Below the pieces are notes generated by a model that worked only from the letters and a program-made list of their open reading frames with translations, made no database searches and had not been told where the DNA came from. From positions 1-64,000 of the forward strand of contig NZ_NHOY01000037.1 in the NCBI RefSeq assembly GCF_002252755.1: 64,000 nt of DNA, given 5' to 3'. Position 1 is the first letter of the stretch, and each line of letters begins with the position of its first letter. The stretch comes from Halorubrum sp. Hd13 (lineage in GTDB: Archaea; Halobacteriota; Halobacteria; Halobacteriales; Haloferacaceae). Below, piece after piece: positions 1 through 64,000 of the stretch. The position numbers and the translations under genes are program-made.

Positions 1-19
1 AGATGTGTATAAGAGACAG
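1..19. other. Residual Tn5/Nextera mosaic-end adapter
   Basis: The first 19 bases read AGATGTGTATAAGAGACAG. This is exactly the Tn5 transposase mosaic end used in tagmentation sequencing libraries. Its position at base 1 marks an untrimmed library adapter at a contig end, not a genomic transposon. Genomic sequence should be taken to begin at about base 20. Confidence 0.97.
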
Positions 20-117
20 CCCCTCCGCTCCCTCCACACCACCGCTATAGTATTGCAAACAATCCGCATGATTCAAAACATTCATATAGAATCGCTACCC
101 TATAATTAATTGCATTC

Positions 118-125
118 GAGGTGAT
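118..125 (+). promoter_or_regulatory. Shine-Dalgarno site of hsp20
   Basis: GAGGTGAT lies five bases before the ATG at 131 and matches the 3' end of archaeal 16S rRNA. AT-rich stretches at 81-88 (TTCATATA) and 101-110 (TATAATTAAT) are the TATA candidates. A ribosome binding site is notable because many haloarchaeal transcripts are leaderless. Confidence 0.6.
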
Positions 126-130
126 GAGCA

Positions 131-499
131 ATGGCTCTGCCGACGCCGACCAGTTCGTGGACGCAGGGGTTCGACTTCCCGAACCGACTGTTCGAAACCG
201 GTGGTAACGACTACGAACTGTACGAGGAGGAGGACGAGTTCGTCCTCTCCATAGAGCTCCCCGGGTTCGATCCCGAGGAGATCACGGCCTCGTGGGACGA
301 CGGCGTCCTCAACGTCGCCGCCGAACGCGAGGACGAACAGCGCGGCATGCGCCGGACCTACCACCGTCGGTTCCGCTTCCCGAAGACCGTCGACGAGGAG
401 GCCATCGATGCCTCGTATCAGAACGGCATCCTCAGCGTTCGGCTGCCCGTCGTCGTCGACGCCGCGATGACCGGAACGGAGATCGAGATCGAGAGCTGA
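131..499 (+). CDS. Small heat-shock protein (Hsp20/alpha-crystallin)
   Basis: This 122-residue protein is an ATP-independent chaperone that holds unfolding proteins in soluble oligomers. A short N-terminal arm (about residues 1-27) is followed by an alpha-crystallin domain with the typical strand pattern [13 protein letters not shown] and [11 protein letters not shown]. The C-terminus ends in IEIES, which fits the I-x-I tail that docks neighbouring dimers. A clear Shine-Dalgarno site five bases upstream supports the ATG start. The gene is alone, 89 bases before deoC. Length and domain order are normal for an archaeal Hsp20. Confidence 0.93.
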
Positions 500-588
500 C
501 GCGGGCGTCTCGCCCGCTGGGACCGCTCGCGAATCGGTTCCCGTCCGGGGTCGGTACGCCTTTTACCGGTCGCGCAGACCGTGACGGC

Positions 589-1236
589 ATGGACCGCGAC
601 GCGTTCGCCGCCAGCATCGACCACACCGTGCTCGGACCGGAGACGATCTGGAGAGACGTCGAGGCAGTCCTCGACGAGGCGGCCGACCACGGGATGAACG
701 CCTGTATCCCGCCCTGCTACGTCGCAGAGGCGGCCGACTACGGGAACGCCCCGTCGACGATCGCGACCGTCGCGGGGTTCCCCCACGGTCAGCACGCGCC
801 GGAGGCGAAGCGGGACGAGGCGGTCGGCGCGTGGGAGGACGGCGCCGACGAGATCGACCTGGTGATCAACGTCGGCCGCCTGAAGGCCGGCGAGGACGAC
901 GTCGTCGCCGCCGAGATCTCCGACGTGGTCGCCGCGGTGCCGGTCCCGGTGAAGGTGATCATCGAGACCGCGCTCCTGACCGACGACGAGAAGCGCCGCG
1001 CCTGCGAGGCCGCCGTCGAGGCCGACGCCGACATGGTGAAGACGTCGACGGGCTTCGCCGACGGCGGCGCGACCGTCGCCGACGTGGAACTGATGAGCGA
1101 GTACCTCCCGGTGAAGGCCTCCGGCGGCGTCGGCTCATACGAGGAGGCGAAAGCGATGCTCGACGCGGGCGCAGCGCGGATCGGCGCCTCCTCCGGCGTT
1201 GCGATCGTCGAAGGCCACCCCGAGAGCGGGGACTAG
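589..1236 (+). CDS. deoC: Deoxyribose-phosphate aldolase
   Basis: DeoC cleaves 2-deoxyribose-5-phosphate to glyceraldehyde-3-phosphate and acetaldehyde, linking nucleoside breakdown to central metabolism. The 215-residue TIM-barrel protein has the family's catalytic residues: Asp90 in EIDLVINVG, the Schiff-base Lys151 in VKTSTGF, and Lys176 in VKASGG. The ATG at 589 gives the normal family length; the open frame runs further upstream but has no family sequence there. The stop overlaps the tail of the convergent transducer gene. A nucleoside-type binding protein two genes away suggests a shared theme of nucleoside use. Confidence 0.95.
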
Positions 1237-3608
1237 CGTTCGTCGGCCGACCGGTCTCGTCCGTCGCCGTCGGCGGCGAGGCCGTGTCCGGTTCGGTCGT
1301 CGCCGCCGACCCCGCCCTGCCCGGCGTTCTCGCCGTCCGTCTCGCTCTCGATATCGTCCGGGTCCACGTCGACCTCGAAGGCCGAGACGGACTCCGAGAG
1401 CGCCTCGGCCTGCTCCCGGAGCCGGTCGGCGTTTTCGGCGATCGTGGTGACGGTCGCCGTCTGCTGCTCGGCGGCGGCGGACACCTGCTCGGAGCCGGTG
1501 GCGACCTCCCCGCTCACCTCGGCGACGTCCTCCACCCCCTCGACCGCGCGCTGGGTCGACCGGGCCTGGTCCTCGGCGGCCTCGCTTATCTCCTGGACAC
1601 CGTGATTCGTCTCCTCGACCGCGTCGACGACGGCCTCGAGGGACGACGACGCCTCGCGAACGGTGTCGGACCCCTCGTCGATCCGCGCGTTCGTCTCGCG
1701 GATGTCGTCGACTGTCTCGTCCGCCTCCCCGCGGACGGCGTCGATCTGCGACTCGATCTCGGCGGCCGCCTCCTGCGTCTCCTCCGCGAGGTCCTTGACC
1801 TCGTCGGCGACGACCGCGAAGCCCTCGCCGGCCTCGCCGGCGCGGGCGGCCTCGATGGAGGCGTTCAACGCGAGGATGTTCGTCTGCTCGGCCACGTCGG
1901 TGATGAACTCGACGACCTCGTCGATCTCGTCCATGCGGTCGTCGAGCGACTCCATCTGCTCGACCGCGGCCGCGGAGCGCTCCTCGATCGCGTCCATCTC
2001 GTCGAGCGCCTCCGCGGCGGCCTCGCGCCCGGTCGCGCCGCGTTCCGAGGCGGCCTCCGCGGTCTCCGCGACGGACGCGGCCGACGACGCGACCTCCTCG
2101 ATGCTCGCGGAGAGGTCGCTCATTTCGCCGCTCACCGCGTCGAGCCGCTCGTCCTGTCTGACCGCCCCGTCGGCGATCTCCTGGATCTGCTCGCTGACGG
2201 TCCCGCTCGCGGTCTCGACCTCGTCGGCGCCGGTCGCGAGCTCCGCGCTCGCGTCGTCGACCTCGGCGGCGAAGGCGGCGACCCGCGCGGTGGTCCGTTC
2301 CAGCTGGGACACCATGTCGTTGAACTCCTCGGCGATCTCCCGCATCGCGTCGCGGTCCGCGTCGGGGTCCATCCGCCGGGTGAGATCGCCGTCCGCGACC
2401 GCTCCCATCACCTCGCTGTAGTCGGCCGCGCGGGTTTCCATGTCCCGGGTGACGGCCTCGGCCTCCTCGCGAGCCGCCTCCGCCTCGTCTGCCGCGGTCT
2501 CGGCCTCGGCGATCCGCTCGCGGAGCGCGTCCCGCATCTCGCCGAAGCTCGTGAACAGGCGACCGATCTCGTCGATCCGGCCGGTCGTCAGGTCGACGTC
2601 GAGGTCGCCCGACTCGATGCGCTCGGCGCGGTCTCGCAGCCGCGCGAGGGGGACGACCGTCCGGCTACCGAGCACGGCCCCGACGATACCCAGCGACGCG
2701 AGCGTGAGGAGGAGCAGCAGCAGCACCGAGTCCCCCACGTCGTTCCGGACGGCGAAGGCCGTCGACTGGTCGACGCTCGTGACCGCCACCCAGTCCGTGT
2801 CGGGGACCGACGCGTACGCGTGGACCTGACCGTCGCCGATCCGCGTCGCGGTCGTTGCGTTCCCCTCTCGGACCGTCTCGACGGCGTCGGCGTGTTCGCC
2901 CTCGTCGACCGTGCCGTCGATGTCGAGGACTGTCTGCCCGGCGGCGTTGAGGATCATCGTCTCCTCGCCGGTGTCGGTGTTCTGGATCCGTTCGAGCTGC
3001 GGCTGGATGCGAGTCACCACGACGAGGTACCGACCGTCGGCCCGCGGCACGGAGCTGGCGAACGCCATCACCGGCCGGTCGTTGAGCACGGGCGACCGGT
3101 ACGAGCGAGCCGACCGCCAGACGCGGTCGTCGCTCCCGACGCCCTCCGGGACGTCGGCGTCGCTCCACGGCGCGTCGAGGTCGCTCGGGGCGCGGCCCTC
3201 CAACGGCTGTTCCGTGCTTGCGACGACCCGGTCTTCCCCCGAGTCGACGAGGTGGATGCTGACGATGTCGTCGGAGAGCAGCTCGTCTTTCAACAGGATG
3301 TACGCCGGCGCGCGCCGGTCCGACCGGAGCGCGTCGGCTGCCGACATCGATCGGGTCTCCGTGCTCATCCGCTCGGTCCACGAGCCGATCGCGTCGGCCT
3401 GTAGGCCGCCGGTCTCGGCCAGTTGGGTCGTCGCGTCGGCCTCCACGGTCTCTCCGGTCTGGAGGTAAGTGAACGCGCCGCCCGCGACGACGACCGCCGC
3501 CACGACGAGGAACGCGAGCGCGAACTTGGCGGCGTACCGTCGCCGGACCGCGTCGGGAAGGACCCGACTCGCCGCCCGCGCCAGCCGGTCGATGACTCCG
3601 GGAGCCAT
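1233..3608 (-). CDS. Methyl-accepting chemotaxis transducer (Htr family)
   Basis: This 791-residue transducer reports ligand binding to the CheA/CheW flagellar-motor pathway. A transmembrane segment near residues 29-49 is followed by an extracellular sensor domain to about residue 285, a second membrane helix of leucines near 290-312, a HAMP linker, and a long cytoplasmic coiled coil. The hairpin tip [19 protein letters not shown] near residue 570 is the diagnostic CheA/CheW contact site. The start codon overlaps the stop of the upstream lipoprotein gene (TGATG), so the two are translationally coupled. That arrangement resembles the BasB/BasT and CosB/CosT binding-protein/transducer pairs of Halobacterium. 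Confidence 0.95.
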
Positions 3609-4765
3609 CAGTTCAACTCCTCCGGGTCCGAGGGGACCGACAGGTCGCCGGCGACGATCCGGTCGCCGGACGCGGCGATCGCGGCGCGCACGTCGTCCGG
3701 GATCACCGGCCCGAGCGACGTGCCGTACACGAGCGCGACGCCGTCCTCGGCGAGGCCGAGCGCGGCCGTCTCACCCGTGCCGAGGTCGCCGTCGATGGTC
3801 CGTTCGGCGGCGTCGTAAACGGCGGTACCGACGCGTTTCACCATCGACGCGAGGATCACGTCCGCGTACCGCGGGTTGCTCCGCGACTGGTCGGAGTCGA
3901 CGCCGATCGCGTACCGGCCGTACTCCTGTGCGGCCTGAAACACGCCGAGGCCGCTCCCGCCGGCCGCGTGATACACCACGTCGGCGCCCTGATCGTACAT
4001 CTCCGCTGCGGCGGCGTACCCGCTCTCGGGGTCGTCGAATGCGCCGACGTACGTGGCGAGCGTCGACGCGTCCGCGGCCGCGTGGTCGACGCCGGCGCGG
4101 TAGCCGGCCTCGAACTTGCGCACGAGGTCCGACTCGACGCCGCCGACGAAGCCGACGGTCCGTTCGTCGGGAACGGTGGATCCCGCCCCGACCGACACGT
4201 CGCGGCCCGTCACCAGCCCGGCGAGGTGACCCGCCTGAAACGACCCCTCGTGTTCGCGGAACACGTAGCTCGCCACGTTGTCGCGGTCGACGGCGGAGTC
4301 GACGATCGCGTACCGCTGGTCCGGATGCTCGCTCGCGACCGCCGAGAGGCCGTCCGCCTGGAGGAACCCGACACAACAGATCAGGTCGTAATCGGGGTCG
4401 TTCGACTCCGACAGCGACGCCTGCGTGCTCCGAAGCTCCGGGAACGCGCTCGGCTCCTCGTTCGCGAACGCCACGTCGTGGTCGAGGCGCGCGCGTTGGA
4501 TCCCCCTGTTGGCGGCGTCGTTGAACGATCGGTCGTCGAGTCCGCCGAGCGCGTAGATCATGCCGACCGTCGCGCTGGCGTCGCTCGCGTCGCCGATCGC
4601 CGATTCGTCGGCCGTCGTCGCCGCGTTCGTTCCGTCTCCGGCCGAAGTCGAACCGTCGCCGGGGTCGCCGCCCAGACACCCGGCGAGGCCGCCGGCCGCC
4701 GCGGCGCCGACTCCGGCGACGACCCGGCGACGTGAGACTGTCGTCAGCGATCGCGTATGCGTCAT
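3608..4765 (-). CDS. BMP-family (nucleoside-type) substrate-binding lipoprotein
   Basis: This 385-residue protein starts with twin arginines (SRRRVVAG) and a lipobox (GGLAGC), so it should be exported folded by the Tat pathway and anchored outside the membrane. The body is a periplasmic-binding fold of the BMP/Med family, seen in [17 protein letters not shown] near residue 68 and [18 protein letters not shown] near 210. Known relatives bind purine nucleosides or act as CD4+ T-cell-stimulating antigen-type lipoproteins. No ABC permease or ATPase follows; instead the stop overlaps the start of a chemotaxis transducer. It is therefore more likely a taxis receptor than a transport component. The exact ligand cannot be read from the sequence. 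Confidence 0.88.
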
Positions 4766-4951
4766 CTGATCTGGCGTCGACGGATCGGAGGGAAAACAGC
4801 TGCGCGTAAATTATCGACGATGATAGTAACTATTGACGAGGGATTGCGAGTCCGTCCGACGCGCCGCGACCCGAATCCGGCCCGTCCACGCATTCTCCGG
4901 GCGTGGGAACGCCCTCGTACCCATTTACCTATCGAGTCAGTATCAGGTGGT

Positions 4952-5182
4952 ATGAGTCATTCGACCGGACCCGAATCGCGTGGTTTAGACCTCGACACGG
5001 CCTTCAAGGCGTTTGGCGCGGTGGGGATCCTCATCGCTATCGCCCTCACCGTCCTAGTATTCGCGCTGACGAACCCGTTCGGCGGCTACGTCGACGTCTC
5101 GCCGGCCGTGTACGGGAGCCTGCTTTCGACGGGCCTGCTCGCCGCCGTCGGCTACGCGACCTACGCGCTGCGGCGTCGCTGA
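4952..5182 (+). CDS. Small two-helix membrane protein
   Basis: This 76-residue protein has two hydrophobic segments (about residues 21-41 and 52-71) separated by a short polar loop, and ends in a basic RRR tail. No known family is recognised. The ATG at 4952 is preferred because the upstream part of the open frame is arginine-rich and shows no coding character. It is transcribed divergently from the binding-protein/transducer operon. Haloarchaeal genomes contain many unassigned small membrane proteins of this type. Confidence 0.65.
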   Translation: MSHSTGPESRGLDLDTAFKAFGAVGILIAIALTVLVFALTNPFGGYVDVSPAVYGSLLSTGLLAAVGYATYALRRR

Positions 5183-5374
5183 GCGGTCGCCGAACGCTCC
5201 GGCCGAGAGGCCGACCGAGGCGGATCGTATCGACGCCCGTGCGGATCCGGCACGGGGCGGTCGGTCGCACGGCACGCTCCTGAGACGTAGTTGTGCGCGT
5301 ACTATACAACAGCATTCAGCACCCGCCGCGGACGCGGCCGACGGCTCGTCCGCGGCGTGCGGCGCGCGGCGAGG

Positions 5375-6235
5375 TCACACCGACCGCGGCGGCGGCACGA
5401 GGAAGACGTTGCCCGTCGCCCGGGCGACCACTTCCTCGGAGACGCTGCCGAGCAGCAGTCGGCGCAGCCGGCTGCGACCCCGTGAGCCGATCATCAGCGT
5501 GCTCGGGTCGTGCTCCGCCTCTGCGGCGAGGATCTCGTCCGCGGGGTCGCCGCGGCGGATCTCCGTGCGGGCGTCGAGCTCCAGTTCGTCCAGCCGGTTG
5601 GCGAGGTCGTCGAGGCGGTCCTGCGGGTCGGCGCCCTCGCCCGTGTCGTCTTTCGGCGACTCGACGTGGACTAGCGTGACCTCCTTCGTCGCGTGCCGGA
5701 GGTACTCGAACGACCGAAACGCGCGCTCGGCGTTCTCAGAGAAGTCCGTCGCGAACAGCGTTCGCTTGAACAGGTGTCGGCGGACCGTCTCGGGCTCCTC
5801 GACGCCGCGCTCGATGCGGTCGACGATGAGCGGCACGACCGTCGTGCGGGCGAGGTTGCGCGCGGTCGACCCGATCACGCGGTTCTCGAGCGGGCTCTTC
5901 CCGCGCGAACCGACCATTATCAGGTCGGCGTTCACGGAGCCCGCGACCCCGTTGATCCGTCGGTGCGGCGTCCCGCGGACGACGTGCGTCTCGACGTCGA
6001 ACCCGGCGTCTTCGACCGTCGAACTGTAGCGGCGAAGCGCCTCCTTCCGGCGCTTCTCGAACCCCATCCCTGGCATCCCCGAGTGGACGTTGGAGGGCAC
6101 GACCGTCACGAGGTGGATCCGGTCGACGCCGATCTGTTCGAGGCAGTTCAGCCCGGTCTCCGACTGGATCATCGACTCGCTCGCCGTCGAGAGGTCCGTC
6201 GCGAGCACCGCCGACTTCCCGGTCATCGTCCCCAC
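5375..6235 (-). CDS. Tandem universal stress protein (UspA, two domains)
   Basis: This 286-residue protein carries two complete USP domains, residues about 5-140 and 148-284. Each ends in the ATP-binding loop signature: GSRGKSPLENRVIGS in the first and GSRGRSRLRRLLLGS in the second. Each domain also opens with a beta strand and Asp typical of the family (VLATDLS, LFATDFS). Double-domain USPs fold as internal dimers that bind ATP or AMP. The protein is cytoplasmic and its partner is not evident. A second Met at residue 4 could be the true start. The AT-rich promoter between it and the divergent gene at 6404 holds a direct repeat (see 6275-6291). Confidence 0.92.
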   Translation of the reverse strand: MGTMTGKSAVLATDLSTASESMIQSETGLNCLEQIGVDRIHLVTVVPSNVHSGMPGMGFEKRRKEALRRYSSTVEDAGFDVETHVVRGTPHRRINGVAGSVNADLIMVGSRGKSPLENRVIGSTARNLARTTVVPLIVDRIERGVEEPETVRRHLFKRTLFATDFSENAERAFRSFEYLRHATKEVTLVHVESPKDDTGEGADPQDRLDDLANRLDELELDARTEIRRGDPADEILAAEAEHDPSTLMIGSRGRSRLRRLLLGSVSEEVVARATGNVFLVPPPRSV

Positions 6236-6274
6236 CCCGGCAGAACCGTCGCGCGACGGTTATCAATATTTCTC

Positions 6275-6291
6275 ATACTGTACAATACTGT
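6275..6291. repeat. Direct repeat ATACTGT with 10-bp spacing in a divergent promoter
   Basis: ATACTGT occurs at 6275-6281 and again at 6285-6291, one helical turn apart. The site lies in the AT-rich gap between the stress-protein gene (start 6235) and the gene at 6404. The position and spacing fit an operator for a DNA-binding regulator, but no regulator is identified. Confidence 0.35.
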
Positions 6292-6403
6292 TGCTCGCAT
6301 TATAAAACGCTCGGTCGGTTCCGATCCGGGCGAGCCGGCGCGAACGGCGTGCGGTGCGCCCCGAGTCCTGAAGTATAACGGCCCGGAGAGCGAACCGGTG
6401 TCC

Positions 6404-6592
6404 ATGAGCGACGAGTCGATCGAGGCCGCGGTCGAGCGGTTCCTCGACGAGACCGAGTCCGCGCTGAACGACTACGATCAGGGGTACGCCGACGCCGACG
6501 CGACGCTGTCGGTGGTCCGGACCCGCATCGACGAACTGGCCGCCGCCGCCGACGAGTCCGACGGAGCGGAGCCGCCCGAAGGTGGAGAGTAG
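6404..6592 (+). CDS. Small acidic protein of unknown function
   Basis: This 62-residue, highly acidic protein is predicted to be mostly helical (AVERFLDETESALNDYDQGY) and has a disordered Asp/Glu/Gly tail. It has no membrane segment and no recognised domain. The ATG at 6404 follows an AT-rich promoter shared with the divergent universal stress protein. Codon use is typical of the window, which supports real coding. It could be a small regulatory or structural helix protein; its function is unknown. Confidence 0.6.
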   Translation: MSDESIEAAVERFLDETESALNDYDQGYADADATLSVVRTRIDELAAAADESDGAEPPEGGE

Positions 6593-6644
6593 CCGACGAG
6601 GGAGGGGAGAGGAGAGAAGAGCCGCCGGGACGAGGAGCGACCGA

Positions 6645-7445
6645 CTACGGTCGCGCGCCGATCAGCTCCCGGACGCGGGCCACGTGCTCCCCGAAGGCCG
6701 GGTCGCCGCGCTCTCGGGGCCGATCGACGCCGACGTCGACGACCTCAGCGACGCGGCCCGGCTCGGCGGCCATCACGACGATCCGGTCGGCGAGCGTCAC
6801 CGCCTCGGCGACGTCGTGAGTGACGAACAGGACCGTCTTTCCGGTCGAGGCCCACACGTCGAGCAGTTCCCGCTGGAGCATCTCCCGCGTCTGCGCGTCC
6901 ACCGCGCCGAACGGCTCGTCCATCAGGAGCAGTTCCGGGTCCACGGCGAGCGCCCGCGCGATGGCGACGCGCTGTTTCATGCCGCCCGAGAGCGACTTCG
7001 GGTACGACTCCCGGAACTCCGAGAGCCCGACGAGTTCGAGCATCTCGTCGACCCGACTCGCGCGCTCCGCCTCGGACCGGTCGCTCCGTTCGAGCCCGTA
7101 GCCGACGTTCTCCTCGACCGTGAGCCACGGGAACAGGTGGTACTCCTGGAAGACGACCCCCATGTCCGTCGTCGGCCCGGTGACCGGGGCGCCGGCGAGG
7201 CGGACCTGCCCGTCGGTGGCCCCGGTGAGCCCGGCGATGATCCGGAACAGCGTCGTCTTCCCGCAGCCGGACGGGCCGACGAGACAGACGAACTCGCCGC
7301 CGTCGACCCCGAAGGAGACGTCGTCGAGCGCCCGGACCGGGTTCCCGTCGCCGTCGTACGTCTTGCCGACGCCGTCGACGACGACGCCGGACTCTCCGGC
7401 GATCGCGCCCGTGCTGTCGTCGCCCGTGGTCGGCCCCTCGTTCAC
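6645..7445 (-). CDS. ABC importer ATPase, nitrate/sulfonate/taurine type
   Basis: This 266-residue ATPase powers the importer encoded by the two genes upstream. It contains the Walker A motif GPSGCGKTT, Q-loop region QEYHLFPW, the ABC signature LSGGMKQR, Walker B LLLMDEPFG and the switch His in FVTHDV. The GTG start at 7445 is chosen because it overlaps the permease stop by four bases (GTGA). The sequence is closest in style to SsuB/TauB/NrtD ATPases. It ends near residue 266 with no extra domain. The substrate cannot be fixed from the ATPase. Confidence 0.93.
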   Translation of the reverse strand: MNEGPTTGDDSTGAIAGESGVVVDGVGKTYDGDGNPVRALDDVSFGVDGGEFVCLVGPSGCGKTTLFRIIAGLTGATDGQVRLAGAPVTGPTTDMGVVFQEYHLFPWLTVEENVGYGLERSDRSEAERASRVDEMLELVGLSEFRESYPKSLSGGMKQRVAIARALAVDPELLLMDEPFGAVDAQTREMLQRELLDVWASTGKTVLFVTHDVAEAVTLADRIVVMAAEPGRVAEVVDVGVDRPRERGDPAFGEHVARVRELIGARP

Positions 7446-8245
7446 GCCCGCCACACTAACACCCTCCGTTGGACCGCGCGGAACGCCACGTCGACGAGGA
7501 GGTACATCAGGCTCAACACGAGGATGTACGCGATCACGGTGTCGACGAGCAGGTTGTTGCTCGCGCGCAGGATCTCGCGGCCGACGCCCGGCACGCCGAA
7601 TATCTCGGAGGCCACCACGAGCATCCAGCAGCGTCCGAGCCCGGTCCGGATCCCGGTGAGGATCCCCGGCAGCGAGGCCGGGAGGACGATCGACCGGACC
7701 ATGTCGAGGTCGCCGCGGACCCCGAGCGTGCGGCCCACGTCGAGCAGGTCCTCCGAGACCCCCTCGACGGCCTCGTACGCCGCGTAGTAGTTGATCCAGA
7801 ACGCGCCGACCGCGATGATGAAGGCCGCGCCGGCGTCGTTGATCCCGAACCACGCGATCGCGAAGCCGATCAGCGCGAGCGGCGGGACCGGCCGGAGCGT
7901 CCTGACGAGCGGGGCGGTCACGTCGTCGAGGAGCCCGTTCCACGAGAACGCGACGCCGGCGGCGACGCCGAGTCCGGTGCCGACTATCGTCCCCGGGATC
8001 CAGTGTCGGACACTCGACCACAGCGCGGTCGTCATCGTGCCGGAGGCGAGCTCCTCGGCGAACGCGTCCCCGACCGCCGCCGGCGACGGCAGCACGTACG
8101 CCGGCTGGGTGAGCGAGACGAGGTGCCAGACGACCAGGAACCCGACGACGCCGGCCGCGCCGCGGAGGAGCCGGCGCGGGTCGTCGAGGCCGAGGCCGAT
8201 GCGCAGTTCGTTCCCGTCGAACCGGCTGCCGGTGTCGGTCGCCAT
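7442..8245 (-). CDS. ABC importer permease, nitrate/sulfonate/taurine type
   Basis: This 267-residue inner-membrane subunit has about six hydrophobic segments. It carries the EAA-type cytoplasmic loop contacting the ATPase near residues 165-190 (YEAVEGVSEDLLDVGRTLG), typical of SsuC/TauC. Its start overlaps the stop of the binding-protein gene (TGATG), and its stop overlaps the GTG start of the ATPase (GTGA). The three genes therefore form one tightly coupled operon read leftwards. Length and topology are normal for the family. Confidence 0.92.
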   Translation of the reverse strand: MATDTGSRFDGNELRIGLGLDDPRRLLRGAAGVVGFLVVWHLVSLTQPAYVLPSPAAVGDAFAEELASGTMTTALWSSVRHWIPGTIVGTGLGVAAGVAFSWNGLLDDVTAPLVRTLRPVPPLALIGFAIAWFGINDAGAAFIIAVGAFWINYYAAYEAVEGVSEDLLDVGRTLGVRGDLDMVRSIVLPASLPGILTGIRTGLGRCWMLVVASEIFGVPGVGREILRASNNLLVDTVIAYILVLSLMYLLVDVAFRAVQRRVLVWRA

Positions 8246-9267
8246 CAGAGCGAGTCGTAGACGTCGAAGTCGAAGATCGTCTCGTTCGACAGCTGTTCGT
8301 CGATCTGCCCGTTGTTCGCGGCGAACTCGGAGAACACCGGGGTCGCCTCGACGATCTCGCGGGGGTCGGTGACGAAGTTCGACAGCGGCGAGTCGAGCGC
8401 GCGCCGGGCGCGGTCGGCCGGCATCCCGATCCCCGACTCGACGTGTCCGGCGGTCGCGTCCGGGTTCTCACCGATGAACTCGGTGGCGCGGACGTGCTGC
8501 TCGACGAACTGCGCGGCCAGCGGCGACTCGCGGACGGCGTCGCTCATCAGCGTGACCGCCGCGGGCTGGCCGGGGAGGATCTGCGCGGCCGTCCGGAGCA
8601 TCGTCACGGACGACCCCTCCGCCTGCGCTATCGTCGGCACCGGCTCCATGATGGAGGTACCGTCGATCTCGCCGTTGGCGATCGCCTGCCAGACCGCGCT
8701 GGCCCCGTTGATCTCGATGATCTCGACGTGCTCGTTCGACTCGGGATCGACGCCGTTCTCTTGGAGCCAGTAGCGGAGCAGCACGTCCGGGACGCTCCCC
8801 TGCGGGAAGGTGCCGAAGCGGAAGGGGCCGCCGTTCTCCTCGGCCCAGGTCGCGAACGCGTCGCCGCCCTCCGCCTCGAAGGGCTCGTGGAACGACTCCG
8901 CGGTCATGATCCCCATCGGCTCGCGGATGTTCGCGGCCGTCACCTGCGCGGGGATGTCGCGGTCGATGACGATCATCGCCGGCACGATCCCGAACATGGC
9001 GACGTCGATGTCGCCGCCGCCGAACGCCTGCACGATCGCCGGGCCGTCGGTGAACTCCTTCCCGGTGACCTCGGCGTCGATCTCGGAGAAGTACCCCTCG
9101 CCCTCCATCACGTACCACTGGAGGTCGGGGTATATCGGCATGTGTGCGACCGTCAGCTCGTCGAGTCCGCCGCCGCCGCCGAGACAGCCGGCGAGCCCGA
9201 GCGTCGCGGAGGAGCCCGCGGCGGCGAGGAAGGACCGACGCGAGGTCGGCGCGCGTGTTCCGTGCAT
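8245..9267 (-). CDS. ABC substrate-binding lipoprotein, SsuA/TauA/NMT1-like
   Basis: This 340-residue protein has a Tat signal (SRRSFLAAAG) and a lipobox (GLAGC), followed by a glycine-rich linker and a type II binding-protein fold. The opening LTVAHMPIYPDLQWYVMEGEGYF and the central FGGGDIDVAMFGIVPAM match the style of aliphatic-sulfonate, taurine, nitrate and thiamine-precursor receptors. It is exported and anchored outside the cell, and delivers substrate to the downstream permease. Transport of sulfonate, taurine or nitrate is plausible, but no adjacent catabolic gene decides between them. Confidence 0.88.
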   Translation of the reverse strand: MHGTRAPTSRRSFLAAAGSSATLGLAGCLGGGGGLDELTVAHMPIYPDLQWYVMEGEGYFSEIDAEVTGKEFTDGPAIVQAFGGGDIDVAMFGIVPAMIVIDRDIPAQVTAANIREPMGIMTAESFHEPFEAEGGDAFATWAEENGGPFRFGTFPQGSVPDVLLRYWLQENGVDPESNEHVEIIEINGASAVWQAIANGEIDGTSIMEPVPTIAQAEGSSVTMLRTAAQILPGQPAAVTLMSDAVRESPLAAQFVEQHVRATEFIGENPDATAGHVESGIGMPADRARRALDSPLSNFVTDPREIVEATPVFSEFAANNGQIDEQLSNETIFDFDVYDSL

Positions 9268-9493
9268 ACGGTATAAACGGGCTCCCCGGGCAACACCCCC
9301 GCGTCACCAGCAACGAAGGCGTATTCCGATGACGGTCGAGAGTCGGTCGAAACGGAGAATATGGACGTTTGATGAGTTCTGACACGCACATAGTCGAAAG
9401 AGACCTCTCACAGGTCGACGCAATATTTACTGCGGGGCGCGGCCACGCGGCGCATCCGCCGCCGTTTATGCGGTCGGCCGTCAATTGCGGCGC

Positions 9494-10405
9494 ATGGTCT
9501 CGGAGATATTCGACCCCGACGCGTGGGAGCGGGTGACCGACGAGTTCGACGACGTCACCTATCACCGCGGCGTCGACGTCCCGGTCGTCCGGATCGCGTT
9601 CGACCGCCCCGAGGTCCGGAACGCGTTCCGACCGGGCACCGTCGACGAACTGTACGCCGCGCTCGACCACGCGCGCAAGCAGGCGGACGTCGGCTGCGTC
9701 CTCCTCACCGGCAACGGCCCCTCGGAGGAGGACGGCGGCTGGGCGTTCTGCTCCGGCGGCGACCAGTCCGTGCGGGGCGGCTCCGGCTACGAGTACCGCG
9801 ACGGCGACGAGGCCGGCGACGAGGACGACCCGCTCGTCAAGGAGGCGCGCGCCGGGCGACTCCACATCCTGGAGGTCCAGCGGCTGATCCGGTTCATGCC
9901 GAAGCCGGTCGTCGCGGTCGTCCCCGGCTGGGCGGTCGGCGGCGGGCACTCGCTACACGTCGTCTGCGACCTGACGCTCGCCAGCGACGAGCACGCGAAG
10001 TTCCTCCAGACCGACCCCGACGTGGCCTCCTTCGACGGCGGGTTCGGCTCCGCCTACCTCGCGAAGCAGATCGGCCAGAAGAAGGCCCGCGAGGTGTTCT
10101 TCCGCGGGAAGACCTACTCCGCCGAGGAGGCCGCGGACATGGGGATGGTCAACGAGGCGATCCCGCACGAGGAGCTGGAGGAGGCGGCGCTGGAGTGGGC
10201 CGACGAGATGACGAGGAAGTCGCCGACCGCGATGCGCATGCTGAAGTACGCGTTCAACATGACCGACGACGGCATGGTCGGCCAGCAGGTGTTCGCCGGC
10301 GAGGCGACGCGGCTGGCGTACATGACCGACGAGGCGCAGGAGGGGAGAGACGCCTTCCTCGAGAAGCGCGAGCCCGAGTTCCGCGACCACCCCTGGCACT
10401 ACTGA
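9494..10405 (+). CDS. menB: 1,4-Dihydroxy-2-naphthoyl-CoA synthase
   Basis: MenB closes the naphthoquinone ring from o-succinylbenzoyl-CoA in menaquinone synthesis, the respiratory quinone pathway of haloarchaea. The 303-residue protein is a crotonase-fold enzyme with VVPGWAVGGGHSLHVVCDL near residue 140, the oxyanion-hole and signature segment of MenB rather than of general enoyl-CoA hydratases. The later TDPDVASFDGGFGSAYL region fits the MenB active site. The ATG at 9494 gives the normal family length. No other men genes lie nearby. A cupin gene follows after 45 bases in the same direction. Confidence 0.92.
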   Translation: MVSEIFDPDAWERVTDEFDDVTYHRGVDVPVVRIAFDRPEVRNAFRPGTVDELYAALDHARKQADVGCVLLTGNGPSEEDGGWAFCSGGDQSVRGGSGYEYRDGDEAGDEDDPLVKEARAGRLHILEVQRLIRFMPKPVVAVVPGWAVGGGHSLHVVCDLTLASDEHAKFLQTDPDVASFDGGFGSAYLAKQIGQKKAREVFFRGKTYSAEEAADMGMVNEAIPHEELEEAALEWADEMTRKSPTAMRMLKYAFNMTDDGMVGQQVFAGEATRLAYMTDEAQEGRDAFLEKREPEFRDHPWHY

Positions 10406-10450
10406 GTGCCGCCGCGGTCGTTTATAACCGTGAAGCGCCCACGAAGCCGC

Positions 10451-10819
10451 ATGGAGAAGGTAAGCCTCGCGGACGCGTTCGAGTCCATCGACGAGCGGTG
10501 GAACCCGCACCTCGCCGGCGAGCTGAACGGACAGGCGGTGAAGCTGGCGAAGGCCGAGGGCGAGTTCGTCTGGCACAGCCACGCCGACGCCGACGAGCTG
10601 TTCCTCGTCACGGAGGGGCGGCTCCGGATCGAGTTCCGCGGCGACGACGACGCGGTCCTAGAGGCCGGCGAACTGATCGTCGTCCCCCGCGGGACCGAAC
10701 ACCGCCCGGTCGCCGAGCCGGAGGCGCACATACTGCTTTTCGAGCCGGCCGGCACGCGGAACACGGGCGACGTGGAGAGCGAACTGACCAGAGAGGAGCC
10801 GGAGCGAGTCGACGGCTGA
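10451..10819 (+). CDS. Cupin-domain protein
   Basis: This 122-residue protein is a single small cupin barrel. Motif 1, HSHADADELFLVTEGRLRI, supplies two His and a Glu as metal ligands, and motif 2, VPRGTEHRPV, supplies the third His. The region before the barrel (EKVSLADAFESIDERW) is the usual N-terminal arm of a haloarchaeal cupin group. The gene sits just after menB in the same orientation but has its own TATA-like stretch (TTTATAA near 10429). The substrate is unknown; relatives include isomerases, dioxygenases and sensors. Confidence 0.85.
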   Translation: MEKVSLADAFESIDERWNPHLAGELNGQAVKLAKAEGEFVWHSHADADELFLVTEGRLRIEFRGDDDAVLEAGELIVVPRGTEHRPVAEPEAHILLFEPAGTRNTGDVESELTREEPERVDG

Positions 10820-10827
10820 CGCGGGCG

Positions 10828-11550
10828 CTACTCCTCGGGCAGCCACGCCGGTCGAGTCACTGTCGCGTTCCCGAACTCGGTGACCTCGTACGCGGTCCGG
10901 AGGGAGAAATCGTCGTTCCCCCTCGTGACGTCGTACGCCGCGATGTACCCCGCCTCGGTGACGACGACGTGCCCGCTCGCGTCGTCCGCCGGAACGTCGC
11001 CGGGGTCTTCGATACCGGTCACGTTGTACCTGACGGCCGTCCGCCCCTCGACGGTGACCGTCTCGGTGGCGTCGAGTTCGAGCGCCGTCAGCGGCCGTCG
11101 GACCCCGTCGTGAAAAGCCACCTCGGCCGGGGTCCAGTTCTCGCCGGGGTTCCGAGTCAGCTCCTCCGTCGCCGGGTCGTACGCGAACACGCCCTCGGCG
11201 CTGAGGTAGTGGCGCAGGGTGCGGCCGAACTCCGTGTCCGACCACCGTATCGAGACGGTGTCGTTCCCGGCGTCGAAGGTCCGCACGACCGTTCGGTTGG
11301 CGTCACCGTCGGCGGTGACCATGCGACTGCGGCGGGAGGTGTTGCGAAGCGTCTCGTCGTGCGTTCGCAGCGCGACGGAGAGGTCCGCGATCCCGTCCTG
11401 TGACCACCCGGACGGGTACGAGAAGCTCTCCACCGTCGATTCCGGGCCCGACGCCTGTCCGTCCGTGACGGGCAGGGCCGTACAGCCGGCCGCGAGGACG
11501 AGCGCGACCAGTGCCATCGCTCGGAGGGAGCGTCGAGGCGGGGAGGCCAT
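10828..11550 (-). CDS. Secreted lipoprotein, LolA-like fold possible
   Basis: This 240-residue protein begins with a basic N-terminus, a hydrophobic helix and a lipobox (LVLAAGC), so it should be Sec-exported and lipid-anchored. The mature part is rich in beta strands (YLSAEGVFAYDPATEELT, TAVRYNVTGIED) and resembles haloarchaeal lipoproteins with an outer-membrane-lipoprotein-sorting-like fold. Archaea have no outer membrane, so a Lol role does not apply. It lies convergent to the cupin gene. No ligand is suggested by the sequence. Confidence 0.7.
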   Translation of the reverse strand: MASPPRRSLRAMALVALVLAAGCTALPVTDGQASGPESTVESFSYPSGWSQDGIADLSVALRTHDETLRNTSRRSRMVTADGDANRTVVRTFDAGNDTVSIRWSDTEFGRTLRHYLSAEGVFAYDPATEELTRNPGENWTPAEVAFHDGVRRPLTALELDATETVTVEGRTAVRYNVTGIEDPGDVPADDASGHVVVTEAGYIAAYDVTRGNDDFSLRTAYEVTEFGNATVTRPAWLPEE

Positions 11551-11624
11551 ACCGACAGTGGCCGGCGTTCGGTGAAGACGTTTGTGGCCGCTTCGCGCCG
11601 GACGAGGGCTCGGGCCCGCCGGAC

Positions 11625-12176
11625 TCAGTGGAAGCCGCGGTCGACGTCGTCCTCGTCGATCAGATCCTCCAGCTCCGAGGAGAGGAGCTCCTCGGCCTCG
11701 TCGAACGTGTCGGAGAGCTCATCGAGCTCGTCCGGTCGGCCGTCGAACCGGTAGTCCATCGGACCGAACGCCGGCGAGTCGATCGCCTCCATCACGTCCT
11801 CGAACAGGTGGTCGGGGTCCGTCGGCGCCTCGGCGTGGACCTTCAGCGTCTCGCGCAGCCGCGTCGCGACGTCCTTCGCCGCCTCCTCGTCCTCCGGCGG
11901 CGACCGGACCGCGAACCGGCCGTCAGACCCCTCGTTCGGGAGGAGGGGGTCGAGCTCGTCGTCGACCTTGCGGGCCACCCGCGCGCCGACGCCGCGGAGG
12001 TCGCGCGGGTTCTTCGCGTACGTCTTGAGGTGGTAGACGCCGACGCTCGGGTGGCCGAAGTAGAGGTCCTCGCCGAGCCCCTCGCGCCGGGAGCCGGCGA
12101 CGGCCCGCCAGCCGTCCGGATCGGTCGAGTCGCTCGCGACGTCGGCGAGGATGTCGTCCCAGTCTCGTACGCGCAT
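11625..12176 (-). CDS. Conserved haloarchaeal protein of unknown function
   Basis: This 183-residue acidic, soluble protein starts MRVRDWDDILADV and has a central motif DLYFGHPSVGVYHLKTYAKNP followed by charged helices and an Asp/Glu-rich C-terminus. The ATG at 12176 is chosen because the ten residues before it in the open frame lack conservation-like character; the alternative start is 12206. I do not recognise a named domain. The gene is divergent from the Dna2-like helicase, with 122 bases between starts. Confidence 0.65.
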   Translation of the reverse strand: MRVRDWDDILADVASDSTDPDGWRAVAGSRREGLGEDLYFGHPSVGVYHLKTYAKNPRDLRGVGARVARKVDDELDPLLPNEGSDGRFAVRSPPEDEEAAKDVATRLRETLKVHAEAPTDPDHLFEDVMEAIDSPAFGPMDYRFDGRPDELDELSDTFDEAEELLSSELEDLIDEDDVDRGFH

Positions 12177-12298
12177 GTCGGCGTAACGTAGCGGGGAGAG
12201 CCGCATGAGCGTGTCGGTCGCGACGGAGACGACCGCGACGGCGCCGACCGCGACGGCACCGATACCCCCACCGACAGCGTTTTTCCGGGGCGCCGCCG

Positions 12299-15037
12299 AT
12301 GGCGGCCGTGAACGTTCGGGGGCCGATCCTCTCCGTCGGGGAGGCGCGGACGGTGTCGACGTCGTACGGGGACCGAGAGCTCCGCGAGCTCCGGATCCGG
12401 CCCGAGCGCGGCGCGGGCGACCCGGTCGACGTGACGCTGTGGGGGAAGTGGGCGGAGACCGCGGAACACGCCGAGACGGGCATGGAACTGCTCGTCACCG
12501 ACGCCGAGGAGGACGAGTTCGGCGGCGAGGTCGGGTACGCGACCACGGGCGACTCGTGGGTCGTGCTCGAACCCGACTTCCTCGTCGACGTGACCGGGAT
12601 CCGCTCGTGGGTGCAGTGCCCGCGGATGTACTATTTAAATAAGCTCTCGGGGATCCCGCTCAACTACCCCGTGGTCAAGGGGACCGTCGTCCACGAGGTG
12701 TTCGGCGACCTGCTGCGCGGGATGGATCTGGAGGCGTCGGTCGCGGACCGCGTCGAGGAGGCCGGCCTCGAACTCGGGCTGTTGGGCTACGAGCCCGAGG
12801 AGGTCGCCGACGAGGTGCGCCGGAACGCGGCGGCGATCGAGGGGTGGCTCGCGCAGGGGACGCTCTCGGACGAGGACACGTGGCGGTCGGAGTTCACCCT
12901 CATCTCGTCGACGTTCGGCCTGAAGGGGCGCGCCGACGCGCTCCGCCGCGGGACCCCCGTGGAGCTGAAGACCGGGAAGAACACCAAACGGGAGCCGCGC
13001 TTCCACGACAAGATCCAGGCGGCCTGCTACGCCCTCATGCTGGACGAGCGCGGCGTCGACCCCGACATCGGGACCCTGCTGTACACGAAGAACACCGCCC
13101 TCGACCGCAACGAGGAGTCTGGCGACCTCGCGCCCGCCAAGGAGTTCTCGGTGGGGCGGGGCCTGCTGGAGTTCGTCGTCCGCGAGCGCAACGCCCTCGC
13201 GGCGATGGAGTGGCGCGCGCTCAACGACCCCGGCGAGCGCCCGACCGTTCCCACGGGGTACGAGGCCGACGCCAAGTGCCAGTACTGCTTCGAGCAGGAC
13301 ACCTGCATGGTCGTCTCCGGCCGCCTCGACCAAGAGTCGAAGGCGGGGTCGGTCGGGAATCCGGTCCCCGACGAGGAGCGCGACTACTTCGACCGCTTCT
13401 ACGTCGCCTTGGAGGAGGAGCGCCGCGAGACCCACGCCGAGTACCGGAAGCTGTGGGAGCAGACGCCCGCGGAGCGCGCCGCCGACGACCGCGCGCTCAT
13501 CGATCTGGAGCCGGTCTCGCAGACGGAGATCGACGACGCCCGGTGGGAGCTCCGCGCTCGGAAGCCCGGCGACGCCGTCTCGAAGCTCCGCGAGGGCGAC
13601 GTGGCGCTCGCGAGCGACGGCGACCCGGTCGGGGGACACGCCGAGCTCGGCCGCATCACCGAACTGGGCGACGAGGTCGTCGTCGAGACCGACGAGCCGG
13701 TGGAGCTCCGGCGGCTCGACGTCTACCCCTCCGAGATCTCGGTCGACCGCTCGCTCACCGCGCTCCACGACGCGATCTTAAAAGGGAGCGATCGGCGGAA
13801 AGACGTCCTGTTCGAGCGGCGCGAGCCCGAGTTCCGTGCGGAGAGCGAGCGACCGGCCGGAACGCCCGGGAGCGGCGATGTCTCCGGGGCGTCCGACGCC
13901 CCCGACGCCTACATCGGAAACAACGCGGCCCAGAACGAGGCCGTCGAGCTCGCCGTCGACGCCGAGGACTGCGCGCTGATCCACGGCCCGCCGGGCACCG
14001 GGAAGACGTACACCATCGCCCGGACGATCCGCGCGCTCGTCGAGGAGGGCAACCGGGTGCTGCTCTCGGCGTTCACCAACCGCGCGGTCGACAACGCGCT
14101 GGAGGCGCTCCGCGATCAGGGGTTCGGCGACGTGCTCCGCGTCGGTACCGAGACCGGCGTCCGCGGCGACATGCAGGACGTGCGCCTCGTCCAGCGCGGC
14201 GACCCGAACGCGAAGGCCGCCGAGCTGCGGGACGCGCCCGTCGTCGCCGCCACCACCGCGGCCTGCGGCTCCCGCGTGATGCGCGAGTGCGAGTTCGACG
14301 TCGCCCTCGTCGACGAGGCCTCCCAGCTCACGGAGCCGGGAACCCACGCCGCGATCAACCTCGCGGACCGGTTCGTCCTCGTCGGCGACCACGAGCAGCT
14401 CCCGCCCGTCGTCCGCGCCGAGAACGACCTCCGGACGTCGCTCTTCCAGCGTCTCATCGAGGCGTACCCCGACGCGAGCGTCATGCTCGACCGCCAGTAC
14501 CGGATGAGCCAGCGCATCCAGGCGTTCGCCTCCGCGGAGTTCTACGACGGCGCGCTCCGCCCGGCGACCCCCGAAGTCGCGGGTCAGACCCTCCGCGACC
14601 TCGGCGTCGACCCCGCGGCCCTCCCGGACGCGCTCGCCGGCGGCGTGAGCTTCGTCGACCCGGACGGGACCCGCGACGGCAACCGGAACGTCCGGGAGGC
14701 CGAGCGCGTCGCGGAGATCGTCGACGCCTACCTCGCGGCCGGCGTCGACCCCGACGACGTCGGCGTCATCGCCCCCTTCCGCGCGCAGGTCGCTGAGATC
14801 GGCAAGCGGACCCCCGTCACGGTCGACACTGTCGACCGCTTCCAGGGCTCCTCGAAGGAGGTGATCGTCGTCTCGCTGGTCGCGACGGGCGACCTCGACG
14901 GGCCGATATTCGAGGACCACCGCCGCATGAACGTCGCGCTCACGCGGGCGAAAAAACAGCTGACGCTCGTCGGCGACGCCGGCGCGCTCGGCTCGGAGCC
15001 GTTCTACGAGCGCATGCTGGCGTGGGCGCGGCGGTAG
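12299..15037 (+). CDS. OB-fold/Cas4-nuclease/SF1 helicase (Dna2-like)
   Basis: This 912-residue protein joins three modules. Residues about 1-95 look like an OB-type nucleic-acid-binding domain. Residues about 100-360 are a PD-(D/E)xK nuclease of Cas4/RecB type, with an active-site His in TVVHEVF, the catalytic ELKTGK, and Fe-S cysteines in WVQCPRMYY and CQYCFEQDTC. Residues about 530-912 are a superfamily 1B helicase with Walker A GPPGTGKTYT, VALVDEASQ, and later motifs DRQYRMS and DTVDRFQG. This matches the Dna2/AAA group that trims flaps and resects DNA ends. There is no cas locus nearby, so the Cas4 part is not CRISPR-related here. Confidence 0.9.
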   Translation: MAAVNVRGPILSVGEARTVSTSYGDRELRELRIRPERGAGDPVDVTLWGKWAETAEHAETGMELLVTDAEEDEFGGEVGYATTGDSWVVLEPDFLVDVTGIRSWVQCPRMYYLNKLSGIPLNYPVVKGTVVHEVFGDLLRGMDLEASVADRVEEAGLELGLLGYEPEEVADEVRRNAAAIEGWLAQGTLSDEDTWRSEFTLISSTFGLKGRADALRRGTPVELKTGKNTKREPRFHDKIQAACYALMLDERGVDPDIGTLLYTKNTALDRNEESGDLAPAKEFSVGRGLLEFVVRERNALAAMEWRALNDPGERPTVPTGYEADAKCQYCFEQDTCMVVSGRLDQESKAGSVGNPVPDEERDYFDRFYVALEEERRETHAEYRKLWEQTPAERAADDRALIDLEPVSQTEIDDARWELRARKPGDAVSKLREGDVALASDGDPVGGHAELGRITELGDEVVVETDEPVELRRLDVYPSEISVDRSLTALHDAILKGSDRRKDVLFERREPEFRAESERPAGTPGSGDVSGASDAPDAYIGNNAAQNEAVELAVDAEDCALIHGPPGTGKTYTIARTIRALVEEGNRVLLSAFTNRAVDNALEALRDQGFGDVLRVGTETGVRGDMQDVRLVQRGDPNAKAAELRDAPVVAATTAACGSRVMRECEFDVALVDEASQLTEPGTHAAINLADRFVLVGDHEQLPPVVRAENDLRTSLFQRLIEAYPDASVMLDRQYRMSQRIQAFASAEFYDGALRPATPEVAGQTLRDLGVDPAALPDALAGGVSFVDPDGTRDGNRNVREAERVAEIVDAYLAAGVDPDDVGVIAPFRAQVAEIGKRTPVTVDTVDRFQGSSKEVIVVSLVATGDLDGPIFEDHRRMNVALTRAKKQLTLVGDAGALGSEPFYERMLAWARR

Positions 15038-15070
15038 GCGGTCGCCGGCCCCACCCGCCGCCGGTCGGCC

Positions 15071-15787
15071 CTACTCCTCGCTCGCGTCGGGCTCCGCCTC
15101 CGTGACGATCCCCGGCTCCTTGCTGGCGATGACGACGATCCGGTCGGTGAGATCCTCGATCGTGTTCGCCAGCTCGTCCAGCAGGATCGCCAGCTCGCGG
15201 TAGACGAGCGGGTCCTCGATCGCGTCGTCGGCGAAGGCGGTCGCGACGGCGTCGTTGCGAAGCTCGTCGCATTCGCTCTCGAGCCCGCGGATCGCCTCGA
15301 TCCCCTCCGTGAGCGTCGCGGTGGCGTCGCTCCGGGCGAGCCCGCGGACGAACCCCTCCACCACGTCGCCGAGCACCACGGTCATCTCGGCGATGCGACT
15401 CGCCATCTCGCGCATGTCCCGGAAGGGGTCGACGTCCGCCGCCGGTTGCATCATGACGACCTCCTGGACGATCCGCTCGGTGTGGTTCGCGACGACGTCG
15501 AGCTCGTTGTAGAAGTCGAGCAGCGCCGACTCGTTGAAGTTGATCCGCGTGTTGAGCAGTCCGACGTCGTCCGGGCCGGCGTTCGTGATGATCCCGGTGA
15601 TCTCGCGGACCAGCTCGTCGCACTCGCTCTCGATGGCGGCGATCTCGCCGACCGTCTCGCGGTACGGGCCGTCGTTCGCGTACTCGTCGAGGGCGCGCGG
15701 GAGGAGCGCGACGCAGTCGTCGATCCGGTCGAGATACGTCCCGGTGCGTGACTCCAACCGTTCCCCGAAGTCGGCGTCGGTGGGCAT
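15071..15787 (-). CDS. DUF47 PhoU-like phosphate-transport regulator
   Basis: This 238-residue all-helical protein has the DUF47 pattern of repeated acidic, metal-binding helices, such as AAIESECDELVREITG and AIRGLESECDELRND. The family usually sits beside Pit-type phosphate transporters and is thought to gate them; no transporter is adjacent here. The ATG at 15787 gives the family start (MPTDADFGERLESRTG), and the longer open frame upstream looks non-coding. It is transcribed in the same direction as purC with a 100-base gap, so co-transcription is uncertain. Confidence 0.88.
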   Translation of the reverse strand: MPTDADFGERLESRTGTYLDRIDDCVALLPRALDEYANDGPYRETVGEIAAIESECDELVREITGIITNAGPDDVGLLNTRINFNESALLDFYNELDVVANHTERIVQEVVMMQPAADVDPFRDMREMASRIAEMTVVLGDVVEGFVRGLARSDATATLTEGIEAIRGLESECDELRNDAVATAFADDAIEDPLVYRELAILLDELANTIEDLTDRIVVIASKEPGIVTEAEPDASEE

Positions 15788-15887
15788 GCCTCGACCCACG
15801 CGCGTCGGGAGTAAAGAGGTTCCCTCGCGTTTCGTCGATCGTGAGGATTTCGTCGGCGGTTCCCGGGAGTCGACCGTCCAGTTCTCC

Positions 15888-16937
15888 CTACAGCCCATCG
15901 ACCGCGTCGAGCGCGGCCTCGATGTCCGGGACGTCGAACCACTCCCGGTCGGTGTAGGCGTTCGTCCCGGCCGCGTACAGCTCGGAGACCGCGTCGACGA
16001 CGGCCGAGGGGAGGGGTTCGGGGTCGCGCTCGCAGAGCTCGCGCCAGTCGTCGATCTCGCGGCCCGCGACCGCCGCCTTCGCCTCCTTCACGGCCTCGAC
16101 CCACTCCGGGTCGTTCGCCCGGTACCACTGCCGGACGACCTCCTTCGAGACCCCGCGGCCCCCGTACGAGAAGCGGTTCTCGTCGAACGTGCCGACCACG
16201 TCGGCGACGCGGAGCTCGCCGTCGGCGTAGAGGCACTCGATCTTCCCGTCCTCGTGGGCGAAGCCGACGGCGTCGGCGCGCTCGGTGACGACGCGGTTCA
16301 CGTCGAGCGCGAGCGACTCGAGGGCGTCGACGTCGGCGGCGCCCGCGATCCGGTCGGCCTCGGCGCGGCTCAGGTAGCGGTCCTGCTCCTCGTACTTCGT
16401 GGAGAACTCCACGACCGGCTCCGGCAGGTCGACCGGCTCGTCGGGCCACTCGTCGGCGGCGATATCGGGGTCCGCGTCGAGGCCGAAGTCGGCGGGGTCG
16501 GCGCGCCGTCGCAGGCTGGAGCCGATCGGGACGCGGTTCCGGAAGACGACCTCCAGCGGGACGAGGTAGTTCCCGCCGCCCGCGGCGCGGAAGGCGTCGT
16601 AGTCGTAGCCGGCCTCGGGCCCCTCGTACGGCAGGTCGGGGACCTGCGTCAGGTCGATCGCCATCTCCGTCGGCGGGGCGGTCGCGTCGGCGAGGGCGAC
16701 GGTCTCGCCCGTCTCGGCGTCCGCGACCCCGCGGTAGTGAGTCGGGAGGCCCTCGGCCTCCAGCAGCTCGAAGTTGAACGCGCCCATCGCGCAGAGGCTC
16801 GCGCCCTTCCGCGGGATCGCGTCGGGCATCTGGCCCCAGTCGAACACCGAGTACGCGTCCGTGAAGACGAACCGACCCCGCCCGAGCGAGTCGGCGGTCG
16901 CGGGCTCGTCGACGCGGAACTCCTTGACGCTCGTCAT
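15888..16937 (-). CDS. purC: SAICAR synthetase (purine synthesis), haloarchaeal long form
   Basis: PurC condenses CAIR with aspartate using ATP in purine synthesis. The 349-residue protein has the ATP-grasp-like features of the family: [18 protein letters not shown] near residue 15 as the substrate loop, [16 protein letters not shown], and later [20 protein letters not shown]. The family core is about 240 residues; this protein carries about 100 additional residues, as I recall for haloarchaeal copies. The ATG at 16937 precedes the conserved [11 protein letters not shown]. It is the only purine gene in the window and has its own 226-base upstream gap. Confidence 0.9.
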
Positions 16938-17068
16938 ACCACACTCGGCGACCGCCTCCGCAATGAATCTTTCACTTACGTGGTCACCTCCCGGGTTCGA
17001 TCCGATAAACGATCCACGACTGTGCTGTATTCCCGGACGACTGCGCGGTCCCCTCCGGCGGCGACTCG

Positions 17069-17132
17069 GACCGGTCCGACCGCCGCGACCGCATCGAAAG
17101 GACCGGTCCGACCGCCGCGACCGCATCGAAAG
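17069..17132. repeat. Perfect 32-bp tandem duplication upstream of trm56
   Basis: A 32-base unit beginning GACCGGTCCGACC and ending CATCGAAAG occurs twice head to tail, at 17069-17100 and 17101-17132. It ends 31 bases before the trm56 start, inside the gap between divergent purC and trm56. The copies are identical, which suggests a recent duplication or active maintenance. There are no spacers, so it is not a CRISPR array. Confidence 0.9.
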
Positions 17133-17163
17133 GACCACACCCGTCGCGGGCGCATCGCCGTTC

Positions 17164-17751
17164 ATGCACGAGGCGCGCGAGGTCGCCGTCCTCCGCTACG
17201 GCCACCGGCCCGGACGCGACGACCGCATGACGACGCACGTCGGGCTCACGGCCCGGGCGCTCGGCGCTGACCGCGTGGTCTTCCCCGACAACGCCGGCCA
17301 GTCCGCGGAGACGGTGCGGGACATCACCGACCGGTTCGGCGGCCCCTTCGCGGTCGAGCTCCGCGGGGACCAGAAGGCGATCGTTCGAGGCTGGGAGGGC
17401 GTCGTCGTCCACCTCACGATGTACGGCGAGCGCGTGCAGGACGTCGAAGAGGAGATCCGGGAGGCGGTCGGGCTCCCGGACGCGGCCGAGAGCCCGACGA
17501 CGCCTCGCGATCTCCTCGTCGTCGTCGGCGGCGAGAAGGTGCCGTGGGCGCTGTACGAGCGCGCCGACTTCAACGTGGGCGTGACGAACCAACCGCATTC
17601 CGAGGTCGCCGGGCTCGCAGTGTTCTTAGACCGGCTGTTCGGGGGCACCGAGCTGGACCGCGAGTGGGACGACGCAGATCGGAAGGTGATCCCGGAACCG
17701 ACCGGGAAGACGGTCGTCGACGCCGACGAGGGCGACGACGGGCCGGACTGA
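17164..17751 (+). CDS. trm56: tRNA (cytidine-56-2'-O)-methyltransferase
   Basis: Trm56 adds a 2'-O-methyl group to C56 in the T-loop of archaeal tRNAs, using a SPOUT knot fold and S-adenosylmethionine. The 195-residue protein opens with [20 protein letters not shown], the family signature, and has the knot region [32 protein letters not shown] (residues about 118-150) where the cofactor binds. Length is normal. It is convergent with the KaiC-like gene and preceded by the 32-base duplication. Confidence 0.92.
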
Positions 17752-17786
17752 CTCGGGGCTCTCGTCGCGCTCCTACCGGGGCGGGA

Positions 17787-19268
17787 TCACTCCTCGTCGA
17801 TGCCCGCCAACTCCGACGCGTCGTCGACGACCTCCGGCGTCCCGCTCAGGATGCCGCGGAGCCCCGTCATCGGCTCGCCGACCGAGACGCCGTCCTCGGT
17901 GATCCGGAACTCGCGGATCGTCCGCTCGAAGTCGCTCGTCCGCTTCTTCAGGACGCCGATCGCCTTCCGCATCTCGCCTTGGACCTCCAAGTGCCGGAGG
18001 AAGACGATGTTGTCCGCGAGGTAGCTGATGTTCTCGACGGTCGCCTGAAACTGACCGGTGATGTTGCGCGTCTCGTCGATGAAGATGGCGGTCGCACCCA
18101 TGTTCTTGAGGTACCGCCCCAGAGCGTGCATCTGCTGGAGCATCATCCCTTCCTCGCCGCGGAGCGTGAGCCGGTACCCCGCGATGCCGTCGACCATCAC
18201 GATGTCCGCCCCGCGCTCCTCGACCTCCTCGCGGACCATCCGGGCGAACTCCTGTGGCGACCGTTCGAGGGCCTCCACCTCGTTCACCTGGAGCGTCCCC
18301 CGCTCGATCATCTCGTCGGCCGGGATGTCGACGGCGCGGGAGCGCGTGAGGAACGTCTCGCGGTTCTCCTCGAACAGGTAGATGACCGAGCGCTCGCCGC
18401 GCTCGGCGGCCTCCTTCATGAACTGCGTGCTCAGCGTCGTCTTCCCGACCCCGGTCGGCCCGCTGACGATGCTGACCGTGCCGCGTTCGAGCCCGCCGTG
18501 GAGCAGCTCGTCGACCCCCTCGATCCCCGAGGAGATCTGCTCGAAGTCGAAGTCGCCGTCGTGCTTCCCGGGCTGCAGCGCCGGGTATACCTCGATGCCG
18601 TGGTCGGTCACCCGGTAGGCGTGGTCGCCGTTCAGCGTCGACGACCCGCGGAACTTCGGCACCTCGATCGTCTTCCCGTACTCCTCCGTGCCCAGCCGGA
18701 TCGACCCGTCGGTGATGAACTCCAGGTCGTCGGTCGGCAGCGAGGGGGTGTTCTGGACCGTGAACGCCACGGTCGCGCCCTGGTCCTTCAGGAACCGCAT
18801 GAACCCGACCACCTGCTTGCGGAACTGGTAGTCGTCCGACAGCAGGAACCGGAGCTGGGTCAAGGGGTCGACGACGACGCGGTCGGGGTCGACCGCGGTG
18901 ACGCCGTCCACGATCTGCTCGGTGAGCGGCTCGCTCTCGACTTCCGACGGCGCGAACACCTCGTACGACTGGTCCTCGGTGAACACGTCGGCGCCCGGGC
19001 TCAGGTCGAGGAACTCGATCGCGTCCGTGTCGAAGCCGAGGGCCGCCGCGTTCGACTCGAGGTCGCGGACGTCCTCCTCCAAGTTGATGAACAGCGACGT
19101 CTCTCCCTCGTCGACGCCCCGCTGGAGGAAGTGAAGGCTGAGGATCGTCTTCCCGCTGCCCGCCTGACCCCGTATCATGTAGCTTCGATCCGGGATCAGT
19201 CCCCCGGACAGGATCTCGTCGAGGCCCGGGATGCCGGTCGACACGCGCTCGGGCAGTGACTCGGACAT
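17787..19268 (-). CDS. Two-domain KaiC-like ATPase
   Basis: This 493-residue protein has two RecA-type KaiC domains, residues about 5-235 and 243-480. The first has Walker A GQAGSGKT near residue 31 and the second GPTGVGKT near residue 268. Both have the KaiC opening STGIPGLDEILSGG or SGIEGVDELLHGG. In cyanobacteria KaiC is the clock ATPase. Haloarchaea lack KaiA and KaiB, and their KaiC-like proteins have been linked to daily rhythms or treated as signalling ATPases. It is divergent from a LOV photoreceptor kinase, with only 74 bases between the starts. The ATG at 19268 is chosen over an upstream Met because MSESLPERVSTGIPGLDE is the usual family start. Confidence 0.9.
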   Translation of the reverse strand: MSESLPERVSTGIPGLDEILSGGLIPDRSYMIRGQAGSGKTILSLHFLQRGVDEGETSLFINLEEDVRDLESNAAALGFDTDAIEFLDLSPGADVFTEDQSYEVFAPSEVESEPLTEQIVDGVTAVDPDRVVVDPLTQLRFLLSDDYQFRKQVVGFMRFLKDQGATVAFTVQNTPSLPTDDLEFITDGSIRLGTEEYGKTIEVPKFRGSSTLNGDHAYRVTDHGIEVYPALQPGKHDGDFDFEQISSGIEGVDELLHGGLERGTVSIVSGPTGVGKTTLSTQFMKEAAERGERSVIYLFEENRETFLTRSRAVDIPADEMIERGTLQVNEVEALERSPQEFARMVREEVEERGADIVMVDGIAGYRLTLRGEEGMMLQQMHALGRYLKNMGATAIFIDETRNITGQFQATVENISYLADNIVFLRHLEVQGEMRKAIGVLKKRTSDFERTIREFRITEDGVSVGEPMTGLRGILSGTPEVVDDASELAGIDEE

Positions 19269-19342
19269 ACCGATCCCTCCGCACGCGGGGTAGTTAATGA
19301 ATGGGTAACTCTTAGTGGCCGTGTACTCACCGTCCACGAGAG
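19269..19342. promoter_or_regulatory. Shared divergent promoter, KaiC-like gene and LOV kinase
   Basis: Only 74 bases separate the two start codons. The centre is AT-richer and contains GTTAATGAATGGGTAAC at about 19290-19306, whose ends GTTA and TAAC are inverted. Any regulator bound here would act on both genes. No TATA box is unambiguous. Confidence 0.45.
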
Positions 19343-20908
19343 ATGGACACGGGTCCAGAGGGGCTCGCCGACGGTGCGCCCTCCCGAGGCGGCGGCGTCG
19401 ACAAGCCCGCCGAGGAGGCCGCCGACAGCGGACCCGCGGACCGGACCGACGACGCCCCGAACGGAGGCGCGCCTGAGTCCGACCGGGACCCGCGAGTACT
19501 GCTTTTCATGCGGCCGGGACGCGACCGAGAGCTGGTGTCCGAGGCCCTGAGCGATCGGTTCCGGACCGACGCGACGACCGACGTGGAGTCGCTCGACTCG
19601 ACGTTCGACTGCTGCGTCTTCGACGCCCGCGAGTTCAACCGCGTCGCCGGGTCGATCCAGCGGCGGCGAGAGCTGGCCGCTCCCGTCTTCCTCCCGTTCG
19701 TCCTCCTCGTGAGCGACGGCGCGGGCGCCCCGGCTGAGAAGACGTGGGACTACGTCGACGACGTCATCCGGCTGCCGGTTCGGAAGCGGGCCCTCCGCAT
19801 CCGGGTCGGCAACCTCGTCGAGCGGCGTCGCACCTCGCTCCGGCTCGCGGCCCGGGAGCGGAAGCTCGAAGAGACCGTCGAGGACCTCCGACTGAAGGAG
19901 CGCGCGATGGACGAGGCGCCGGTCGGGATCACGATCGCCGACGTCGACGAGAGCGGCGACGGGGACAACCCGCTCGTGTACACGAACGACGAGTTCGAGG
20001 CGCTCACCGGCTACGGCACCGAGGTGTTCGGCTCGGACTGCCGGTTCCTTCAGGGCGAGGACACCGACCCGGAGACGACCGCGGCGATCCGAGAGGCGAT
20101 CGACGAGGAGCGGCCGGTCGGGGTCGACGTCCTGAACTACCGCCGCAACGGCCAGAAGTTCTGGAACCGACTCACGGTCGCTCCCATCCGCGACGAGGCG
20201 GGGACGGTCACCCACTACGTCGGGTTTCAGACGGACATCACCGACCGGAAGATCCGGGAGCGCCGGATGGAGGTGATGAACCGCGTGCTCAGCCACAACC
20301 TCCGGAACAAGATGAACCTCATCTCGGGGTACACGGAACTGCTGCGGCAGGCCGTCGACGACGACGAGGCGCTCGGTTCGCTGGAGGTGATCGACGAGAC
20401 GACGGACGACCTGATGGGGCTCGCCACCGCGGTCCAGAAGCTCGACCGGACGCTCTCGGGGCCCTCGACGGCCGGGACCGCCGTCGCGCTCCGCGATCGC
20501 CTGATCGAGGTGCGATCGAGGGTTCGAGACAGGTATCCCGAGGCGTCGGTGACCCTCTCGCTGCCGCCCGACGACCCGCTCGAAACGACGGTCTCCGGAC
20601 TGGTGACGGCGATCGAGGAGGGAATGGAGAACGCCGTCAAGCACAACGACGGTCGGAGCCCGTCGGTCGAAGTCGACGTCGAGTGGGAGTCGGGGGAGTG
20701 GCTCGCGATCGAGATCGCGGACGACGGTCCGGGCATCCCGGACCACGAGACGCGCGTGCTCGAACTCGGCGAGACGTCGCTGAACCACGCGGACCGGCTG
20801 GGGATCTGGCTGATCTACTGGGTCGTGGCCAAGGCCGGCGGGGAGTTCTCGGTCGACACGTCGAGCGAGGGGACCACGCTCCGGCTGGCCGTGCCCGCGC
20901 ACCCCTGA
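19343..20908 (+). CDS. LOV-domain sensor histidine kinase (blue-light candidate)
   Basis: This 521-residue soluble kinase has an N-terminal response-regulator-like segment (residues about 45-150), a short coiled coil, a PAS/LOV domain (about 188-300), a histidine phosphorylation helix and an ATPase domain (about 400-520). The LOV core GSDCRFLQGEDTDPETT matches the flavin-binding GxNCRFLQ motif, with the photo-reactive Cys at residue 233 and Asp in place of the usual Asn. The later NYRRNGQKFWNRLTVAP and GFQTDIT supply the other flavin-contact residues. His318 in RVLSHNLRNK is the likely phosphorylation site; IEIADDGPGIP is the ATP lid. It is divergent from the KaiC-like gene. Confidence 0.88.
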   Translation: MDTGPEGLADGAPSRGGGVDKPAEEAADSGPADRTDDAPNGGAPESDRDPRVLLFMRPGRDRELVSEALSDRFRTDATTDVESLDSTFDCCVFDAREFNRVAGSIQRRRELAAPVFLPFVLLVSDGAGAPAEKTWDYVDDVIRLPVRKRALRIRVGNLVERRRTSLRLAARERKLEETVEDLRLKERAMDEAPVGITIADVDESGDGDNPLVYTNDEFEALTGYGTEVFGSDCRFLQGEDTDPETTAAIREAIDEERPVGVDVLNYRRNGQKFWNRLTVAPIRDEAGTVTHYVGFQTDITDRKIRERRMEVMNRVLSHNLRNKMNLISGYTELLRQAVDDDEALGSLEVIDETTDDLMGLATAVQKLDRTLSGPSTAGTAVALRDRLIEVRSRVRDRYPEASVTLSLPPDDPLETTVSGLVTAIEEGMENAVKHNDGRSPSVEVDVEWESGEWLAIEIADDGPGIPDHETRVLELGETSLNHADRLGIWLIYWVVAKAGGEFSVDTSSEGTTLRLAVPAHP

Positions 20909-20948
20909 GCCGGCCTCGGCCGCGACGGCCCGGATCGGTCGGCGCCCG

Positions 20949-21947
20949 TCACAGCGACCGCTTCGACCGCAGCAGCGCGAGCCGGAGGCGCGCCTCCTGT
21001 CGGCTCGTCCCCCGCACGCGGCCCGTCTCGGCGTCCGCCATCGAGGCGAGCGACAGCCGGTCGAGCAGGGGCGGCCAGTCGGCGGCGCCCGCCGCCTCGC
21101 CCGCGAACGCGACCGCGTTCCCGAGCCCGTCGCGCTCGGCGCTCCCGAGCCGCGCCACCGCGGCGTCGGCGTCCCGGCGGCCGCCACCGACGTAGAGCCG
21201 GTCGCCGAGGGCCGCGGGCGCCCACGCCGGCAGCAGGAGCAGCCACAGCAGGGCGCCGGCGACGGTGTACGCCCGCGGCGGGATCCGGTTCCCCTCGGGC
21301 TCGTACCCGTGGATCCGGTTGACGCGCCGGTCCGCCGCGGTCCGGTCGGCGCGGCGGCCGACGAGCAGCGTCGCCAGCAGCGCCACCGTCTCCACGAGCG
21401 CCAGCGCCGGCAGCAGGGCCGTGGTGACCGCCGCCTCGCGGGTCCGAAGCCGCACGAGCGCGTGGCGGAGCGCGGCGTCTCGGTCGGCCGCCGGGAGGGA
21501 GAGCAGCCGCGTCGAGACGACGAGCCGCGCGCCCCGGTGACCGTCCGCGACGGCGACGTTGGCGGCGTCGGCGCGGACGACCGTCACCGCCGGGACGTCG
21601 ACGCCGACCTCCCCGGCGAGTGTCGCGACGCGGTCGGCGACGAAGTCGGCCGGCCGGTCGTCGAGCTCGGCCTCAGGGAGGCGCGCGATCCGCCGGTCGA
21701 CGAGCACCGGGCCCACGAGCGCCGACCCCCCGAGGCCGAGGACGACCGCGGCGAGCGCGGCGGCGGCGACCGGCGGGACCCCGCCGAGCGCGGCCGGGCC
21801 GACGACGCCGAGGCCGGCGGGGCCGAGAGCGACGGCGAGGAGGAGAAGCGGCGCCGCGGCGAGCAGCGCGGGGACCGTCGCGAGCGCGAACGCTCCGGTG
21901 GCTCGCCTGACGCGCGTTCGTCCGCTCCGTCCGTCGGACTCGCTCAT
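20949..21947 (-). CDS. Degenerate M48-type membrane peptidase homologue
   Basis: This 332-residue protein has the layout of HtpX-like M48 proteases: two N-terminal membrane helices, a cytoplasmic domain, then two more membrane helices. The stretch ARLVVSTRLLSLP aligns with the family's active-site approach. However, where M48 enzymes have the zinc motif HExxH, this protein reads RHALVRL (residues about 159-165), with no Glu or second His. It should not bind catalytic zinc. It may be a pseudo-protease regulator or a decaying gene, although the frame is fully open. It is followed by tfe in the opposite direction. Confidence 0.72.
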   Translation of the reverse strand: MSESDGRSGRTRVRRATGAFALATVPALLAAAPLLLLAVALGPAGLGVVGPAALGGVPPVAAAALAAVVLGLGGSALVGPVLVDRRIARLPEAELDDRPADFVADRVATLAGEVGVDVPAVTVVRADAANVAVADGHRGARLVVSTRLLSLPAADRDAALRHALVRLRTREAAVTTALLPALALVETVALLATLLVGRRADRTAADRRVNRIHGYEPEGNRIPPRAYTVAGALLWLLLLPAWAPAALGDRLYVGGGRRDADAAVARLGSAERDGLGNAVAFAGEAAGAADWPPLLDRLSLASMADAETGRVRGTSRQEARLRLALLRSKRSL

Positions 21948-22118
21948 TACGAACGAGTGGTGCGACGGGCGGGGTAAAGCTTTGCCGGAGCCCGCGGCGG
22001 TCGGTCTCGCGACGGCGGTCGTCTGGGCCGTCGGCGGTCGGATCCCAGGGCGTGCCGACGCCCGACGACGGTGGCCATTTCGGAGCTTTTAACCCGATTC
22101 CACCACCAATTTCGGGTA

Positions 22119-22643
22119 ATGGCTTTTGAGGATCTACTGAACGACCCCGTCATCCAGAAGTACCTCCACGAGCTGGTGGGGCCGACGGGGATGCCGGTCG
22201 CGGCCGCGCCGCCCGACGGCGAGGTCACCGACGAGGAGCTGGCGGAGGAGCTCGGGTTGGAGCTCAACGACGTCCGACGCGCGCTGTTCATCCTGTACGA
22301 GAACGACCTCGCGACGTACCGCCGGGTGCGCGACGAGGACTCGGGGTGGCTCACGTACCTCTGGACGTTCCACTACGACAACATCCCGGAGAACCTCGAA
22401 GAGGAGATGTACCGTCTCCTCGAGGCCCTCGAAGAGCGCGAGGAGTACGAGCGCACCCACGAGTTCTACCTCTGTGAGGTGTGTTCTATCCGCTTCGAGT
22501 TCGGCGAGGCGATGGACTTCGGCTTCGAGTGTCCCGAGTGCGGCTCGCCGCTCGAAGCGATGGAAAACGACCGGCTCCGCGAGGCGATGGACCGGCGCGT
22601 CGATGAGCTCCGTGACGAGCTCAACGTGGACGTGACGGGCTGA
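22119..22643 (+). CDS. tfe: Transcription initiation factor E, alpha subunit
   Basis: TFE helps RNA polymerase open promoters. The 174-residue protein has an N-terminal winged helix (about residues 1-90, with the recognition region LELNDVRRALFILYEN) and a C-terminal zinc ribbon with ligands in CEVC and CPECG (about residues 119-142). The helix between the domains is charged. The ATG at 22119 is the first in-frame start with family sequence (MAFEDLLNDPVIQKYL). Its stop overlaps the start of the DUF2110 gene (TGATG), so the two are translationally coupled. Confidence 0.95.
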   Translation: MAFEDLLNDPVIQKYLHELVGPTGMPVAAAPPDGEVTDEELAEELGLELNDVRRALFILYENDLATYRRVRDEDSGWLTYLWTFHYDNIPENLEEEMYRLLEALEEREEYERTHEFYLCEVCSIRFEFGEAMDFGFECPECGSPLEAMENDRLREAMDRRVDELRDELNVDVTG

Positions 22644-23338
22644 TGGTCGTCCTCGCAACAAAGTGCTACGTCGACGGGGACGCCCGCGACCGCGCGCTCG
22701 ACGGGATGGGATCGCTCGTCGCCAACGACGTCGGCGAACTGAGCGTCGACTGGCAGGTCGGCGTCCGCGACGACGGCTTCGTGCAGGTGGACGTGACCGG
22801 CGAGGACGCCGAGGTCGCCCGGAACGTGCTCGCGGAGACGTGGGGCGAGATCGTCGCCCACGACGGCGGCCTGACCGCCGGCGAGGAGTACGTCGGCACC
22901 CTCGAGTCGTGGGACGACGACGGGTTCGTCCTCGACGCGGGCGTCGACGTCCGGGTCCCCGCCGACGAGATCGGGCTCGGACGGGGGTCGCCGGCGCAGG
23001 TCGTCGAGCGGTTCGGGCTCGTCCAGCACCTCTCGGTCCGGTTCGTCTACGGCGGCGACGTCGGCGACCCGGACGCCGAGCCGAGCCGCCTCGCCGACGA
23101 CGAGCGCGACCGCCTCTACGACTGGCAGCGCGGGAACGGCCGGGTCAACGTCAACTCGGCGACACGCGGCGAGGTGCGCGCGACGGTGAACCGCGCGGGC
23201 CACGCACAGGACATCGTCACCGTGGAGCGGCTCGGGCTCTTAGAACAGAGCATCGTCTGCACCGAGAACACCGACCCGCCGGGGCTGCTCGCCGCGATCG
23301 GCTCGTACCTCCCGGCGGAGATGCGCTGCGTCGTCTGA
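22643..23338 (+). CDS. DUF2110 family protein
   Basis: This 231-residue soluble protein belongs to DUF2110, a family I recall as restricted to archaea and commonly placed beside tfe. It has no catalytic motif. The middle part contains a short beta-rich segment (GEEYVGTLESWDDDGFVLDAG) that resembles an RNA-binding or S1-like barrel, which is inference. Translational coupling to tfe suggests a role in transcription or RNA handling. A lipoprotein gene follows after four bases, so all three are probably one transcript. Confidence 0.82.
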   Translation: MVVLATKCYVDGDARDRALDGMGSLVANDVGELSVDWQVGVRDDGFVQVDVTGEDAEVARNVLAETWGEIVAHDGGLTAGEEYVGTLESWDDDGFVLDAGVDVRVPADEIGLGRGSPAQVVERFGLVQHLSVRFVYGGDVGDPDAEPSRLADDERDRLYDWQRGNGRVNVNSATRGEVRATVNRAGHAQDIVTVERLGLLEQSIVCTENTDPPGLLAAIGSYLPAEMRCVV

Positions 23339-23342
23339 ACCC

Positions 23343-24107
23343 GTGAACCGACGATTCGCCCTCGCGGTCGCCGTCGTCGCGCTGCTCGCCGTCAGCGCCG
23401 GCTGTCTCACCTACGTCAACGACGGCGGCGAGATCGCGAACGAGACGCTCGACGCGGAGCCGCCGACCGAGTACGAGTTCGACACCGACCGCGACGCCGC
23501 GTTCAACCTCTCGACCGGGAGCCAGTACACCGTCGTGTACGACGTCTCCGACGTCGAGGAGCTCCGGCTGTACAGGCAGACGCCGTACGCCGGCGACCAG
23601 CCGCTGGAGTTCGAGGCGTTCCGGTACCGCACCGCCGACGGCGAGGTGCTGAACGGCAGCGAGTTCCGGGCCCGCGGCGGCGAGGTCGACCGGACGCCCG
23701 ACGAGACGTGGGTCCGCTTCCCCGAGGGGACGGGCGAGGGACAGGTCGCCTTCTCGGCGGCCGGCTCGCCCCGCCGGTTCACCACGCTGGCGTACGTCGA
23801 CGGGTCGTACGCGGTGACGCTCCCGCCCGGGTTCAGCACGGACTTCCCGGTCGTGGGACACGTCGCCCCGCGGGACCACGAGATCGAGACGGTCGACGGC
23901 CGCGACCGGATCACCTGGGAGTCGGTGGAAGGCGGGTCGGTCGTGGTCCAGTCGTACCGCGAGACCGACCTGCTCGTCTTCGGCGTGATCCTCGCGGTCG
24001 CGCTCGTCGCGGCCGTCGTCGGCGTCGCCTACTTCCGGCGCCAGCTGGAGGCGCTCAAAGAGCAGCGCCGGGATCTGGGGCTCGGCGTGTACGACGACGA
24101 GGAGTAG
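23343..24107 (+). CDS. DUF5803 family membrane lipoprotein
   Basis: This 254-residue protein has a Sec signal with a lipobox (LLAVSAGC), an extracellular beta-rich domain, a C-terminal membrane helix (LLVFGVILAVALVAAVVGVAYF, about residues 208-229) and a short cytoplasmic charged tail. It would thus be anchored at both ends. The start is GTG at 23343, four bases after the DUF2110 stop, which indicates co-transcription with tfe and DUF2110. The family is haloarchaeal and of unknown function. Confidence 0.78.
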   Translation: MNRRFALAVAVVALLAVSAGCLTYVNDGGEIANETLDAEPPTEYEFDTDRDAAFNLSTGSQYTVVYDVSDVEELRLYRQTPYAGDQPLEFEAFRYRTADGEVLNGSEFRARGGEVDRTPDETWVRFPEGTGEGQVAFSAAGSPRRFTTLAYVDGSYAVTLPPGFSTDFPVVGHVAPRDHEIETVDGRDRITWESVEGGSVVVQSYRETDLLVFGVILAVALVAAVVGVAYFRRQLEALKEQRRDLGLGVYDDEE

Positions 24108-24190
24108 CCGGTCGCCGGCCGCTCCCCGGGTCGCTGAGGACCGCGCGCCGAACTCGGGTGCTTTTGAGTGCGCGCCGCCTTGGCAGGGGT

Positions 24191-24883
24191 ATGAACGCCG
24201 CCGTCGTCACCGTCGGGGACGAACTCCTCGTCGGTGACACCGAGAACACGAACGCGACGTGGCTCTGCGACCGGCTCGACGAGCGCGGGGTCGTCGTCCG
24301 CCGGGTGACCGTCGTCCCCGACGAGGTCGGCGAGATCGCGCGGGTCGTCAACGAGTACCACGCCGAGTACGACGCGGTGATCGTCACCGGCGGGCTCGGC
24401 CCGACGCACGACGACGTGACGATGGACGGGGTCGCGGCCGCCTTCGGCCGCGGGCTCGAACGGAACGATGAGGCCGCGTCGTGGCTCGCCGAACGCGGGT
24501 ACAGCGCCGACGACCTCGCCGCGGAGACGACGCACCTGCCGGCCGACTGCCGGCCGCTCGCCAACGAGACCGGCGTCGCGCCGGGCGCCGTCGTCGAGTC
24601 GGTGTACGTCCTCCCAGGGGTCCCGACCGAGATGAAGGCGATGTTCGAGTCGGTCGCCGACGAGTTCGAGGGGACGCCGACGCACACCGTCACGGTCGAC
24701 GTCGACGAGCCGGAGAGCGCCCTGCTCGAGCGCTTCACGGAACTGCAAGAGGAGTTCGACGTGAGCGTCGGCTCGTACCCCGGCGAGAGCGTCCGCGTGA
24801 AGATCACGGCGACGGACGCGGCCGAGGCCGAACGCGCCGCCGAATGGGTGCGAGAGCGGTCGACGCTGGTCGAGACGCGGTGA
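24191..24883 (+). CDS. CinA-like/MoaB-fold domain protein (COG1058)
   Basis: This 230-residue protein is a single molybdopterin-binding-type domain of the CinA N-terminal group. It starts with AAVVTVGDELLVGDTENTN and contains VIVTGGLGPTHDDVTMDGVA, the nucleotide or pterin-binding loop. The C-terminal deamidase domain of bacterial CinA is absent. Relatives act in nicotinamide-nucleotide repair or have unknown roles, so pterin binding should not be assumed. The ATG at 24191 is preceded by an AT-rich stretch. It is followed by a convergent 37-codon gene. Confidence 0.82.
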   Translation: MNAAVVTVGDELLVGDTENTNATWLCDRLDERGVVVRRVTVVPDEVGEIARVVNEYHAEYDAVIVTGGLGPTHDDVTMDGVAAAFGRGLERNDEAASWLAERGYSADDLAAETTHLPADCRPLANETGVAPGAVVESVYVLPGVPTEMKAMFESVADEFEGTPTHTVTVDVDEPESALLERFTELQEEFDVSVGSYPGESVRVKITATDAAEAERAAEWVRERSTLVETR

Positions 24884-24950
24884 GCGGAGCGGGGCGCGGC
24901 GCGGAGAGGAGAAGAGAGGCGGTCGACGCGGCGGGACGGCTACCGGACGG

Positions 24951-25064
24951 CTACCGGTACAGGTACGCGAGCCACACGGCGGTGACGCCGAGGCTCGCGA
25001 GGAGCACGGCGGTCGCGGTCGCGTCGATCGGGAGCGGCTCGGTCACGGCGGCTTCGAGGAGCAT
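24951..25064 (-). CDS. 37-residue single-helix membrane peptide
   Basis: This short frame encodes a peptide beginning MLLEAAVTEPLPIDAT followed by one hydrophobic helix (AVLLASLGVTAVWLAYLYR). It starts with ATG at 25064 and ends with TAG at 24951. Codon choice matches the neighbouring genes, and the helix has the usual length to span a membrane with an arginine at the cytoplasmic end. Small membrane peptides of this sort are often missed in annotation. There is no sequence basis for a function. Confidence 0.5.
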   Translation of the reverse strand: MLLEAAVTEPLPIDATATAVLLASLGVTAVWLAYLYR

Positions 25065-25206
25065 GCGTGGCGGTTGCTCCGGGGGCGTCTTAAGTATTGA
25101 ACTTCCGGACTCCGCGGCGCCCGGAAACGCTCGCGGCCCGCGGACGCCGGACGGACGTGGCGGGCGAGACGCGCCCGCTTAAGTTTCCGCCGCCGTAGGT
25201 CAGACC

Positions 25207-26325
25207 ATGCACGTCGGCTTCGTGATGAACCCGGTGGCCGGGATGGGCGGCCGAGTCGGTCTCAAGGGCACCGACGGCAAGGTCGCCGAGGCGGTCGCTC
25301 GCGGCGCCGAGCCCCGGGCCCCCGACCGCGCGCGGCGGGCGCTAGAGCGGCTCGCGGCCGTCGCGCCGGAGGCGACGGTCTCGACCGCGGCCGATCCGAT
25401 GGGCGAGCGACTGGTCAGGGAGACCGGCTTCGACCCGGTCCGCGTCGTCGATCCGTTCGACGGGGACCGGGCCGGGAACGGCGACCCGCCGGGCCCCACG
25501 GAGACGACCGCCGCGCACACCGCGCGCGTGGTCGAGGCGTTCGCTGAGGGCGATGACCCGGTCGACCTCGTCCTGTTCGTCGGCGGCGACGGCACCGCGG
25601 CCGACGTGGCGGCGGCGCTGGAGGCGGGGAGCAGCGAGGTCCCCATGCTCGGCGTCCCCGCCGGGGTGAAGGTGTACTCTTCCGTCTTCGCCGTCTCGCC
25701 GGAGGACGCGGCCGAGGTCGCGGCGGCGTTCTCGCGCACCGAGCGCCGCGAGGTGATGGACATCGACGAGGACGCCTACCGCGAGGGTGAGGTCCACCCG
25801 GAGCTCCGCGCGGTCGCTCGGGTCCCCGTCGCCGACGACCTCCAGTCCTCGAAACAGACCGCCAGCGGGACCGTGGAGTCGCTCGCCGAGGGCGTCGCCG
25901 ACGACATCCGGGAGCGCGACGGCGAGGGCGTCACCTTCGTGCTCGGGCCGGGGTCGACCGTCGGCGCGATCAAGGCGGAGCTGGGGTTCGACCCGTCCCC
26001 GATCGGCGTCGACGTGTGGCGCGACGGCGAGGTGGTGGTCCGGGACGGGACCGAACGGGAGATCCTCGACGCGCTCGGCGAGGAGAACGTGATCGTCGTC
26101 TCGCCGATCGGCGGGCAGGGGTTCGTCTTCGGCCGCGGGAACCCGCAGCTGTCGCCGGCCGTGATCCGGCGCTGCGACCTGCGGATCGTCGCCTCGCGGG
26201 CGAAGCTCGACGAGGTCCGCGCCCTGCGCGTCGACACCGATGACCCCGGTCTCGACGACGAGCTCGCCGGCTGGGTCCGTGTCCGCGTCGGGAAGTTCGA
26301 GACGCGGATGATGAAGATCGCGTGA
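25207..26325 (+). CDS. ATP-NAD kinase-like protein (COG3199 type)
   Basis: This 372-residue protein has the NAD/diacylglycerol-kinase fold signature: GFVMNPVAGMGGRVGLKGTDG at the N-terminus and the phosphate-binding motif GGDGTAAD at residues 126-133. A later GPGSTVGAIKAELGF segment is typical of the COG3199 group, which is distinct from the main NAD kinase. Many members are annotated as ATP-NAD kinases without a proven substrate. The ATG follows a TTTAAG-type AT-rich promoter after the convergent small membrane gene. The N-terminal domain holds a long variable region (about residues 30-110). Confidence 0.82.
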   Translation: MHVGFVMNPVAGMGGRVGLKGTDGKVAEAVARGAEPRAPDRARRALERLAAVAPEATVSTAADPMGERLVRETGFDPVRVVDPFDGDRAGNGDPPGPTETTAAHTARVVEAFAEGDDPVDLVLFVGGDGTAADVAAALEAGSSEVPMLGVPAGVKVYSSVFAVSPEDAAEVAAAFSRTERREVMDIDEDAYREGEVHPELRAVARVPVADDLQSSKQTASGTVESLAEGVADDIRERDGEGVTFVLGPGSTVGAIKAELGFDPSPIGVDVWRDGEVVVRDGTEREILDALGEENVIVVSPIGGQGFVFGRGNPQLSPAVIRRCDLRIVASRAKLDEVRALRVDTDDPGLDDELAGWVRVRVGKFETRMMKIA

Positions 26326-26500
26326 GCGGGGCCGGTCGAACGCGGGCGAAGCGAGTGCGCCCGGAGCGAATCACGCTGGAGCCGACCGCGAGCGAGACGA
26401 ACGCGGGGGAATCGACCGCAAGCGAGACGACCACGGGCGGAGACCACTGGGCCCCGTCCGCCGCGGAAGGTACAAACCGCTCGTCGTCCAATAGTGTCAC

Positions 26501-26851
26501 ATGCCATCATCGCTCGCGGACGAGCCGGTCGAACCGTCGGGAGAGGGAGACGAGCCGCTGACCGACGACGAGTACGACGAGTACTTCGCCGAGCTCGGAG
26601 ACGCGTGGGAGGTCGTCGACGACCACCACCTGGAGGCGACGTACGACTTCGAGGACTTCGCGACCGCGCTGGCGTTCACGAACGACGTCGGCGAACTCGC
26701 GGAGGAGGAGTGGCACCACCCGGACCTGCACCTCTCGTGGGGCGAGGTGGGCGTCGAGATGTGGAGCCACGACATCGGCGGGCTCCACGAGTCCGACTTC
26801 GTGATGGCCGCGCGGATGGACCGGATCTACCGGGAGTACGGCGACGACTGA
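26501..26851 (+). CDS. Pterin-4a-carbinolamine dehydratase
   Basis: This 116-residue enzyme is predicted to dehydrate 4a-hydroxytetrahydropterin. The active-site block [20 protein letters not shown] (residues about 67-86) has the conserved His-His-Pro and Trp. [18 protein letters not shown] completes the fold. The first 25 residues are an acidic haloarchaeal extension. No pterin-dependent hydroxylase is adjacent. In some archaea such proteins act in molybdopterin or pterin recycling, so the physiological role is open. Confidence 0.9.
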
Positions 26852-26946
26852 GCCCTCGCCCGCCGGGAGACGCTCGCCGTTACTCCGTTCCCGAGGCCGG
26901 CGCGGCAACGAACGGGTTTAAAACCCTCCCGGCGAAAGTGCAGGCA

Positions 26947-27429
26947 ATGAGCGCGAACGTCTTCCTGGTCCCGATAGACCCGGAGAACTTCGACCGAACG
27001 GTCCGTTCCGCGGTCGATCTCACCGAGTACGACGACCGTCCGGAACCCCTCGCGGACCTCGACGAGGCCCGCCTGTGGGCGGTCGACGACGAGAGCGGCA
27101 ACGGCTCTACCTTCGAGCGGATGGCCGACGGCGACCTCCTGCTGTTCTACCACGACGGCGAGTACCTCGCGACCGGTCGCATCGGGACGACGTTCGAGGA
27201 CGAGGACCGCTGGGTCTCCAGCACCTTCTGGACCGCGTTCCCGACGACCCGCGTGTACACGGTCACCGACTTCGCGGCCGTCTCCGCGCCGAAGCGCGCC
27301 GTCAACGCCATCTTCGACTACTCCGCCTCCTACACCCCCGGCTTCATGCGCGTCGCCGACTCGCGGGTGAACGCCGACCTCTCCTCGATCGAGTCCGCGA
27401 TCGAGCACTACACGAAGCGGAACGCCTAA
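26947..27429 (+). CDS. Stand-alone EVE-like domain protein
   Basis: This 160-residue protein opens with NVFLVPIDPENFDRTV and has a beta-barrel pattern with FERMADGDLLLFYHDGEYLATGRIG, resembling EVE/YTH-type readers of modified bases. I recall similar domains fused to HNH nucleases in other haloarchaea. Here the domain stands alone and ends normally at IEHYTKRNA. A decayed tnpB fragment abuts its stop codon on the other strand, so a downstream fused part could have been lost. The TTTAAAA box near 26917 and the ATG at 26947 fit a leaderless start. Confidence 0.55.
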   Translation: MSANVFLVPIDPENFDRTVRSAVDLTEYDDRPEPLADLDEARLWAVDDESGNGSTFERMADGDLLLFYHDGEYLATGRIGTTFEDEDRWVSSTFWTAFPTTRVYTVTDFAAVSAPKRAVNAIFDYSASYTPGFMRVADSRVNADLSSIESAIEHYTKRNA

Positions 27430-27432
27430 ATC

Positions 27433-27579
27433 CGTTTCCTCTCGGAGTGCAGTGCAGAGTGCGTCGCGGACCTGTCGCTTGTTGGTCTTGCATTCGGTGT
27501 ACGAGGTGTCGGACCAACAGTAGTCGGCAGTTCGGTTCGCGCAGTACAGGTATTGTTCGGCGGTTCGACGCACGTCCAT
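27433..27579 (-). pseudogene. Decayed tnpB (IS200/IS605-type) 5' fragment
   Basis: Reading leftwards from ATG at 27579, about 48 codons give a protein starting MDVRRTAEQYLYCANRTADY and continuing through a cysteine/lysine-rich helix to ALREETDL. This is the N-terminal pattern of haloarchaeal TnpB proteins as I remember them. The similarity stops where the frame runs into the end of the EVE-like gene, so more than 300 residues, including the RuvC nuclease, are missing. The stretch 27580-27720 is AT-richer and may hold the rest of the insertion-sequence end. No tnpA is present. Confidence 0.6.
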
Positions 27580-27720
27580 ACTTCAAAGAGTGTTCTACGT
27601 CCCCGACCTACTCCTCACTACGTTCGCTCCTAGAGGTCGAGGGCGCCACCTCGAATTTGCTGACTACCGCCGCCTTTTAAATAGCCGCGGAGACGCGTCT
27701 CCCGCCCGTCCCCAGAACAG

Positions 27721-28629
27721 TCAGACCGCCTCGAACAGCGCCTCGTACGCGGTCCCGTAGCGCTCCGCGACCCGTTCCGGATCCCCCCGTTCGTCGCCGC
27801 CGAGCGCCGGCAGGGCGACCGTCGTCAGCGGTTCGATCATGTCGGTCACGGTCCCGGTGTGCTCCTCCATCGTCCCCTCGCGGGGGCTCCCGGAGGCGAC
27901 CGCGCGGGCCCTCGCGTACCGGTCGCCCGCGTAGATCCGCGCCCGGCCGGGGTCGACGACGGCGACCGCGTCGGGCGTCACGGGTCCGTCTCGCGGGAGC
28001 GGGCCGGCGACGTCCGCGTACGACTCGACGACGACGGGGACCGCCGTCGCCGCGATCCGCTCCGCGAGCCGGTCGAACGCCGGGAGGTAGTCGGCGGCCA
28101 TCACGTCGTTGAACCCCGCGACGTCGTCCACGCGGGTCGCGTCCGCGATCGGGAGCCGGTCCGCGAGCCCCTCCGGGAGGAGTCCCGCCGCCTCGGCGGC
28201 GCCGTTGACGACGAACCGGGTGCCGTCCGCCCCGGTGACGCGGTCGCAGAGGAACGTGCGGTCCGCGTCGCCGAGCATCCCGGTCCGCCCGGGGGTCGGC
28301 CGCCAGAGCCGGTGGACGGGGTTGATCGACTCGGGCGCGACCGCCTCGGGGCGACGCCGTCCGCCGACCGCGGCGAGCGGTCGCGTGCTCGCGGCCGCGA
28401 GCCGCCGCGCGTCCTTCCCGTAGAGCCGTCCGCCGTCGGTCGCGATCCGGTAGTCGTCGTGGTCGAACCAGTGGTCGTTGCCGGCGCGGGGCTTGACGCC
28501 GACCGCGTCGCCGCGTCGCTCGGCGAGGCTCGCCGCCAGGCCCGTCGAGAACGTCGTCTTGCCGGCGTCGACGCGGGCGCCGCCCGCGACGAGCAGGACC
28601 GGCGCGTCGGGGGGTCGGTCCCCGCTCAC
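27721..28629 (-). CDS. P-loop ATPase of haloarchaeal type
   Basis: This 302-residue protein has a Walker-like loop GGARVDAGKTTFSTGLA near residues 15-31, similar to loops of dethiobiotin or cobyrinate synthetase-type enzymes. A possible metal-binding Asp lies in YDxADV-type context (VVVESYADVAGPLP). The substrate is unknown. The GTG start at 28629 overlaps the stop of the upstream DUF5827 gene (GTGA), so the two are co-translated. The extended open frame upstream of 28629 belongs to shadow sequence. Confidence 0.75.
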   Translation of the reverse strand: MSGDRPPDAPVLLVAGGARVDAGKTTFSTGLAASLAERRGDAVGVKPRAGNDHWFDHDDYRIATDGGRLYGKDARRLAAASTRPLAAVGGRRRPEAVAPESINPVHRLWRPTPGRTGMLGDADRTFLCDRVTGADGTRFVVNGAAEAAGLLPEGLADRLPIADATRVDDVAGFNDVMAADYLPAFDRLAERIAATAVPVVVESYADVAGPLPRDGPVTPDAVAVVDPGRARIYAGDRYARARAVASGSPREGTMEEHTGTVTDMIEPLTTVALPALGGDERGDPERVAERYGTAYEALFEAV

Positions 28630-28961
28630 GCGTCCCCGTCGCCCGCGTCGGCGCCGGCGGCCGCCTCGCCGTTCGCGTCGCCCTCGTCGACGGCGTGCTC
28701 GGCGACCCCGTAGTAGCCGGGGCCGTCCTCCGACAGCGGCTCCGCGATGACCATGTCCTCGGCGTGGCTCATCACCCACGGGATCGCCCAGTCGATCAGC
28801 ACCGCCTCGGTGTCGGCGTCGACCTGCGCGTCCGGCTCCAACCCCTGCAGAAGCCGGGCGATCTCGGGGACGGTGTACATCAGGTCCGGCTCGAACAGCT
28901 CCGCCGGCTCGTAGAACTCGCACGGGTAGGTCGCGTCGAACGTCGACTTCGGCTCGGGCAT
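28626..28961 (-). CDS. DUF5827 family protein
   Basis: This 111-residue acidic protein starts MPEPKSTFDATYPCEFYEPAEL and has a central helix pair (PEIARLLQGLEPDAQVDADT), then an alanine/aspartate-rich disordered tail. The family is haloarchaeal and uncharacterised. Its stop overlaps the GTG of the P-loop ATPase, so the products probably work together. No membrane segment or metal-binding motif is visible. The ATG at 28961 is the only plausible start. Confidence 0.75.
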   Translation of the reverse strand: MPEPKSTFDATYPCEFYEPAELFEPDLMYTVPEIARLLQGLEPDAQVDADTEAVLIDWAIPWVMSHAEDMVIAEPLSEDGPGYYGVAEHAVDEGDANGEAAAGADAGDGDA

Positions 28962-29094
28962 GGCCGGCGGTACGGCGGCGACTCCGTAAACGCTGCCGAT
29001 ACGGTAGTCCACGGCCTCGCGGCTCTCGGCGCGCAGCGGGTCGAAAAAACGTCGGGATTCGACGCGCGTCTCGGAGCGCGTCCGGCGTGGACCG

Positions 29095-29694
29095 TTACTC
29101 GAAGAGCTCGACGGCCTGCTCGTAGCGGGCCGCGGGCTCGGACCAGTCGACGACCTCGAAGAAGTTGTCGACGAACTCGCCGCGGGCCGGGCCGTAGTCG
29201 TGGTAGTAGGAGTGCTCCCAGACGTCCAGCGCGAGGACCGGGTGGCCGCCCCAGACCGCGCCCTGGTCGTGCTTGTCGACCACGACGTTGCGGAGCTGGT
29301 TCGAGAACGTGTCGTACACCAGGAGCGCCCAGCCGGACGCGTCGCCGGCGGCCGCCTCGAACTCGCCCTTCCACGCCTCGTATGAGCCGAAGTCTTCCTC
29401 GATCCGGTCTGCCAGGTCACCGGAGGGCTCGTCGCCGCCCTCGGGGGACATGTTCTGCCAGAACAGGTCGTGGAGGATGTGGCCCGACGAGTTGTGGGTC
29501 ACGTTCCGGATGGCGCCGGCCGACGAGGAGAAGTCGTGCTCCTCGCGGTTGGCTTCGAGCGTCTCCTCGGCCGAATTCCAGCCGTTCACGTACCCCTGGT
29601 GATGGGTGTCGTGGTGCCAGTTGAGCACCTGCTCGGAGATGTGCGGTTCAAGCGCGTCGTAATCGTACGGAAGCGGATCGAGTTCGTAGCTCAT
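29095..29694 (-). CDS. sod: Superoxide dismutase (Mn/Fe)
   Basis: This 199-residue enzyme turns superoxide into peroxide and oxygen. The metal ligands are visible: the first His of HHDTHHQGYVNGWN, the His in SSGHILHDLFWQN, and the Asp and His of LDVWEHSYYHDYG. The linker GAIRNVTHNSSGH is typical of haloarchaeal Mn enzymes. A Shine-Dalgarno AGGTGAT lies at 29702-29708, reading leftwards, before the ATG at 29694. No signal peptide is present, so it acts in the cytoplasm. Long flanking gaps indicate a single-gene transcript. Confidence 0.96.
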   Translation of the reverse strand: MSYELDPLPYDYDALEPHISEQVLNWHHDTHHQGYVNGWNSAEETLEANREEHDFSSSAGAIRNVTHNSSGHILHDLFWQNMSPEGGDEPSGDLADRIEEDFGSYEAWKGEFEAAAGDASGWALLVYDTFSNQLRNVVVDKHDQGAVWGGHPVLALDVWEHSYYHDYGPARGEFVDNFFEVVDWSEPAARYEQAVELFE

Positions 29695-29951
29695 TGTTGT
29701 ATCACCTAGCCTGAACATGTGCCGGAAACCTGTTAAAGATAATGCGGTCCATGATACCACACGACACTGGACGCGGGTGTTATCGGGTGGCCCGGATCGA
29801 GAACCGTAGGCTTGCGGTTCAGGCCGAAACGGCGACGGCGTGGGGCGTCGGACGGTCCCGTCTGCCCTCGGCCGAACGTAACTAAAATAGGTTTCTCGGT
29901 GCTGCGGACTGGCGCAAAATCGCGCGACGCGGCGTGCGCCGGACGCGTTAC

Positions 29952-29972
29952 GGTGGGAGTGGGATTCGAACC
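29952..29972 (-). repeat. Partial tRNA-Ser 3'-end copy 1 (possible att scar)
   Basis: GGTGGGA, then GTGGGATTCGAACC, matches the acceptor-strand and T-arm end of the intact tRNA-Ser gene at 30174-30257 with few changes. The preceding bases GGACGCGTTAC are shared with copy 2. No matching 5' acceptor half or anticodon stem lies within tRNA distance, so it is not a functional tRNA. Confidence 0.7.
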
Positions 29973-30052
29973 ACGGTCGCTCCCCACCGGTCGCTCTCTG
30001 ATTCAAATCCAGCACGAACCGCGTCCGACGCAAACTGCGCCGGACGCGTTAC

Positions 30053-30073
30053 GGTGGGACTGGGATTTGAACC
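30053..30073 (-). repeat. Partial tRNA-Ser 3'-end copy 2 (possible att scar)
   Basis: GGTGGGAC followed by TGGGATTTGAACC repeats the T-arm and acceptor end of tRNA-Ser, one base different in the T-loop. It lies 101 bases from copy 1 and 122 bases from the intact gene, in the same orientation. This is the pattern left when integrative elements duplicate a tRNA 3' end. Confidence 0.7.
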
Positions 30074-30173
30074 GATGCGAGACGGTCGCCCTCGTTTCAC
30101 TCGGACGCTGCGACTCGCAGGCTTCGAATCCTCTGCACGACACGCGCGCAGCGCGAGCTGCGCTGCGCGTTTA

Positions 30174-30257
30174 CGGTGGGACTGGGATTCGAACCCAGGA
30201 AGCCGTGAGGCTACCGGTTTTCAAGACCGGCGCAATGGGCCACTCTGCCATCCCACC
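30174..30257 (-). tRNA. tRNA-Ser (anticodon UGA)
   Basis: On the minus strand the seven-base acceptor arms GGTGGGA and TCCCACC pair, followed by discriminator G, which is usual for serine tRNAs. The anticodon stem CCGGT/ACCGG encloses the loop CTTGAAA, giving anticodon UGA. A long variable arm follows, as expected for a class II tRNA. The T-arm reads TGGGTTCGAATCCCA. No CCA is encoded and no intron is seen. The 84-base length is normal. Confidence 0.95.
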
Positions 30258-30587
30258 ACCATGTTTGGGTCTATACCCCTGTGGTATTGCGGCTTTCTGG
30301 CTTCGAGAGCTGATACGACCGATGAGAATCCAGCCATTCCACGCACGATTGAACCGTGCCAGAACAGCCGAATTCCACCGTCATAGGGGTATACGGATGA
30401 ATAAGCCAGACAAAGTTCAAGGTATCGTTCTGATGACCGCCGCGTCGCGCGATTCCCTCAACGAACGCCAGCTGGGAGCCCACGAGAGTCACCAGCAAGA
30501 CTTTCTCCTGAGCCACGAGCGGGTCCACTCTGAACAGGTCGGAATATGTGAAAAAAATGGTTAAAGGAAGCCCGCAAGGTTAGCATC
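30258..30587. other. Intergenic stretch with an inverted-repeat pair
   Basis: These 330 bases have lower GC than the surroundings and no credible gene. They contain the inverted pair at 30272-30283 and 30382-30393, and an AT-rich stretch (GAAAAAAATGGTTAAA, near 30550-30565) that is the probable promoter of the acyltransferase at 30588. The upstream edge is the tRNA-Ser gene. Confidence 0.5.
30272..30393. repeat. 122-bp segment bounded by near-perfect 12-bp inverted repeats
   Basis: TATACCCCTGTG at 30272-30283 and its inverse CATAGGGGTATA at 30382-30393 match at 11 of 12 positions. The segment encodes nothing obvious. It could be a miniature inverted-repeat element or the trace of a small insertion sequence. 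No clear target duplication flanks it, so the assignment is weak. Confidence 0.4.
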
Positions 30588-31193
30588 ATGTCGCGTGTTC
30601 TGGATACGGCCGTTCGAATCGCGGGACGGTCCGACGCGTTGAAATCCCTCCTCTCGCGCGCGACCGTCTCCACCGTCACCATCTTCAAATCGGTACAATC
30701 CCTGTACCACGATTACGCGGAACGAATGTACTACAAGACCAAGGCACGCAAAACCGCCCAGACCGTCGGTCCGGGCCTCTACGTCAACGGGAAAATCAAC
30801 CTCAACAGCAACACGGTGCTCGGGGAGAACGTCCACCTTCACGGGCTGAACGTCCGTGGGCCGGGAACGGTCACGATCGGTGACTACGTGCACGCCGGCA
30901 CGGACTGCGAGATACTCACCGAGAACCACAACTACGACCGGGGCGACGCGATTCCGTACGACGACTCCTTCACGGTAAAACCGGTGACGATTGAGGACTG
31001 TGCCTGGCTCGGGATCGACGTCACGCTGCTCCCGGGGGTCACCGTCGGCGAGGGAGCGATCGTTCAGGCAGGGTCGGTCGTGACCGACGACGTCCCCAAG
31101 GGGGCGATCGCGGGCGGCCACCCGGCGGAGGTGTTCGGACAGCGAGACATGCAGCACTACGAGACGCTCAAGTCGGCGGGAAAGTTCAACTGA
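30588..31193 (+). CDS. Hexapeptide-repeat acyltransferase
   Basis: This 201-residue protein forms a left-handed beta helix in its second half, visible as repeated hydrophobic-x-x-x-x-x units such as VTIGDYVHAGTDCEILTEN and VTIEDCAWLGIDVTLLPG. The catalytic His of the maltose/galactoside O-acetyltransferase group is in ILTENHNYDRG. The N-terminal 60 residues are a helical cap. Such enzymes acetylate sugars, often of cell-surface glycans. The base composition is slightly more AT-rich than neighbouring genes, and it sits just after the tRNA-Ser scar zone, which hints at transfer. Confidence 0.85.
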   Translation: MSRVLDTAVRIAGRSDALKSLLSRATVSTVTIFKSVQSLYHDYAERMYYKTKARKTAQTVGPGLYVNGKINLNSNTVLGENVHLHGLNVRGPGTVTIGDYVHAGTDCEILTENHNYDRGDAIPYDDSFTVKPVTIEDCAWLGIDVTLLPGVTVGEGAIVQAGSVVTDDVPKGAIAGGHPAEVFGQRDMQHYETLKSAGKFN

Positions 31194-31290
31194 GGGCCCG
31201 GACCTCTCCGGGGCACCGTCCGGCGTTGAGGAGCTTGCCGTCGACCGGGTATTTGACGAGGGGCTCGCCGCCAGAGCGATCAACGGCCGG

Positions 31291-32271
31291 CTACTCGGCG
31301 GCGGCAGATCCGCGGCGGCGCTCGATCGCGTCCCGCAGCGACTCGTCCGTCGACACCTGTCCCCGCGTCGCGAGAACCCACGCGACGATCAGTCCGAGCA
31401 GCACGAGCGACTGGATCACCAGCGACAACAGGTCGATCGGCCCCGCGCCGACGCTCCGTTCGAGCCGGACGAGCGCCGGGAATCCGCTTCCGGCCTGCCC
31501 GAACACCGACACGACCCACACGTTCGTGGCGAAGTGCAGTCCGACGGGGAACGCCAGGCTCCCCGTGAAGACGTAGGCGACCGCGAAGTACACCGCCGCC
31601 GCGGTCGCCTGTACGGCGGCGAACAGCGGGCTCGCTCCCTGTGCCGCCACGAGCGCGTGCGCGGGACCGAACGCGAGGGCGCTGGCGCCGACCGTGGCCC
31701 AGACCGCTCGCCGGGGTTCCAGCCCGCGCGCCGCCAGCCCCTCGCTCGCGTTCACGATGAACACGCCTCTGAACAGCGGCTCTTCCCAGAGCCCGATGGC
31801 GGCGAACGCGACCGCCGTCGCCGCGACCGCGATCGCGACCGCGACGGGGCCGCCGCCGCTCGCCGCGCCGGGAGCGAACGTCTCCACCACGCGCCCGGAG
31901 CCGGAGGCGAGCAGCATACCCGTGACCAGCGCCTGAAAGACGCATCCGGCGACGACCGCCGCGAGGGCGTCGAGCGCCCATCGGCGGTCGAACGAGAATC
32001 CGTATTCGCGGATCGGACGCTCGCCGGGAATCAGCGACGCGGCCAGCGCGTACGCTCCCACGGCGACACAGACGAGCAGCGCCACCGGTCCGTTCACCAG
32101 TACGTCCGGAAAATCGACCCGTCCGAGGAGACGTCTGCCGCCGAGCAGCACGCCGAGGACGACGCCGAACCCGAACAGGATCCGCCACGTCGCGCGTATC
32201 CGATCGCGGTTGCGACCCCACACCGCCCGCCGGAGGAGCGCTCTCGCTGACAGCGCAATCTTGACAATCAA
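31291..32271 (-). CDS. CPBP-family intramembrane metalloprotease
   Basis: This 326-residue membrane protein has about eight hydrophobic segments. The CPBP (CAAX protease/bacteriocin-processing) signature EEPLFRGVFIV lies near residue 162, a second motif FGPAHAL near 205, and a third with His-Asn (HFATNVW) near 255, which together form the active site. Substrates in archaea are unknown; no prenyl-peptide system is adjacent. The ATG at 32271 gives a basic cytoplasmic N-terminus. AT-rich sequence directly upstream (AATAAAACTTAA, near 32270-32281) may be its promoter. Confidence 0.88.
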   Translation of the reverse strand: MIVKIALSARALLRRAVWGRNRDRIRATWRILFGFGVVLGVLLGGRRLLGRVDFPDVLVNGPVALLVCVAVGAYALAASLIPGERPIREYGFSFDRRWALDALAAVVAGCVFQALVTGMLLASGSGRVVETFAPGAASGGGPVAVAIAVAATAVAFAAIGLWEEPLFRGVFIVNASEGLAARGLEPRRAVWATVGASALAFGPAHALVAAQGASPLFAAVQATAAAVYFAVAYVFTGSLAFPVGLHFATNVWVVSVFGQAGSGFPALVRLERSVGAGPIDLLSLVIQSLVLLGLIVAWVLATRGQVSTDESLRDAIERRRGSAAAE

Positions 32272-32334
32272 ATAAAACTTAACGCGACCGATAAAATCTG
32301 TGAGCGTTATCGGTCGCGTCCGCCGCCGAATCCC

Positions 32335-33090
32335 TCAGTCCCGCACCACCCGCTCCTCGCCGTCCTCGACGACCACGTCTAGCCCGTGTTCGTGGACGAA
32401 CGCGGCGGTGTAGTCCGGGACGACGCGTTCGGCGGCGAACCGCGCGCGGAGCAGCGGGACGGCGTCGAGGAGGTCGGCGCCGTCGACCATCGACGGCGAC
32501 GACTCCAGGAACTCGACGTCGCGGTCGGCGTCGCGGCCGCGCGCCGCCAGCGTCGGGAGGCTCGGCGCCTCGAACGCGCCGTCGAAGTCGATGGGCGCGG
32601 TGAAGCCGGCGTAGTAGGTGCGCCCGCGGGTGGAGGGGCCGAGCACGACCTCGTTCGTCCTGAGCTTCATCGCGGCCGAGTCGATGACGGTGCGCGAGAG
32701 CAGCGGCGCCTGCGGGGTGACGACGGCGACGGAGTGGGCGTTCTCCTCGCGGAGCAGATGCGCGACGGTGTTGCCGGCGCGCGCGCCGAACGACGAGCCG
32801 ACCTGCCGCTCGAAGCGCGCGTCCCCGGTGCCGCCGAGGGTGTCGGCGACGAGCGTGCGCAGCTCCGCCTCGGGGGCGGTGTCGGTGCGGTGCTCGGCGG
32901 GGAGGTCGTCGTCGACCGGGTAGTTGACGAGGAGCTCGCCGCCGGAGCGGTCGACCGCGAGGACGGCGTCGCGGAACAGGGCCTCGTACAGGTCGGCGGC
33001 CTCTGCGGTCGAAAGCGGCGTCGACTCCGCGATCCCGGTCGCGACGAGCCCCTCGCGGGGCGGCTGCGCCATGACGACGACGACGGTCAT
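32335..33090 (-). CDS. DUF2064-like GT-A-fold protein
   Basis: This 251-residue soluble protein begins TVVVVMAQPPREG and has an alternating alpha/beta layout with ENAHSVAVVTPQAPLLSRTVI and LGPSTRGRTYYAGF. These fit the DUF2064/COG3222 group, which resembles nucleotide-sugar transferases. Clear metal-binding DxD residues are not seen, so activity is uncertain. It is read in the same direction as idi but 84 bases away from it. The name is a recall-based assignment. Confidence 0.6.
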   Translation of the reverse strand: MTVVVVMAQPPREGLVATGIAESTPLSTAEAADLYEALFRDAVLAVDRSGGELLVNYPVDDDLPAEHRTDTAPEAELRTLVADTLGGTGDARFERQVGSSFGARAGNTVAHLLREENAHSVAVVTPQAPLLSRTVIDSAAMKLRTNEVVLGPSTRGRTYYAGFTAPIDFDGAFEAPSLPTLAARGRDADRDVEFLESSPSMVDGADLLDAVPLLRARFAAERVVPDYTAAFVHEHGLDVVVEDGEERVVRD

Positions 33091-33174
33091 ATCGGGTCGA
33101 GTCGTCCGCGCGTCTTCAAGTCGCCGTTTTGTGCCGCAACCGACGGGCCGCTCGGGAGCACTCCGGCGGGCCGC

Positions 33175-33771
33175 TCAGGAGAAGTCGCGCCGCATCGCGA
33201 TCTCGAACCACGGACAGAGCCGGAGCTGACGGTACAGCGCCGGGTTCTCGTGGAGGTGCTCGTAGTCGGCCCACAGCATGCCGCCGATCTCCGCGTCGTC
33301 GGGGTCGAGCGACGTGTCGTCGAGGGTGACCTTCAGCACCGAGCAGACCTCCCACTCGACGCCCGCGTTGGGGTAGTAGCGCTTGTACTCGAACTTGTCC
33401 GTCACGCGGAGGTCGTCGTACTGGTCCGGCGTGATCCCCAGCTCCTCATCGAGCCGTTGTTCCGTCGCGTCCTCCTGCGTCTGCCCCTCGACCGGGTGAG
33501 AGGCGACGGTGCCGTCCCAGTGGCCGTCCCAGAGCCGCTTCGTCGGCGCGCGCTGAGCCAGCAGGATCCGGCCCTCGGCGTCGTAGACGAGGCAGGTGAA
33601 CGCGCGGTGGCGGATCCCGTCGCCCGTGTGTGCGTCGAGGCGGTTTACCGTCCCCTGCTCGGTGTCGTCGGGGTCGACGGCGATCACGTCCTGAAGCGCG
33701 TTCTCGTGGTCCGCGTCGGCGTCAGCCTCCCCGGAGGGGTCACCAGGGGCGGTCGCATCCTCTGAGCTCAT
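33175..33771 (-). CDS. idi: Isopentenyl-diphosphate delta-isomerase (type I)
   Basis: IDI converts IPP to DMAPP, the step that feeds archaeal lipid and carotenoid synthesis. The 198-residue protein has a Nudix fold: HRAFTCLVYDAEGRILLAQRA leads in, and the Nudix-type helix HPVEGQTQEDATEQRLDEELG carries the metal-binding glutamates. WDGHWDGTVASHP holds the metal-binding His. The ATG at 33771 starts an acidic 30-residue extension common in haloarchaea. This is type I; archaea outside the haloarchaea mostly use type II, so the gene is a known old acquisition in this class. Confidence 0.93.
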   Translation of the reverse strand: MSSEDATAPGDPSGEADADADHENALQDVIAVDPDDTEQGTVNRLDAHTGDGIRHRAFTCLVYDAEGRILLAQRAPTKRLWDGHWDGTVASHPVEGQTQEDATEQRLDEELGITPDQYDDLRVTDKFEYKRYYPNAGVEWEVCSVLKVTLDDTSLDPDDAEIGGMLWADYEHLHENPALYRQLRLCPWFEIAMRRDFS

Positions 33772-33914
33772 GGGAACTAGGTCGATCACCAGGGCTAATA
33801 AGCGTTCGATACGTCGGCAGCGGTTCGTCGCCTCCCTCGCCGCGAGGCGGGACGCGCCCCGACGACGGGCGCGGTTCGACGCGCTTAACCGCGTCCCGCG
33901 GCTACGTCGCGCGG

Positions 33915-35324
33915 ATGAGTAACCCGGCGCTCGACGTCGTCGAGTTCGTGCTGACGACGCACCTCTACACCGAGAACCGCGACCTCGACGAGAACGATCT
34001 GCCCCCGCGCTTCCGGCAGGTGTTCTGGTCGGACGACGCCGCCGACGACGCTCCGGGCGGCGTCGAGCGGCCGCTCAAAGCGACCAGCGAGACCACTCGC
34101 ACCGCCACGGGCGTCGATCACCCCTGGGAGGCCGTCTCGGACCTCCTCTTCACCCAACGCACCGAGTTCTCGGGCGAGATTTCCCTCACCCAGCCGGCGA
34201 TGGCGCTGGAGTGGTACCGCGACCACGCGGACGACGACCGGCTCGCCGAGAACCCGACCGTCGTCGCCGCGCTCGAGCTCGCCGAGGACCTCGACGCGCC
34301 CGTGACTCACGAGGAGGCGCGCGACAGCGTCCGGCCGATTCAGGCGGACCGCGTCTGGATCGACGCCCTGCTCGAGGAGTACTTCGACGAAGACGAGGAC
34401 GGCGAGATGCTCGATCTCGTCAACGTGCAGGCCCCCGAGGAAATCGAGACGACGCTCGCGGACCTCGTTCTCACCGGCGATCAGGAGGGGGAGATCCAGA
34501 AGATCGTGAAGGCGATCGAGCACCGCGAGTACCTCGCGAGCATCGGGCTCCGCGAGATCGGGAAGCTGCTGTTCGTCGGGCCGCCGGGGACCGGGAAGAC
34601 GACCGTCTCGCGGGCGCTCGCGCACGAGCTCGGTATCCCGCTCGTCGAGGTGAAGATGTCGATGATCACGAGCCAGTATCTCGGCGAGACGGCCAAGAAC
34701 GTCGAGAAGACGTTCGAGGTCGCCAAGCGGCTCTCGCCGTGTATCCTCTTCATCGACGAGTTCGACTCGGTGGCGAAGACCCGCCGCTCCGACGAGCACG
34801 CCGCGCTGAAGCGCGCGGTCAACACCCTGCTCAAGTCGATCGACGAGGTGTCGCTCGTCCGCGACGAGGTCCTCCTCATCGGCGCGACGAACCACCCCGA
34901 CCAGCTCGACGCGGCCGCGTGGCGCCGCTTCGACGAGATCGTCAACTTCCCCAAGCCGGACCGAGACATGCGCTCGGACATCCTGCGAGTCGTCACCCGC
35001 GAGATGCAGATCGCCGACTTCGACCCCGAGGAGGTCGCCGACCGCACGAGCGGGCTCACGGGCTCCGACCTCCGGATGGTGTTGCGCGAGGCCGTCCTCG
35101 GCGCGCTCACGGAGGACCGGATGACGATCACCCAAGAGGACGTGATGGAGGCCGTCGAGGACTTCGAGGAGCGCGACAACCTCAAGAACATGGACATGAT
35201 CGACGGCGAGGGCGCGGAGGTGCTCGGCGAGACGGACTCCGGCGAACAGGACCACACCCACGACGACTCGGCCGGCGGAGACGCGACCCACGACCACGGC
35301 GCGCACAGCCACTCGCACGACTAG
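33915..35324 (+). CDS. AAA-family ATPase with His-rich tail
   Basis: This 469-residue protein has a helical N-terminal part (residues about 1-190) and one AAA module. Walker A GPPGTGKTT begins at residue 222, Walker B ILFIDEFDS is near 277, sensor-1 LLIGATNHP is near 317 and the arginine-finger region AWRRFDEIV follows. The C-terminus is a His/Asp-rich tail (HTHDDSAGGDATHDHGAHSH) likely to bind metal. It is close to the spastin/SpoVK-type single-AAA proteins of haloarchaea, not to Cdc48, which has two modules. The substrate is unknown. Confidence 0.88.
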   Translation: MSNPALDVVEFVLTTHLYTENRDLDENDLPPRFRQVFWSDDAADDAPGGVERPLKATSETTRTATGVDHPWEAVSDLLFTQRTEFSGEISLTQPAMALEWYRDHADDDRLAENPTVVAALELAEDLDAPVTHEEARDSVRPIQADRVWIDALLEEYFDEDEDGEMLDLVNVQAPEEIETTLADLVLTGDQEGEIQKIVKAIEHREYLASIGLREIGKLLFVGPPGTGKTTVSRALAHELGIPLVEVKMSMITSQYLGETAKNVEKTFEVAKRLSPCILFIDEFDSVAKTRRSDEHAALKRAVNTLLKSIDEVSLVRDEVLLIGATNHPDQLDAAAWRRFDEIVNFPKPDRDMRSDILRVVTREMQIADFDPEEVADRTSGLTGSDLRMVLREAVLGALTEDRMTITQEDVMEAVEDFEERDNLKNMDMIDGEGAEVLGETDSGEQDHTHDDSAGGDATHDHGAHSHSHD

Positions 35325-35362
35325 TTCGCGTTCGTTTGTCGGGCCCTCCGGCCGACCCCTTC

Positions 35363-35944
35363 TCACTCTCCCCGTTTGACTCCCGCCACCGTGTAGCCGA
35401 ATCCGCGGTCGACGATCCGGGGGTCGAGCCCGACGTCGTCGAACGCGGCCGCGAGGTCCGACGGCGTCCGGAACCGCGACGCCATCCCGATGGCGTGCTC
35501 GGCCGCGACGAGGGCGCGTCCCAGCGGGTGCGCGGGGTCGAACTCTCGGATCACGAGCGCGCCGCCCGGCGCGAGCACCCGCGCGACCTCCCGGAGAGCG
35601 GCGTCCTGATCCGGCAGGTGGTGGAAGGCGTCGACGATCGCGACCGCGTCGACCGCGTCGTCTCGGAACGGGAGCCGGCCCGCGTCGCCGGCGACCCCGG
35701 CGAGCCCGCGGCCGTCCCGGGCGCGGGCGAGCATTCCGAGTGAGGCGTCGACGACCGTTATCTCCGGGCCGGCCAGCGCCGCGGCCGCCCGCCCCGACCC
35801 CCCGCCGACGTCGAGCAGGCGGTCGATCGGTCGCGTCGCGTGGGCGAGCCCCGCGGCCAGCGCCTCGCCGTTCGCCGGCGGCATGACGCGGTCGTACAGG
35901 GGGGCCACCCGGTCGAAGAAGCGGACGTCGCCGAGGCCGTACAT
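35363..35944 (-). CDS. Class I SAM-dependent methyltransferase
   Basis: This 193-residue protein has the Rossmann SAM motif LLDVGGGSGRAA near residue 43 and the motif II Asp VVDASLGML near 64. The acidic motif GDAGRLPFRDDAVDAV follows, as in UbiE/arsenite-type methyltransferases, and VLAPGGALVIREFDP completes the core. The start MYGLGDVRFFDRVAPLYD is the usual family start. It faces the AAA ATPase gene convergently. The substrate is unknown; quinone or small-molecule methylation is possible. Confidence 0.85.
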   Translation of the reverse strand: MYGLGDVRFFDRVAPLYDRVMPPANGEALAAGLAHATRPIDRLLDVGGGSGRAAAALAGPEITVVDASLGMLARARDGRGLAGVAGDAGRLPFRDDAVDAVAIVDAFHHLPDQDAALREVARVLAPGGALVIREFDPAHPLGRALVAAEHAIGMASRFRTPSDLAAAFDDVGLDPRIVDRGFGYTVAGVKRGE

Positions 35945-36024
35945 GGTCGCTTTCGGCGGCGGAGCCACTTAACAGGCCGCGGGGGCGCCGCTCCGTATTT
36001 ATCCGAACGGGCCGTAGCGCGGGC

Positions 36025-36639
36025 ATGGAGTACGCGCTCGTCGGCGATCCGGGCTCCGGGGCGACCCTGCGGCTGGACTACCGCGCGTTCGCCTACGCCG
36101 GCAAGTTCGTCGTGGGCAAGCCCGGGAAGGCCGTCCTCCGGACGCCCGACGGCTCGCCGGCGGTCCCGCGGTGGGAGCCGGAGGAGCCGCTGCCGCCGAC
36201 CGTCGAGGCGAGCGCGTTCGACGACGACGTGGTCGCCGCGGTCTCCTTCTCGCCCGACCGGACCGACCCCGCCTGCTGCCGTCTCCGGTACGTCACCGTC
36301 CACGTCGCCCGCCGAGGCGAGGGGATCGGCCCGCGGCTCGTGGACCGGACCGTCTCGCGGCTCGCGGCGGACGGCTACGACCGGGTGCGGATCGCCGTGA
36401 ACAACCCGTTCGCCTACGCGGCGCTCTACAAGTCCGGCTTCGCGTACACGGGCGATCGGACCGGGCTCGCCGAGCTGGAGCTGGAACGCCCGGCGACCGA
36501 GCCGGCCCCGGAGAGCGACGGTGACGGGGAGCGGTACCGGGCCGGGCTCCGGGCGTTCCGCGAGGACGACCGCGAGCTCGACCCCCGCGAGCGGCGGTTC
36601 ATCGCGGAGCGACTCGGAGAGGAGCCGGAGTCCGGGTGA
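36025..36639 (+). CDS. GNAT-family N-acetyltransferase
   Basis: This 204-residue protein contains the GNAT acetyl-CoA-binding block (VTVHVARRGEGIGPRLVDRT, near residues 91-110), with the R/Q-x-x-G-x-G/A loop written RRGEGIG. NNPFAYAALYKSGFAYTGDR is the last conserved helix-strand unit. The N-terminal 80 residues are an unusual beta-rich extension (SGATLRLDYRAFAYAGKFVVG). The acyl acceptor is unknown. An acidic Glu/Arg-rich tail ends the protein. It lies divergent from the methyltransferase, with 80 bases between starts. Confidence 0.82.
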   Translation: MEYALVGDPGSGATLRLDYRAFAYAGKFVVGKPGKAVLRTPDGSPAVPRWEPEEPLPPTVEASAFDDDVVAAVSFSPDRTDPACCRLRYVTVHVARRGEGIGPRLVDRTVSRLAADGYDRVRIAVNNPFAYAALYKSGFAYTGDRTGLAELELERPATEPAPESDGDGERYRAGLRAFREDDRELDPRERRFIAERLGEEPESG

Positions 36640-36648
36640 CCGACCGGC

Positions 36649-37167
36649 TCAGTTCAGCGCCCAGATCCCGTAGTTGAGCGCGGTCGCGAAACAGACCCAC
36701 GCGAGGTAGGGGACGAGCAGGGCCGCGGCCCGGCGGTCGACGCGGTCGAAGGCGAGGATCGTCGCGGCGACGAGCGGGAGGAGCGCGACGAGCACGGCGA
36801 GCCCGAGGTCTGGACGTTCGAGCCCCCAGAAGACGGGCGACCACGCGACGTTGACGCCGAGCTGGACGGCGAACAGGCCGAGCGCGGTCCGGGCGTCGCG
36901 GGCGATTCGGGCGTCGCCCGCGTCGCGGCCCCGGAGGTAGACGAGCGCCGCGGCGGCGCCGAGCAGCGCGTACAGTATCGGCCAGACCACGCCGAACGCC
37001 CACCCGGGCGGGTAGTACGCCGGCAGCGCGAGCTCGGCGAACCACGCGCTCTCGGTGGCGGTGAAGGGGACGCCGACCGCCCCGATCAGGTTGACCGCGA
37101 CGGCGGCGGCGACGATCAGGAGGGCGTCCCGGCGGTCCGGCAGCCGGGATCGGGCGGCGGTTGCCAT
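36649..37167 (-). CDS. tspO: TspO/MBR family membrane protein
   Basis: This 172-residue protein has five membrane helices. It carries the TspO motifs LALPAYYPPGWAFGVVWPILY and AVQLGVNVAWSPVFW, the conserved Trp- and Pro-rich surfaces that bind tetrapyrroles and cholesterol-like ligands in relatives. TspO acts as a light- or oxygen-linked regulator in some bacteria. Haloarchaea commonly carry one, sometimes near carotenoid genes; here the neighbours are unrelated. Length is typical. Confidence 0.93.
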   Translation of the reverse strand: MATAARSRLPDRRDALLIVAAAVAVNLIGAVGVPFTATESAWFAELALPAYYPPGWAFGVVWPILYALLGAAAALVYLRGRDAGDARIARDARTALGLFAVQLGVNVAWSPVFWGLERPDLGLAVLVALLPLVAATILAFDRVDRRAAALLVPYLAWVCFATALNYGIWALN

Positions 37168-37230
37168 AGGTCCGTGTACGCGGCTGATCGGTTTAAATCA
37201 CGCCGCCGGCTACCCGCTAAATCACGCCGC

Positions 37231-38280
37231 CTACCCGCCGCCGATCGCGTCGTAGTCCTCGCGGAACGTCTCCAGCGTCGCCGCGAGCACGCCGATGACG
37301 ATGGGGCCGACGAACAGCCCGGTGAACCCGACCGAGTAGATCCCGCCGAACACGCCGAGGAGGATCACCGCGGGGTTCAGGTGCGCCTGCTGGTCAATGA
37401 CGATCGGCCGGGCGTAGTTGTCCACCAGCGCGATGACGAACACCCCGTACAGCGCGAGCAACACCCCGGCCGTGACCTGGTCGACGACGACGAGGTACGC
37501 CGCGGCCGGCCCCCAGACGAAGAACGCCCCGATCAGCGGCAGCAGCGCGAGCACGGCCATGACGAACGTCCAGAAGACGACGTTCGGGACGCCGGCCGCC
37601 CACAGGCCGACGCCGGCGACCAGCGCCTGCAGCAGCGCCACGGCGATGTGTCCGATCACCACGCCGCGGGTCATCGCGTCGACGCGGTCGACGAGGTCGG
37701 CGGTGACCTCCGCGGGAAGCGGGCTCGTGTCCCGGATCCAGCCCACGAACGTCGGTCCGTCGAGCAGCGTGTAGTAGACGAGAAACAGTGCCAGAGAGAG
37801 GCCGACGGACGCCCGAAGCGCCGTGGTGACGACCCCGCTGACCCCGCCGAACAGCGTCTCGACGAGGAGCTGTCCGGCCATCGCGAGCACCTCGCCGACG
37901 TCGATCTCCCGGCCGGTGAGCACCGCGAGCTCGGCCTCGATGGCGCTCACGTCGATCTCCGTGTTCCCGCGGGCGATCTCGGTGAGGTCCCGGATAAAAA
38001 CCCACGAGATGTACGCGAGCGGAATGATGACGGCGACGACGGACGCGAGGATGAGCGAGATGCCCGAGAGCATGCGGCCGAGCCGGGTCGACACCGACTC
38101 CCGCACGTGGCCCGCGAGGCGGTCCCGAAGCCATCTCGAGAGCCGCACGTGGAACGGGTAGAGGACGTACGCGAGGATCGCCGACGCGACCACGTACTCG
38201 ACGAACGGGAGGATGACGAACAGCGTCAACAGCGCGACGATACCGATGAGGAGGAGGAGAAACGATTGACCGCGGTTCAT
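37231..38280 (-). CDS. AI-2E family transporter (PerM/YdiK type)
   Basis: This 349-residue protein has the family arrangement of two N-terminal helices, a cytoplasmic amphipathic domain (residues about 75-165) and a block of five to six helices. The signature region PLIGAFFVWGPAAAYLVV and the C-terminal HLNPAVILLGVFGGIYSVGFTGLFVGP are diagnostic. Relatives have been tied to Na+/H+ exchange or autoinducer export; the transported species is not known in archaea. An AT-rich repeat AAATCACGCCGCC occurs twice just after the gene. Confidence 0.9.
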   Translation of the reverse strand: MNRGQSFLLLLIGIVALLTLFVILPFVEYVVASAILAYVLYPFHVRLSRWLRDRLAGHVRESVSTRLGRMLSGISLILASVVAVIIPLAYISWVFIRDLTEIARGNTEIDVSAIEAELAVLTGREIDVGEVLAMAGQLLVETLFGGVSGVVTTALRASVGLSLALFLVYYTLLDGPTFVGWIRDTSPLPAEVTADLVDRVDAMTRGVVIGHIAVALLQALVAGVGLWAAGVPNVVFWTFVMAVLALLPLIGAFFVWGPAAAYLVVVDQVTAGVLLALYGVFVIALVDNYARPIVIDQQAHLNPAVILLGVFGGIYSVGFTGLFVGPIVIGVLAATLETFREDYDAIGGG

Positions 38281-38339
38281 GTCGCCCGCTCTCGCCGCCG
38301 AAGTATAAACGTGGGCGGCTCTCGGGGCGACCGGCTTCG

Positions 38340-38936
38340 TTACGCGCTCGCCTCGTCCTCGTCGAGCCCGGGCGCGGCCGACGGGTCGACGTCCTCGGGC
38401 TCCTCGGCCCCCCCGCCGACGACCGTCTCGCCGTCGTCGGTATGGACGTACACGTCGTCGGCGAAGCCGGCGAGCGCGTTCTCGTACTCCGCGGTCTCCA
38501 GCCGCTCGGGCGTCTCGGGGGCGACGGCGACGCCCTCGATCGGCCGGAAGTCACCGAGCGGGTCGTCGATCGTGATCCCGTGCTCGGTGAAGAACTCCTC
38601 GTAGCGTCGGTAATGTTCCTCTAACTCGTCGCCCGGGATCTCCATCATCTCCGTCCAGCCGTGGTTGAAGAAGTCGAAGTTGGCCTGGACGTGCGTGATC
38701 TCGCGGGCCTCGGCCTCCGGGAAGCCGGTCTCTAAGCCGGCGACGTAGGTGTCCATCGTCGCGTCGAAGAAGTCGTCGAGGTGCTCGCGGCGCTCCTCCC
38801 GGCGCTGTTCGTCGGCCTTGTTCAGGAAGATGCTCGTGTGGAGGTCGACCAGCTTGTCGTTCGCGACGTCGCCGACGACCGGCGTCGTCAACGCCTTCTT
38901 GGCGGCCCAGTGGCGGATGTTCTGCCGGATCTTCAT
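38340..38936 (-). CDS. DUF6149 family protein
   Basis: This 198-residue protein begins MKIRQNIRHWAAKKAL, followed by long acidic helices (EEFFTEHGITIDDPLGDFRP) and a disordered Asp/Glu tail. No membrane segment is seen. It is a conserved haloarchaeal family without known function. The ATG at 38936 is well placed; the longer open frame lacks family sequence. The gene is read in the same direction as the AI-2E transporter but 59 bases apart. Confidence 0.72.
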   Translation of the reverse strand: MKIRQNIRHWAAKKALTTPVVGDVANDKLVDLHTSIFLNKADEQRREERREHLDDFFDATMDTYVAGLETGFPEAEAREITHVQANFDFFNHGWTEMMEIPGDELEEHYRRYEEFFTEHGITIDDPLGDFRPIEGVAVAPETPERLETAEYENALAGFADDVYVHTDDGETVVGGGAEEPEDVDPSAAPGLDEDEASA

Positions 38937-39068
38937 ACGTCTCGTTAGGTCGGCACGTCCTTGAATCTGTGGCGCCTCGGCCGCGACGGACCGCGGTCGC
39001 GGCGGCGGTCCACCGCCGCACGGACCGACGCAATTGTTATTGCATAGTAAGCACAATATTACGGTGTG

Positions 39069-39656
39069 ATGAACGCGAACGAGACCGACGACTGGGCGCG
39101 GCGGATCGAACGGGAGCGTCGCGCGAAAGAGGAGCAGTTCCGGGAGTCGGCGCGGTCGCCGCTGCCGATCGAGATGCGCGGCGACGCGTTCCCCGGGCTC
39201 TCGTTCTACGACCCCGACCCGGCGTATCGCTTCGTGCTCCCGCTCCACGAGCACGACGAGACGGAGACGATATCCGTCGAGACCACCGCGGACGGCGAGC
39301 AGACGTACCGCAGATGGGGGGAGTTCAGGTTCGAGTTCGACGGCGACGCGCACTCGCTACAGGCGTACCGTCCGACCGACGGCTCGGACCGGTTCTGGGT
39401 CCCCTTCCGCGACGACACCAACGGCGAGGAGACGTACGGAGCGGGGCGCTACCTCGACCTCATGCCCGACCGCGACCGCGTCGACGGGGAGTGGACGCTC
39501 GACTTCAACGTCGCGTACAACCCCACGTGCGCGTACAACCACGCGTACGAGTGTCCGCTGACGCCGACGGAGAACTGGCTCGACGCTCGGATCGAGGCGG
39601 GCGAGCGCGATTTCCCCGCCGAACCCGCCGGTGGCGGCGACCACGGCGGTGAATAA
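39069..39656 (+). CDS. DUF1684 family protein
   Basis: This 195-residue protein has the DUF1684 pattern: RFWVPFRDDTNGEETYGAGRYLDL and the cysteine-containing VAYNPTCAYNHAYECPLTPTEN near its end. The family is present in bacteria and haloarchaea and contains no recognised catalytic site. The ATG at 39069 is used; a GTG three bases upstream is possible. An AT-rich promoter (ATTGTTATTGCATAGTAA) lies about 20 bases before the start. The protein is soluble and acidic. Confidence 0.85.
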   Translation: MNANETDDWARRIERERRAKEEQFRESARSPLPIEMRGDAFPGLSFYDPDPAYRFVLPLHEHDETETISVETTADGEQTYRRWGEFRFEFDGDAHSLQAYRPTDGSDRFWVPFRDDTNGEETYGAGRYLDLMPDRDRVDGEWTLDFNVAYNPTCAYNHAYECPLTPTENWLDARIEAGERDFPAEPAGGGDHGGE

Positions 39657-39742
39657 GTCCGACCGCGGCCTCGAGCGCAAGTGTATCACGGGTATCAGTG
39701 CGGATGGCAACCCACATTAACCCCGAATCCGAACGCCCGCAC

Positions 39743-40981
39743 ATGAGCGATTCGTACGTGATCGTCGGGGACGGTATCGCGGGTGCGTCCGCGGCCGAGA
39801 CGCTGCGCGAGCAAGCGCCTGACGCCGAGATCACGGTTCTCACCGACGAGGGAGAGTCCCTCTACAACCGGATCCTGATCAAAGAGTACGCGAAGGGGAA
39901 GCTCCCCGAGGCGCCGATCTCGATCCACCAAGAGGAATGGTACGACGAGCACGACGTCGACCTCCGGCTCAACACCGTCGTCGTCGACATCGACGTGGAG
40001 AACGATGCGGTCCACACCCACGAGGGCGAGACGTTCGAGTACGACTCCCTCCTGCTCGCGATCGGCGGCACCCCCCAGCAGCTCCCCGTCGAGAACGCGG
40101 ACGCGGACGGGATCCACCACTTCTGGACGTTCCAGGACGCTCGGCGGATCAAAGAGAGCGTCGAGGGCGCCGAGCGGGCTGTCATCGTCGGTGCGGGGCT
40201 CCTCGGGATCGACTTCGCGGCCATCTGCGGCGCGCAGGATGTCGAGGCGAAGTACCTGATGCGCGGCGACTGCTGGTGGCGCTACGCGCTCTCCGAGGAG
40301 GGCGCGTCGATCATGCACGACGCGATGCGCGAGCGCGGCGTCGAGCCCGTCTTCGGCTCCGGCGTCGATCACTTCGAGGTCGACGACGACGGCCACGTCG
40401 AGGCCGCAGTTGACCCGAACGGCGAGCGCTACGAGTGCGACTTCGCGGGCGTCGCGATCGGCCTGAACTTCAACACCGAGATCGTCGAGCAGACCCCGCT
40501 GGAGACGGACAACGGCATCGCCGTCGACGAGTACATGCGAACCAACGTCGACAACGTGTTCGCGGCCGGCGACATCACCACGTTCAACGATCTGGTCCTC
40601 GGCGAGCAGGGGAAGAACGGCTCGTGGGGCTCGGCGAAGGAGCAGGGAACGATCGCCGCCCGCAACATGCTCGACTACGGCAGCGAGGCGTTCGAGTGGG
40701 TCTCCTCGTACTCGATCACCCACTTCGACTTCCCGTTCCTCTCGTTCGGCCACCCGACCATCGGCGACGACTCGGTCGAGGCGACCACGGCCGAGGGCGA
40801 GTGGCGCCGCGTGGCCCTCAAGGACGGCAAGGTCGTCGGCGGCGTCCTCATCGGCGACCTCTCCCCGCAGTCCGCGTTCAAACAGCTCATGCGCGAGGGC
40901 CGCGACGTGAGCGATCAGACGGATCTCCTCATGGAGCCCGGCTTCTCCGTCGACGACCTGGCGGCGACGACCGAGCAGTAA
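39743..40981 (+). CDS. FAD-dependent pyridine-nucleotide-type oxidoreductase
   Basis: This 412-residue flavoprotein has an FAD-binding fold at the start (YVIVGDGIAGASAAETLRE), the NAD(P)-binding fold VIVGAGLLGIDFAAICG near residue 150, and the second FAD motif NVFAAGDITTF near residue 273. The overall type is that of the rubredoxin/nitrite-reductase and NADH-oxidase reductase group. No redox-active CxxxxC disulfide is present, which excludes thioredoxin reductase-like roles. The electron acceptor is unknown. The ATG at 39743 removes a non-conserved N-terminal extension. It is a single gene. Confidence 0.88.
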   Translation: MSDSYVIVGDGIAGASAAETLREQAPDAEITVLTDEGESLYNRILIKEYAKGKLPEAPISIHQEEWYDEHDVDLRLNTVVVDIDVENDAVHTHEGETFEYDSLLLAIGGTPQQLPVENADADGIHHFWTFQDARRIKESVEGAERAVIVGAGLLGIDFAAICGAQDVEAKYLMRGDCWWRYALSEEGASIMHDAMRERGVEPVFGSGVDHFEVDDDGHVEAAVDPNGERYECDFAGVAIGLNFNTEIVEQTPLETDNGIAVDEYMRTNVDNVFAAGDITTFNDLVLGEQGKNGSWGSAKEQGTIAARNMLDYGSEAFEWVSSYSITHFDFPFLSFGHPTIGDDSVEATTAEGEWRRVALKDGKVVGGVLIGDLSPQSAFKQLMREGRDVSDQTDLLMEPGFSVDDLAATTEQ

Positions 40982-41097
40982 CGCGGGACGCTCGCCCCCG
41001 ATCCGTCCGTTTCTCCGGTCGCTCCGTTTACGCTCGTTCGACCCGCTCGCTCGGAACCGACGCAACGTTTATGATTAATCGTGACATGCGTTATCGT

Positions 41098-41313
41098 ATG
41101 CCACTCCGAGAGACGGGGCGACGGCTTCGGCTCCGGCGGACCGGCTGGATCCCGCCGGGTGCTCGCGTGCGTCACTACGACGAACTCGGCGAGGACGCAC
41201 AGATCCTCGTGCGGAAGCTCGCCGGGCGACCGAGAACGGCGCCGGAACACGGCGACCTCGACGACGGCGACTTCGTGAAGTTCACCGACTACTACCAGGT
41301 TCGCACGCGCTGA
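41098..41313 (+). CDS. Small basic protein of unknown function
   Basis: This 71-residue protein starts MPLRETGRRLRLRRTGWIPP and ends in DFVKFTDYYQVRTR. It is unusually basic for this proteome, which suggests nucleic-acid or ribosome contact (inference). An in-frame Met upstream (MINRDMRY) offers a longer start. Upstream AT-rich sequence (TTTATGATTAATC) is a good promoter or start context. No named family is recognised. Confidence 0.6.
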   Translation: MPLRETGRRLRLRRTGWIPPGARVRHYDELGEDAQILVRKLAGRPRTAPEHGDLDDGDFVKFTDYYQVRTR

Positions 41314-41395
41314 GGGTCGGAGAGGCGACGTCGGTCCCCCGCGAACGCCACCCCCGAAGCGAAGTTGTTTTCGCTCGCCGCGCGAACACGGATCC

Positions 41396-41815
41396 ATGGA
41401 CAGTGGCGGATCTACCGACATGACGCTCGCGTTCGAGCTGGAGGCGCTGAAGACGCTCGCGGACCCCAACGACGTGTTCAACAACGCCCGGCAGTGGACG
41501 GAGTACGTCGGCGTGGTCAGCGAGAAGCCGACGTACGTCGTCACCAACTTCACGCGCAAACACCGCGTTCGCCAGGACTTCTTCTCGGGCCCGCGCGGCG
41601 TCGAGGAGAGCCTGGAGAACATCGCCGGCCAGTTCGACACGGACCGGCACGTGTTCGTCGGCGTCGACGACGAGGACGAGGCGGTCGCCGAGGCCACCGG
41701 CTGGGAGTTCCTCCACGTCGAGGACGCGGCCCAGGCCGCGGGGTGGATCCTCGCGGCGGACGAGCCGGACGAGGAGGAGGCGCCCGAGGAGTCGTCGCGG
41801 GACGACTGGCCCTAG
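41396..41815 (+). CDS. Conserved haloarchaeal protein, unknown function
   Basis: This 139-residue protein has a core MTLAFELEALKTLADPNDVF and a central block EKPTYVVTNFTRKHRVRQDF, with a Glu/Asp-rich C-terminus. The first eight residues before the second Met at 41420 may be non-coding, since MTLAFELEAL reads like a true start. It is soluble and acidic. I believe it belongs to a haloarchaea-only family whose number I cannot state. It precedes the MoaB-like gene in the same direction after 89 bases. Confidence 0.65.
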   Translation: MDSGGSTDMTLAFELEALKTLADPNDVFNNARQWTEYVGVVSEKPTYVVTNFTRKHRVRQDFFSGPRGVEESLENIAGQFDTDRHVFVGVDDEDEAVAEATGWEFLHVEDAAQAAGWILAADEPDEEEAPEESSRDDWP

Positions 41816-41904
41816 GTCGGTCCGATAGCGCGCGAACCGGGCGACCGCCGCGTCCGGGGGTCGGAGGTGGTGGTGTTTTCACCGTCGCCGGGAAACGTGG
41901 TGCC

Positions 41905-42696
41905 ATGAGCGACGCGCACGACCACGGCGAGGGCGAAGCGGACCACGGACAGGGCGGCGACAGCGGAGAGGACGCGGACGGCGGCCGCGGGGAAGACGGC
42001 GACCGCGGCCACGACCACCACCACGACGACGGAGACCACCACCACGATGACGACCGCGGCCACGACCATCACCACCACGACGCCGAGTCGGTCGAGGTCG
42101 CGGTCGTGACGGTGTCGTCCTCGCGCTCGCTCGACGAGGACCCGTCCGGCGACCACGTCGCCGCCGCGTTCGAGGACGCGGGCCACGAGGTCGCCGTCCG
42201 CGAGCTGGTCCCGGACGAGTACGACAGCGTGCAGGGGACCGTAGACCGATTGGCCCGCCGGAAGGACGCCGACGTCGTCGTCACCACCGGCGGCACCGGC
42301 GTGACGCCGGACGACGTGACGCCGGAGGCGGTCGACGGCCTCTTCGCGAAGAAGCTCCCCGGCTTCGGCGAGCTGTTCCGCCGGCGCTCGGAGGCCGAGG
42401 TCGGGACGCGGACCATCGGGTCGCGGGCGACGGCCGGGATCGTCTCCGCCACGCCCGTCTTCTGTCTCCCCGGCTCCGAGAACGCGGTCCGGCTCGGCGT
42501 CGACGAGATAATCCTCCCGGAGGTCGGCCACCTCGTCGGGCTCGCCGGACGCGACGCGGACGACGAAGACGACGAGGAGGAGACGGAGGGCGACGCCGGC
42601 ACCGAAGAGGAGACGGAGGGCGACGCCGGCACCGAAGAGGAGACGGAGGGCGACCGCGAGGCGAGCGGGGAGTCGGCGGACGAGGGAGCGAAGTAG
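41905..42696 (+). CDS. moaB: MoaB/MogA-like protein with His-rich N-terminal arm
   Basis: This 263-residue protein carries a 58-residue His/Asp/Gly-rich arm with HDHHHDDGDHHHDD and HDHHHHD clusters that should bind metal ions. The MoaB/MogA domain follows: VVTVSSSRSLDEDPSGD, the nucleotide-binding loop TTGGTGVTPDDVTPEA, and VFCLPGSENAVRLG. The fold adenylates or inserts metal into molybdopterin. The C-terminal tail holds a 30-base repeat (42577-42606, 42607-42636, then a partial copy to 42654) encoding EETEGDAGTE. The arm could concentrate molybdate-pathway metals or simply bind nickel or zinc. The role is inferred. Confidence 0.85.
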   Translation: MSDAHDHGEGEADHGQGGDSGEDADGGRGEDGDRGHDHHHDDGDHHHDDDRGHDHHHHDAESVEVAVVTVSSSRSLDEDPSGDHVAAAFEDAGHEVAVRELVPDEYDSVQGTVDRLARRKDADVVVTTGGTGVTPDDVTPEAVDGLFAKKLPGFGELFRRRSEAEVGTRTIGSRATAGIVSATPVFCLPGSENAVRLGVDEIILPEVGHLVGLAGRDADDEDDEEETEGDAGTEEETEGDAGTEEETEGDREASGESADEGAK

Positions 42697-42729
42697 GACC
42701 CGCGTCGCCGCGCGGTCTCGACGTCCGCC

Positions 42730-43347
42730 TCAGACGGCTTCGAGGAAGTTCCGGATCAGGTCGTGGCCGGCCGCGGTCAACACGCTCTCCGGGTGGAACT
42801 GCACGGCCTCGATCGGGTGCTCGCGGTGGCGGATCCCCATCACGATCTCGTCGTCCTCGTGGTCCGTCGTCGCCGTCACCGCGAAGGCGTCGGGGACCGC
42901 CGTGGCGGCCAGCGAGTGGTACCGCCCGGCGCGGAACCCCTGGTCGAGCCCGGCGAACACCCCCTCGCCGTCGTGATCCACCGGGAACGCCTTGCCGTGG
43001 ATCGGCTCCGGCGCGTGACCGACGGTCCCGCCGTACTCGTACACGGCGGCCTCTAGGCCGAGACAGACGCCGAGCGTCGGGACCTCGGGCGAGAGCTCCC
43101 GGAGCACGGCCGTCGTCACGCCCACGTCGCGCTCGTTCTTCGGGTGACCAGGGCCGGGGCTGATGATAACCGCGTCCGGGTCGGCGTCGCGGATCGCCGC
43201 CAGCGACGCGGTGTTCTTGAACACCTCGACGTCGATCGGCTCCGGGTCCCCGCTCGCGTCGTCCTCGCCGTCGAGCGTCTGATCGGAGACGTACTCGACG
43301 AGGTTGTAGGTGAACGAGTCGAAGTTGTCGACGACGACGACGTTCAT
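42730..43347 (-). CDS. trpG: Anthranilate synthase glutamine amidotransferase (TrpG)
   Basis: TrpG supplies ammonia from glutamine to TrpE in tryptophan synthesis. The 205-residue class I amidotransferase has the nucleophile Cys95 in GVCLGLEA, and the His-Glu pair in QFHPESVLT. The usual residues after the Cys are GHQ; here LEA replaces them, a variation I recall in haloarchaea. SPGPGHPK forms the oxyanion-side loop. The start overlaps the TrpE stop by four bases (ATGA), so both subunits are made together. Confidence 0.95.
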   Translation of the reverse strand: MNVVVVDNFDSFTYNLVEYVSDQTLDGEDDASGDPEPIDVEVFKNTASLAAIRDADPDAVIISPGPGHPKNERDVGVTTAVLRELSPEVPTLGVCLGLEAAVYEYGGTVGHAPEPIHGKAFPVDHDGEGVFAGLDQGFRAGRYHSLAATAVPDAFAVTATTDHEDDEIVMGIRHREHPIEAVQFHPESVLTAAGHDLIRNFLEAV

Positions 43348-44996
43348 TCGTCGACCTCCGCGCCGGCGGGGAGGGGGTCGTCCGCGGGCGACTCCTCGTC
43401 CCGGATCCGGTCGATCGCGGTCAGCACGCCGTCCATCTTCTGCTCGGTCTCCTCGTACTCGGCGGCCGGATCGGAGTCGGCGACGAGCCCGGCGCCGGCC
43501 CGGACGGTCACGGCGGCCTCGTCCGGACCGCTCGCGCCCGCCGGCGACTCGTCGAGCGTCGCGGTCCGGATCACGATGGCGAAGTCCGCGTCGCCGGTCC
43601 ACGCGTAGTAGCCGACGCCGCCACCGTACGCCTCCCGCGGCGTGGTCTCTAACTCCTCGATGATCTCCATCGCGCGCACCTTCGGCGCCCCCGTGAGCGT
43701 GCCGGCCGGGAACGTCGCGCGCGTGGCGTCGAAGGCGTCGGCGTCGGCCGCCATCGTCCCCGTGACGGTCGACTCGATGTGCTGGACGTGGCTGTACTTC
43801 AGCACGTTCATGAACTCCTCGACGCGGACCGATCCCGCCTCCGAGACGCGCCGGACGTCGTTGCGCGCGAGGTCGACGAGCATCGTGTGCTCCGCGCGCT
43901 CCTTCGCGTCGGCGAGCATCTCGCCGGCGAGCCGGCGGTCCTCGACCGGGCTCGTCCCGCGGGAACAGGTGCCCGCGATGGGGTTCGAGACGATCCGGTC
44001 GCCCTGCACCGACACCAGCGTCTCCGGGCTCGCGCCGACGATGCTCCGGTCGTCGTGGCGCAGCACGTACATGTACGGCGAGGGGTTCACCTCGCGGAGC
44101 GCCGCGTACAGCCCCAGCGAGTCGACCTCGCCGCGGAGCTCCCGGCTCCGCGAGATCACGCCCTGGTAGATGTCGCCGTCGAGGACGTGGCGCTTCGCGG
44201 TCCGGACCGCCTCCTCGTACGCCTCGCGGGGGTCCGCGGACTCCGCGTCGACTCGGATCCCGTCGGGCTCCGGCGGCGCGGCCTCGCGGAGCTCGGCGCT
44301 CACCCGCTCCGCCTCGGCGACGAGGTCGTCGTACACCGCCGCCGGGTCGTCGTCGACGCCGATGACCGGCGTGAAGACGAGCTCGGCGCTCCCCTCCTTC
44401 TCGTCGAAGACGACCGTGCGGGTCGTGAGCGCGAACTCGGCGTCCGGGAACTCGGTCTCGGGGCGCTCGACGCCGACCTCCTCCAGCCAGAGGTCGTAGA
44501 CGGCCTCGTACGCGAGGAAGCCGACGAACCCGCCGGAGAGGATCTGCCGGTCGGTGTCGGGGAACCCGCGCAGGCTCACGTCGGGGAACGCCGCGCGGAT
44601 CCGGTCGACCGCGTCGCCCGCGCCGGGGCCGATCTCTTTCTCAGATCCGTCCCCGACGAACTCCGCCGCCGGCCCGAGCCGGGTCACCTCGGTGCGGTCG
44701 GGGTGGACGGAGACGATCGCCTCGGGGTCGTAGCCGACGAACGAGTAGCGGGCGTGCCGGTCGGCCTTCCCGCCCGACGTGAACGCGCCGTCGGGGTCGC
44801 TGGAGGCGACCTTCTCGCCGGACTCCAGGAGGAACCCGTACGGCCCGTCGCCGACGAGGGTCGCGTACGCCGCGAGCGGGGTCACGTCGGCGTCGAGCGC
44901 CGCGGACGCCCGGACGACGACCGGCTTCTCCGCGTCGGCGGCGAGCTCGACGAACGCGGCCTTCGAGCGGTCGAGCGGGGAGCCGTCGTCGCTCAT
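43344..44996 (-). CDS. trpE: Anthranilate synthase component I (TrpE)
   Basis: TrpE makes anthranilate from chorismate using ammonia from TrpG. The 550-residue chorismate-utilising enzyme has the N-terminal feedback region with LLESGEKV, and the catalytic part with YMYVLRHDDRSIVGASPETL, PIAGTCSRG and the metal-binding FPAGTLTGAPKVRAMEII. Tryptophan probably inhibits it through the LLES pocket. The gene overlaps trpF by four bases before it and trpG by four bases after it. Length is slightly above the family mean because of acidic insertions. Confidence 0.96.
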   Translation of the reverse strand: MSDDGSPLDRSKAAFVELAADAEKPVVVRASAALDADVTPLAAYATLVGDGPYGFLLESGEKVASSDPDGAFTSGGKADRHARYSFVGYDPEAIVSVHPDRTEVTRLGPAAEFVGDGSEKEIGPGAGDAVDRIRAAFPDVSLRGFPDTDRQILSGGFVGFLAYEAVYDLWLEEVGVERPETEFPDAEFALTTRTVVFDEKEGSAELVFTPVIGVDDDPAAVYDDLVAEAERVSAELREAAPPEPDGIRVDAESADPREAYEEAVRTAKRHVLDGDIYQGVISRSRELRGEVDSLGLYAALREVNPSPYMYVLRHDDRSIVGASPETLVSVQGDRIVSNPIAGTCSRGTSPVEDRRLAGEMLADAKERAEHTMLVDLARNDVRRVSEAGSVRVEEFMNVLKYSHVQHIESTVTGTMAADADAFDATRATFPAGTLTGAPKVRAMEIIEELETTPREAYGGGVGYYAWTGDADFAIVIRTATLDESPAGASGPDEAAVTVRAGAGLVADSDPAAEYEETEQKMDGVLTAIDRIRDEESPADDPLPAGAEVDE

Positions 44997-45637
44997 GCGA
45001 GCTCCATCTCCCGGCCCGCGTTGGCGACGAACCGGGCCACCGCGTTGTGGTCCTTCCGCCCGTCCGCCAGCTCGACGCCGGAGGCGACGTCGACGGCGTA
45101 CGGGTCGGCGACGCGGACGGCCTCGGCGACGTTGTCGGCCGTGAGCCCGCCCGCGAGCACGACCGGCGACGTGAGCCGGGCCGCCAGCTCGCCCGTCTTC
45201 GCCCAGTCGTGGGCCTCGCCGGTGCCGCCGGCGCCGGAGTCGTCGGTCGAGTCGATCACGAGCGCGTCGGCGACCGCGTCGAACTCCTCGGCGCGGGCCG
45301 GGTCGTCGGCGTCGACGGCGAGCAGCACCTTCCGCTCCGTCTCCGCGCGGATGTACCGGATCTCGTCGGGCGTCCACTCGCCGTGGAGCTGAATCGCGTC
45401 CGGACCGACCGTCCGCAGGAGCTCGACCGCGCGCTCGGCGGAGTCGGGCATCGTGACCAGCGTCGCCGTGACGAACGGCGGGACGTCCGCGAGCAGCTCC
45501 GCCGCCGTCGCCGAGTCGACCTCGCGCCCGGAGTCGACCGGCACCTCCGAGATCACGCCGACCGCGTCCGCGCCCGCGTCGACCGCGGCCCGGAGGTCCG
45601 CGGCGTCCGTGAGCCCGCAGATCTTCACCCGGGCCAT
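44993..45637 (-). CDS. trpF: Phosphoribosylanthranilate isomerase (TrpF)
   Basis: TrpF rearranges phosphoribosylanthranilate to CdRP. The 214-residue TIM barrel opens with the catalytic Cys in VKICGLTDAADL, has the catalytic Asp in LVIDSTDD, and a phosphate-binding end AGGLTADNVAEAV with DVASGVELADGRKD. Its ATG overlaps the trpD stop (TGATG), and its stop overlaps the trpE start (ATGA). Split trpF is normal here; the trpC, trpB and trpA genes are outside the window. Confidence 0.96.
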   Translation of the reverse strand: MARVKICGLTDAADLRAAVDAGADAVGVISEVPVDSGREVDSATAAELLADVPPFVTATLVTMPDSAERAVELLRTVGPDAIQLHGEWTPDEIRYIRAETERKVLLAVDADDPARAEEFDAVADALVIDSTDDSGAGGTGEAHDWAKTGELAARLTSPVVLAGGLTADNVAEAVRVADPYAVDVASGVELADGRKDHNAVARFVANAGREMELA

Positions 45638-46716
45638 CAGTCGTCGCCCTCCGAGCCGGCGGTCGTCGCCTCCTCGGCGTCGTCCGCCGGGGTCGCCGCT
45701 CCCTCCGCGATCCCGTCGTCGCCGCACAGCGCCGCGAACTTCTCGGCGGCCGCGCCGGAGTCGATCGCCTCGGCGGCCCGCTCGACGCCCGCCGCGAGCG
45801 TGTCGGCCTCGCCGGCGACGTAGATCGCCGCCCCCGCGTTCGCGAGGATCAGGTCGCGCTTCGGCCCCGTGACGGAGCCGTCGACGATCCCCCGCAGGTC
45901 GGCCGCGTTCTCCGCCGGCGTCCCGCCCGAGACGTCCTCGATCGGGGCGCGGTCGAGCCCGAGGTCCTCCGGCGCGATCGTGAACTCGGTCACCTCGTCG
46001 CCGACGACCTCGGCGGCGACCGTCTCGTCGTGGATCCCGATCTCGTCCATCCCCGCGCCGTGGACCACCAGCGCGTGCTCGACGGGCATGCGCGCGAGCG
46101 ACCGGGCGATCGTCCCGACGAGGTCGGGGTCGTAGACGCCGAGCACCTGCGCGTCGGCGCCGGCGGGGTTGGTGAGCGGGCCGAGCACGTTGAATATCGT
46201 CCGCATCCCGAGCTCCTTGCGCGGGCCGATCACGGCCTTCATCGCCGGGTGGAAGACGGGCGCGAGCATGAAGCCGATCCCGTCGGCCTCGATGGCGTCC
46301 TCGACCGCCGGCGGCTCGGCCTCGACGTCGGCGCCCGCGACCTCCAGCACGTCGGCGCTCCCGGAGGAGGAGGAGACGGAGTAGTTGCCGTGCTTGGCGA
46401 CCGGGACGCCCGCGCCCGCGGCGACGATCGCGGCGGTCGTCGAGACGTTGATCGTGTCGTAGTCGTCGCCGCCCGTCCCGCAGGTGTCGACGAGCGGCTC
46501 GCGGGCCGGCTCGATCGTGCGGGCGGCGTCGCGCATCCCCTGCGCGAAGCCGGCGATCTCGGCCTCGGTCTCGCCCTTCGCCCGGAGGGCGGCGAGGAGG
46601 GCGCCGATCTGCGCCTCCGTGGCCTCCTCGAAGACCAGCCGCGCGGCCTCGCGCGACTCCTCGACAGTCAGATCCGTCCCGTCCGTCACGCGTTCGACCG
46701 TGTCGTTGATATCCAT
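45637..46716 (-). CDS. trpD: Anthranilate phosphoribosyltransferase (TrpD)
   Basis: TrpD joins anthranilate to PRPP. The 359-residue protein has the PRPP-binding motif DTCGTGGDDYDTINVSTTA near residue 75, the Lys-His-Gly-Asn loop KHGNYSVSSSSGSAD, and the metal-binding region VHGAGMDEIGIHDET. The ATG at 46716 is the first gene of the four-gene operon trpD-trpF-trpE-trpG. Its promoter carries two TGTACA boxes and a TTAAAT box (see 46749-46773). The C-terminal 20 residues are a disordered acidic tail. Confidence 0.96.
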   Translation of the reverse strand: MDINDTVERVTDGTDLTVEESREAARLVFEEATEAQIGALLAALRAKGETEAEIAGFAQGMRDAARTIEPAREPLVDTCGTGGDDYDTINVSTTAAIVAAGAGVPVAKHGNYSVSSSSGSADVLEVAGADVEAEPPAVEDAIEADGIGFMLAPVFHPAMKAVIGPRKELGMRTIFNVLGPLTNPAGADAQVLGVYDPDLVGTIARSLARMPVEHALVVHGAGMDEIGIHDETVAAEVVGDEVTEFTIAPEDLGLDRAPIEDVSGGTPAENAADLRGIVDGSVTGPKRDLILANAGAAIYVAGEADTLAAGVERAAEAIDSGAAAEKFAALCGDDGIAEGAATPADDAEEATTAGSEGDD

Positions 46717-46748
46717 AGTGTTCACCGATGTATTACTTCGCGTTGTGA

Positions 46749-46764
46749 TGTACAAGTCTGTACA
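46749..46764. promoter_or_regulatory. Two TGTACA boxes in the trp operon promoter
   Basis: TGTACA occurs at 46749-46754 and 46759-46764, ten bases apart on centre, 33-48 bases before the trpD start. Both lie just downstream of the likely TATA box. TGTACA is the consensus TRP box bound by the TrpY repressor of Methanothermobacter, so repression by tryptophan is a plausible reading. The haloarchaeal regulator itself is not in this window. Confidence 0.55.
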
Positions 46765-46767
46765 CCG

Positions 46768-46773
46768 ATTTAA
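46768..46773 (-). promoter_or_regulatory. Likely TATA box of the trp operon
   Basis: TTAAAT on the minus strand sits about 52 bases before the trpD ATG. It is the only AT-rich hexamer in the area in the right place. It puts transcription start near 46745, so both TGTACA boxes fall between the TATA box and the start, where a bound repressor would block initiation. Confidence 0.5.
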
Positions 46774-46842
46774 CGCTGTCGCCGCGGTGGTACTCGGTCA
46801 CGCGGAGCGCGGAAGGAGACAGAACGGGACCGCGGGGACGGC

Positions 46843-49389
46843 TCAGTCGTCCGCGACGGTGGGAGCGACCGGCGCCTCCGGTTCGGTTTCGGTCGGCGCC
46901 TCCGGTTCGGTTTCGGTCGGCGCCTCCGGTTCGGTTTCGGTCGGCGCCTCCGGCTCGGCGGCGGCCGGCTCCGAGGCCGGTGCCCAGCTCAGGTCGCGCT
47001 CGTACTCGAACGCGCGGTGGTCGCGCGTCGGGTCGACGACCGTCAACGAGAGCCAGTCGTTGTCCAGCAGTTCCGTCACCTCGTCGTGGTCGGCCAGCGC
47101 GTCGGTGACGCGTTCCACGGGGGCGTGCACGACCGTCGAGAGGCGGAGCGGCTGGTGGTACGGGACGCCGTCGGCGGCCATCAGCGACTGGCTGGGGAGC
47201 CCGGTCATCAGATCGCCGCCGTTCCCCTGGTAGACGCCGACGTTGCCGACGGGGTTCTGCGTCGCCTTCGACCCGCTCCCGTAGGTCGCGTTGTCGACGG
47301 TCGAGAAGTAGTACTGCGCGTTGATCCACTGGGTGACGACCATCGGCCCGGCGAGGATCGCCTCGAGCGCGTCGCCGTCGGGGTCGGTCGACCAGTCGTA
47401 CGAGTGGAGGAACGCGCGGCCGTCCAGGTCGAGGTCGCTCGTCAGCTCGCGGGGCCCGACGACGAAGCCCGCGTTGCCGGCCAGTCCCCACTCGGGGCGC
47501 GTCTCGGCCCAGTCGCCGGCGCGGCGCTCGGTCTCGCCGACGCCCGCCGAGGCGTCGGCGCCCATCGCGTCCGCGCGTTCGGCGGCCGCGCTCTCGCGGG
47601 CCGCCGCGAGGTCCGCGCGCAGCGCCGCGAGGTCGTCCGCGTGGCTCTCGGGCACGTCCCCGTAGAGCTCGATCTCGTCGGTCGTCGTGTTGTGTTCGCC
47701 GGCGAGGAAGACGGTGTCGTCGGGGACGTCGAAGCCGCGCTCGCGCAGCGCCGCCTTCACGTCGGGGTCGGCGCAGATCGCCGCGAGGACGCGGGCGTTC
47801 GGCCCGCCGGGGTTGCCGGCACACGCGCCGCAGTCGAGGCTCGAGTCGTAGGGGTTGTTGGTCGTCTCGCTCGCGTGGCCGGCGAACACCACGAGCCGGC
47901 CGAACTCCGTCCAGCCCATCAGATCGAACGCGGTCGCGGCGTACTCGACCTTCTCCTCTTGGGTCAGTCCGATCGGGAGATCGCCGGCGTAGGCGTGCTG
48001 GTGGTGGACGGTCTGCTCGCAGAACTCGCGGTCGTCGGGCACCGCGTCGTCCGCGGCCCCCAACAGGTCGCGAACGCGGCTCGGCACCAGCGTGCGGGCC
48101 GCGAGCGCCAGTCCGTACCCGCTCCCCGCGTTCTCCACGAAGCCGAAGGCGCTGGCGGGGTTCGTCTTCAGCTTCTTGACGACGTCACCCGCGACCTCGC
48201 GGACGCTCGACCGGCGGTCGCGGCGCGCCTGCGCGTCTCCGTCGGTCGGTATCTCGCTGATGCGGTGCCGGGGATCGAGGATGGGCGGGCAGGCGTCGAC
48301 CGACACGTCGGCGTCGTACGCCTGATACTCCATCGGAACGCCGAAGAAGCCGGCGTACCCGTGGGTCTCGTACTCGCCCTCGTCCTCGATGTGACGCCGG
48401 ATCACCTCCGACCGCGTGTCGATGCAGAACACCAACTGCGCGTCGGGGCGGGCCGACGGGTCGCTCTCGCCCGAGGAGTCGCCCCCGGCCGGCGGGTCGC
48501 TCTCGTCCGGCGACTCGCAGCCGGCCAGGGACCGGCTCTCGGCGAGCGACCGGCTCTCGGCGGTCACGCGCCCGACGACCTCGGAGCGGTAGCTCGCCTC
48601 CCAGGCGCTCAGAAACGCCTCGGCGAGCTCGTCGGCCGGATCGGCGTCGGCGCTCCCGGGATCAGTGGACGGCTCGACATCGACGCCGAACCCGTCGAGG
48701 AGCGCGAGACGGACCGCGACGTAGTCCGCGAGCGTGATCGGGTGGGCCGACTGCCACGCCCCCTCGTCGTCCGCGCGCTGCTTGATGAACCCGGCCCAGC
48801 CCGGAAGCGCGGCCAGCTGTTCCTCGAAGACGGGGACCCACTGGCTCTCCGGGTACGGCTCCAAGACGGCCTCGATGGCCTCGGTCGGGGTCTCCGGGAG
48901 CGACGCGACGACCCCCTCGTCCGGGACGTCGGCGTCGTGCGGTGCCAGCTCGCGGAAGGCGGCGTAGAACCCCTCGTCGCGGTTCGGCATCGGCCACGCG
49001 GCGCCGCCCTCGTCGAGGAACGCCGACAGCCACTTCGTCAGCACGTGATCGACCCGCTCGGCTCCGCCGTCCGGCGCCGCCGACTCGACCGACGCGTCCA
49101 CGCGTTCGAGCAGCGTCTCCGGGTCGGCCTCGTAGCCGCGGTCGGCGAGCTCCGCGGCGAGCGTCTCGCGGTCGATCCGGCCGTCGTCCAGCGCCGCGCG
49201 GAAGACCTCTCGGCTCGGGTAGCCGCGTCCGCCCAACACGTCGGCGGCCTGCGTCACCGCCTCGTCGAACGGTATGTTCTCGAACCCCGAGAGGGGGTTC
49301 GCCGTCACGAACGAGTGGATCGGCCAGACCGATCCGACCGTCGCCGCCGCGTCGTCGATGCCGTCTCGGATAGTGGATTGAGTGCTCAT
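46843..49389 (-). CDS. dabA: DabA inorganic-carbon transport subunit (DUF2309)
   Basis: DabA pairs with DabB to draw CO2 or bicarbonate into the cell using ion-gradient energy. The 848-residue protein has the beta-carbonic-anhydrase-like site: Cys322 and Asp324 in VFCIDTRSE, His505 in FAGHASETTNNPYDSS and Cys520 in LDCGACAG. The Cys-Asp spacing of 2 and His-Cys spacing of 15 equal those I recall for Halothiobacillus DabA. An acidic spacer (residues about 270-315) and a C-terminal tail of three 24-base repeats (46871-46942) encoding EAPTETEP are haloarchaeal additions. The start overlaps dabB by four bases. Confidence 0.92.
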   Translation of the reverse strand: MSTQSTIRDGIDDAAATVGSVWPIHSFVTANPLSGFENIPFDEAVTQAADVLGGRGYPSREVFRAALDDGRIDRETLAAELADRGYEADPETLLERVDASVESAAPDGGAERVDHVLTKWLSAFLDEGGAAWPMPNRDEGFYAAFRELAPHDADVPDEGVVASLPETPTEAIEAVLEPYPESQWVPVFEEQLAALPGWAGFIKQRADDEGAWQSAHPITLADYVAVRLALLDGFGVDVEPSTDPGSADADPADELAEAFLSAWEASYRSEVVGRVTAESRSLAESRSLAGCESPDESDPPAGGDSSGESDPSARPDAQLVFCIDTRSEVIRRHIEDEGEYETHGYAGFFGVPMEYQAYDADVSVDACPPILDPRHRISEIPTDGDAQARRDRRSSVREVAGDVVKKLKTNPASAFGFVENAGSGYGLALAARTLVPSRVRDLLGAADDAVPDDREFCEQTVHHQHAYAGDLPIGLTQEEKVEYAATAFDLMGWTEFGRLVVFAGHASETTNNPYDSSLDCGACAGNPGGPNARVLAAICADPDVKAALRERGFDVPDDTVFLAGEHNTTTDEIELYGDVPESHADDLAALRADLAAARESAAAERADAMGADASAGVGETERRAGDWAETRPEWGLAGNAGFVVGPRELTSDLDLDGRAFLHSYDWSTDPDGDALEAILAGPMVVTQWINAQYYFSTVDNATYGSGSKATQNPVGNVGVYQGNGGDLMTGLPSQSLMAADGVPYHQPLRLSTVVHAPVERVTDALADHDEVTELLDNDWLSLTVVDPTRDHRAFEYERDLSWAPASEPAAAEPEAPTETEPEAPTETEPEAPTETEPEAPVAPTVADD

Positions 49390-50888
49390 TGAACTCCTCC
49401 GTTGTCGTACTCCTCTGCGTTCGTCAGCACGGTTCCGGACGACGGGTGGCCCCAGTTCAGGAGCGCGACGTAGAGCCGGCGACTGCGCTCGTGGACGCCG
49501 GTCTCTATCGCCACGTACGCGGCGAGGAAGGCGGCGGCCACGAGCCCGTGTAGCGCGGTCAGTTCGGTCGGCGCCGCGACGACCGGGAGCCCGGTGAGGA
49601 GCGACGAGACGCCCCTGTAAACGAGCGCGTACACGGTGATCGCCGGCAGGAAGACCAGCGGGACCGACCCGTAGCGGACCGCCGGCGGCAGCGACGCGTG
49701 CCGGACCGCGCCCCGCGCCGCGTGGAGGGTCGTGAACACCACGAACAGGACGAGCAGCAGGCCGGAGTCGACGCTCGTTCCCTTCCCCGTCAGGAGCACG
49801 AACGCCGCGCCGCCCGCCAATCCGGTCAGCAGCGTCACCGCGCCGTCGGCGACGCCGGAGACGCCCGTCCGGGGGGCCGTCTGCCCGCTCGGGGCCGTCC
49901 GTTCGACCGCACCGCCCGCACCGAGGAAGTGGTAGGCCTTGTAGAAGCCGTGCAGGATGAGGTGGGTGACGGCGGCCCCGAAGAACCCCAGACCGGCCTG
50001 CATGATCATGAATCCCATCTGCCCCACCGTCGAGCAGGCCAGCTTGCTCTTGACGTCCGGCCGGACGGACTTGAGGAGCTTCCCGAGCAGCGCGCTGGTC
50101 GCGCCGACCGCGACGATAGCGAGCATGAGGCCGGCGTCGACGGTGACGACCGGCGCGAACCGGAGCAGCAGGACGCCGCCGGCGTTGACGAACCCGGCGT
50201 GCATCAGCGCCGACGCCGGCGTGGGGGCGGTCATCGACGAGAGCAGCCAGCCGTGGAACGGAAGCAGCGCGGACTGGATCATCGCCGCGAGGACGAGCGC
50301 GCCCGCGGCGACGACCCACAGCGGTCCGCCGAGCCCGTCGGCGGCCGCGGCGACGCCGGAGACCGTCGTGGCGCCGGTCGCCCGCCAGAGCGCGGCCAGC
50401 GCGACGCCGAGGAGCGCGCTGCTGGCGACGAAGTACCGCCGAGCGAGCGACGCGGCGGCCCGCGCCTGTCTCCACCCGTCGACGACGCCGATGAGCCTCG
50501 CCATCACCAGCCCCATCGCCAGCCACAGCAGTCCGAACGCGGCGAGGTGGTCGGCCGCGACGAGGGCCATCACGGTCACCTCGAAGGCGAACACGGCGAG
50601 GAAGAACCGCGTCTCGTGGGCGCTTCCCGCCATGTACCGGCGCGAGTAGCTGTGGACGACGCCGCCGAAGAAGGCGACGACCACCCACATCAGGACGGTG
50701 AGTCCGTCGACGGCGAACGCGCCGGGGACCGCCGGGGCGAAACCGATTCGGACTCGGGCGACGAGGACCGCGAGGCTCGCGGCGAACAGCGACCAGGCGA
50801 GCCACGTGAGTGCGACGGGCGCGAACGGCGTCTCCGCCGTCGCGTCCGGGAGCGCTCCGACCGTCGTTTTCGAGTTGGATTCCGACAT
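49386..50888 (-). CDS. dabB: DabB/NuoL-like membrane subunit
   Basis: This 500-residue antiporter-like protein has about twelve membrane helices. It carries LLPFHGWLLSSMTAPTPASALMHAG and KLACSTVGQMGFMI, the proton-channel motifs of the NuoL/MrpA family, with the conserved lysines and histidine. Together with DabA it forms the energy-coupled carbon pump. Its stop overlaps the dabA start (ATGA), and it is the first gene of the operon. The ATG at 50888 follows a gap holding an AT-rich palindrome at 50966-50989. Confidence 0.92.
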   Translation of the reverse strand: MSESNSKTTVGALPDATAETPFAPVALTWLAWSLFAASLAVLVARVRIGFAPAVPGAFAVDGLTVLMWVVVAFFGGVVHSYSRRYMAGSAHETRFFLAVFAFEVTVMALVAADHLAAFGLLWLAMGLVMARLIGVVDGWRQARAAASLARRYFVASSALLGVALAALWRATGATTVSGVAAAADGLGGPLWVVAAGALVLAAMIQSALLPFHGWLLSSMTAPTPASALMHAGFVNAGGVLLLRFAPVVTVDAGLMLAIVAVGATSALLGKLLKSVRPDVKSKLACSTVGQMGFMIMQAGLGFFGAAVTHLILHGFYKAYHFLGAGGAVERTAPSGQTAPRTGVSGVADGAVTLLTGLAGGAAFVLLTGKGTSVDSGLLLVLFVVFTTLHAARGAVRHASLPPAVRYGSVPLVFLPAITVYALVYRGVSSLLTGLPVVAAPTELTALHGLVAAAFLAAYVAIETGVHERSRRLYVALLNWGHPSSGTVLTNAEEYDNGGVQ

Positions 50889-51238
50889 CGTTCGGCTCGT
50901 GCGACCAATCTCCGTAGCCGACCCGCACGGCGAACCGGTATCGGTCGTCTTCACTCCGTCTAGTGAACAGATTGTGTATTAAATCTGTTTATCTTCACAA
51001 ACTGTTCGATATAATCTCATTATAGAACATTATAGTTATCGCGAGGAGACGGGTCCGCGTCGTGAACGGAGCGAAGCGGGTTCGCAGGCGTAATCGTGGA
51101 CGTGTCCGGACGGGGTTCGTCCCGAGCGGCTCGTCCGCGGGTCCGTAACGGATACGTCGCCGACGGCCAGTCCAGTTCTCGGTCCGTTCGCGAATCGCGT
51201 TCAGAAAACCATATCGTTATCCGATCCGCAGTGTCGGT
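50889..51238. other. AT-rich divergent intergenic region, dab operon/amidohydrolase
   Basis: These 350 bases are much more AT-rich than the genes around them and contain no credible gene. They hold the dabB promoter (palindrome at 50966-50989 around TTTAATAC) and further AT-rich boxes (GATATAATCTCATTATAGAACATTATAG, about 51008-51035) serving either gene. The last 200 bases before 51239 are GC-rich without features. Confidence 0.55.
50966..50989. promoter_or_regulatory. Palindrome around the dabB TATA box (operator candidate)
   Basis: AACAGATT at 50966-50973 and AATCTGTT at 50982-50989 are perfect inverse copies with an eight-base centre that contains the likely TATA sequence (TTTAATAC on the minus strand). 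A dimeric repressor bound here would compete with TBP. CTGTTC at 51002-51007 is another half-site-like copy of the GAACAG end. Confidence 0.5.
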
Positions 51239-52255
51239 ATGGAGGAACTCACCGGGACCGTCCTCGCCGGCGAGTCGTTCGAGCCGACTCGCGGGCGTCT
51301 CGTCGTCGACGACGGTCGGATCGAGGCCGTCGAGGAGACCGACACGGAGTCGACCGACATCGTCCTGCCCGCGTTCGTCAACGCCCACACGCATCTAGGG
51401 GACTCCGTCGCGAAGGAGGCGGCCGTCGGGCTGTCGCTCGACGAGGCGGTGGCCCCGCCGGAGAGCCTGAAACACCGGCGGCTGGCGGCCGCCGACCGCG
51501 CCGACCTCGTGTCGGCGATGCGCCGAACGCTCCGGTTCGCGCGGCGGACCGGTACGATCTCCTGTTTGGACTTCCGGGAGAACGGAGTGGCCGGGGCGCG
51601 GGCCCTCCGCGAGGCGGCGTCGTCGGTCGCCGTCGACCCGTTCATCTTCGGGAGCGGCGACCCCGCCGTCCTCGACGTCGCCGACGGGTACGGGGCCTCC
51701 GGGGCGAACGACGACGACTTCGCCGACGAACGCGCCGCGTGCGAGGACCGCGGCGTTCCCTTCGCCATCCACGCCGGCGAGCCGGACGCGACCGACATCC
51801 ACCCGGCGCTCGACCTCGATCCGGACCTGCTCGTTCACATGGTACACGCCGAGCGGGAGCACCTCGAACGCGTCGCGGACCGGTCGGTCCCGGTCGCCGT
51901 GTGCCCGCGCGCGAACGAGGTCCTCGACGTCGGAACGCCGCCGGTCCGGGAGCTGCTCGACCACACGACCGTCGCGCTCGGCACGGACAACGTCATGCTG
52001 AACGCCCCGTCGATGTTCCGCGAGATGGCGTACACGGCGAAGCGGTTCGACGTGACCGCCCGGGAGGTGCTACGGATGGCGACCGCCGCCGGCGCCGAGA
52101 TCGCGGGGCTCGACTGCGGCGTCATCGCGCCCGGGCGACGGGCCGCGCTCGTCGTCCTCGACGGCGACTCGGACAACCTGGCCGGCTCGGAGGACCCGGT
52201 GCGGGCGGTCGTCCGGCGCGCGACCGCGCTCGACGTCAAGCGGGTCGTCGGGTAG
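51239..52255 (+). CDS. Amidohydrolase-superfamily deaminase
   Basis: This 338-residue enzyme is a metal-dependent TIM-barrel amidohydrolase. It shows the first metal pair HTHLGD near residue 50, the His in AIHAGEPDAT near 176, VHMVHAE near 201, and the catalytic Asp in ALGTDNVML near 253. The pattern is closest to the TRZ/ATZ and cytosine/adenosine-deaminase-type group. The substrate is likely a nucleoside or guanine-like base, but no motif settles it. It is convergent with the Lrp regulator and has no operon partners. Confidence 0.85.
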   Translation: MEELTGTVLAGESFEPTRGRLVVDDGRIEAVEETDTESTDIVLPAFVNAHTHLGDSVAKEAAVGLSLDEAVAPPESLKHRRLAAADRADLVSAMRRTLRFARRTGTISCLDFRENGVAGARALREAASSVAVDPFIFGSGDPAVLDVADGYGASGANDDDFADERAACEDRGVPFAIHAGEPDATDIHPALDLDPDLLVHMVHAEREHLERVADRSVPVAVCPRANEVLDVGTPPVRELLDHTTVALGTDNVMLNAPSMFREMAYTAKRFDVTAREVLRMATAAGAEIAGLDCGVIAPGRRAALVVLDGDSDNLAGSEDPVRAVVRRATALDVKRVVG

Positions 52256-52269
52256 CGACCGGTCCGCGT

Positions 52270-52743
52270 TCAGGAGTCGGTCTCGGCGTCGAACTTGCCG
52301 AACGGCGTCGCCTCGTGGCTCCGAACGAGCACCTCGTCCGCGACGGTGAGCCCCATGTCGAGGAGCTCCTGTGCCACGGGCGTGATGTCGCCGTCCGACT
52401 CGCCGACCGCCGTCACGAGGAGGTTCTGTTCGCCGGTGACCAGCTCCTGCACCGAGATGACGCCGTCGATCTTCAGGATCTCGGGGAGCAGCTCGCCGCG
52501 CTCGGGTATCGACGCGGTGCAGTAGAGCAGCATCCGGAGCGGATACCCCGACTTCTGGTAGTCGACGTCGGCGCTGTACCCCTTGATTATCCCGTCTGAC
52601 TCGAGGCGCTGGATGCGTTTGCGGACGGTGCTGTCCGACGTCCCGGTGCGCTCCGCGATGTCCCCTGACGAGGTGTTTCGGGCGTCCTCTTGGAGCGCGT
52701 ACAGGATCGCCCTGTCCACGTCGTCGATCGCTTCGTCAGCCAT
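52270..52743 (-). CDS. Lrp/AsnC-family transcriptional regulator
   Basis: This 157-residue regulator has an N-terminal winged helix (DDVDRAILYALQEDARNTSS and GTSDSTVRKRIQRLESDGII) and a C-terminal RAM-like ligand domain (TASIPERGELLPEILKIDGV). Amino acids or related ligands shift its oligomer in relatives. Its gene is convergent with the amidohydrolase gene. No neighbouring target site can be assigned. Length is normal, with a short polar C-terminal tail. Confidence 0.92.
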   Translation of the reverse strand: MADEAIDDVDRAILYALQEDARNTSSGDIAERTGTSDSTVRKRIQRLESDGIIKGYSADVDYQKSGYPLRMLLYCTASIPERGELLPEILKIDGVISVQELVTGEQNLLVTAVGESDGDITPVAQELLDMGLTVADEVLVRSHEATPFGKFDAETDS

Positions 52744-52828
52744 ACCGGAGCCTCCGTGGCATAGCCACTTTACTGTTCTATGTCGCTTTTAAACGGAGCG
52801 GGGACGCCCGACGCGAGTCCACCGCGGC

Positions 52829-53452
52829 CTACGCCACGTCCAGCGACGTGTCACCCTGCGCCTCGACGACGACCACGGGGACCTCGGCGTCGTCGATCAC
52901 GGTGTCCGTCGTGGAGCCGAACACGAACCGGCCGACGGCGCCAGTGGTGGGGGCGCCGACGACCACGAGGTCGTAGTACGGCGACTGCTCGACGATCGCG
53001 CCCGCGGCGGTCCGGTCCTCGACGAGCCAGCGGTCCACCCGGTCGAAGTCGCCGAGGCGGTCGCGGGCCGACGAGAGGAGGCGATCGCCGGCCGCGGCGT
53101 ACTCGGCGGCGTCGGCGTCCTCGCGGTCGCCGACCGGCGTCGCGTCCCCGTCGACGAGCGCCTCGTCGGAGGGGACGACGTGGAACAGTTCGAGCCAAGA
53201 GCCGGTCGCGTCGGCGATCTCGCGGGCCACGTCGACGGTCGCCCCCGTGTGCGGGCCGGCGCCGACGGCCACGAGGATCGAGGACACGCGGTCCGGCCGC
53301 GCCGCTCGGTCTTTCCCCTTCAGACGGGCGTGCGCCGCCGTCGTGGTCGACGCGGCCGCCTCCCTGACCGCCGGTTCGACGACAGGCTCGCCGACACCGT
53401 CGCCGACCGTCGGCGCCTCGGCGCTCGCTTCGTCCGCGTCGCTCCCGTACAT
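52829..53452 (-). CDS. Universal stress protein with N-terminal extension
   Basis: This 207-residue protein has one USP domain (residues about 58-205) after a disordered, acidic arm. Strand 1 is ILVAVGAGPHTGATVDVA, and the loop motif is LVVVGAPTTGAVGRFVFGST, in which the usual nucleotide-binding Gly-x-x-Gly-(9)-Gly-Ser is only partly kept. ATP binding may be altered. It sits between the Lrp regulator and pus10, on the same strand as both but separated by more than 60 bases on each side. Confidence 0.82.
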   Translation of the reverse strand: MYGSDADEASAEAPTVGDGVGEPVVEPAVREAAASTTTAAHARLKGKDRAARPDRVSSILVAVGAGPHTGATVDVAREIADATGSWLELFHVVPSDEALVDGDATPVGDREDADAAEYAAAGDRLLSSARDRLGDFDRVDRWLVEDRTAAGAIVEQSPYYDLVVVGAPTTGAVGRFVFGSTTDTVIDDAEVPVVVVEAQGDTSLDVA

Positions 53453-53514
53453 ACCCCCAACGTCAGACGCGCGTCAGATAAATCCCGCCGGTCCGCGCCG
53501 ACCGTTCGGGGGCG

Positions 53515-54798
53515 TCAGTCTCTGAAGAACGCGTCGCGCTCGAACGGCTCCGCCTCGCCCTCGACGGCGACGACGTCGAGCGCGGTGACTTCTGCGCCGA
53601 CGCCCAGCAGCCCGGCGAGGCTCGGCTCGGTGCGGCCCTCGTCCCCCGAGATCAGCTCCTTGATGTAGAGCCCGCCGGCGCCGCGGACCTCGACGGTCGC
53701 GTGACGCGGGTCGTCGATCTCCGCGGTCGCCTCGTACACGTCGCGCTCGCGGGTGAGGCTCGCGCGCCGGTGGTCCACTCGGTTCGGGGTGTACTGCTCG
53801 ACCGTCGTCCCCTCCAGTTCGTCGACCGCCTCGGCGAGGGCGTCGGCGTCGACGTCGGCGTCGAACGCCACCTGCGCGCGGTAGCGCTTGGCGGCGTCGT
53901 GCTCCTTCACGCGCTCGACCATGTCGTAGGTCGCGAGCCGGAGCCCCTCGACCTCGACGGCGCCGTCGGCGAAGGCGTTGATGTCCGACTGGAGGCGCTC
54001 GACGTCGACCCGACGCCGACGCGGCTCCTCCACCTCGATCACGAACGGCCGTCCGGTGCCGAGCATGAGCGCGTCGACGTCCTCGCGGCCCGCGCCGTGG
54101 AACGTCGCCTCCGTCCCGTCCATCACGTCCTCGACGATCGGCGCGGTGTACTCCTCGACGCTGTCGTCGTAGAGGTACCCCGAGCCGCCGCAGTGGTCGC
54201 AGGGGTCCGGTCCCTGCCGGCCGGAGCCCTTGCACTCGCGGCAGGGCCACTCGGTCTGCGGGATGTCGCGCTCCAGTTTCCTGTATCGCCCGTACACGAA
54301 GGTGGAGTTCACCTTCGCGTCGATCGCGTCGTCGGCGAGGTCGATCGTGAACTGCACGTCCGGGCGGTCGAAGGACACCTCCGCGCCGGTGAGTCGGCCG
54401 AACCGCTTGCCGACCTCGCGGTTGAACTCGGAGTTAAACGGTTCGCCCGCGTCCTCGTCCAGCCCGGCGTCGGCGCGGAGCAGCGCCTCGTTCTCCTCGA
54501 TCAGCGGCGGCGGGCGCGTGCCGACGTTGTACGTGGCGAACTCGATCCCCTCGACCGCCTCGGCGGCGCGCTCGGCCCACGCGTCGAACTCGGTGCAGCG
54601 GCCCTCGCAGACCCAGCAGTCCGCGGTGTCGACCGGTTCGTGGTCCTCGTCGTCGCGCAGCGAGAGCGAGACGCGCAGCGCCGACCCGCGCTCGGCGTTC
54701 GACAGCCCGAAGCTCCGGTCGGCGACGAGCCGGCCGAGACAGGCGTCACACACCGGTCCCGTCTCGGTCGCCCGCGCCGCGACCTCCAGTACGTCCAT
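53515..54798 (-). CDS. pus10: tRNA pseudouridine(54/55) synthase Pus10
   Basis: Pus10 makes pseudouridine at positions 54 and 55 of archaeal tRNAs. The 427-residue protein has an N-terminal THUMP-like and zinc domain with CDACLGR and CWVCEGRC, and a central zinc-knuckle insertion WPCRECKGSG ... CDHCGGSGY near residues 183-205. The catalytic Asp lies in REDVDALMLGTGRPF near residue 243. The C-terminal domain is a standard pseudouridine-synthase fold, ending RTEPSLAGLLGV. The ATG at 54798 is the usual start. It works alone. Confidence 0.94.
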   Translation of the reverse strand: MDVLEVAARATETGPVCDACLGRLVADRSFGLSNAERGSALRVSLSLRDDEDHEPVDTADCWVCEGRCTEFDAWAERAAEAVEGIEFATYNVGTRPPPLIEENEALLRADAGLDEDAGEPFNSEFNREVGKRFGRLTGAEVSFDRPDVQFTIDLADDAIDAKVNSTFVYGRYRKLERDIPQTEWPCRECKGSGRQGPDPCDHCGGSGYLYDDSVEEYTAPIVEDVMDGTEATFHGAGREDVDALMLGTGRPFVIEVEEPRRRRVDVERLQSDINAFADGAVEVEGLRLATYDMVERVKEHDAAKRYRAQVAFDADVDADALAEAVDELEGTTVEQYTPNRVDHRRASLTRERDVYEATAEIDDPRHATVEVRGAGGLYIKELISGDEGRTEPSLAGLLGVGAEVTALDVVAVEGEAEPFERDAFFRD

Positions 54799-54927
54799 AC
54801 GCCCTCCAGCGGCCCGCGTGGTAACTGTCTTACTACATCGGGGGCGACGGGCGGTCGCGGGGGACCAGCGCCGCGGGACGCGCGGCCTCCCGGCCGACTT
54901 AAGAGGGTCCGATTCGTTTCGCCGGGC

Positions 54928-55314
54928 GTGAACGAGCCGGCGTCCCGGGAGGAGAAGCTGGAGCTCGGCGTCGAGCTGCTCGCGCACCTCGAGCACGAGG
55001 AGCTGGCGCTCCCCGACGCGATCGACCGGATCGAGACGGTGACGACGAGCCCCGCGCTCACCCGCGACATCCTCGACGCCGCCGAGAAGCGCGGCGTCAT
55101 CGAGCGCGAGGACGCCCGGCTCCGAGTCCAGCGAGGCGGCACCTACGTGAACTACGACAGCCAAGTCACCCAGCGCGAGGGCGACTTCGAGTGCCGCCGC
55201 TGCGGGACCTCCATTACGACCGGCCACTTCGTGAAGCTCGACGCGGGCGAGCTCGGCCCGTTCGGATCCTCCTGCATCCGAAAAGTGACTGGGCGCGATA
55301 GCGACGACGAGTGA
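54928..55314 (+). CDS. DUF5830 family winged-helix/zinc protein
   Basis: This 128-residue protein has a helical N-terminal part with a winged-helix feel (LTRDILDAAEKRGVIEREDARL) and a C-terminal metal-binding segment with CRRCGTSITTGHFVKLDAGE and a later Cys in GSSCIRKVTG. The start is GTG at 54928, following GGGC. It is divergent from pus10. The family is haloarchaeal and unstudied. DNA or RNA contact is inferred from the layout only. Confidence 0.7.
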   Translation: MNEPASREEKLELGVELLAHLEHEELALPDAIDRIETVTTSPALTRDILDAAEKRGVIEREDARLRVQRGGTYVNYDSQVTQREGDFECRRCGTSITTGHFVKLDAGELGPFGSSCIRKVTGRDSDDE

Positions 55315-55817
55315 GAACCGCGGTCTCGACGCGCATTTTTAAATAACCGACGCGGTGGCGCGTGCCTGCGAGCGACCGAAAGGCCGCGAGCAGCGAGGGA
55401 CCGGAGGTCCCTCTGGCAGCCGGCGGCCTCGCCGCCGGCGACAGCACGCGCGAGGGACGCGGCGAGCGCTGTTGAGCGCGAGCCGCGAGGCTGGGGAGGT
55501 ACGAGGCTGCGGTGCGGTTGCGGTCGGGTGGGACTCAAAGGGGCAGTCGCGAGGGCGGCGCAGGCGACGCAAGCACCGAACGAGGGAGCGCCAGCGACCG
55601 AGTGAGGCGCGCAGCGAGCGTGCGCCGCCCTCGTGGCTGGGGCTTTGGAGTCGTTCAGCATCGACTTGCGGTCAATCGTATATAAATAAGCGACCGACTC
55701 AGACACGATCTCATTCGCGAAACCGAGATCAGCCTCACAGTCCCGGCGACCGACCTCGCATGCCACGTCCTCACGCGCAAGCGAACGGTTTTTGCGTCGA
55801 CCGACGGGAGGAGACGT
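55315..55817. other. Non-coding region upstream of trpS
   Basis: These 503 bases contain the first copy of the structured repeat (55336-55650) and then an AT-rich promoter with TATATAAATAAGC (about 55678-55690), the probable trpS promoter. The leader from there to the ATG at 55818 would be about 100 bases. No protein gene of credible codon usage is seen. Confidence 0.6.
55336..55650 (+). ncRNA. Structured repeat element copy 1 (candidate small RNA)
   Basis: A TATA box (TTTTTAAATA, 55336-55345) is followed six bases later by the block GCGGTGGCGCGTGCCTGCGA (55352-55371), shared with copy 2. Many inverted repeats follow, including a 13-base perfect stem (CGAGGGCGGCGCA at 55550-55562 with its inverse at 55621-55633). 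The element ends with GGCTGGGGCTTTGGAG at 55635-55650, also shared with copy 2. The interior differs from copy 2. Whether it is transcribed is inferred from the promoter-like box. Confidence 0.5.
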
Positions 55818-57518
55818 ATGGACGAGGACACCCCCGAGGAGACGGGGTCGGCGGCGGGCGGTGCCCGCGACGAGACCCCGGGATCGCCCCGCGCCGACGG
55901 CGGGACGGAGCGCGCGGACGGACCGACCGAGGACGTCGCGCTCGACCCGTGGGGGTCGGCGTCGGTCGGCGACTACGCGGACCTGTTCGAGGAGTTCGGC
56001 ATCGAGGCGTTCGACGACGTGGCCGACGACGTGGTCGACCCGCACTACCTGATGCGGCGCGGCGTCATCTTCGGGCACCGCGAGTACGACGCCGTCGCCG
56101 AGGCGATGGCGAACGACGAGCCGTTCGCCGCGCTCTCCGGCTTCATGCCGACCGGCGACCCGCACATCGGTCACAAGCTCGTCTTCGACGAGATCATCTG
56201 GCATCAGGAGCAGGGCGGCGACGCCTTCGGCCTGATCGCCGACCTGGAGGCCCACTCCGCGCGGGGGATGTCGTGGGACGAGATCGACGAGCACGCGCGC
56301 AACTACCTCCTCAGCCTCCTCGCGCTCGGCTTCGACGCCGAGGACGGCGAGCTGTACCGGCAGTCGGATAACCGCGAGGTCCAGGACCTCGGGTTCGAAC
56401 TCGGCTCGAAGGCGAACTTCTCGGAGTTCGAGGCCATCTACGGCTTCGACGGCGAGACCAACATCTCGCACATGCAGAGCGTCGTGACCCAGACCGCCGA
56501 CATCCTCTACCCGCAGCTCGTCGACGAGCCGAAACCGACGGTCATCCCCGTCGGCCCGGACCAGGACCCGCACGTCCGGCTGACCCGCGACCTGGCGACG
56601 CGGATGCGCTACTTCAAGGTGACCGAGGCGTTCGCGAGCTTCGAGCTCGACGACGCCGAGCGACAGCTCGTCCGGGCCGCGTACGACGCGCTCGCGGCCG
56701 ACGTCGACGACGCCGAGACCGACGTGCGTTGCGAGGGCGCCGCCGCGTGGCTCGCCGACTACGAGCCGCCGGAGGTCGGCGCCGCCGACAGAGACGCCGC
56801 CGATGGGGACGCCGCCGACGGAGACGCCGACGACGTCCCCGACCTCGCGGCCGCCAAGTCGACCGCCCTCGACAAGCTCCGCGCGGGCGGTAAGGAGCCG
56901 CTCCGCCCCCGCGTGCGCTTCTTCGACCGCAACGCCACCGACGAGGCGTTCGAGGCCCTGATCGAGGCGGTCGAGGGCGACAAGCGCGTCTTCGAGGGCC
57001 ACGTCGACGCCTTCGACCTCACCCGCGGCGAGGCCGAGTCGCTCGCGCGCGAGGTCGAGATCGATCACGACGGGTTCGGCTTCCGCCAGCCCTCCTCGAT
57101 CTACCACCGGTTCATGACCGGGCTCACCGGCGGGAAGATGTCCTCGTCGATCCCGGCGAGCCACATCTCCCTGCTCGACGACCCCGAGGACGGCTACGAG
57201 AAGGTGAAGGCGGCGACCACCGGCGGGCGCGACACCGCCGAGAAGCAGCGCGAACTCGGCGGCGAGGCTGACGAGTGCCCCGTCTACGAGCTGTACGCCT
57301 ACCTGCTCGCGGGCGACGACGACGAGCTCACGAAGACCGTCTACTCCGAGTGCGTCAACGGCGAGCGCCTCTGCGGCGGCTGCAAGGAGCAGGCGGCCGA
57401 GCTCATGAGAGAGTTCCTCGAAGACCACCAAGAGAAGCGCGAGGAGGCCGAGGAACTCCTCGACGACCTCGACATCGACCTCGACTCCGACCGGCGCGGG
57501 ACGGGCGGCGAGCACTGA
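55818..57518 (+). CDS. trpS: Tryptophanyl-tRNA synthetase
   Basis: TrpS charges tRNA-Trp. The 566-residue class I synthetase has the HIGH motif GDPHIGHKLVFDE near residue 116 and the KMSKS equivalent GGKMSSSIPASH near residue 438. VGPDQDPHVRLTRD completes the active site. The N-terminal 45 residues are an acidic disordered arm. A haloarchaeal insertion of repeated Asp-Gly-Asp-Ala (AADRDAADGDAADGDADD) is present near residue 318. The gene is flanked on both sides by the structured repeats and is not part of the trp operon at 43-47 kb. Confidence 0.95.
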   Translation: MDEDTPEETGSAAGGARDETPGSPRADGGTERADGPTEDVALDPWGSASVGDYADLFEEFGIEAFDDVADDVVDPHYLMRRGVIFGHREYDAVAEAMANDEPFAALSGFMPTGDPHIGHKLVFDEIIWHQEQGGDAFGLIADLEAHSARGMSWDEIDEHARNYLLSLLALGFDAEDGELYRQSDNREVQDLGFELGSKANFSEFEAIYGFDGETNISHMQSVVTQTADILYPQLVDEPKPTVIPVGPDQDPHVRLTRDLATRMRYFKVTEAFASFELDDAERQLVRAAYDALAADVDDAETDVRCEGAAAWLADYEPPEVGAADRDAADGDAADGDADDVPDLAAAKSTALDKLRAGGKEPLRPRVRFFDRNATDEAFEALIEAVEGDKRVFEGHVDAFDLTRGEAESLAREVEIDHDGFGFRQPSSIYHRFMTGLTGGKMSSSIPASHISLLDDPEDGYEKVKAATTGGRDTAEKQRELGGEADECPVYELYAYLLAGDDDELTKTVYSECVNGERLCGGCKEQAAELMREFLEDHQEKREEAEELLDDLDIDLDSDRRGTGGEH

Positions 57519-57560
57519 GTCGTCCCCTCTCGGCGTAGCAGGTGATTCTCGCACACTTTC

Positions 57561-57742
57561 TTTATGAATAGACAGTGCGGTGGCGCGTGCCTGCGAACGG
57601 CCGCCGGGGGCGGCCGCGAGTCAACTCGCGCGAGGGAGTCGGCGGTCCGGAGCGAAGCGGAGGACCGCCGACAGGGCGAGAGCGAAGCTCTCGCTTGCAA
57701 CCGGACGTAGTCCGGTGACGAGGCTGGGGCTTCGGAGGTGTT
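57561..57742 (+). ncRNA. Structured repeat element copy 2 (candidate small RNA)
   Basis: TTTATGAATA (57561-57570) is followed six bases later by GCGGTGGCGCGTGCCTGCGA (57577-57596), the same block and nearly the same spacing as copy 1. At least five hairpins follow: 57599-57615, 57615-57630, about 57640-57670, 57676-57694 (GCGAGAG/CTCTCGC) and 57700-57716 (ACCGGA/TCCGGT). The element ends GGCTGGGGCTTCGGAGGTGT. Both ends are conserved and the interior is variable but always folded, which points to a structured RNA or mobile hairpin element. Confidence 0.5.
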
Positions 57743-57778
57743 TGTCGCCGGTTCGCTAGCGACCATTTATAAGCGAGC

Positions 57779-57799
57779 GGCTGGGGCTTCGGAGGTGTT
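57779..57799 (+). repeat. Duplicate of the structured repeat's 3' end
   Basis: GGCTGGGGCTTCGGAGGTGTT repeats exactly the tail of copy 2 (57722-57742), 57 bases further on, after a TATA-like TTTATAAGC. It may be a trace of an earlier copy of the element. Confidence 0.6.
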
Positions 57800-57840
57800 C
57801 TCAGCGGAACCGAACTCGACTACCTATAACAGCGACCGAC

Positions 57841-58203
57841 TTACAGTTCGTCTTTCACGTACACGCCCAGTAGTCCGCCGAGCGCGCTCAACACGACGGT
57901 GTAGGCGACGCCGCCCAGCACGGCGATCGCCCCGAGGAGGAAGATTCCCCCGGCTGCGATCCCGATCTCGGCCGGGAACGCGAAGAATCCCAAAAGCGGG
58001 AAAACGACCAGCACGAGCAACAGCAGCCCGACGATCGGGATCGACGCGATCGCGCCGGAGAACGCGCCGACCCGCAGCCCGTCGTCGCCGTTTAAATACC
58101 CGGCGACCGCGCCGCCGAGGAGGGGTGAGATACCGGTGAACGAGAGGACGGCCGACGCGATAGCGCCGACCACCGCGTTGAGGAGGGTGTTTTCGGTGTC
58201 CAT
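57841..58203 (-). CDS. DUF5518 family membrane protein
   Basis: This 120-residue protein consists of about four hydrophobic helices with glycine-rich turns (AVVGAIASAVLSFTGISPLLGG, GAFSGAIASIPIVGLLLLVLVV). Such DUF5518 proteins are common in haloarchaea and usually of unknown function. The ATG at 58203 matches the family start MDTENTLLNAVVG; the earlier open frame is non-coding. It is divergent from the split herA gene at 58329. Confidence 0.8.
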   Translation of the reverse strand: MDTENTLLNAVVGAIASAVLSFTGISPLLGGAVAGYLNGDDGLRVGAFSGAIASIPIVGLLLLVLVVFPLLGFFAFPAEIGIAAGGIFLLGAIAVLGGVAYTVVLSALGGLLGVYVKDEL

Positions 58204-58328
58204 GCGCTGTCCGACTCCCGGTGGCGGCATACGTTTTGCGGACCTCGAAGTGCGAGCCATCCACGACCGACGCGACCGCCCGACGACCGAGGCGATAGTT
58301 TATGGGGCGGGCGCCACCTCTCACGGGT

Positions 58329-58442
58329 ATGAGCGAGCAGGAGACGATCCACGTCGCGGACGTCAGCGAGGGGATCGGCGGCGACGCGACGGTACGGATC
58401 GGGCTGTTCCAACCTCCTGAAGAGTTACGTGACATCACATGA
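58329..58442 (+). pseudogene. Severed N-terminal fragment of a herA-like gene
   Basis: Thirty-seven codons start MSEQETIHVADVSEGIGGDA and continue TVRIGL to codon 26, in pure high-GC codons. Codons 27-37 (FQPPEELRDIT) are AT-rich and foreign, then TGA. HerA-type proteins of haloarchaea, as I recall them, open with this same peptide and continue directly into PVVELLTGRGF, which is now found at 59457. The fragment is thus the original 5' end of the gene at 59391. Its stop overlaps the next start (ATGA, 58439-58442). Confidence 0.75.
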
Positions 58443-59615
58443 CTAGTACCCAGCATGAACGGGACTCTCACTCACGAGCGAACCGGATGTCTGAAATGAC
58501 CGAGGAAGCCCCGTGGAGGCAGGCGGATCGCCTCCGATCGCTGTACATCGGAGAAAACCTGTCGACGAGCGAGATCGGTGAGCAACTCGGTTGTAGCCGC
58601 AAGACTGTCGAGAACTGGTTAAAAAAGCACGACATCGAGAAATCCAGACCTTGGGAAGACGAGGAACGACTTCGCTCTCTCCGCCAACAGGGAATGAGCG
58701 AAGCCGACATCGCAGACGAGTTGGACTGTAGTCAAGCAACCGTTCACAACTGGCTAACCAAATTCGGGATCGACACGAGTTGGACGCGACCGGAACGGCC
58801 GTGGCACGACGAGGAGACGTTACGTGAACTGTACGTCGAATCGGAGATGACGATGGACGAAGTCGCCTCGGAACTCGGCTGTGGTCGGCAAGCGATAGAG
58901 GTGTGGATACATCGTCACGATATCGAAACGCGGTCGTACAACCCGGAAACGCCGAAAGCAATTCAAGATGAATCGAAGCTCAGATCGATGTATCTCTCGG
59001 ACGGAATGAGTACGTACGCGATAGCAGAGCAACTCGACTGTGCTCCGTCTACAGTCCATGACTGGTTACACGACCACGGAATTGAAACCCGGACAGTCGG
59101 TTCACAGCCCGGAGAACTACACCATCGCTGGGAGGGTGGTGTAGACGAATACTACGGCGACAACTGGGCGAAACAGCGGCGTAAGGCCCTTCGGCGAGAC
59201 GACTACAAATGTCAACGGTGCGGCATCACGCAGTCCGAACACAGGAACCGGACTGACATCGGCTTAGACGTTCACCACAAAACGCCGATCCGTACGTTTC
59301 AGTCCCCCGAAGACGCGAACACGTTGGATAACCTTGTAACGCTTTGTCGTTCGTGTCACAATACCATTGAGCCGCCAAACGAGAACCAAAATGACTGACG
59401 CTCAACAACAGATCCCTGTCGGCGTCGATCAGGAACAGGACACGGAAATTTCACTCCCAGTAGTGGAGCTGCTCACCGGACGGGGATTTATAACGGGCAA
59501 ATCCGGATCGGGTAAAAGCAATACCGCCTCGGTCGTCGCCGAGAAACTCCTCGATTCGGCGCTTGGTATTCTCATCGTTGACGTAGACGGTGAATATTAC
59601 GGTTTGAAGGAAGAA
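58407..59615 (+). mobile_element. HNH cassette inserted in herA with replacement 5' coding
   Basis: This segment of about 1.2 kb breaks the herA gene after codon 26. It carries an HNH/HTH protein gene and a substitute herA start with about 75 recoded codons. Codon third positions change abruptly at both edges: GC-only before 58407, mixed inside, then GC-only again after about 59615. Roughly 35 of the 75 herA codons inside end in A or T. Three overlapping frames (58329-58442, 58439-59398, 59391 onward) keep the whole unit translatable from one message. There are no terminal repeats, transposase or intein motifs. Confidence 0.7.
58439..59398 (+). CDS. HNH nuclease with four tandem helix-turn-helix units
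   Basis: This 319-residue protein is built of four copies of a 45-50-residue unit, residues about 28-71, 72-120, 121-172 and 173-220. Each has a helix pair of the kind STSEIGEQLGCSRKTVENWL followed by a HDIE-type turn. The C-terminal domain (about 235-319) is an HNH nuclease with CQRCG, LDVHHKTPIR and CRSCH, the zinc and active-site residues. The array looks like a modular DNA reader attached to a nuclease, as in homing endonucleases. Start and stop overlap the neighbouring herA frames. Codon use is more AT-rich than the rest of the window. Confidence 0.88.
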   Translation: MTSTQHERDSHSRANRMSEMTEEAPWRQADRLRSLYIGENLSTSEIGEQLGCSRKTVENWLKKHDIEKSRPWEDEERLRSLRQQGMSEADIADELDCSQATVHNWLTKFGIDTSWTRPERPWHDEETLRELYVESEMTMDEVASELGCGRQAIEVWIHRHDIETRSYNPETPKAIQDESKLRSMYLSDGMSTYAIAEQLDCAPSTVHDWLHDHGIETRTVGSQPGELHHRWEGGVDEYYGDNWAKQRRKALRRDDYKCQRCGITQSEHRNRTDIGLDVHHKTPIRTFQSPEDANTLDNLVTLCRSCHNTIEPPNENQND

Positions 59616-61388
59616 TACGAGATCCTCCACGCCGGCGCCGACGACGAGTGCGACATCGTCGTCTCGCCCGAACACGCCGAGAAGCTCGCGACGCTCGCCC
59701 TCGACCAGAACGTCCCGATCATCCTCGACGTCTCCGGCTACCTGGAGGAGGAGACCGCGAACGAGCTCCTCTTGGAGGTCGTCAAGCAGCTGTTCGCGAA
59801 GGAGAAGCGCATGAAGAAGCCGTTCCTCCTCGTCGTCGAGGAGTGCCACGAGTACATCCCCGAGGGCGGCGGGATGGACGAGACGGGCAAGATGCTGATC
59901 AAGGTGGGCAAGCGCGGCCGGAAACACGGCCTCGGCATCGTCGGGATCAGCCAGCGCCCGGCCGACGTCAAGAAGGACTTCATCACGCAGTGCGACTGGC
60001 TCTGCTGGCACCGGCTCACCTGGGACAACGACACGAAGGTGGTCGGGCGGATACTCGGCTCCAAGTACTCGAGCGCGGTCGAGGACCTCGGCGACGGCGA
60101 GGCGTTCCTGATGACCGACTGGGACGAGTCGATCCGCCGGATCCAGTTCCACCGCAAGGCGACGTTCGACGCGGGCGCGACGCCCGGGCTCGACGACTTC
60201 GAGCGCCCCGAGCTCAAGTCGGTCTCCAGCGACCTCGTCGGCGAGCTCCAGTCGATCTCCGACGAGAAGGAGCGCCGCGAGTCGGAGATCGCCGACCTCC
60301 GGCAGGAGCTCGACAAGAAGGACCGGCGGATCGCCGACCTCGAACGCGAGCTGGAGGAGGCCCGCGACCTGAGCAGCATGGCCGACCAGTTCGCGCAGGC
60401 GCTCCTCGGGAAGGCCGAGGCGCCCTACCGGGGCGGCGGCGGGGCCGCGCCCGGTACCGAACCGTCTGCGGTCGGCGCCGGCGAGAGGGTCGGTGACGGC
60501 GGTGACGAGGACCAGTCGGTCCTCAAATCGTATGACGAGGCGGTCGCGGCGACCCTCGACGGCGACGACATATCCGACGCCGACGGAGGGACGGACGCCG
60601 ACGACGCGACCGAGACCGCGGCGGACGCGGACGACGCCGAGGACGCCCTCGACGCCTCCGACGCCGCCGACGCCCCCGCCGCCGTCGACGGCGACCCCGA
60701 GGACGCCGCCGCGCCGCCGGACGAGGACGTCGAACCCGTGACGCGCGCGGACGTGGCCGAGAGCGCGCTCCGCTTCGACGACGCGGTCGAACTCGGCACC
60801 CGCGAGGCGGTCATCGAGGAGCTCCGCGGCCGGATCGAGGCCCTCCCGGAGCTGTCGCGAGGGATGCTCCGTCACTACCGCCGCGAGGGCGTCAGCGACC
60901 CCGTCGCCGCCCACATCGACGCCGGCGGCGACGGCGACTCCGGCCACGCCTACAGCCGCCATCGCCCGGTCCGGCGCGCGGGGCTGATCCGGCACGCCGG
61001 GCGCGGGCACTACGCTTACGCCGTCCCCGACCTGATCCGGGAGGCGTACGCCGACCGCCTCGACGAGGAGAGCGTCCGGAAGATCGTCCGGGCGGTCGAG
61101 ACGGTCTTCGTCCCGCCGGCGGAGCGGAGCTATCCGCCGGACGCGGACCCCTCGGCGGTCGATCCGAGCCGAGACCGGACGCCGGGCGACGAGGGCGACG
61201 CGGCGCTCGTCAGCGGCGACGGCGGCGCCCCAACCAGCGACGGGTCCGACGTCGGCGACGGAGACGCGCCCGATGGTGCCGCGGACGCGGACGAGAGCCC
61301 GGCGGAGACCACCGATCGATCGGACGCCGGCGGCCTGACCGACGCGGCGCGGCGGTTCGCCGACCGCGGCCCGACCGCCGACGAGTGA
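59391..61388 (+). CDS. HerA-like hexameric DNA translocase/helicase
   Basis: This 665-residue ATPase has a P-loop in FITGKSGSGKSNTASVV near residues 34-50 and Walker B LLVVEECHEYIPEGG near 152. ISQRPADVKKDFITQCDWL is the family's arginine and sensor region. A coiled coil lies near 295-330, then a long acidic linker and a C-terminal helical domain (about 470-560). HerA-type pumps work in end resection, often with NurA, but no nurA is adjacent. The first 23 residues (MTDAQQQIPVGVDQEQDTEI) are not native-looking, and the first 75 codons have foreign composition, brought by the upstream cassette. The ATG at 59391 is chosen because it is coupled to the HNH stop. Confidence 0.85.
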   Translation: MTDAQQQIPVGVDQEQDTEISLPVVELLTGRGFITGKSGSGKSNTASVVAEKLLDSALGILIVDVDGEYYGLKEEYEILHAGADDECDIVVSPEHAEKLATLALDQNVPIILDVSGYLEEETANELLLEVVKQLFAKEKRMKKPFLLVVEECHEYIPEGGGMDETGKMLIKVGKRGRKHGLGIVGISQRPADVKKDFITQCDWLCWHRLTWDNDTKVVGRILGSKYSSAVEDLGDGEAFLMTDWDESIRRIQFHRKATFDAGATPGLDDFERPELKSVSSDLVGELQSISDEKERRESEIADLRQELDKKDRRIADLERELEEARDLSSMADQFAQALLGKAEAPYRGGGGAAPGTEPSAVGAGERVGDGGDEDQSVLKSYDEAVAATLDGDDISDADGGTDADDATETAADADDAEDALDASDAADAPAAVDGDPEDAAAPPDEDVEPVTRADVAESALRFDDAVELGTREAVIEELRGRIEALPELSRGMLRHYRREGVSDPVAAHIDAGGDGDSGHAYSRHRPVRRAGLIRHAGRGHYAYAVPDLIREAYADRLDEESVRKIVRAVETVFVPPAERSYPPDADPSAVDPSRDRTPGDEGDAALVSGDGGAPTSDGSDVGDGDAPDGAADADESPAETTDRSDAGGLTDAARRFADRGPTADE

Positions 61389-61597
61389 GCCGGCGGCGGT
61401 CGGGGCGCTCGCGGCCTTCGACTCGCCGGTCACCGTCGTCGGACTGCCGCGCCTCGCCGCCGGACTCGTCGCGGTCGCCGCCCTCCTCGCGGCCCGCGGC
61501 GGCGGCCTCCCGCGCGCCTGGCTCGTCGGGTTCAGGCGGCTGGGCGGTTCGGCGACGGGGGCGCCGAGTCGGAGTCGGATCGGCGCGGCGGCGACGC

Positions 61598-62599
61598 TCA
61601 GAACGGGACCGAGAGGTACTCGCTCGGCACCGCGTTCCGCGCCGTCACCTGCGGGTCGACCACCTGACTGATCTCCAGGCCGCCGACGAGGCTGGAGAAC
61701 AGGTACGCCTCGGTCCTGGAGAGGCCGTGGTCGCGCGCCAGCAGCCGAACGATATCGCGGTTCGCGATCTCCACCGCCTCCGCCATCGTCTCGGCGCTCG
61801 CGACGGTCTTGACCGCGTCGCCGGTGTCGACGAGCGGGCGGTCGAGCGGGACCTCCGGCTCCTCGATCACGGACAGCGTCACGTCGATCTCGGTGGCGAT
61901 CTCGGCGCCGGTCCCGCACATCTCGCCGTCGGCCATCGCGGCCTTCGAGTCGCCCATCGCGAGCATCGCGCCCGCCTGGAAGACCGGGAAGTACGCGGTC
62001 GTCCCGGCCGTCATGTCGGTCGTGTCGAGGTTCCCCCCGTGGTCGTCCGGCGTCAGGGTCGAGATCGCCTCGTCGGGGGTGGCGACCCCGATCGTGCCGA
62101 TCACGGGATCGATCGGGACGTCGATCCCCTCGAACTCGATCCGGTCTCCGCCGCCGATCCCGTCGCTCCCGCCGCCAGCGCCGTCGCTCCCGCCGCCAGC
62201 GCCGTCGCTCCCGCTGCCAGCGCCGTCGCTCCCGTCGCCCTCGCCGTCCACTTCGGTGATCCGCGTCGCCGGATGCTCGATCCCCGGGTCGTCCTGCAGG
62301 AGGCCGAACCCGGGCGCCGTGAGGACCCGCCCGCGGTCCTCTGCGACGCGCACGTCCTCGATCTTGACCGCGAGCACGTCGCCGGGGCTCGCCCCCTCGA
62401 CGGCGATCGGACCGGTCGCCGCGTTCACCTCCTCGGGGATCGCGTCCAGCAGGTCGTCGTCGCTCTGGATCTCGCCGTTCAGGCTGTCGATGGTCTCGAT
62501 CGTGAGCGACTCCCCGTCGGCCGCCTCGTAGACCGGCTCCATCTCCGGCGCGAACTCATACACGTGGCCGTCGGTGTGTGAGATCACTTCTCGTGACAT
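61598..62599 (-). CDS. Acetamidase/formamidase family hydrolase
   Basis: This 333-residue enzyme belongs to the FmdA/AmdA family, which cleaves small amides. SREVISHTDGHVYEFAPEMEP opens the domain. Conserved blocks include VEGASPGDVLAVKIEDVRV and GTIGVATPDEA, and the metal-binding GGNLDTTDMTAGTTAYFPVF. A glycine-serine-aspartate repeat insertion (GSDGAGSGSDGAGGGSDGAG, about residues 126-145) is present between blocks and is probably a flexible loop. The ATG at 62599 is the standard start. It is transcribed towards the herA gene. Confidence 0.88.
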   Translation of the reverse strand: MSREVISHTDGHVYEFAPEMEPVYEAADGESLTIETIDSLNGEIQSDDDLLDAIPEEVNAATGPIAVEGASPGDVLAVKIEDVRVAEDRGRVLTAPGFGLLQDDPGIEHPATRITEVDGEGDGSDGAGSGSDGAGGGSDGAGGGSDGIGGGDRIEFEGIDVPIDPVIGTIGVATPDEAISTLTPDDHGGNLDTTDMTAGTTAYFPVFQAGAMLAMGDSKAAMADGEMCGTGAEIATEIDVTLSVIEEPEVPLDRPLVDTGDAVKTVASAETMAEAVEIANRDIVRLLARDHGLSRTEAYLFSSLVGGLEISQVVDPQVTARNAVPSEYLSVPF

Positions 62600-62668
62600 G
62601 TCGGTCTCGACTCGGGGGCGCGCCGTCAAAAATCCCGGCGGGGAGGTTCCGTTTGAACGGGACGGCGG

Positions 62669-62734
62669 AACGGAACGCGCGAGAGGGTACAACGGAACGC
62701 GCGAAACGACGGAACGGAACGCCTCTCTCACCAC
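62669..62734. repeat. Three AACGGAACGC decamers at exact 22-bp spacing
   Basis: The decamer AACGGAACGC occurs at 62669-62678, 62691-62700 and 62713-62722, each start exactly 22 bases apart, two helical turns. The first two copies extend to AACGGAACGCGCGA. They lie between the formamidase start (62599) and the secreted protein at 62805, so they could control either. Arrays with helical spacing are typical of multi-site operators. Confidence 0.7.
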
Positions 62735-62804
62735 CGCGGCTCCAAGTAACGGATATATTTCACGTTAGATCAACTTTACAGGTAAACGTCTCTCATGAGG
62801 AACA

Positions 62805-64000
62805 ATGACATCTTCTCGGGGGCTGTCCCGCGTGCTTCTCGTCGTCTGCCTCGTCGCTCTCGCGGGGTGCGCGGGCGCGTCGCTCGGTGACCCGGCGCCC
62901 GACACCGGGTCGACGCCCGATACCGGGGCGGCGACCGACGGCGGGGCGGACGTCGCCGCGGCCAACGGCTCCTTGGAGGTCCACTTCGTCAACGTCGGCC
63001 AGTCCGTGAGCACGCTCGTCGTCGGACCGGACGGCGAGACGATGCTCGTCGACACGGGCCACTACAACGACGACGGGGAACACGTGCTGGAGTACCTCCG
63101 GCGGCACGATATCACGCGGATCGATCACCTCGTGACCACGCACAACGACGCGGACCACATCGGCGGGAACGCCGCGATCATCGACTACTACGAGACGGAG
63201 GCCGACGGGATCGGCGCGGTCTACGATCCGGGGATCGCGGCAAGCACACGAACGTACGGCGAGTACCTCGACGCGATCGAGGCGCACGACGTGACGCTGT
63301 ACGAGACCCGCGAGGGCGACTCGATCGCCTTCGGCGAGGTCGACGTCGACGTGCTCGGTCCCCCGGAGCCGTACCTCGAGAACGAGGCCCGCAACGAGAA
63401 CAGCGTCGTGCTCAAGCTCGCGCACGGCGAGACGAGCTTCATGCTGTCCGGCGACGCCGAGGACGACCAGGAGGCGTACCTCGTCGAGACGTACGGCGAT
63501 GAGCTCCGGTCGACGGTGTTGAAGGCGGGCCACCACGGGTCGAGCAGCTCCTCGAGCGAGGCGTTCGTCGACGCCGTCGACCCGCGGGTCGCGGTCGTGT
63601 CGAGCGCCTACGACTCGCAGTACGGGCATCCGCACGAGGAGGTCCTCCGGCGCTTCGCCGACCGCTCGGTACCGACCTACTGGACCGCGACGCACGGCGA
63701 CGTCGTCTTCGTCAGCGACGGCGCGAACGTCTCGGTGCGGACGCAGCGGGACGCGCCGACCGAACCGCTGTCGCTCCGCGACGGCGACCCGGTCGGTCCC
63801 GGAGCGGGCGGTGACGTGGTGGAACGGGCCCGAATAGGCGGCGGCGGGGCGGTCGCCGTCACCGACGGCGGTGACGACGCGGACGACTCCGACGGGAGCG
63901 GCGACGAGACGGCCGCCGGTTCGAACGGCGCGCTCGCGGTCGCGGCGATCAACGCCGACGCCGCGGGCGACGACCGCGAGAACCTCAACGACGAGTACGT
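62805..64000 (+). CDS. Secreted ComEC/Rec2-type MBL-fold protein (3' end cut off)
   Basis: At least 398 residues are visible before the window ends. A Sec signal and lipobox (LVALAGC) precede a metallo-beta-lactamase domain of ComEC C-terminal type: EVHFVNVGQSVSTLVVGPDG, THNDADHIGG as the metal-binding HxDxDH motif, MLSGDAEDDQE, and VLKAGHHGSSSSSSEAF. The tail after residue 345 is acidic and disordered, and the last residues NLNDEYV match the start of a lamin-tail (LTD) domain as seen in similar haloarchaeal proteins, so one probably follows. It would be a lipid-anchored extracellular nuclease or hydrolase. The stop codon is outside the window. Confidence 0.82.
   Translation, partial: MTSSRGLSRVLLVVCLVALAGCAGASLGDPAPDTGSTPDTGAATDGGADVAAANGSLEVHFVNVGQSVSTLVVGPDGETMLVDTGHYNDDGEHVLEYLRRHDITRIDHLVTTHNDADHIGGNAAIIDYYETEADGIGAVYDPGIAASTRTYGEYLDAIEAHDVTLYETREGDSIAFGEVDVDVLGPPEPYLENEARNENSVVLKLAHGETSFMLSGDAEDDQEAYLVETYGDELRSTVLKAGHHGSSSSSSEAFVDAVDPRVAVVSSAYDSQYGHPHEEVLRRFADRSVPTYWTATHGDVVFVSDGANVSVRTQRDAPTEPLSLRDGDPVGPGAGGDVVERARIGGGGAVAVTDGGDDADDSDGSGDETAAGSNGALAVAAINADAAGDDRENLNDEY

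Follow-up and report, generated by a model that had tools for sequence, protein, structure and literature searches.

The locus described here lies in a 64,000-nucleotide stretch of Halorubrum sp. Hd13 DNA (contig NZ_NHOY01000037.1; hereafter the window) and encodes two divergently transcribed partners. One is a KaiC-type double ATPase; the other, a soluble histidine kinase, has a pseudo-receiver (PsR) domain, a LOV domain and a kinase core. Among haloarchaea, KaiC genes of this type are almost never found without a PsR-bearing partner kinase, which argues that the two form a real, modular signaling pair. We consider it probable that the locus is a PsR-coupled KaiC-kinase module with light input. 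In this two-gene module, blue light would be expected to link the LOV flavin to Cys233 as an adduct and to alter autophosphorylation at His318, the N-terminal PsR would couple the kinase to a KaiC hexamer, and KaiC would act as a dedicated gate or amplifier of its partner kinase; flavin binding, hexamer formation, PsR-KaiC contact, the direction of control and the output are all predicted. The features on which this proposal is built are as follows.

17787..19268, minus strand: two-domain KaiC-like ATPase, 493 aa, ATG at 19268 (PF06745 matched twice, E = 1.1e-79; end-to-end alignment with a solved KaiC, E = 2e-60)
19146..19169, minus strand: Walker A motif of the first KaiC domain (GQAGSGKT), with the catalytic Glu pair EE at residues 64-65 (Lys in 113/113 sequences, second Glu in 112/113)
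18438..18461, minus strand: Walker A motif of the second KaiC domain (GPTGVGKT), with a Glu pair at residues 300-301 (Lys in 113/113, the two Glu in 112/113 and 113/113)
18021..18041, minus strand: CII phosphosite region TVENISY, with the counterparts of T426 and S431 kept and T432 replaced by Tyr (T/S in 113/113, S in 112/113, Tyr in 103/113)
19343..20908, plus strand: PsR-LOV-histidine kinase of 521 aa without evident transmembrane segments (Pfam PAS_9 and HATPase_c)
19493..19837, plus strand: PsR domain that has the acceptor Asp but lacks the acidic pair and the Lys (receiver-type strand-helix order in the structure model, pLDDT about 90; profile)
19898..20251, plus strand: LOV domain, residues about 186-303 (Pfam, PDB relatives, alignment)
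20030..20053, plus strand: LOV motif GSDCRFLQ, residues 230-237, with Cys233 and with Asp232 replacing Asn (sequence, alignment)
20255..20458, plus strand: dimerization and phosphoacceptor helices with the invariant His318 (SHNLRNK; His codon 20294-20296)
20588..20899, plus strand: HATPase_c catalytic domain, with N box ENAVKHN, G1 DDGPGIP and G2 GIW (Pfam and alignment)

The two genes are separated by 74 bp (19269-19342). The original prediction of a KaiC homologue beside a light-type (LOV) histidine kinase is borne out for both members, because the ATPase carries two PF06745 domains, the kinase has Pfam and PDB matches of LOV type, and the pairing is conserved. Among solved structures, the middle part of the kinase is most closely related to LOV proteins and to LOV-histidine kinases (best E = 4e-31), and the top structural matches of the kinase model are likewise LOV-kinases. 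The protein is predicted to be cytosolic, and H318, N319, L320 and N322 are invariant in the alignment of its orthologues.

The N-terminal ~115 residues of the kinase form the PsR, a domain that the original prediction did not mention. Pfam reported no receiver over this region in the window kinase or in the relatives checked; when a profile of the family was compared with the PDB, however, receivers were matched. The closest was receiver 2 of PleD (E = 8e-14), which is also a pseudo-receiver (PMC12632262) but belongs to a diguanylate cyclase rather than a kinase. Of the features of a canonical receiver, namely an acceptor Asp, an acidic pair and a conserved Lys, the first is found in most members of the family and the other two are absent. 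The window genome has exactly one PsR match, in the window kinase itself. In cyanobacteria, SasA is a kinase that reads out KaiC and carries a KaiB-like domain, whereas the window kinase has a receiver fold. A KaiB-like N terminus was considered for the window kinase and is excluded by the receiver strand-helix order of the model and by the receiver matches of the profile.

To relate PsR and KaiC genes across genomes, we located both in 119 Haloferacaceae genomes. The PsR profile gave 143 matches; it was built from KaiC neighbors, and this choice of sequences in part determines what counts as the family. Of the matches, 120 lay no more than 5 kb, and 110 no more than 1 kb, from a two-domain KaiC on our list, the median gap being 146 bp. 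Conversely, 110 of the 111 KaiCs had a PsR nearby, and KaiC was found in none of 20 named PsR-free genomes. Only two arrangements occurred among the 120 neighboring pairs, with the kinase either divergent (30) or downstream on the same strand (90). Of the PsR genes with no listed KaiC in the vicinity, 20 were inspected; eight of them had an intact but weaker KaiC beside them and five a kaiC remnant. The near-exclusive association extends to the order, where 243 of 391 genomes encode both KaiC and PsR, 131 encode neither, 13 encode only PsR and four only KaiC; because these genomes are related, a Fisher value for the table overstates its strength, and it is safer to argue from the recurrence of the association across many genera and in both gene orders.

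The two proteins also diverge together. Across 99 cognate pairs, KaiC distances correlated with those of the PsR at 0.73, as compared with 0.44 for the ATPase end of the same kinase (difference 0.29, range 0.22-0.34), and in a thinned set of 46 the values were 0.54 and 0.22; these comparisons involve partly saturated PsR distances and phylogenetically non-independent genomes. The PsR is the best-conserved link between kinase and KaiC.

The original prediction hinged on the neighbors being kept together within Halorubrum, and they strongly are. The kinase has an orthologue in 45 of 52 genomes of the genus; an intact orthologous kaiC is adjacent and divergent in 39 of the 52, two more have a broken kaiC, and the seven genomes without the kinase lack the orthologous kaiC as well. 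By our own rough estimate from the 0-6 LOV motifs per genome (mostly 2-3), a LOV gene would adjoin a given gene by chance in ca. 0.2% of genomes, so the pairing is not a matter of chance. Beyond the genus, several genera have the divergent pair, and others have the two genes in tandem, with KaiC first and the kinase second. On a tree of 112 KaiC sequences, divergent order required two changes, partner class 26, and LOV versus other partner 11. Adjacency and shared loss would by themselves be compatible with neighbors that regulate the same process without touching each other, their co-inheritance reflecting linkage only. We regard this explanation as unlikely, given that the association persists in two gene orders, that the PsR tracks KaiC while the ATPase end of the same protein does so less, and that the PsR has been lost in frame where kaiC is a remnant.

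That deletion is one case in a pattern of repeated kaiC decay. An open kinase stands beside a kaiC that is a remnant or gone in G004, G038, G044, G119, G123 and G127, with recognizable remnants in G004, G123, G127 and G044. In G044 (L180:8014-9105), the first 37 residues of the kinase are fused in frame to the LOV domain, such that the PsR alone is deleted and the LOV-kinase stays open; the adjoining kaiC is a C-terminal scrap of about 47 residues. In all, about ten PsR kinases have no kaiC or merely a scrap, indicating that the kinase has some function without KaiC. The converse, a KaiC without a PsR nearby, is rare (1/111 KaiCs in the 119 genomes; 4/391 genomes of the order). From this we infer that the PsR serves to contact KaiC and that, of the two proteins, KaiC is the more dependent on its partner. 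We did not count single frameshifts, whether in kaiC (G023, G042) or in the kinase beside an intact kaiC (G017 and G028; L183, L184), since they may be sequencing errors; those in the kinase may alternatively be early decay.

These losses bear on whether the kinase reads out KaiC, in the manner of SasA, instead of driving it, with the LOV domain only tuning the kinase. Kinase partners of KaiC are the rule, and CikA provides a further precedent (PMC12632262); however, a pure read-out kinase should decay along with kaiC, whereas open kinases outlast it while only 1/111 KaiCs lacks a PsR neighbor. We therefore consider a read-out role quite unlikely.

What varies among relatives is the sensor. 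We sampled 100 KaiC genes, almost all from other genera. Cys-LOV kinases partnered 36 of them, Cys-less LOV kinases 13 and other kinases 17; for 19 the partner was recognized solely through its N-terminal domain, and for 15 no partner was detected. Two of the partners recognized solely in this way were checked, and both proved to be kinases with PAS sensors. The segment between PsR and kinase core has thus been swapped among Cys-LOV, Cys-less LOV, PAS and GAF domains, so the conserved core is KaiC plus a PsR kinase and not KaiC plus light. The Cys-less LOV-like domains (for example, GRNPRFLQ, GRSFRFLQ and GENMRLLQ) occur in partner kinases of several clades (L079, L085, L100, L102, L103, L106, L107, L113, L121, L128-L130, L173), where redox sensing is a possible role. 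Canonical receivers adjoin some KaiCs too, and several KaiC genes of other families (L161, L162, L164, L165, L175) are adjoined only by a short stand-alone receiver-like ORF, with no PsR kinase.

A broader proposal, which we put forward tentatively and with less than even confidence, is that the PsR is a dedicated KaiC-docking domain and that KaiC with a PsR-sensor-kinase is an ancient prokaryotic device, free of KaiA and KaiB, into which sensors are plugged; the LOV version in Halorubrum would then amount to a KaiC switch, or a short timer, that is set by light. Bacteria, too, have two-domain KaiC relatives whose flanking kinases bear a PsR or a receiver-like N terminus, on an Acaryochloris plasmid (L243:3720-7556), on a Rhizobium plasmid (L242:6484-8607) and in an Anaerolineae bin (L232), and these pairs fit a wide distribution of such a device. 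Because the PsR is found almost only beside KaiC-like ATPases, it offers a concrete, testable handle on the widespread archaeal KaiC-like proteins and their relation to clocks, and in its LOV version the module would allow experiments to be triggered by light.

The LOV assignment itself is upheld by the sequence, which has the reactive Cys of the GxNCRFLQ motif (Cys233), the remaining flavin-pocket residues R234, Q237, N265, N275 and Q296 (from sequence and alignments, mapped by eye onto AsLOV2), and LOV proteins as PDB relatives. The AlphaFold model of the full kinase is poor in this region (mean pLDDT 70), and we therefore base no structural claim about the LOV domain on it; LOV function of the window kinase is predicted. 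The replacement of Asn by Asp next to the Cys, noted in the original prediction, is real and genus-wide. Nearly all Halorubrum orthologues have Asp232, accompanied by a one-residue deletion just ahead of the motif, and this Asp is almost private to this KaiC-linked kinase, since the other LOV proteins of these genomes have Asn at that position, with two exceptions. A second LOV motif (mostly GVNCRFLQ; G000:C91:8283-8306), unlinked to the window KaiC, recurs in most genomes of the genus. A link between Asp232 and the presence of KaiC was considered and rejected, as G038 has Asn without KaiC, yet L221 has Asn with KaiC.

By analogy with AsLOV2, an effect of Asp232 on photocycle speed or flavin affinity is plausible: N449S made the photocycle about 60-fold faster and N449E slightly faster, whereas N449A, N449I, N449K and N449T failed to bind flavin (PMC10751770). 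The latter four mutants would suit a degenerate domain, in which Asp232 and the missing preceding residue abolish the photocycle and leave a redox sensor or a structural element. Cys-less LOV domains in related pairs point the same way, as such domains can signal via flavin reduction (PMC4682037). Nevertheless, the Cys and the rest of the flavin pocket are retained in nearly all Halorubrum orthologues, and N449E still binds flavin (PMC10751770), making a degenerate LOV domain improbable.

The original prediction also raised a daily module. In a light-entrained clock of this kind, KaiC would be the timer and the LOV kinase the input that resets it. Like circadian KaiC, the window protein has two KaiC domains with intact P-loops and catalytic Glu pairs, a light input adjoins it, and four cir genes of Haloferax volcanii show light-dependent rhythmic expression in light/dark cycles (PMC3941300). 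Against this, no KaiB was found above cut-off in 167 Haloferacaceae genomes; the Ser431-Thr432 phosphosite pair is reduced to its Ser, with Tyr at Thr432 in 103/113 sequences; the window KaiC falls far short of the NCBIfam circ_KaiC equivalog cut-off (179.9 vs 546.25 bits); the partner sensor is often Cys-less or not of light type; and kaiC has been lost repeatedly. A light-entrained daily clock is thus not supported, and we consider it very improbable.

Known histidine kinases offer close parallels to a light-input KaiC-kinase module. CikA and SasA of Synechococcus elongatus are also histidine kinases that work with KaiC, and CikA has a pseudo-receiver. In the window kinase, unlike CikA, the PsR is N-terminal and PleD-like by sequence, and KaiB was not found as a binding partner. 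The PsR of CikA binds KaiB, and KaiA carries a PsR as well (PMC12632262); a PsR-KaiC link would tie both to a wider set of KaiC partners. Bacterial LOV histidine kinases (EL346, Brucella LOV-HK and the YF1 chimera) also place LOV input before the kinase core, whereas the window kinase has a haloarchaeal core, an N-terminal PsR and a KaiC partner. The archaeal LOV kinases described by Losi and co-workers (PMC4844311) and ALovD-1, the first archaeal LOV characterized (PMC12202551), resemble the window kinase in their REC/PAS-LOV-kinase architecture, and the portions of these reports cited here describe neither a KaiC neighbor nor the Asp motif variant.

Among haloarchaea, cirC of H. volcanii likewise encodes a two-domain KaiC and reportedly adjoins a gene for a PAS-type sensor kinase; this neighbor, named fixL, was treated as an oxygen sensor, with no mention of LOV or PsR in the part of that report cited here (PMC3941300). 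The NCBIfam FixL model gave no match to the window kinase at E 0.001, and three haloarchaeal partner kinases scored 79-83 bits against a cut-off of 850. CirA and CirD, both single-domain members, have roles in motility and shape (PMC13286277), which together with the light-dependent cir expression indicates that haloarchaeal KaiC-like proteins matter. The cited part of a report on archaeal two-component systems (PMC5847659) describes KaiC-REC fusions in methanogens of the Methanosarcinaceae, with no KaiC-LOV pair; it also cites the Makarova 2017 proposal that KaiC-like ATPases sit as hubs in archaeal signaling pathways, a general idea in line with the pair described here. Some two-domain KaiC relatives in plasmid records (H1, H3, H11, H14-H16) are labeled gvpD or gas vesicle protein GvpD, apparently through loose similarity; the Pfam search at E 0.001 matched 25 families, none of them a GvpD model.

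Finally, we examined the intergenic region, which had been described as a shared 74-base promoter. The spacing is correct; a single shared promoter is not, since two back-to-back promoter-like elements are present.

19294..19301, strand not assigned: TATA-like element assigned to kaiC, with its ATG about 26-33 nt away (position kept in relatives as TATAAA, TATATA or TTAATGAA)
19311..19316, plus strand: CTTAGT, located 32 nt ahead of the kinase ATG and interpreted as the TATA/BRE region (most relatives share this distance; a few have 30-31 nt)

The spacing of the kaiC element suggests leaderless-type transcription. CTTAGT was also considered as a shared regulon box and rejected, as its extended motif occurs only once in the window genome; the one match is the kinase promoter site itself, and the motif is thus promoter-specific. 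Relatives such as L205, L215 and L216 have insertions between the two elements, and each element stays with its own gene.
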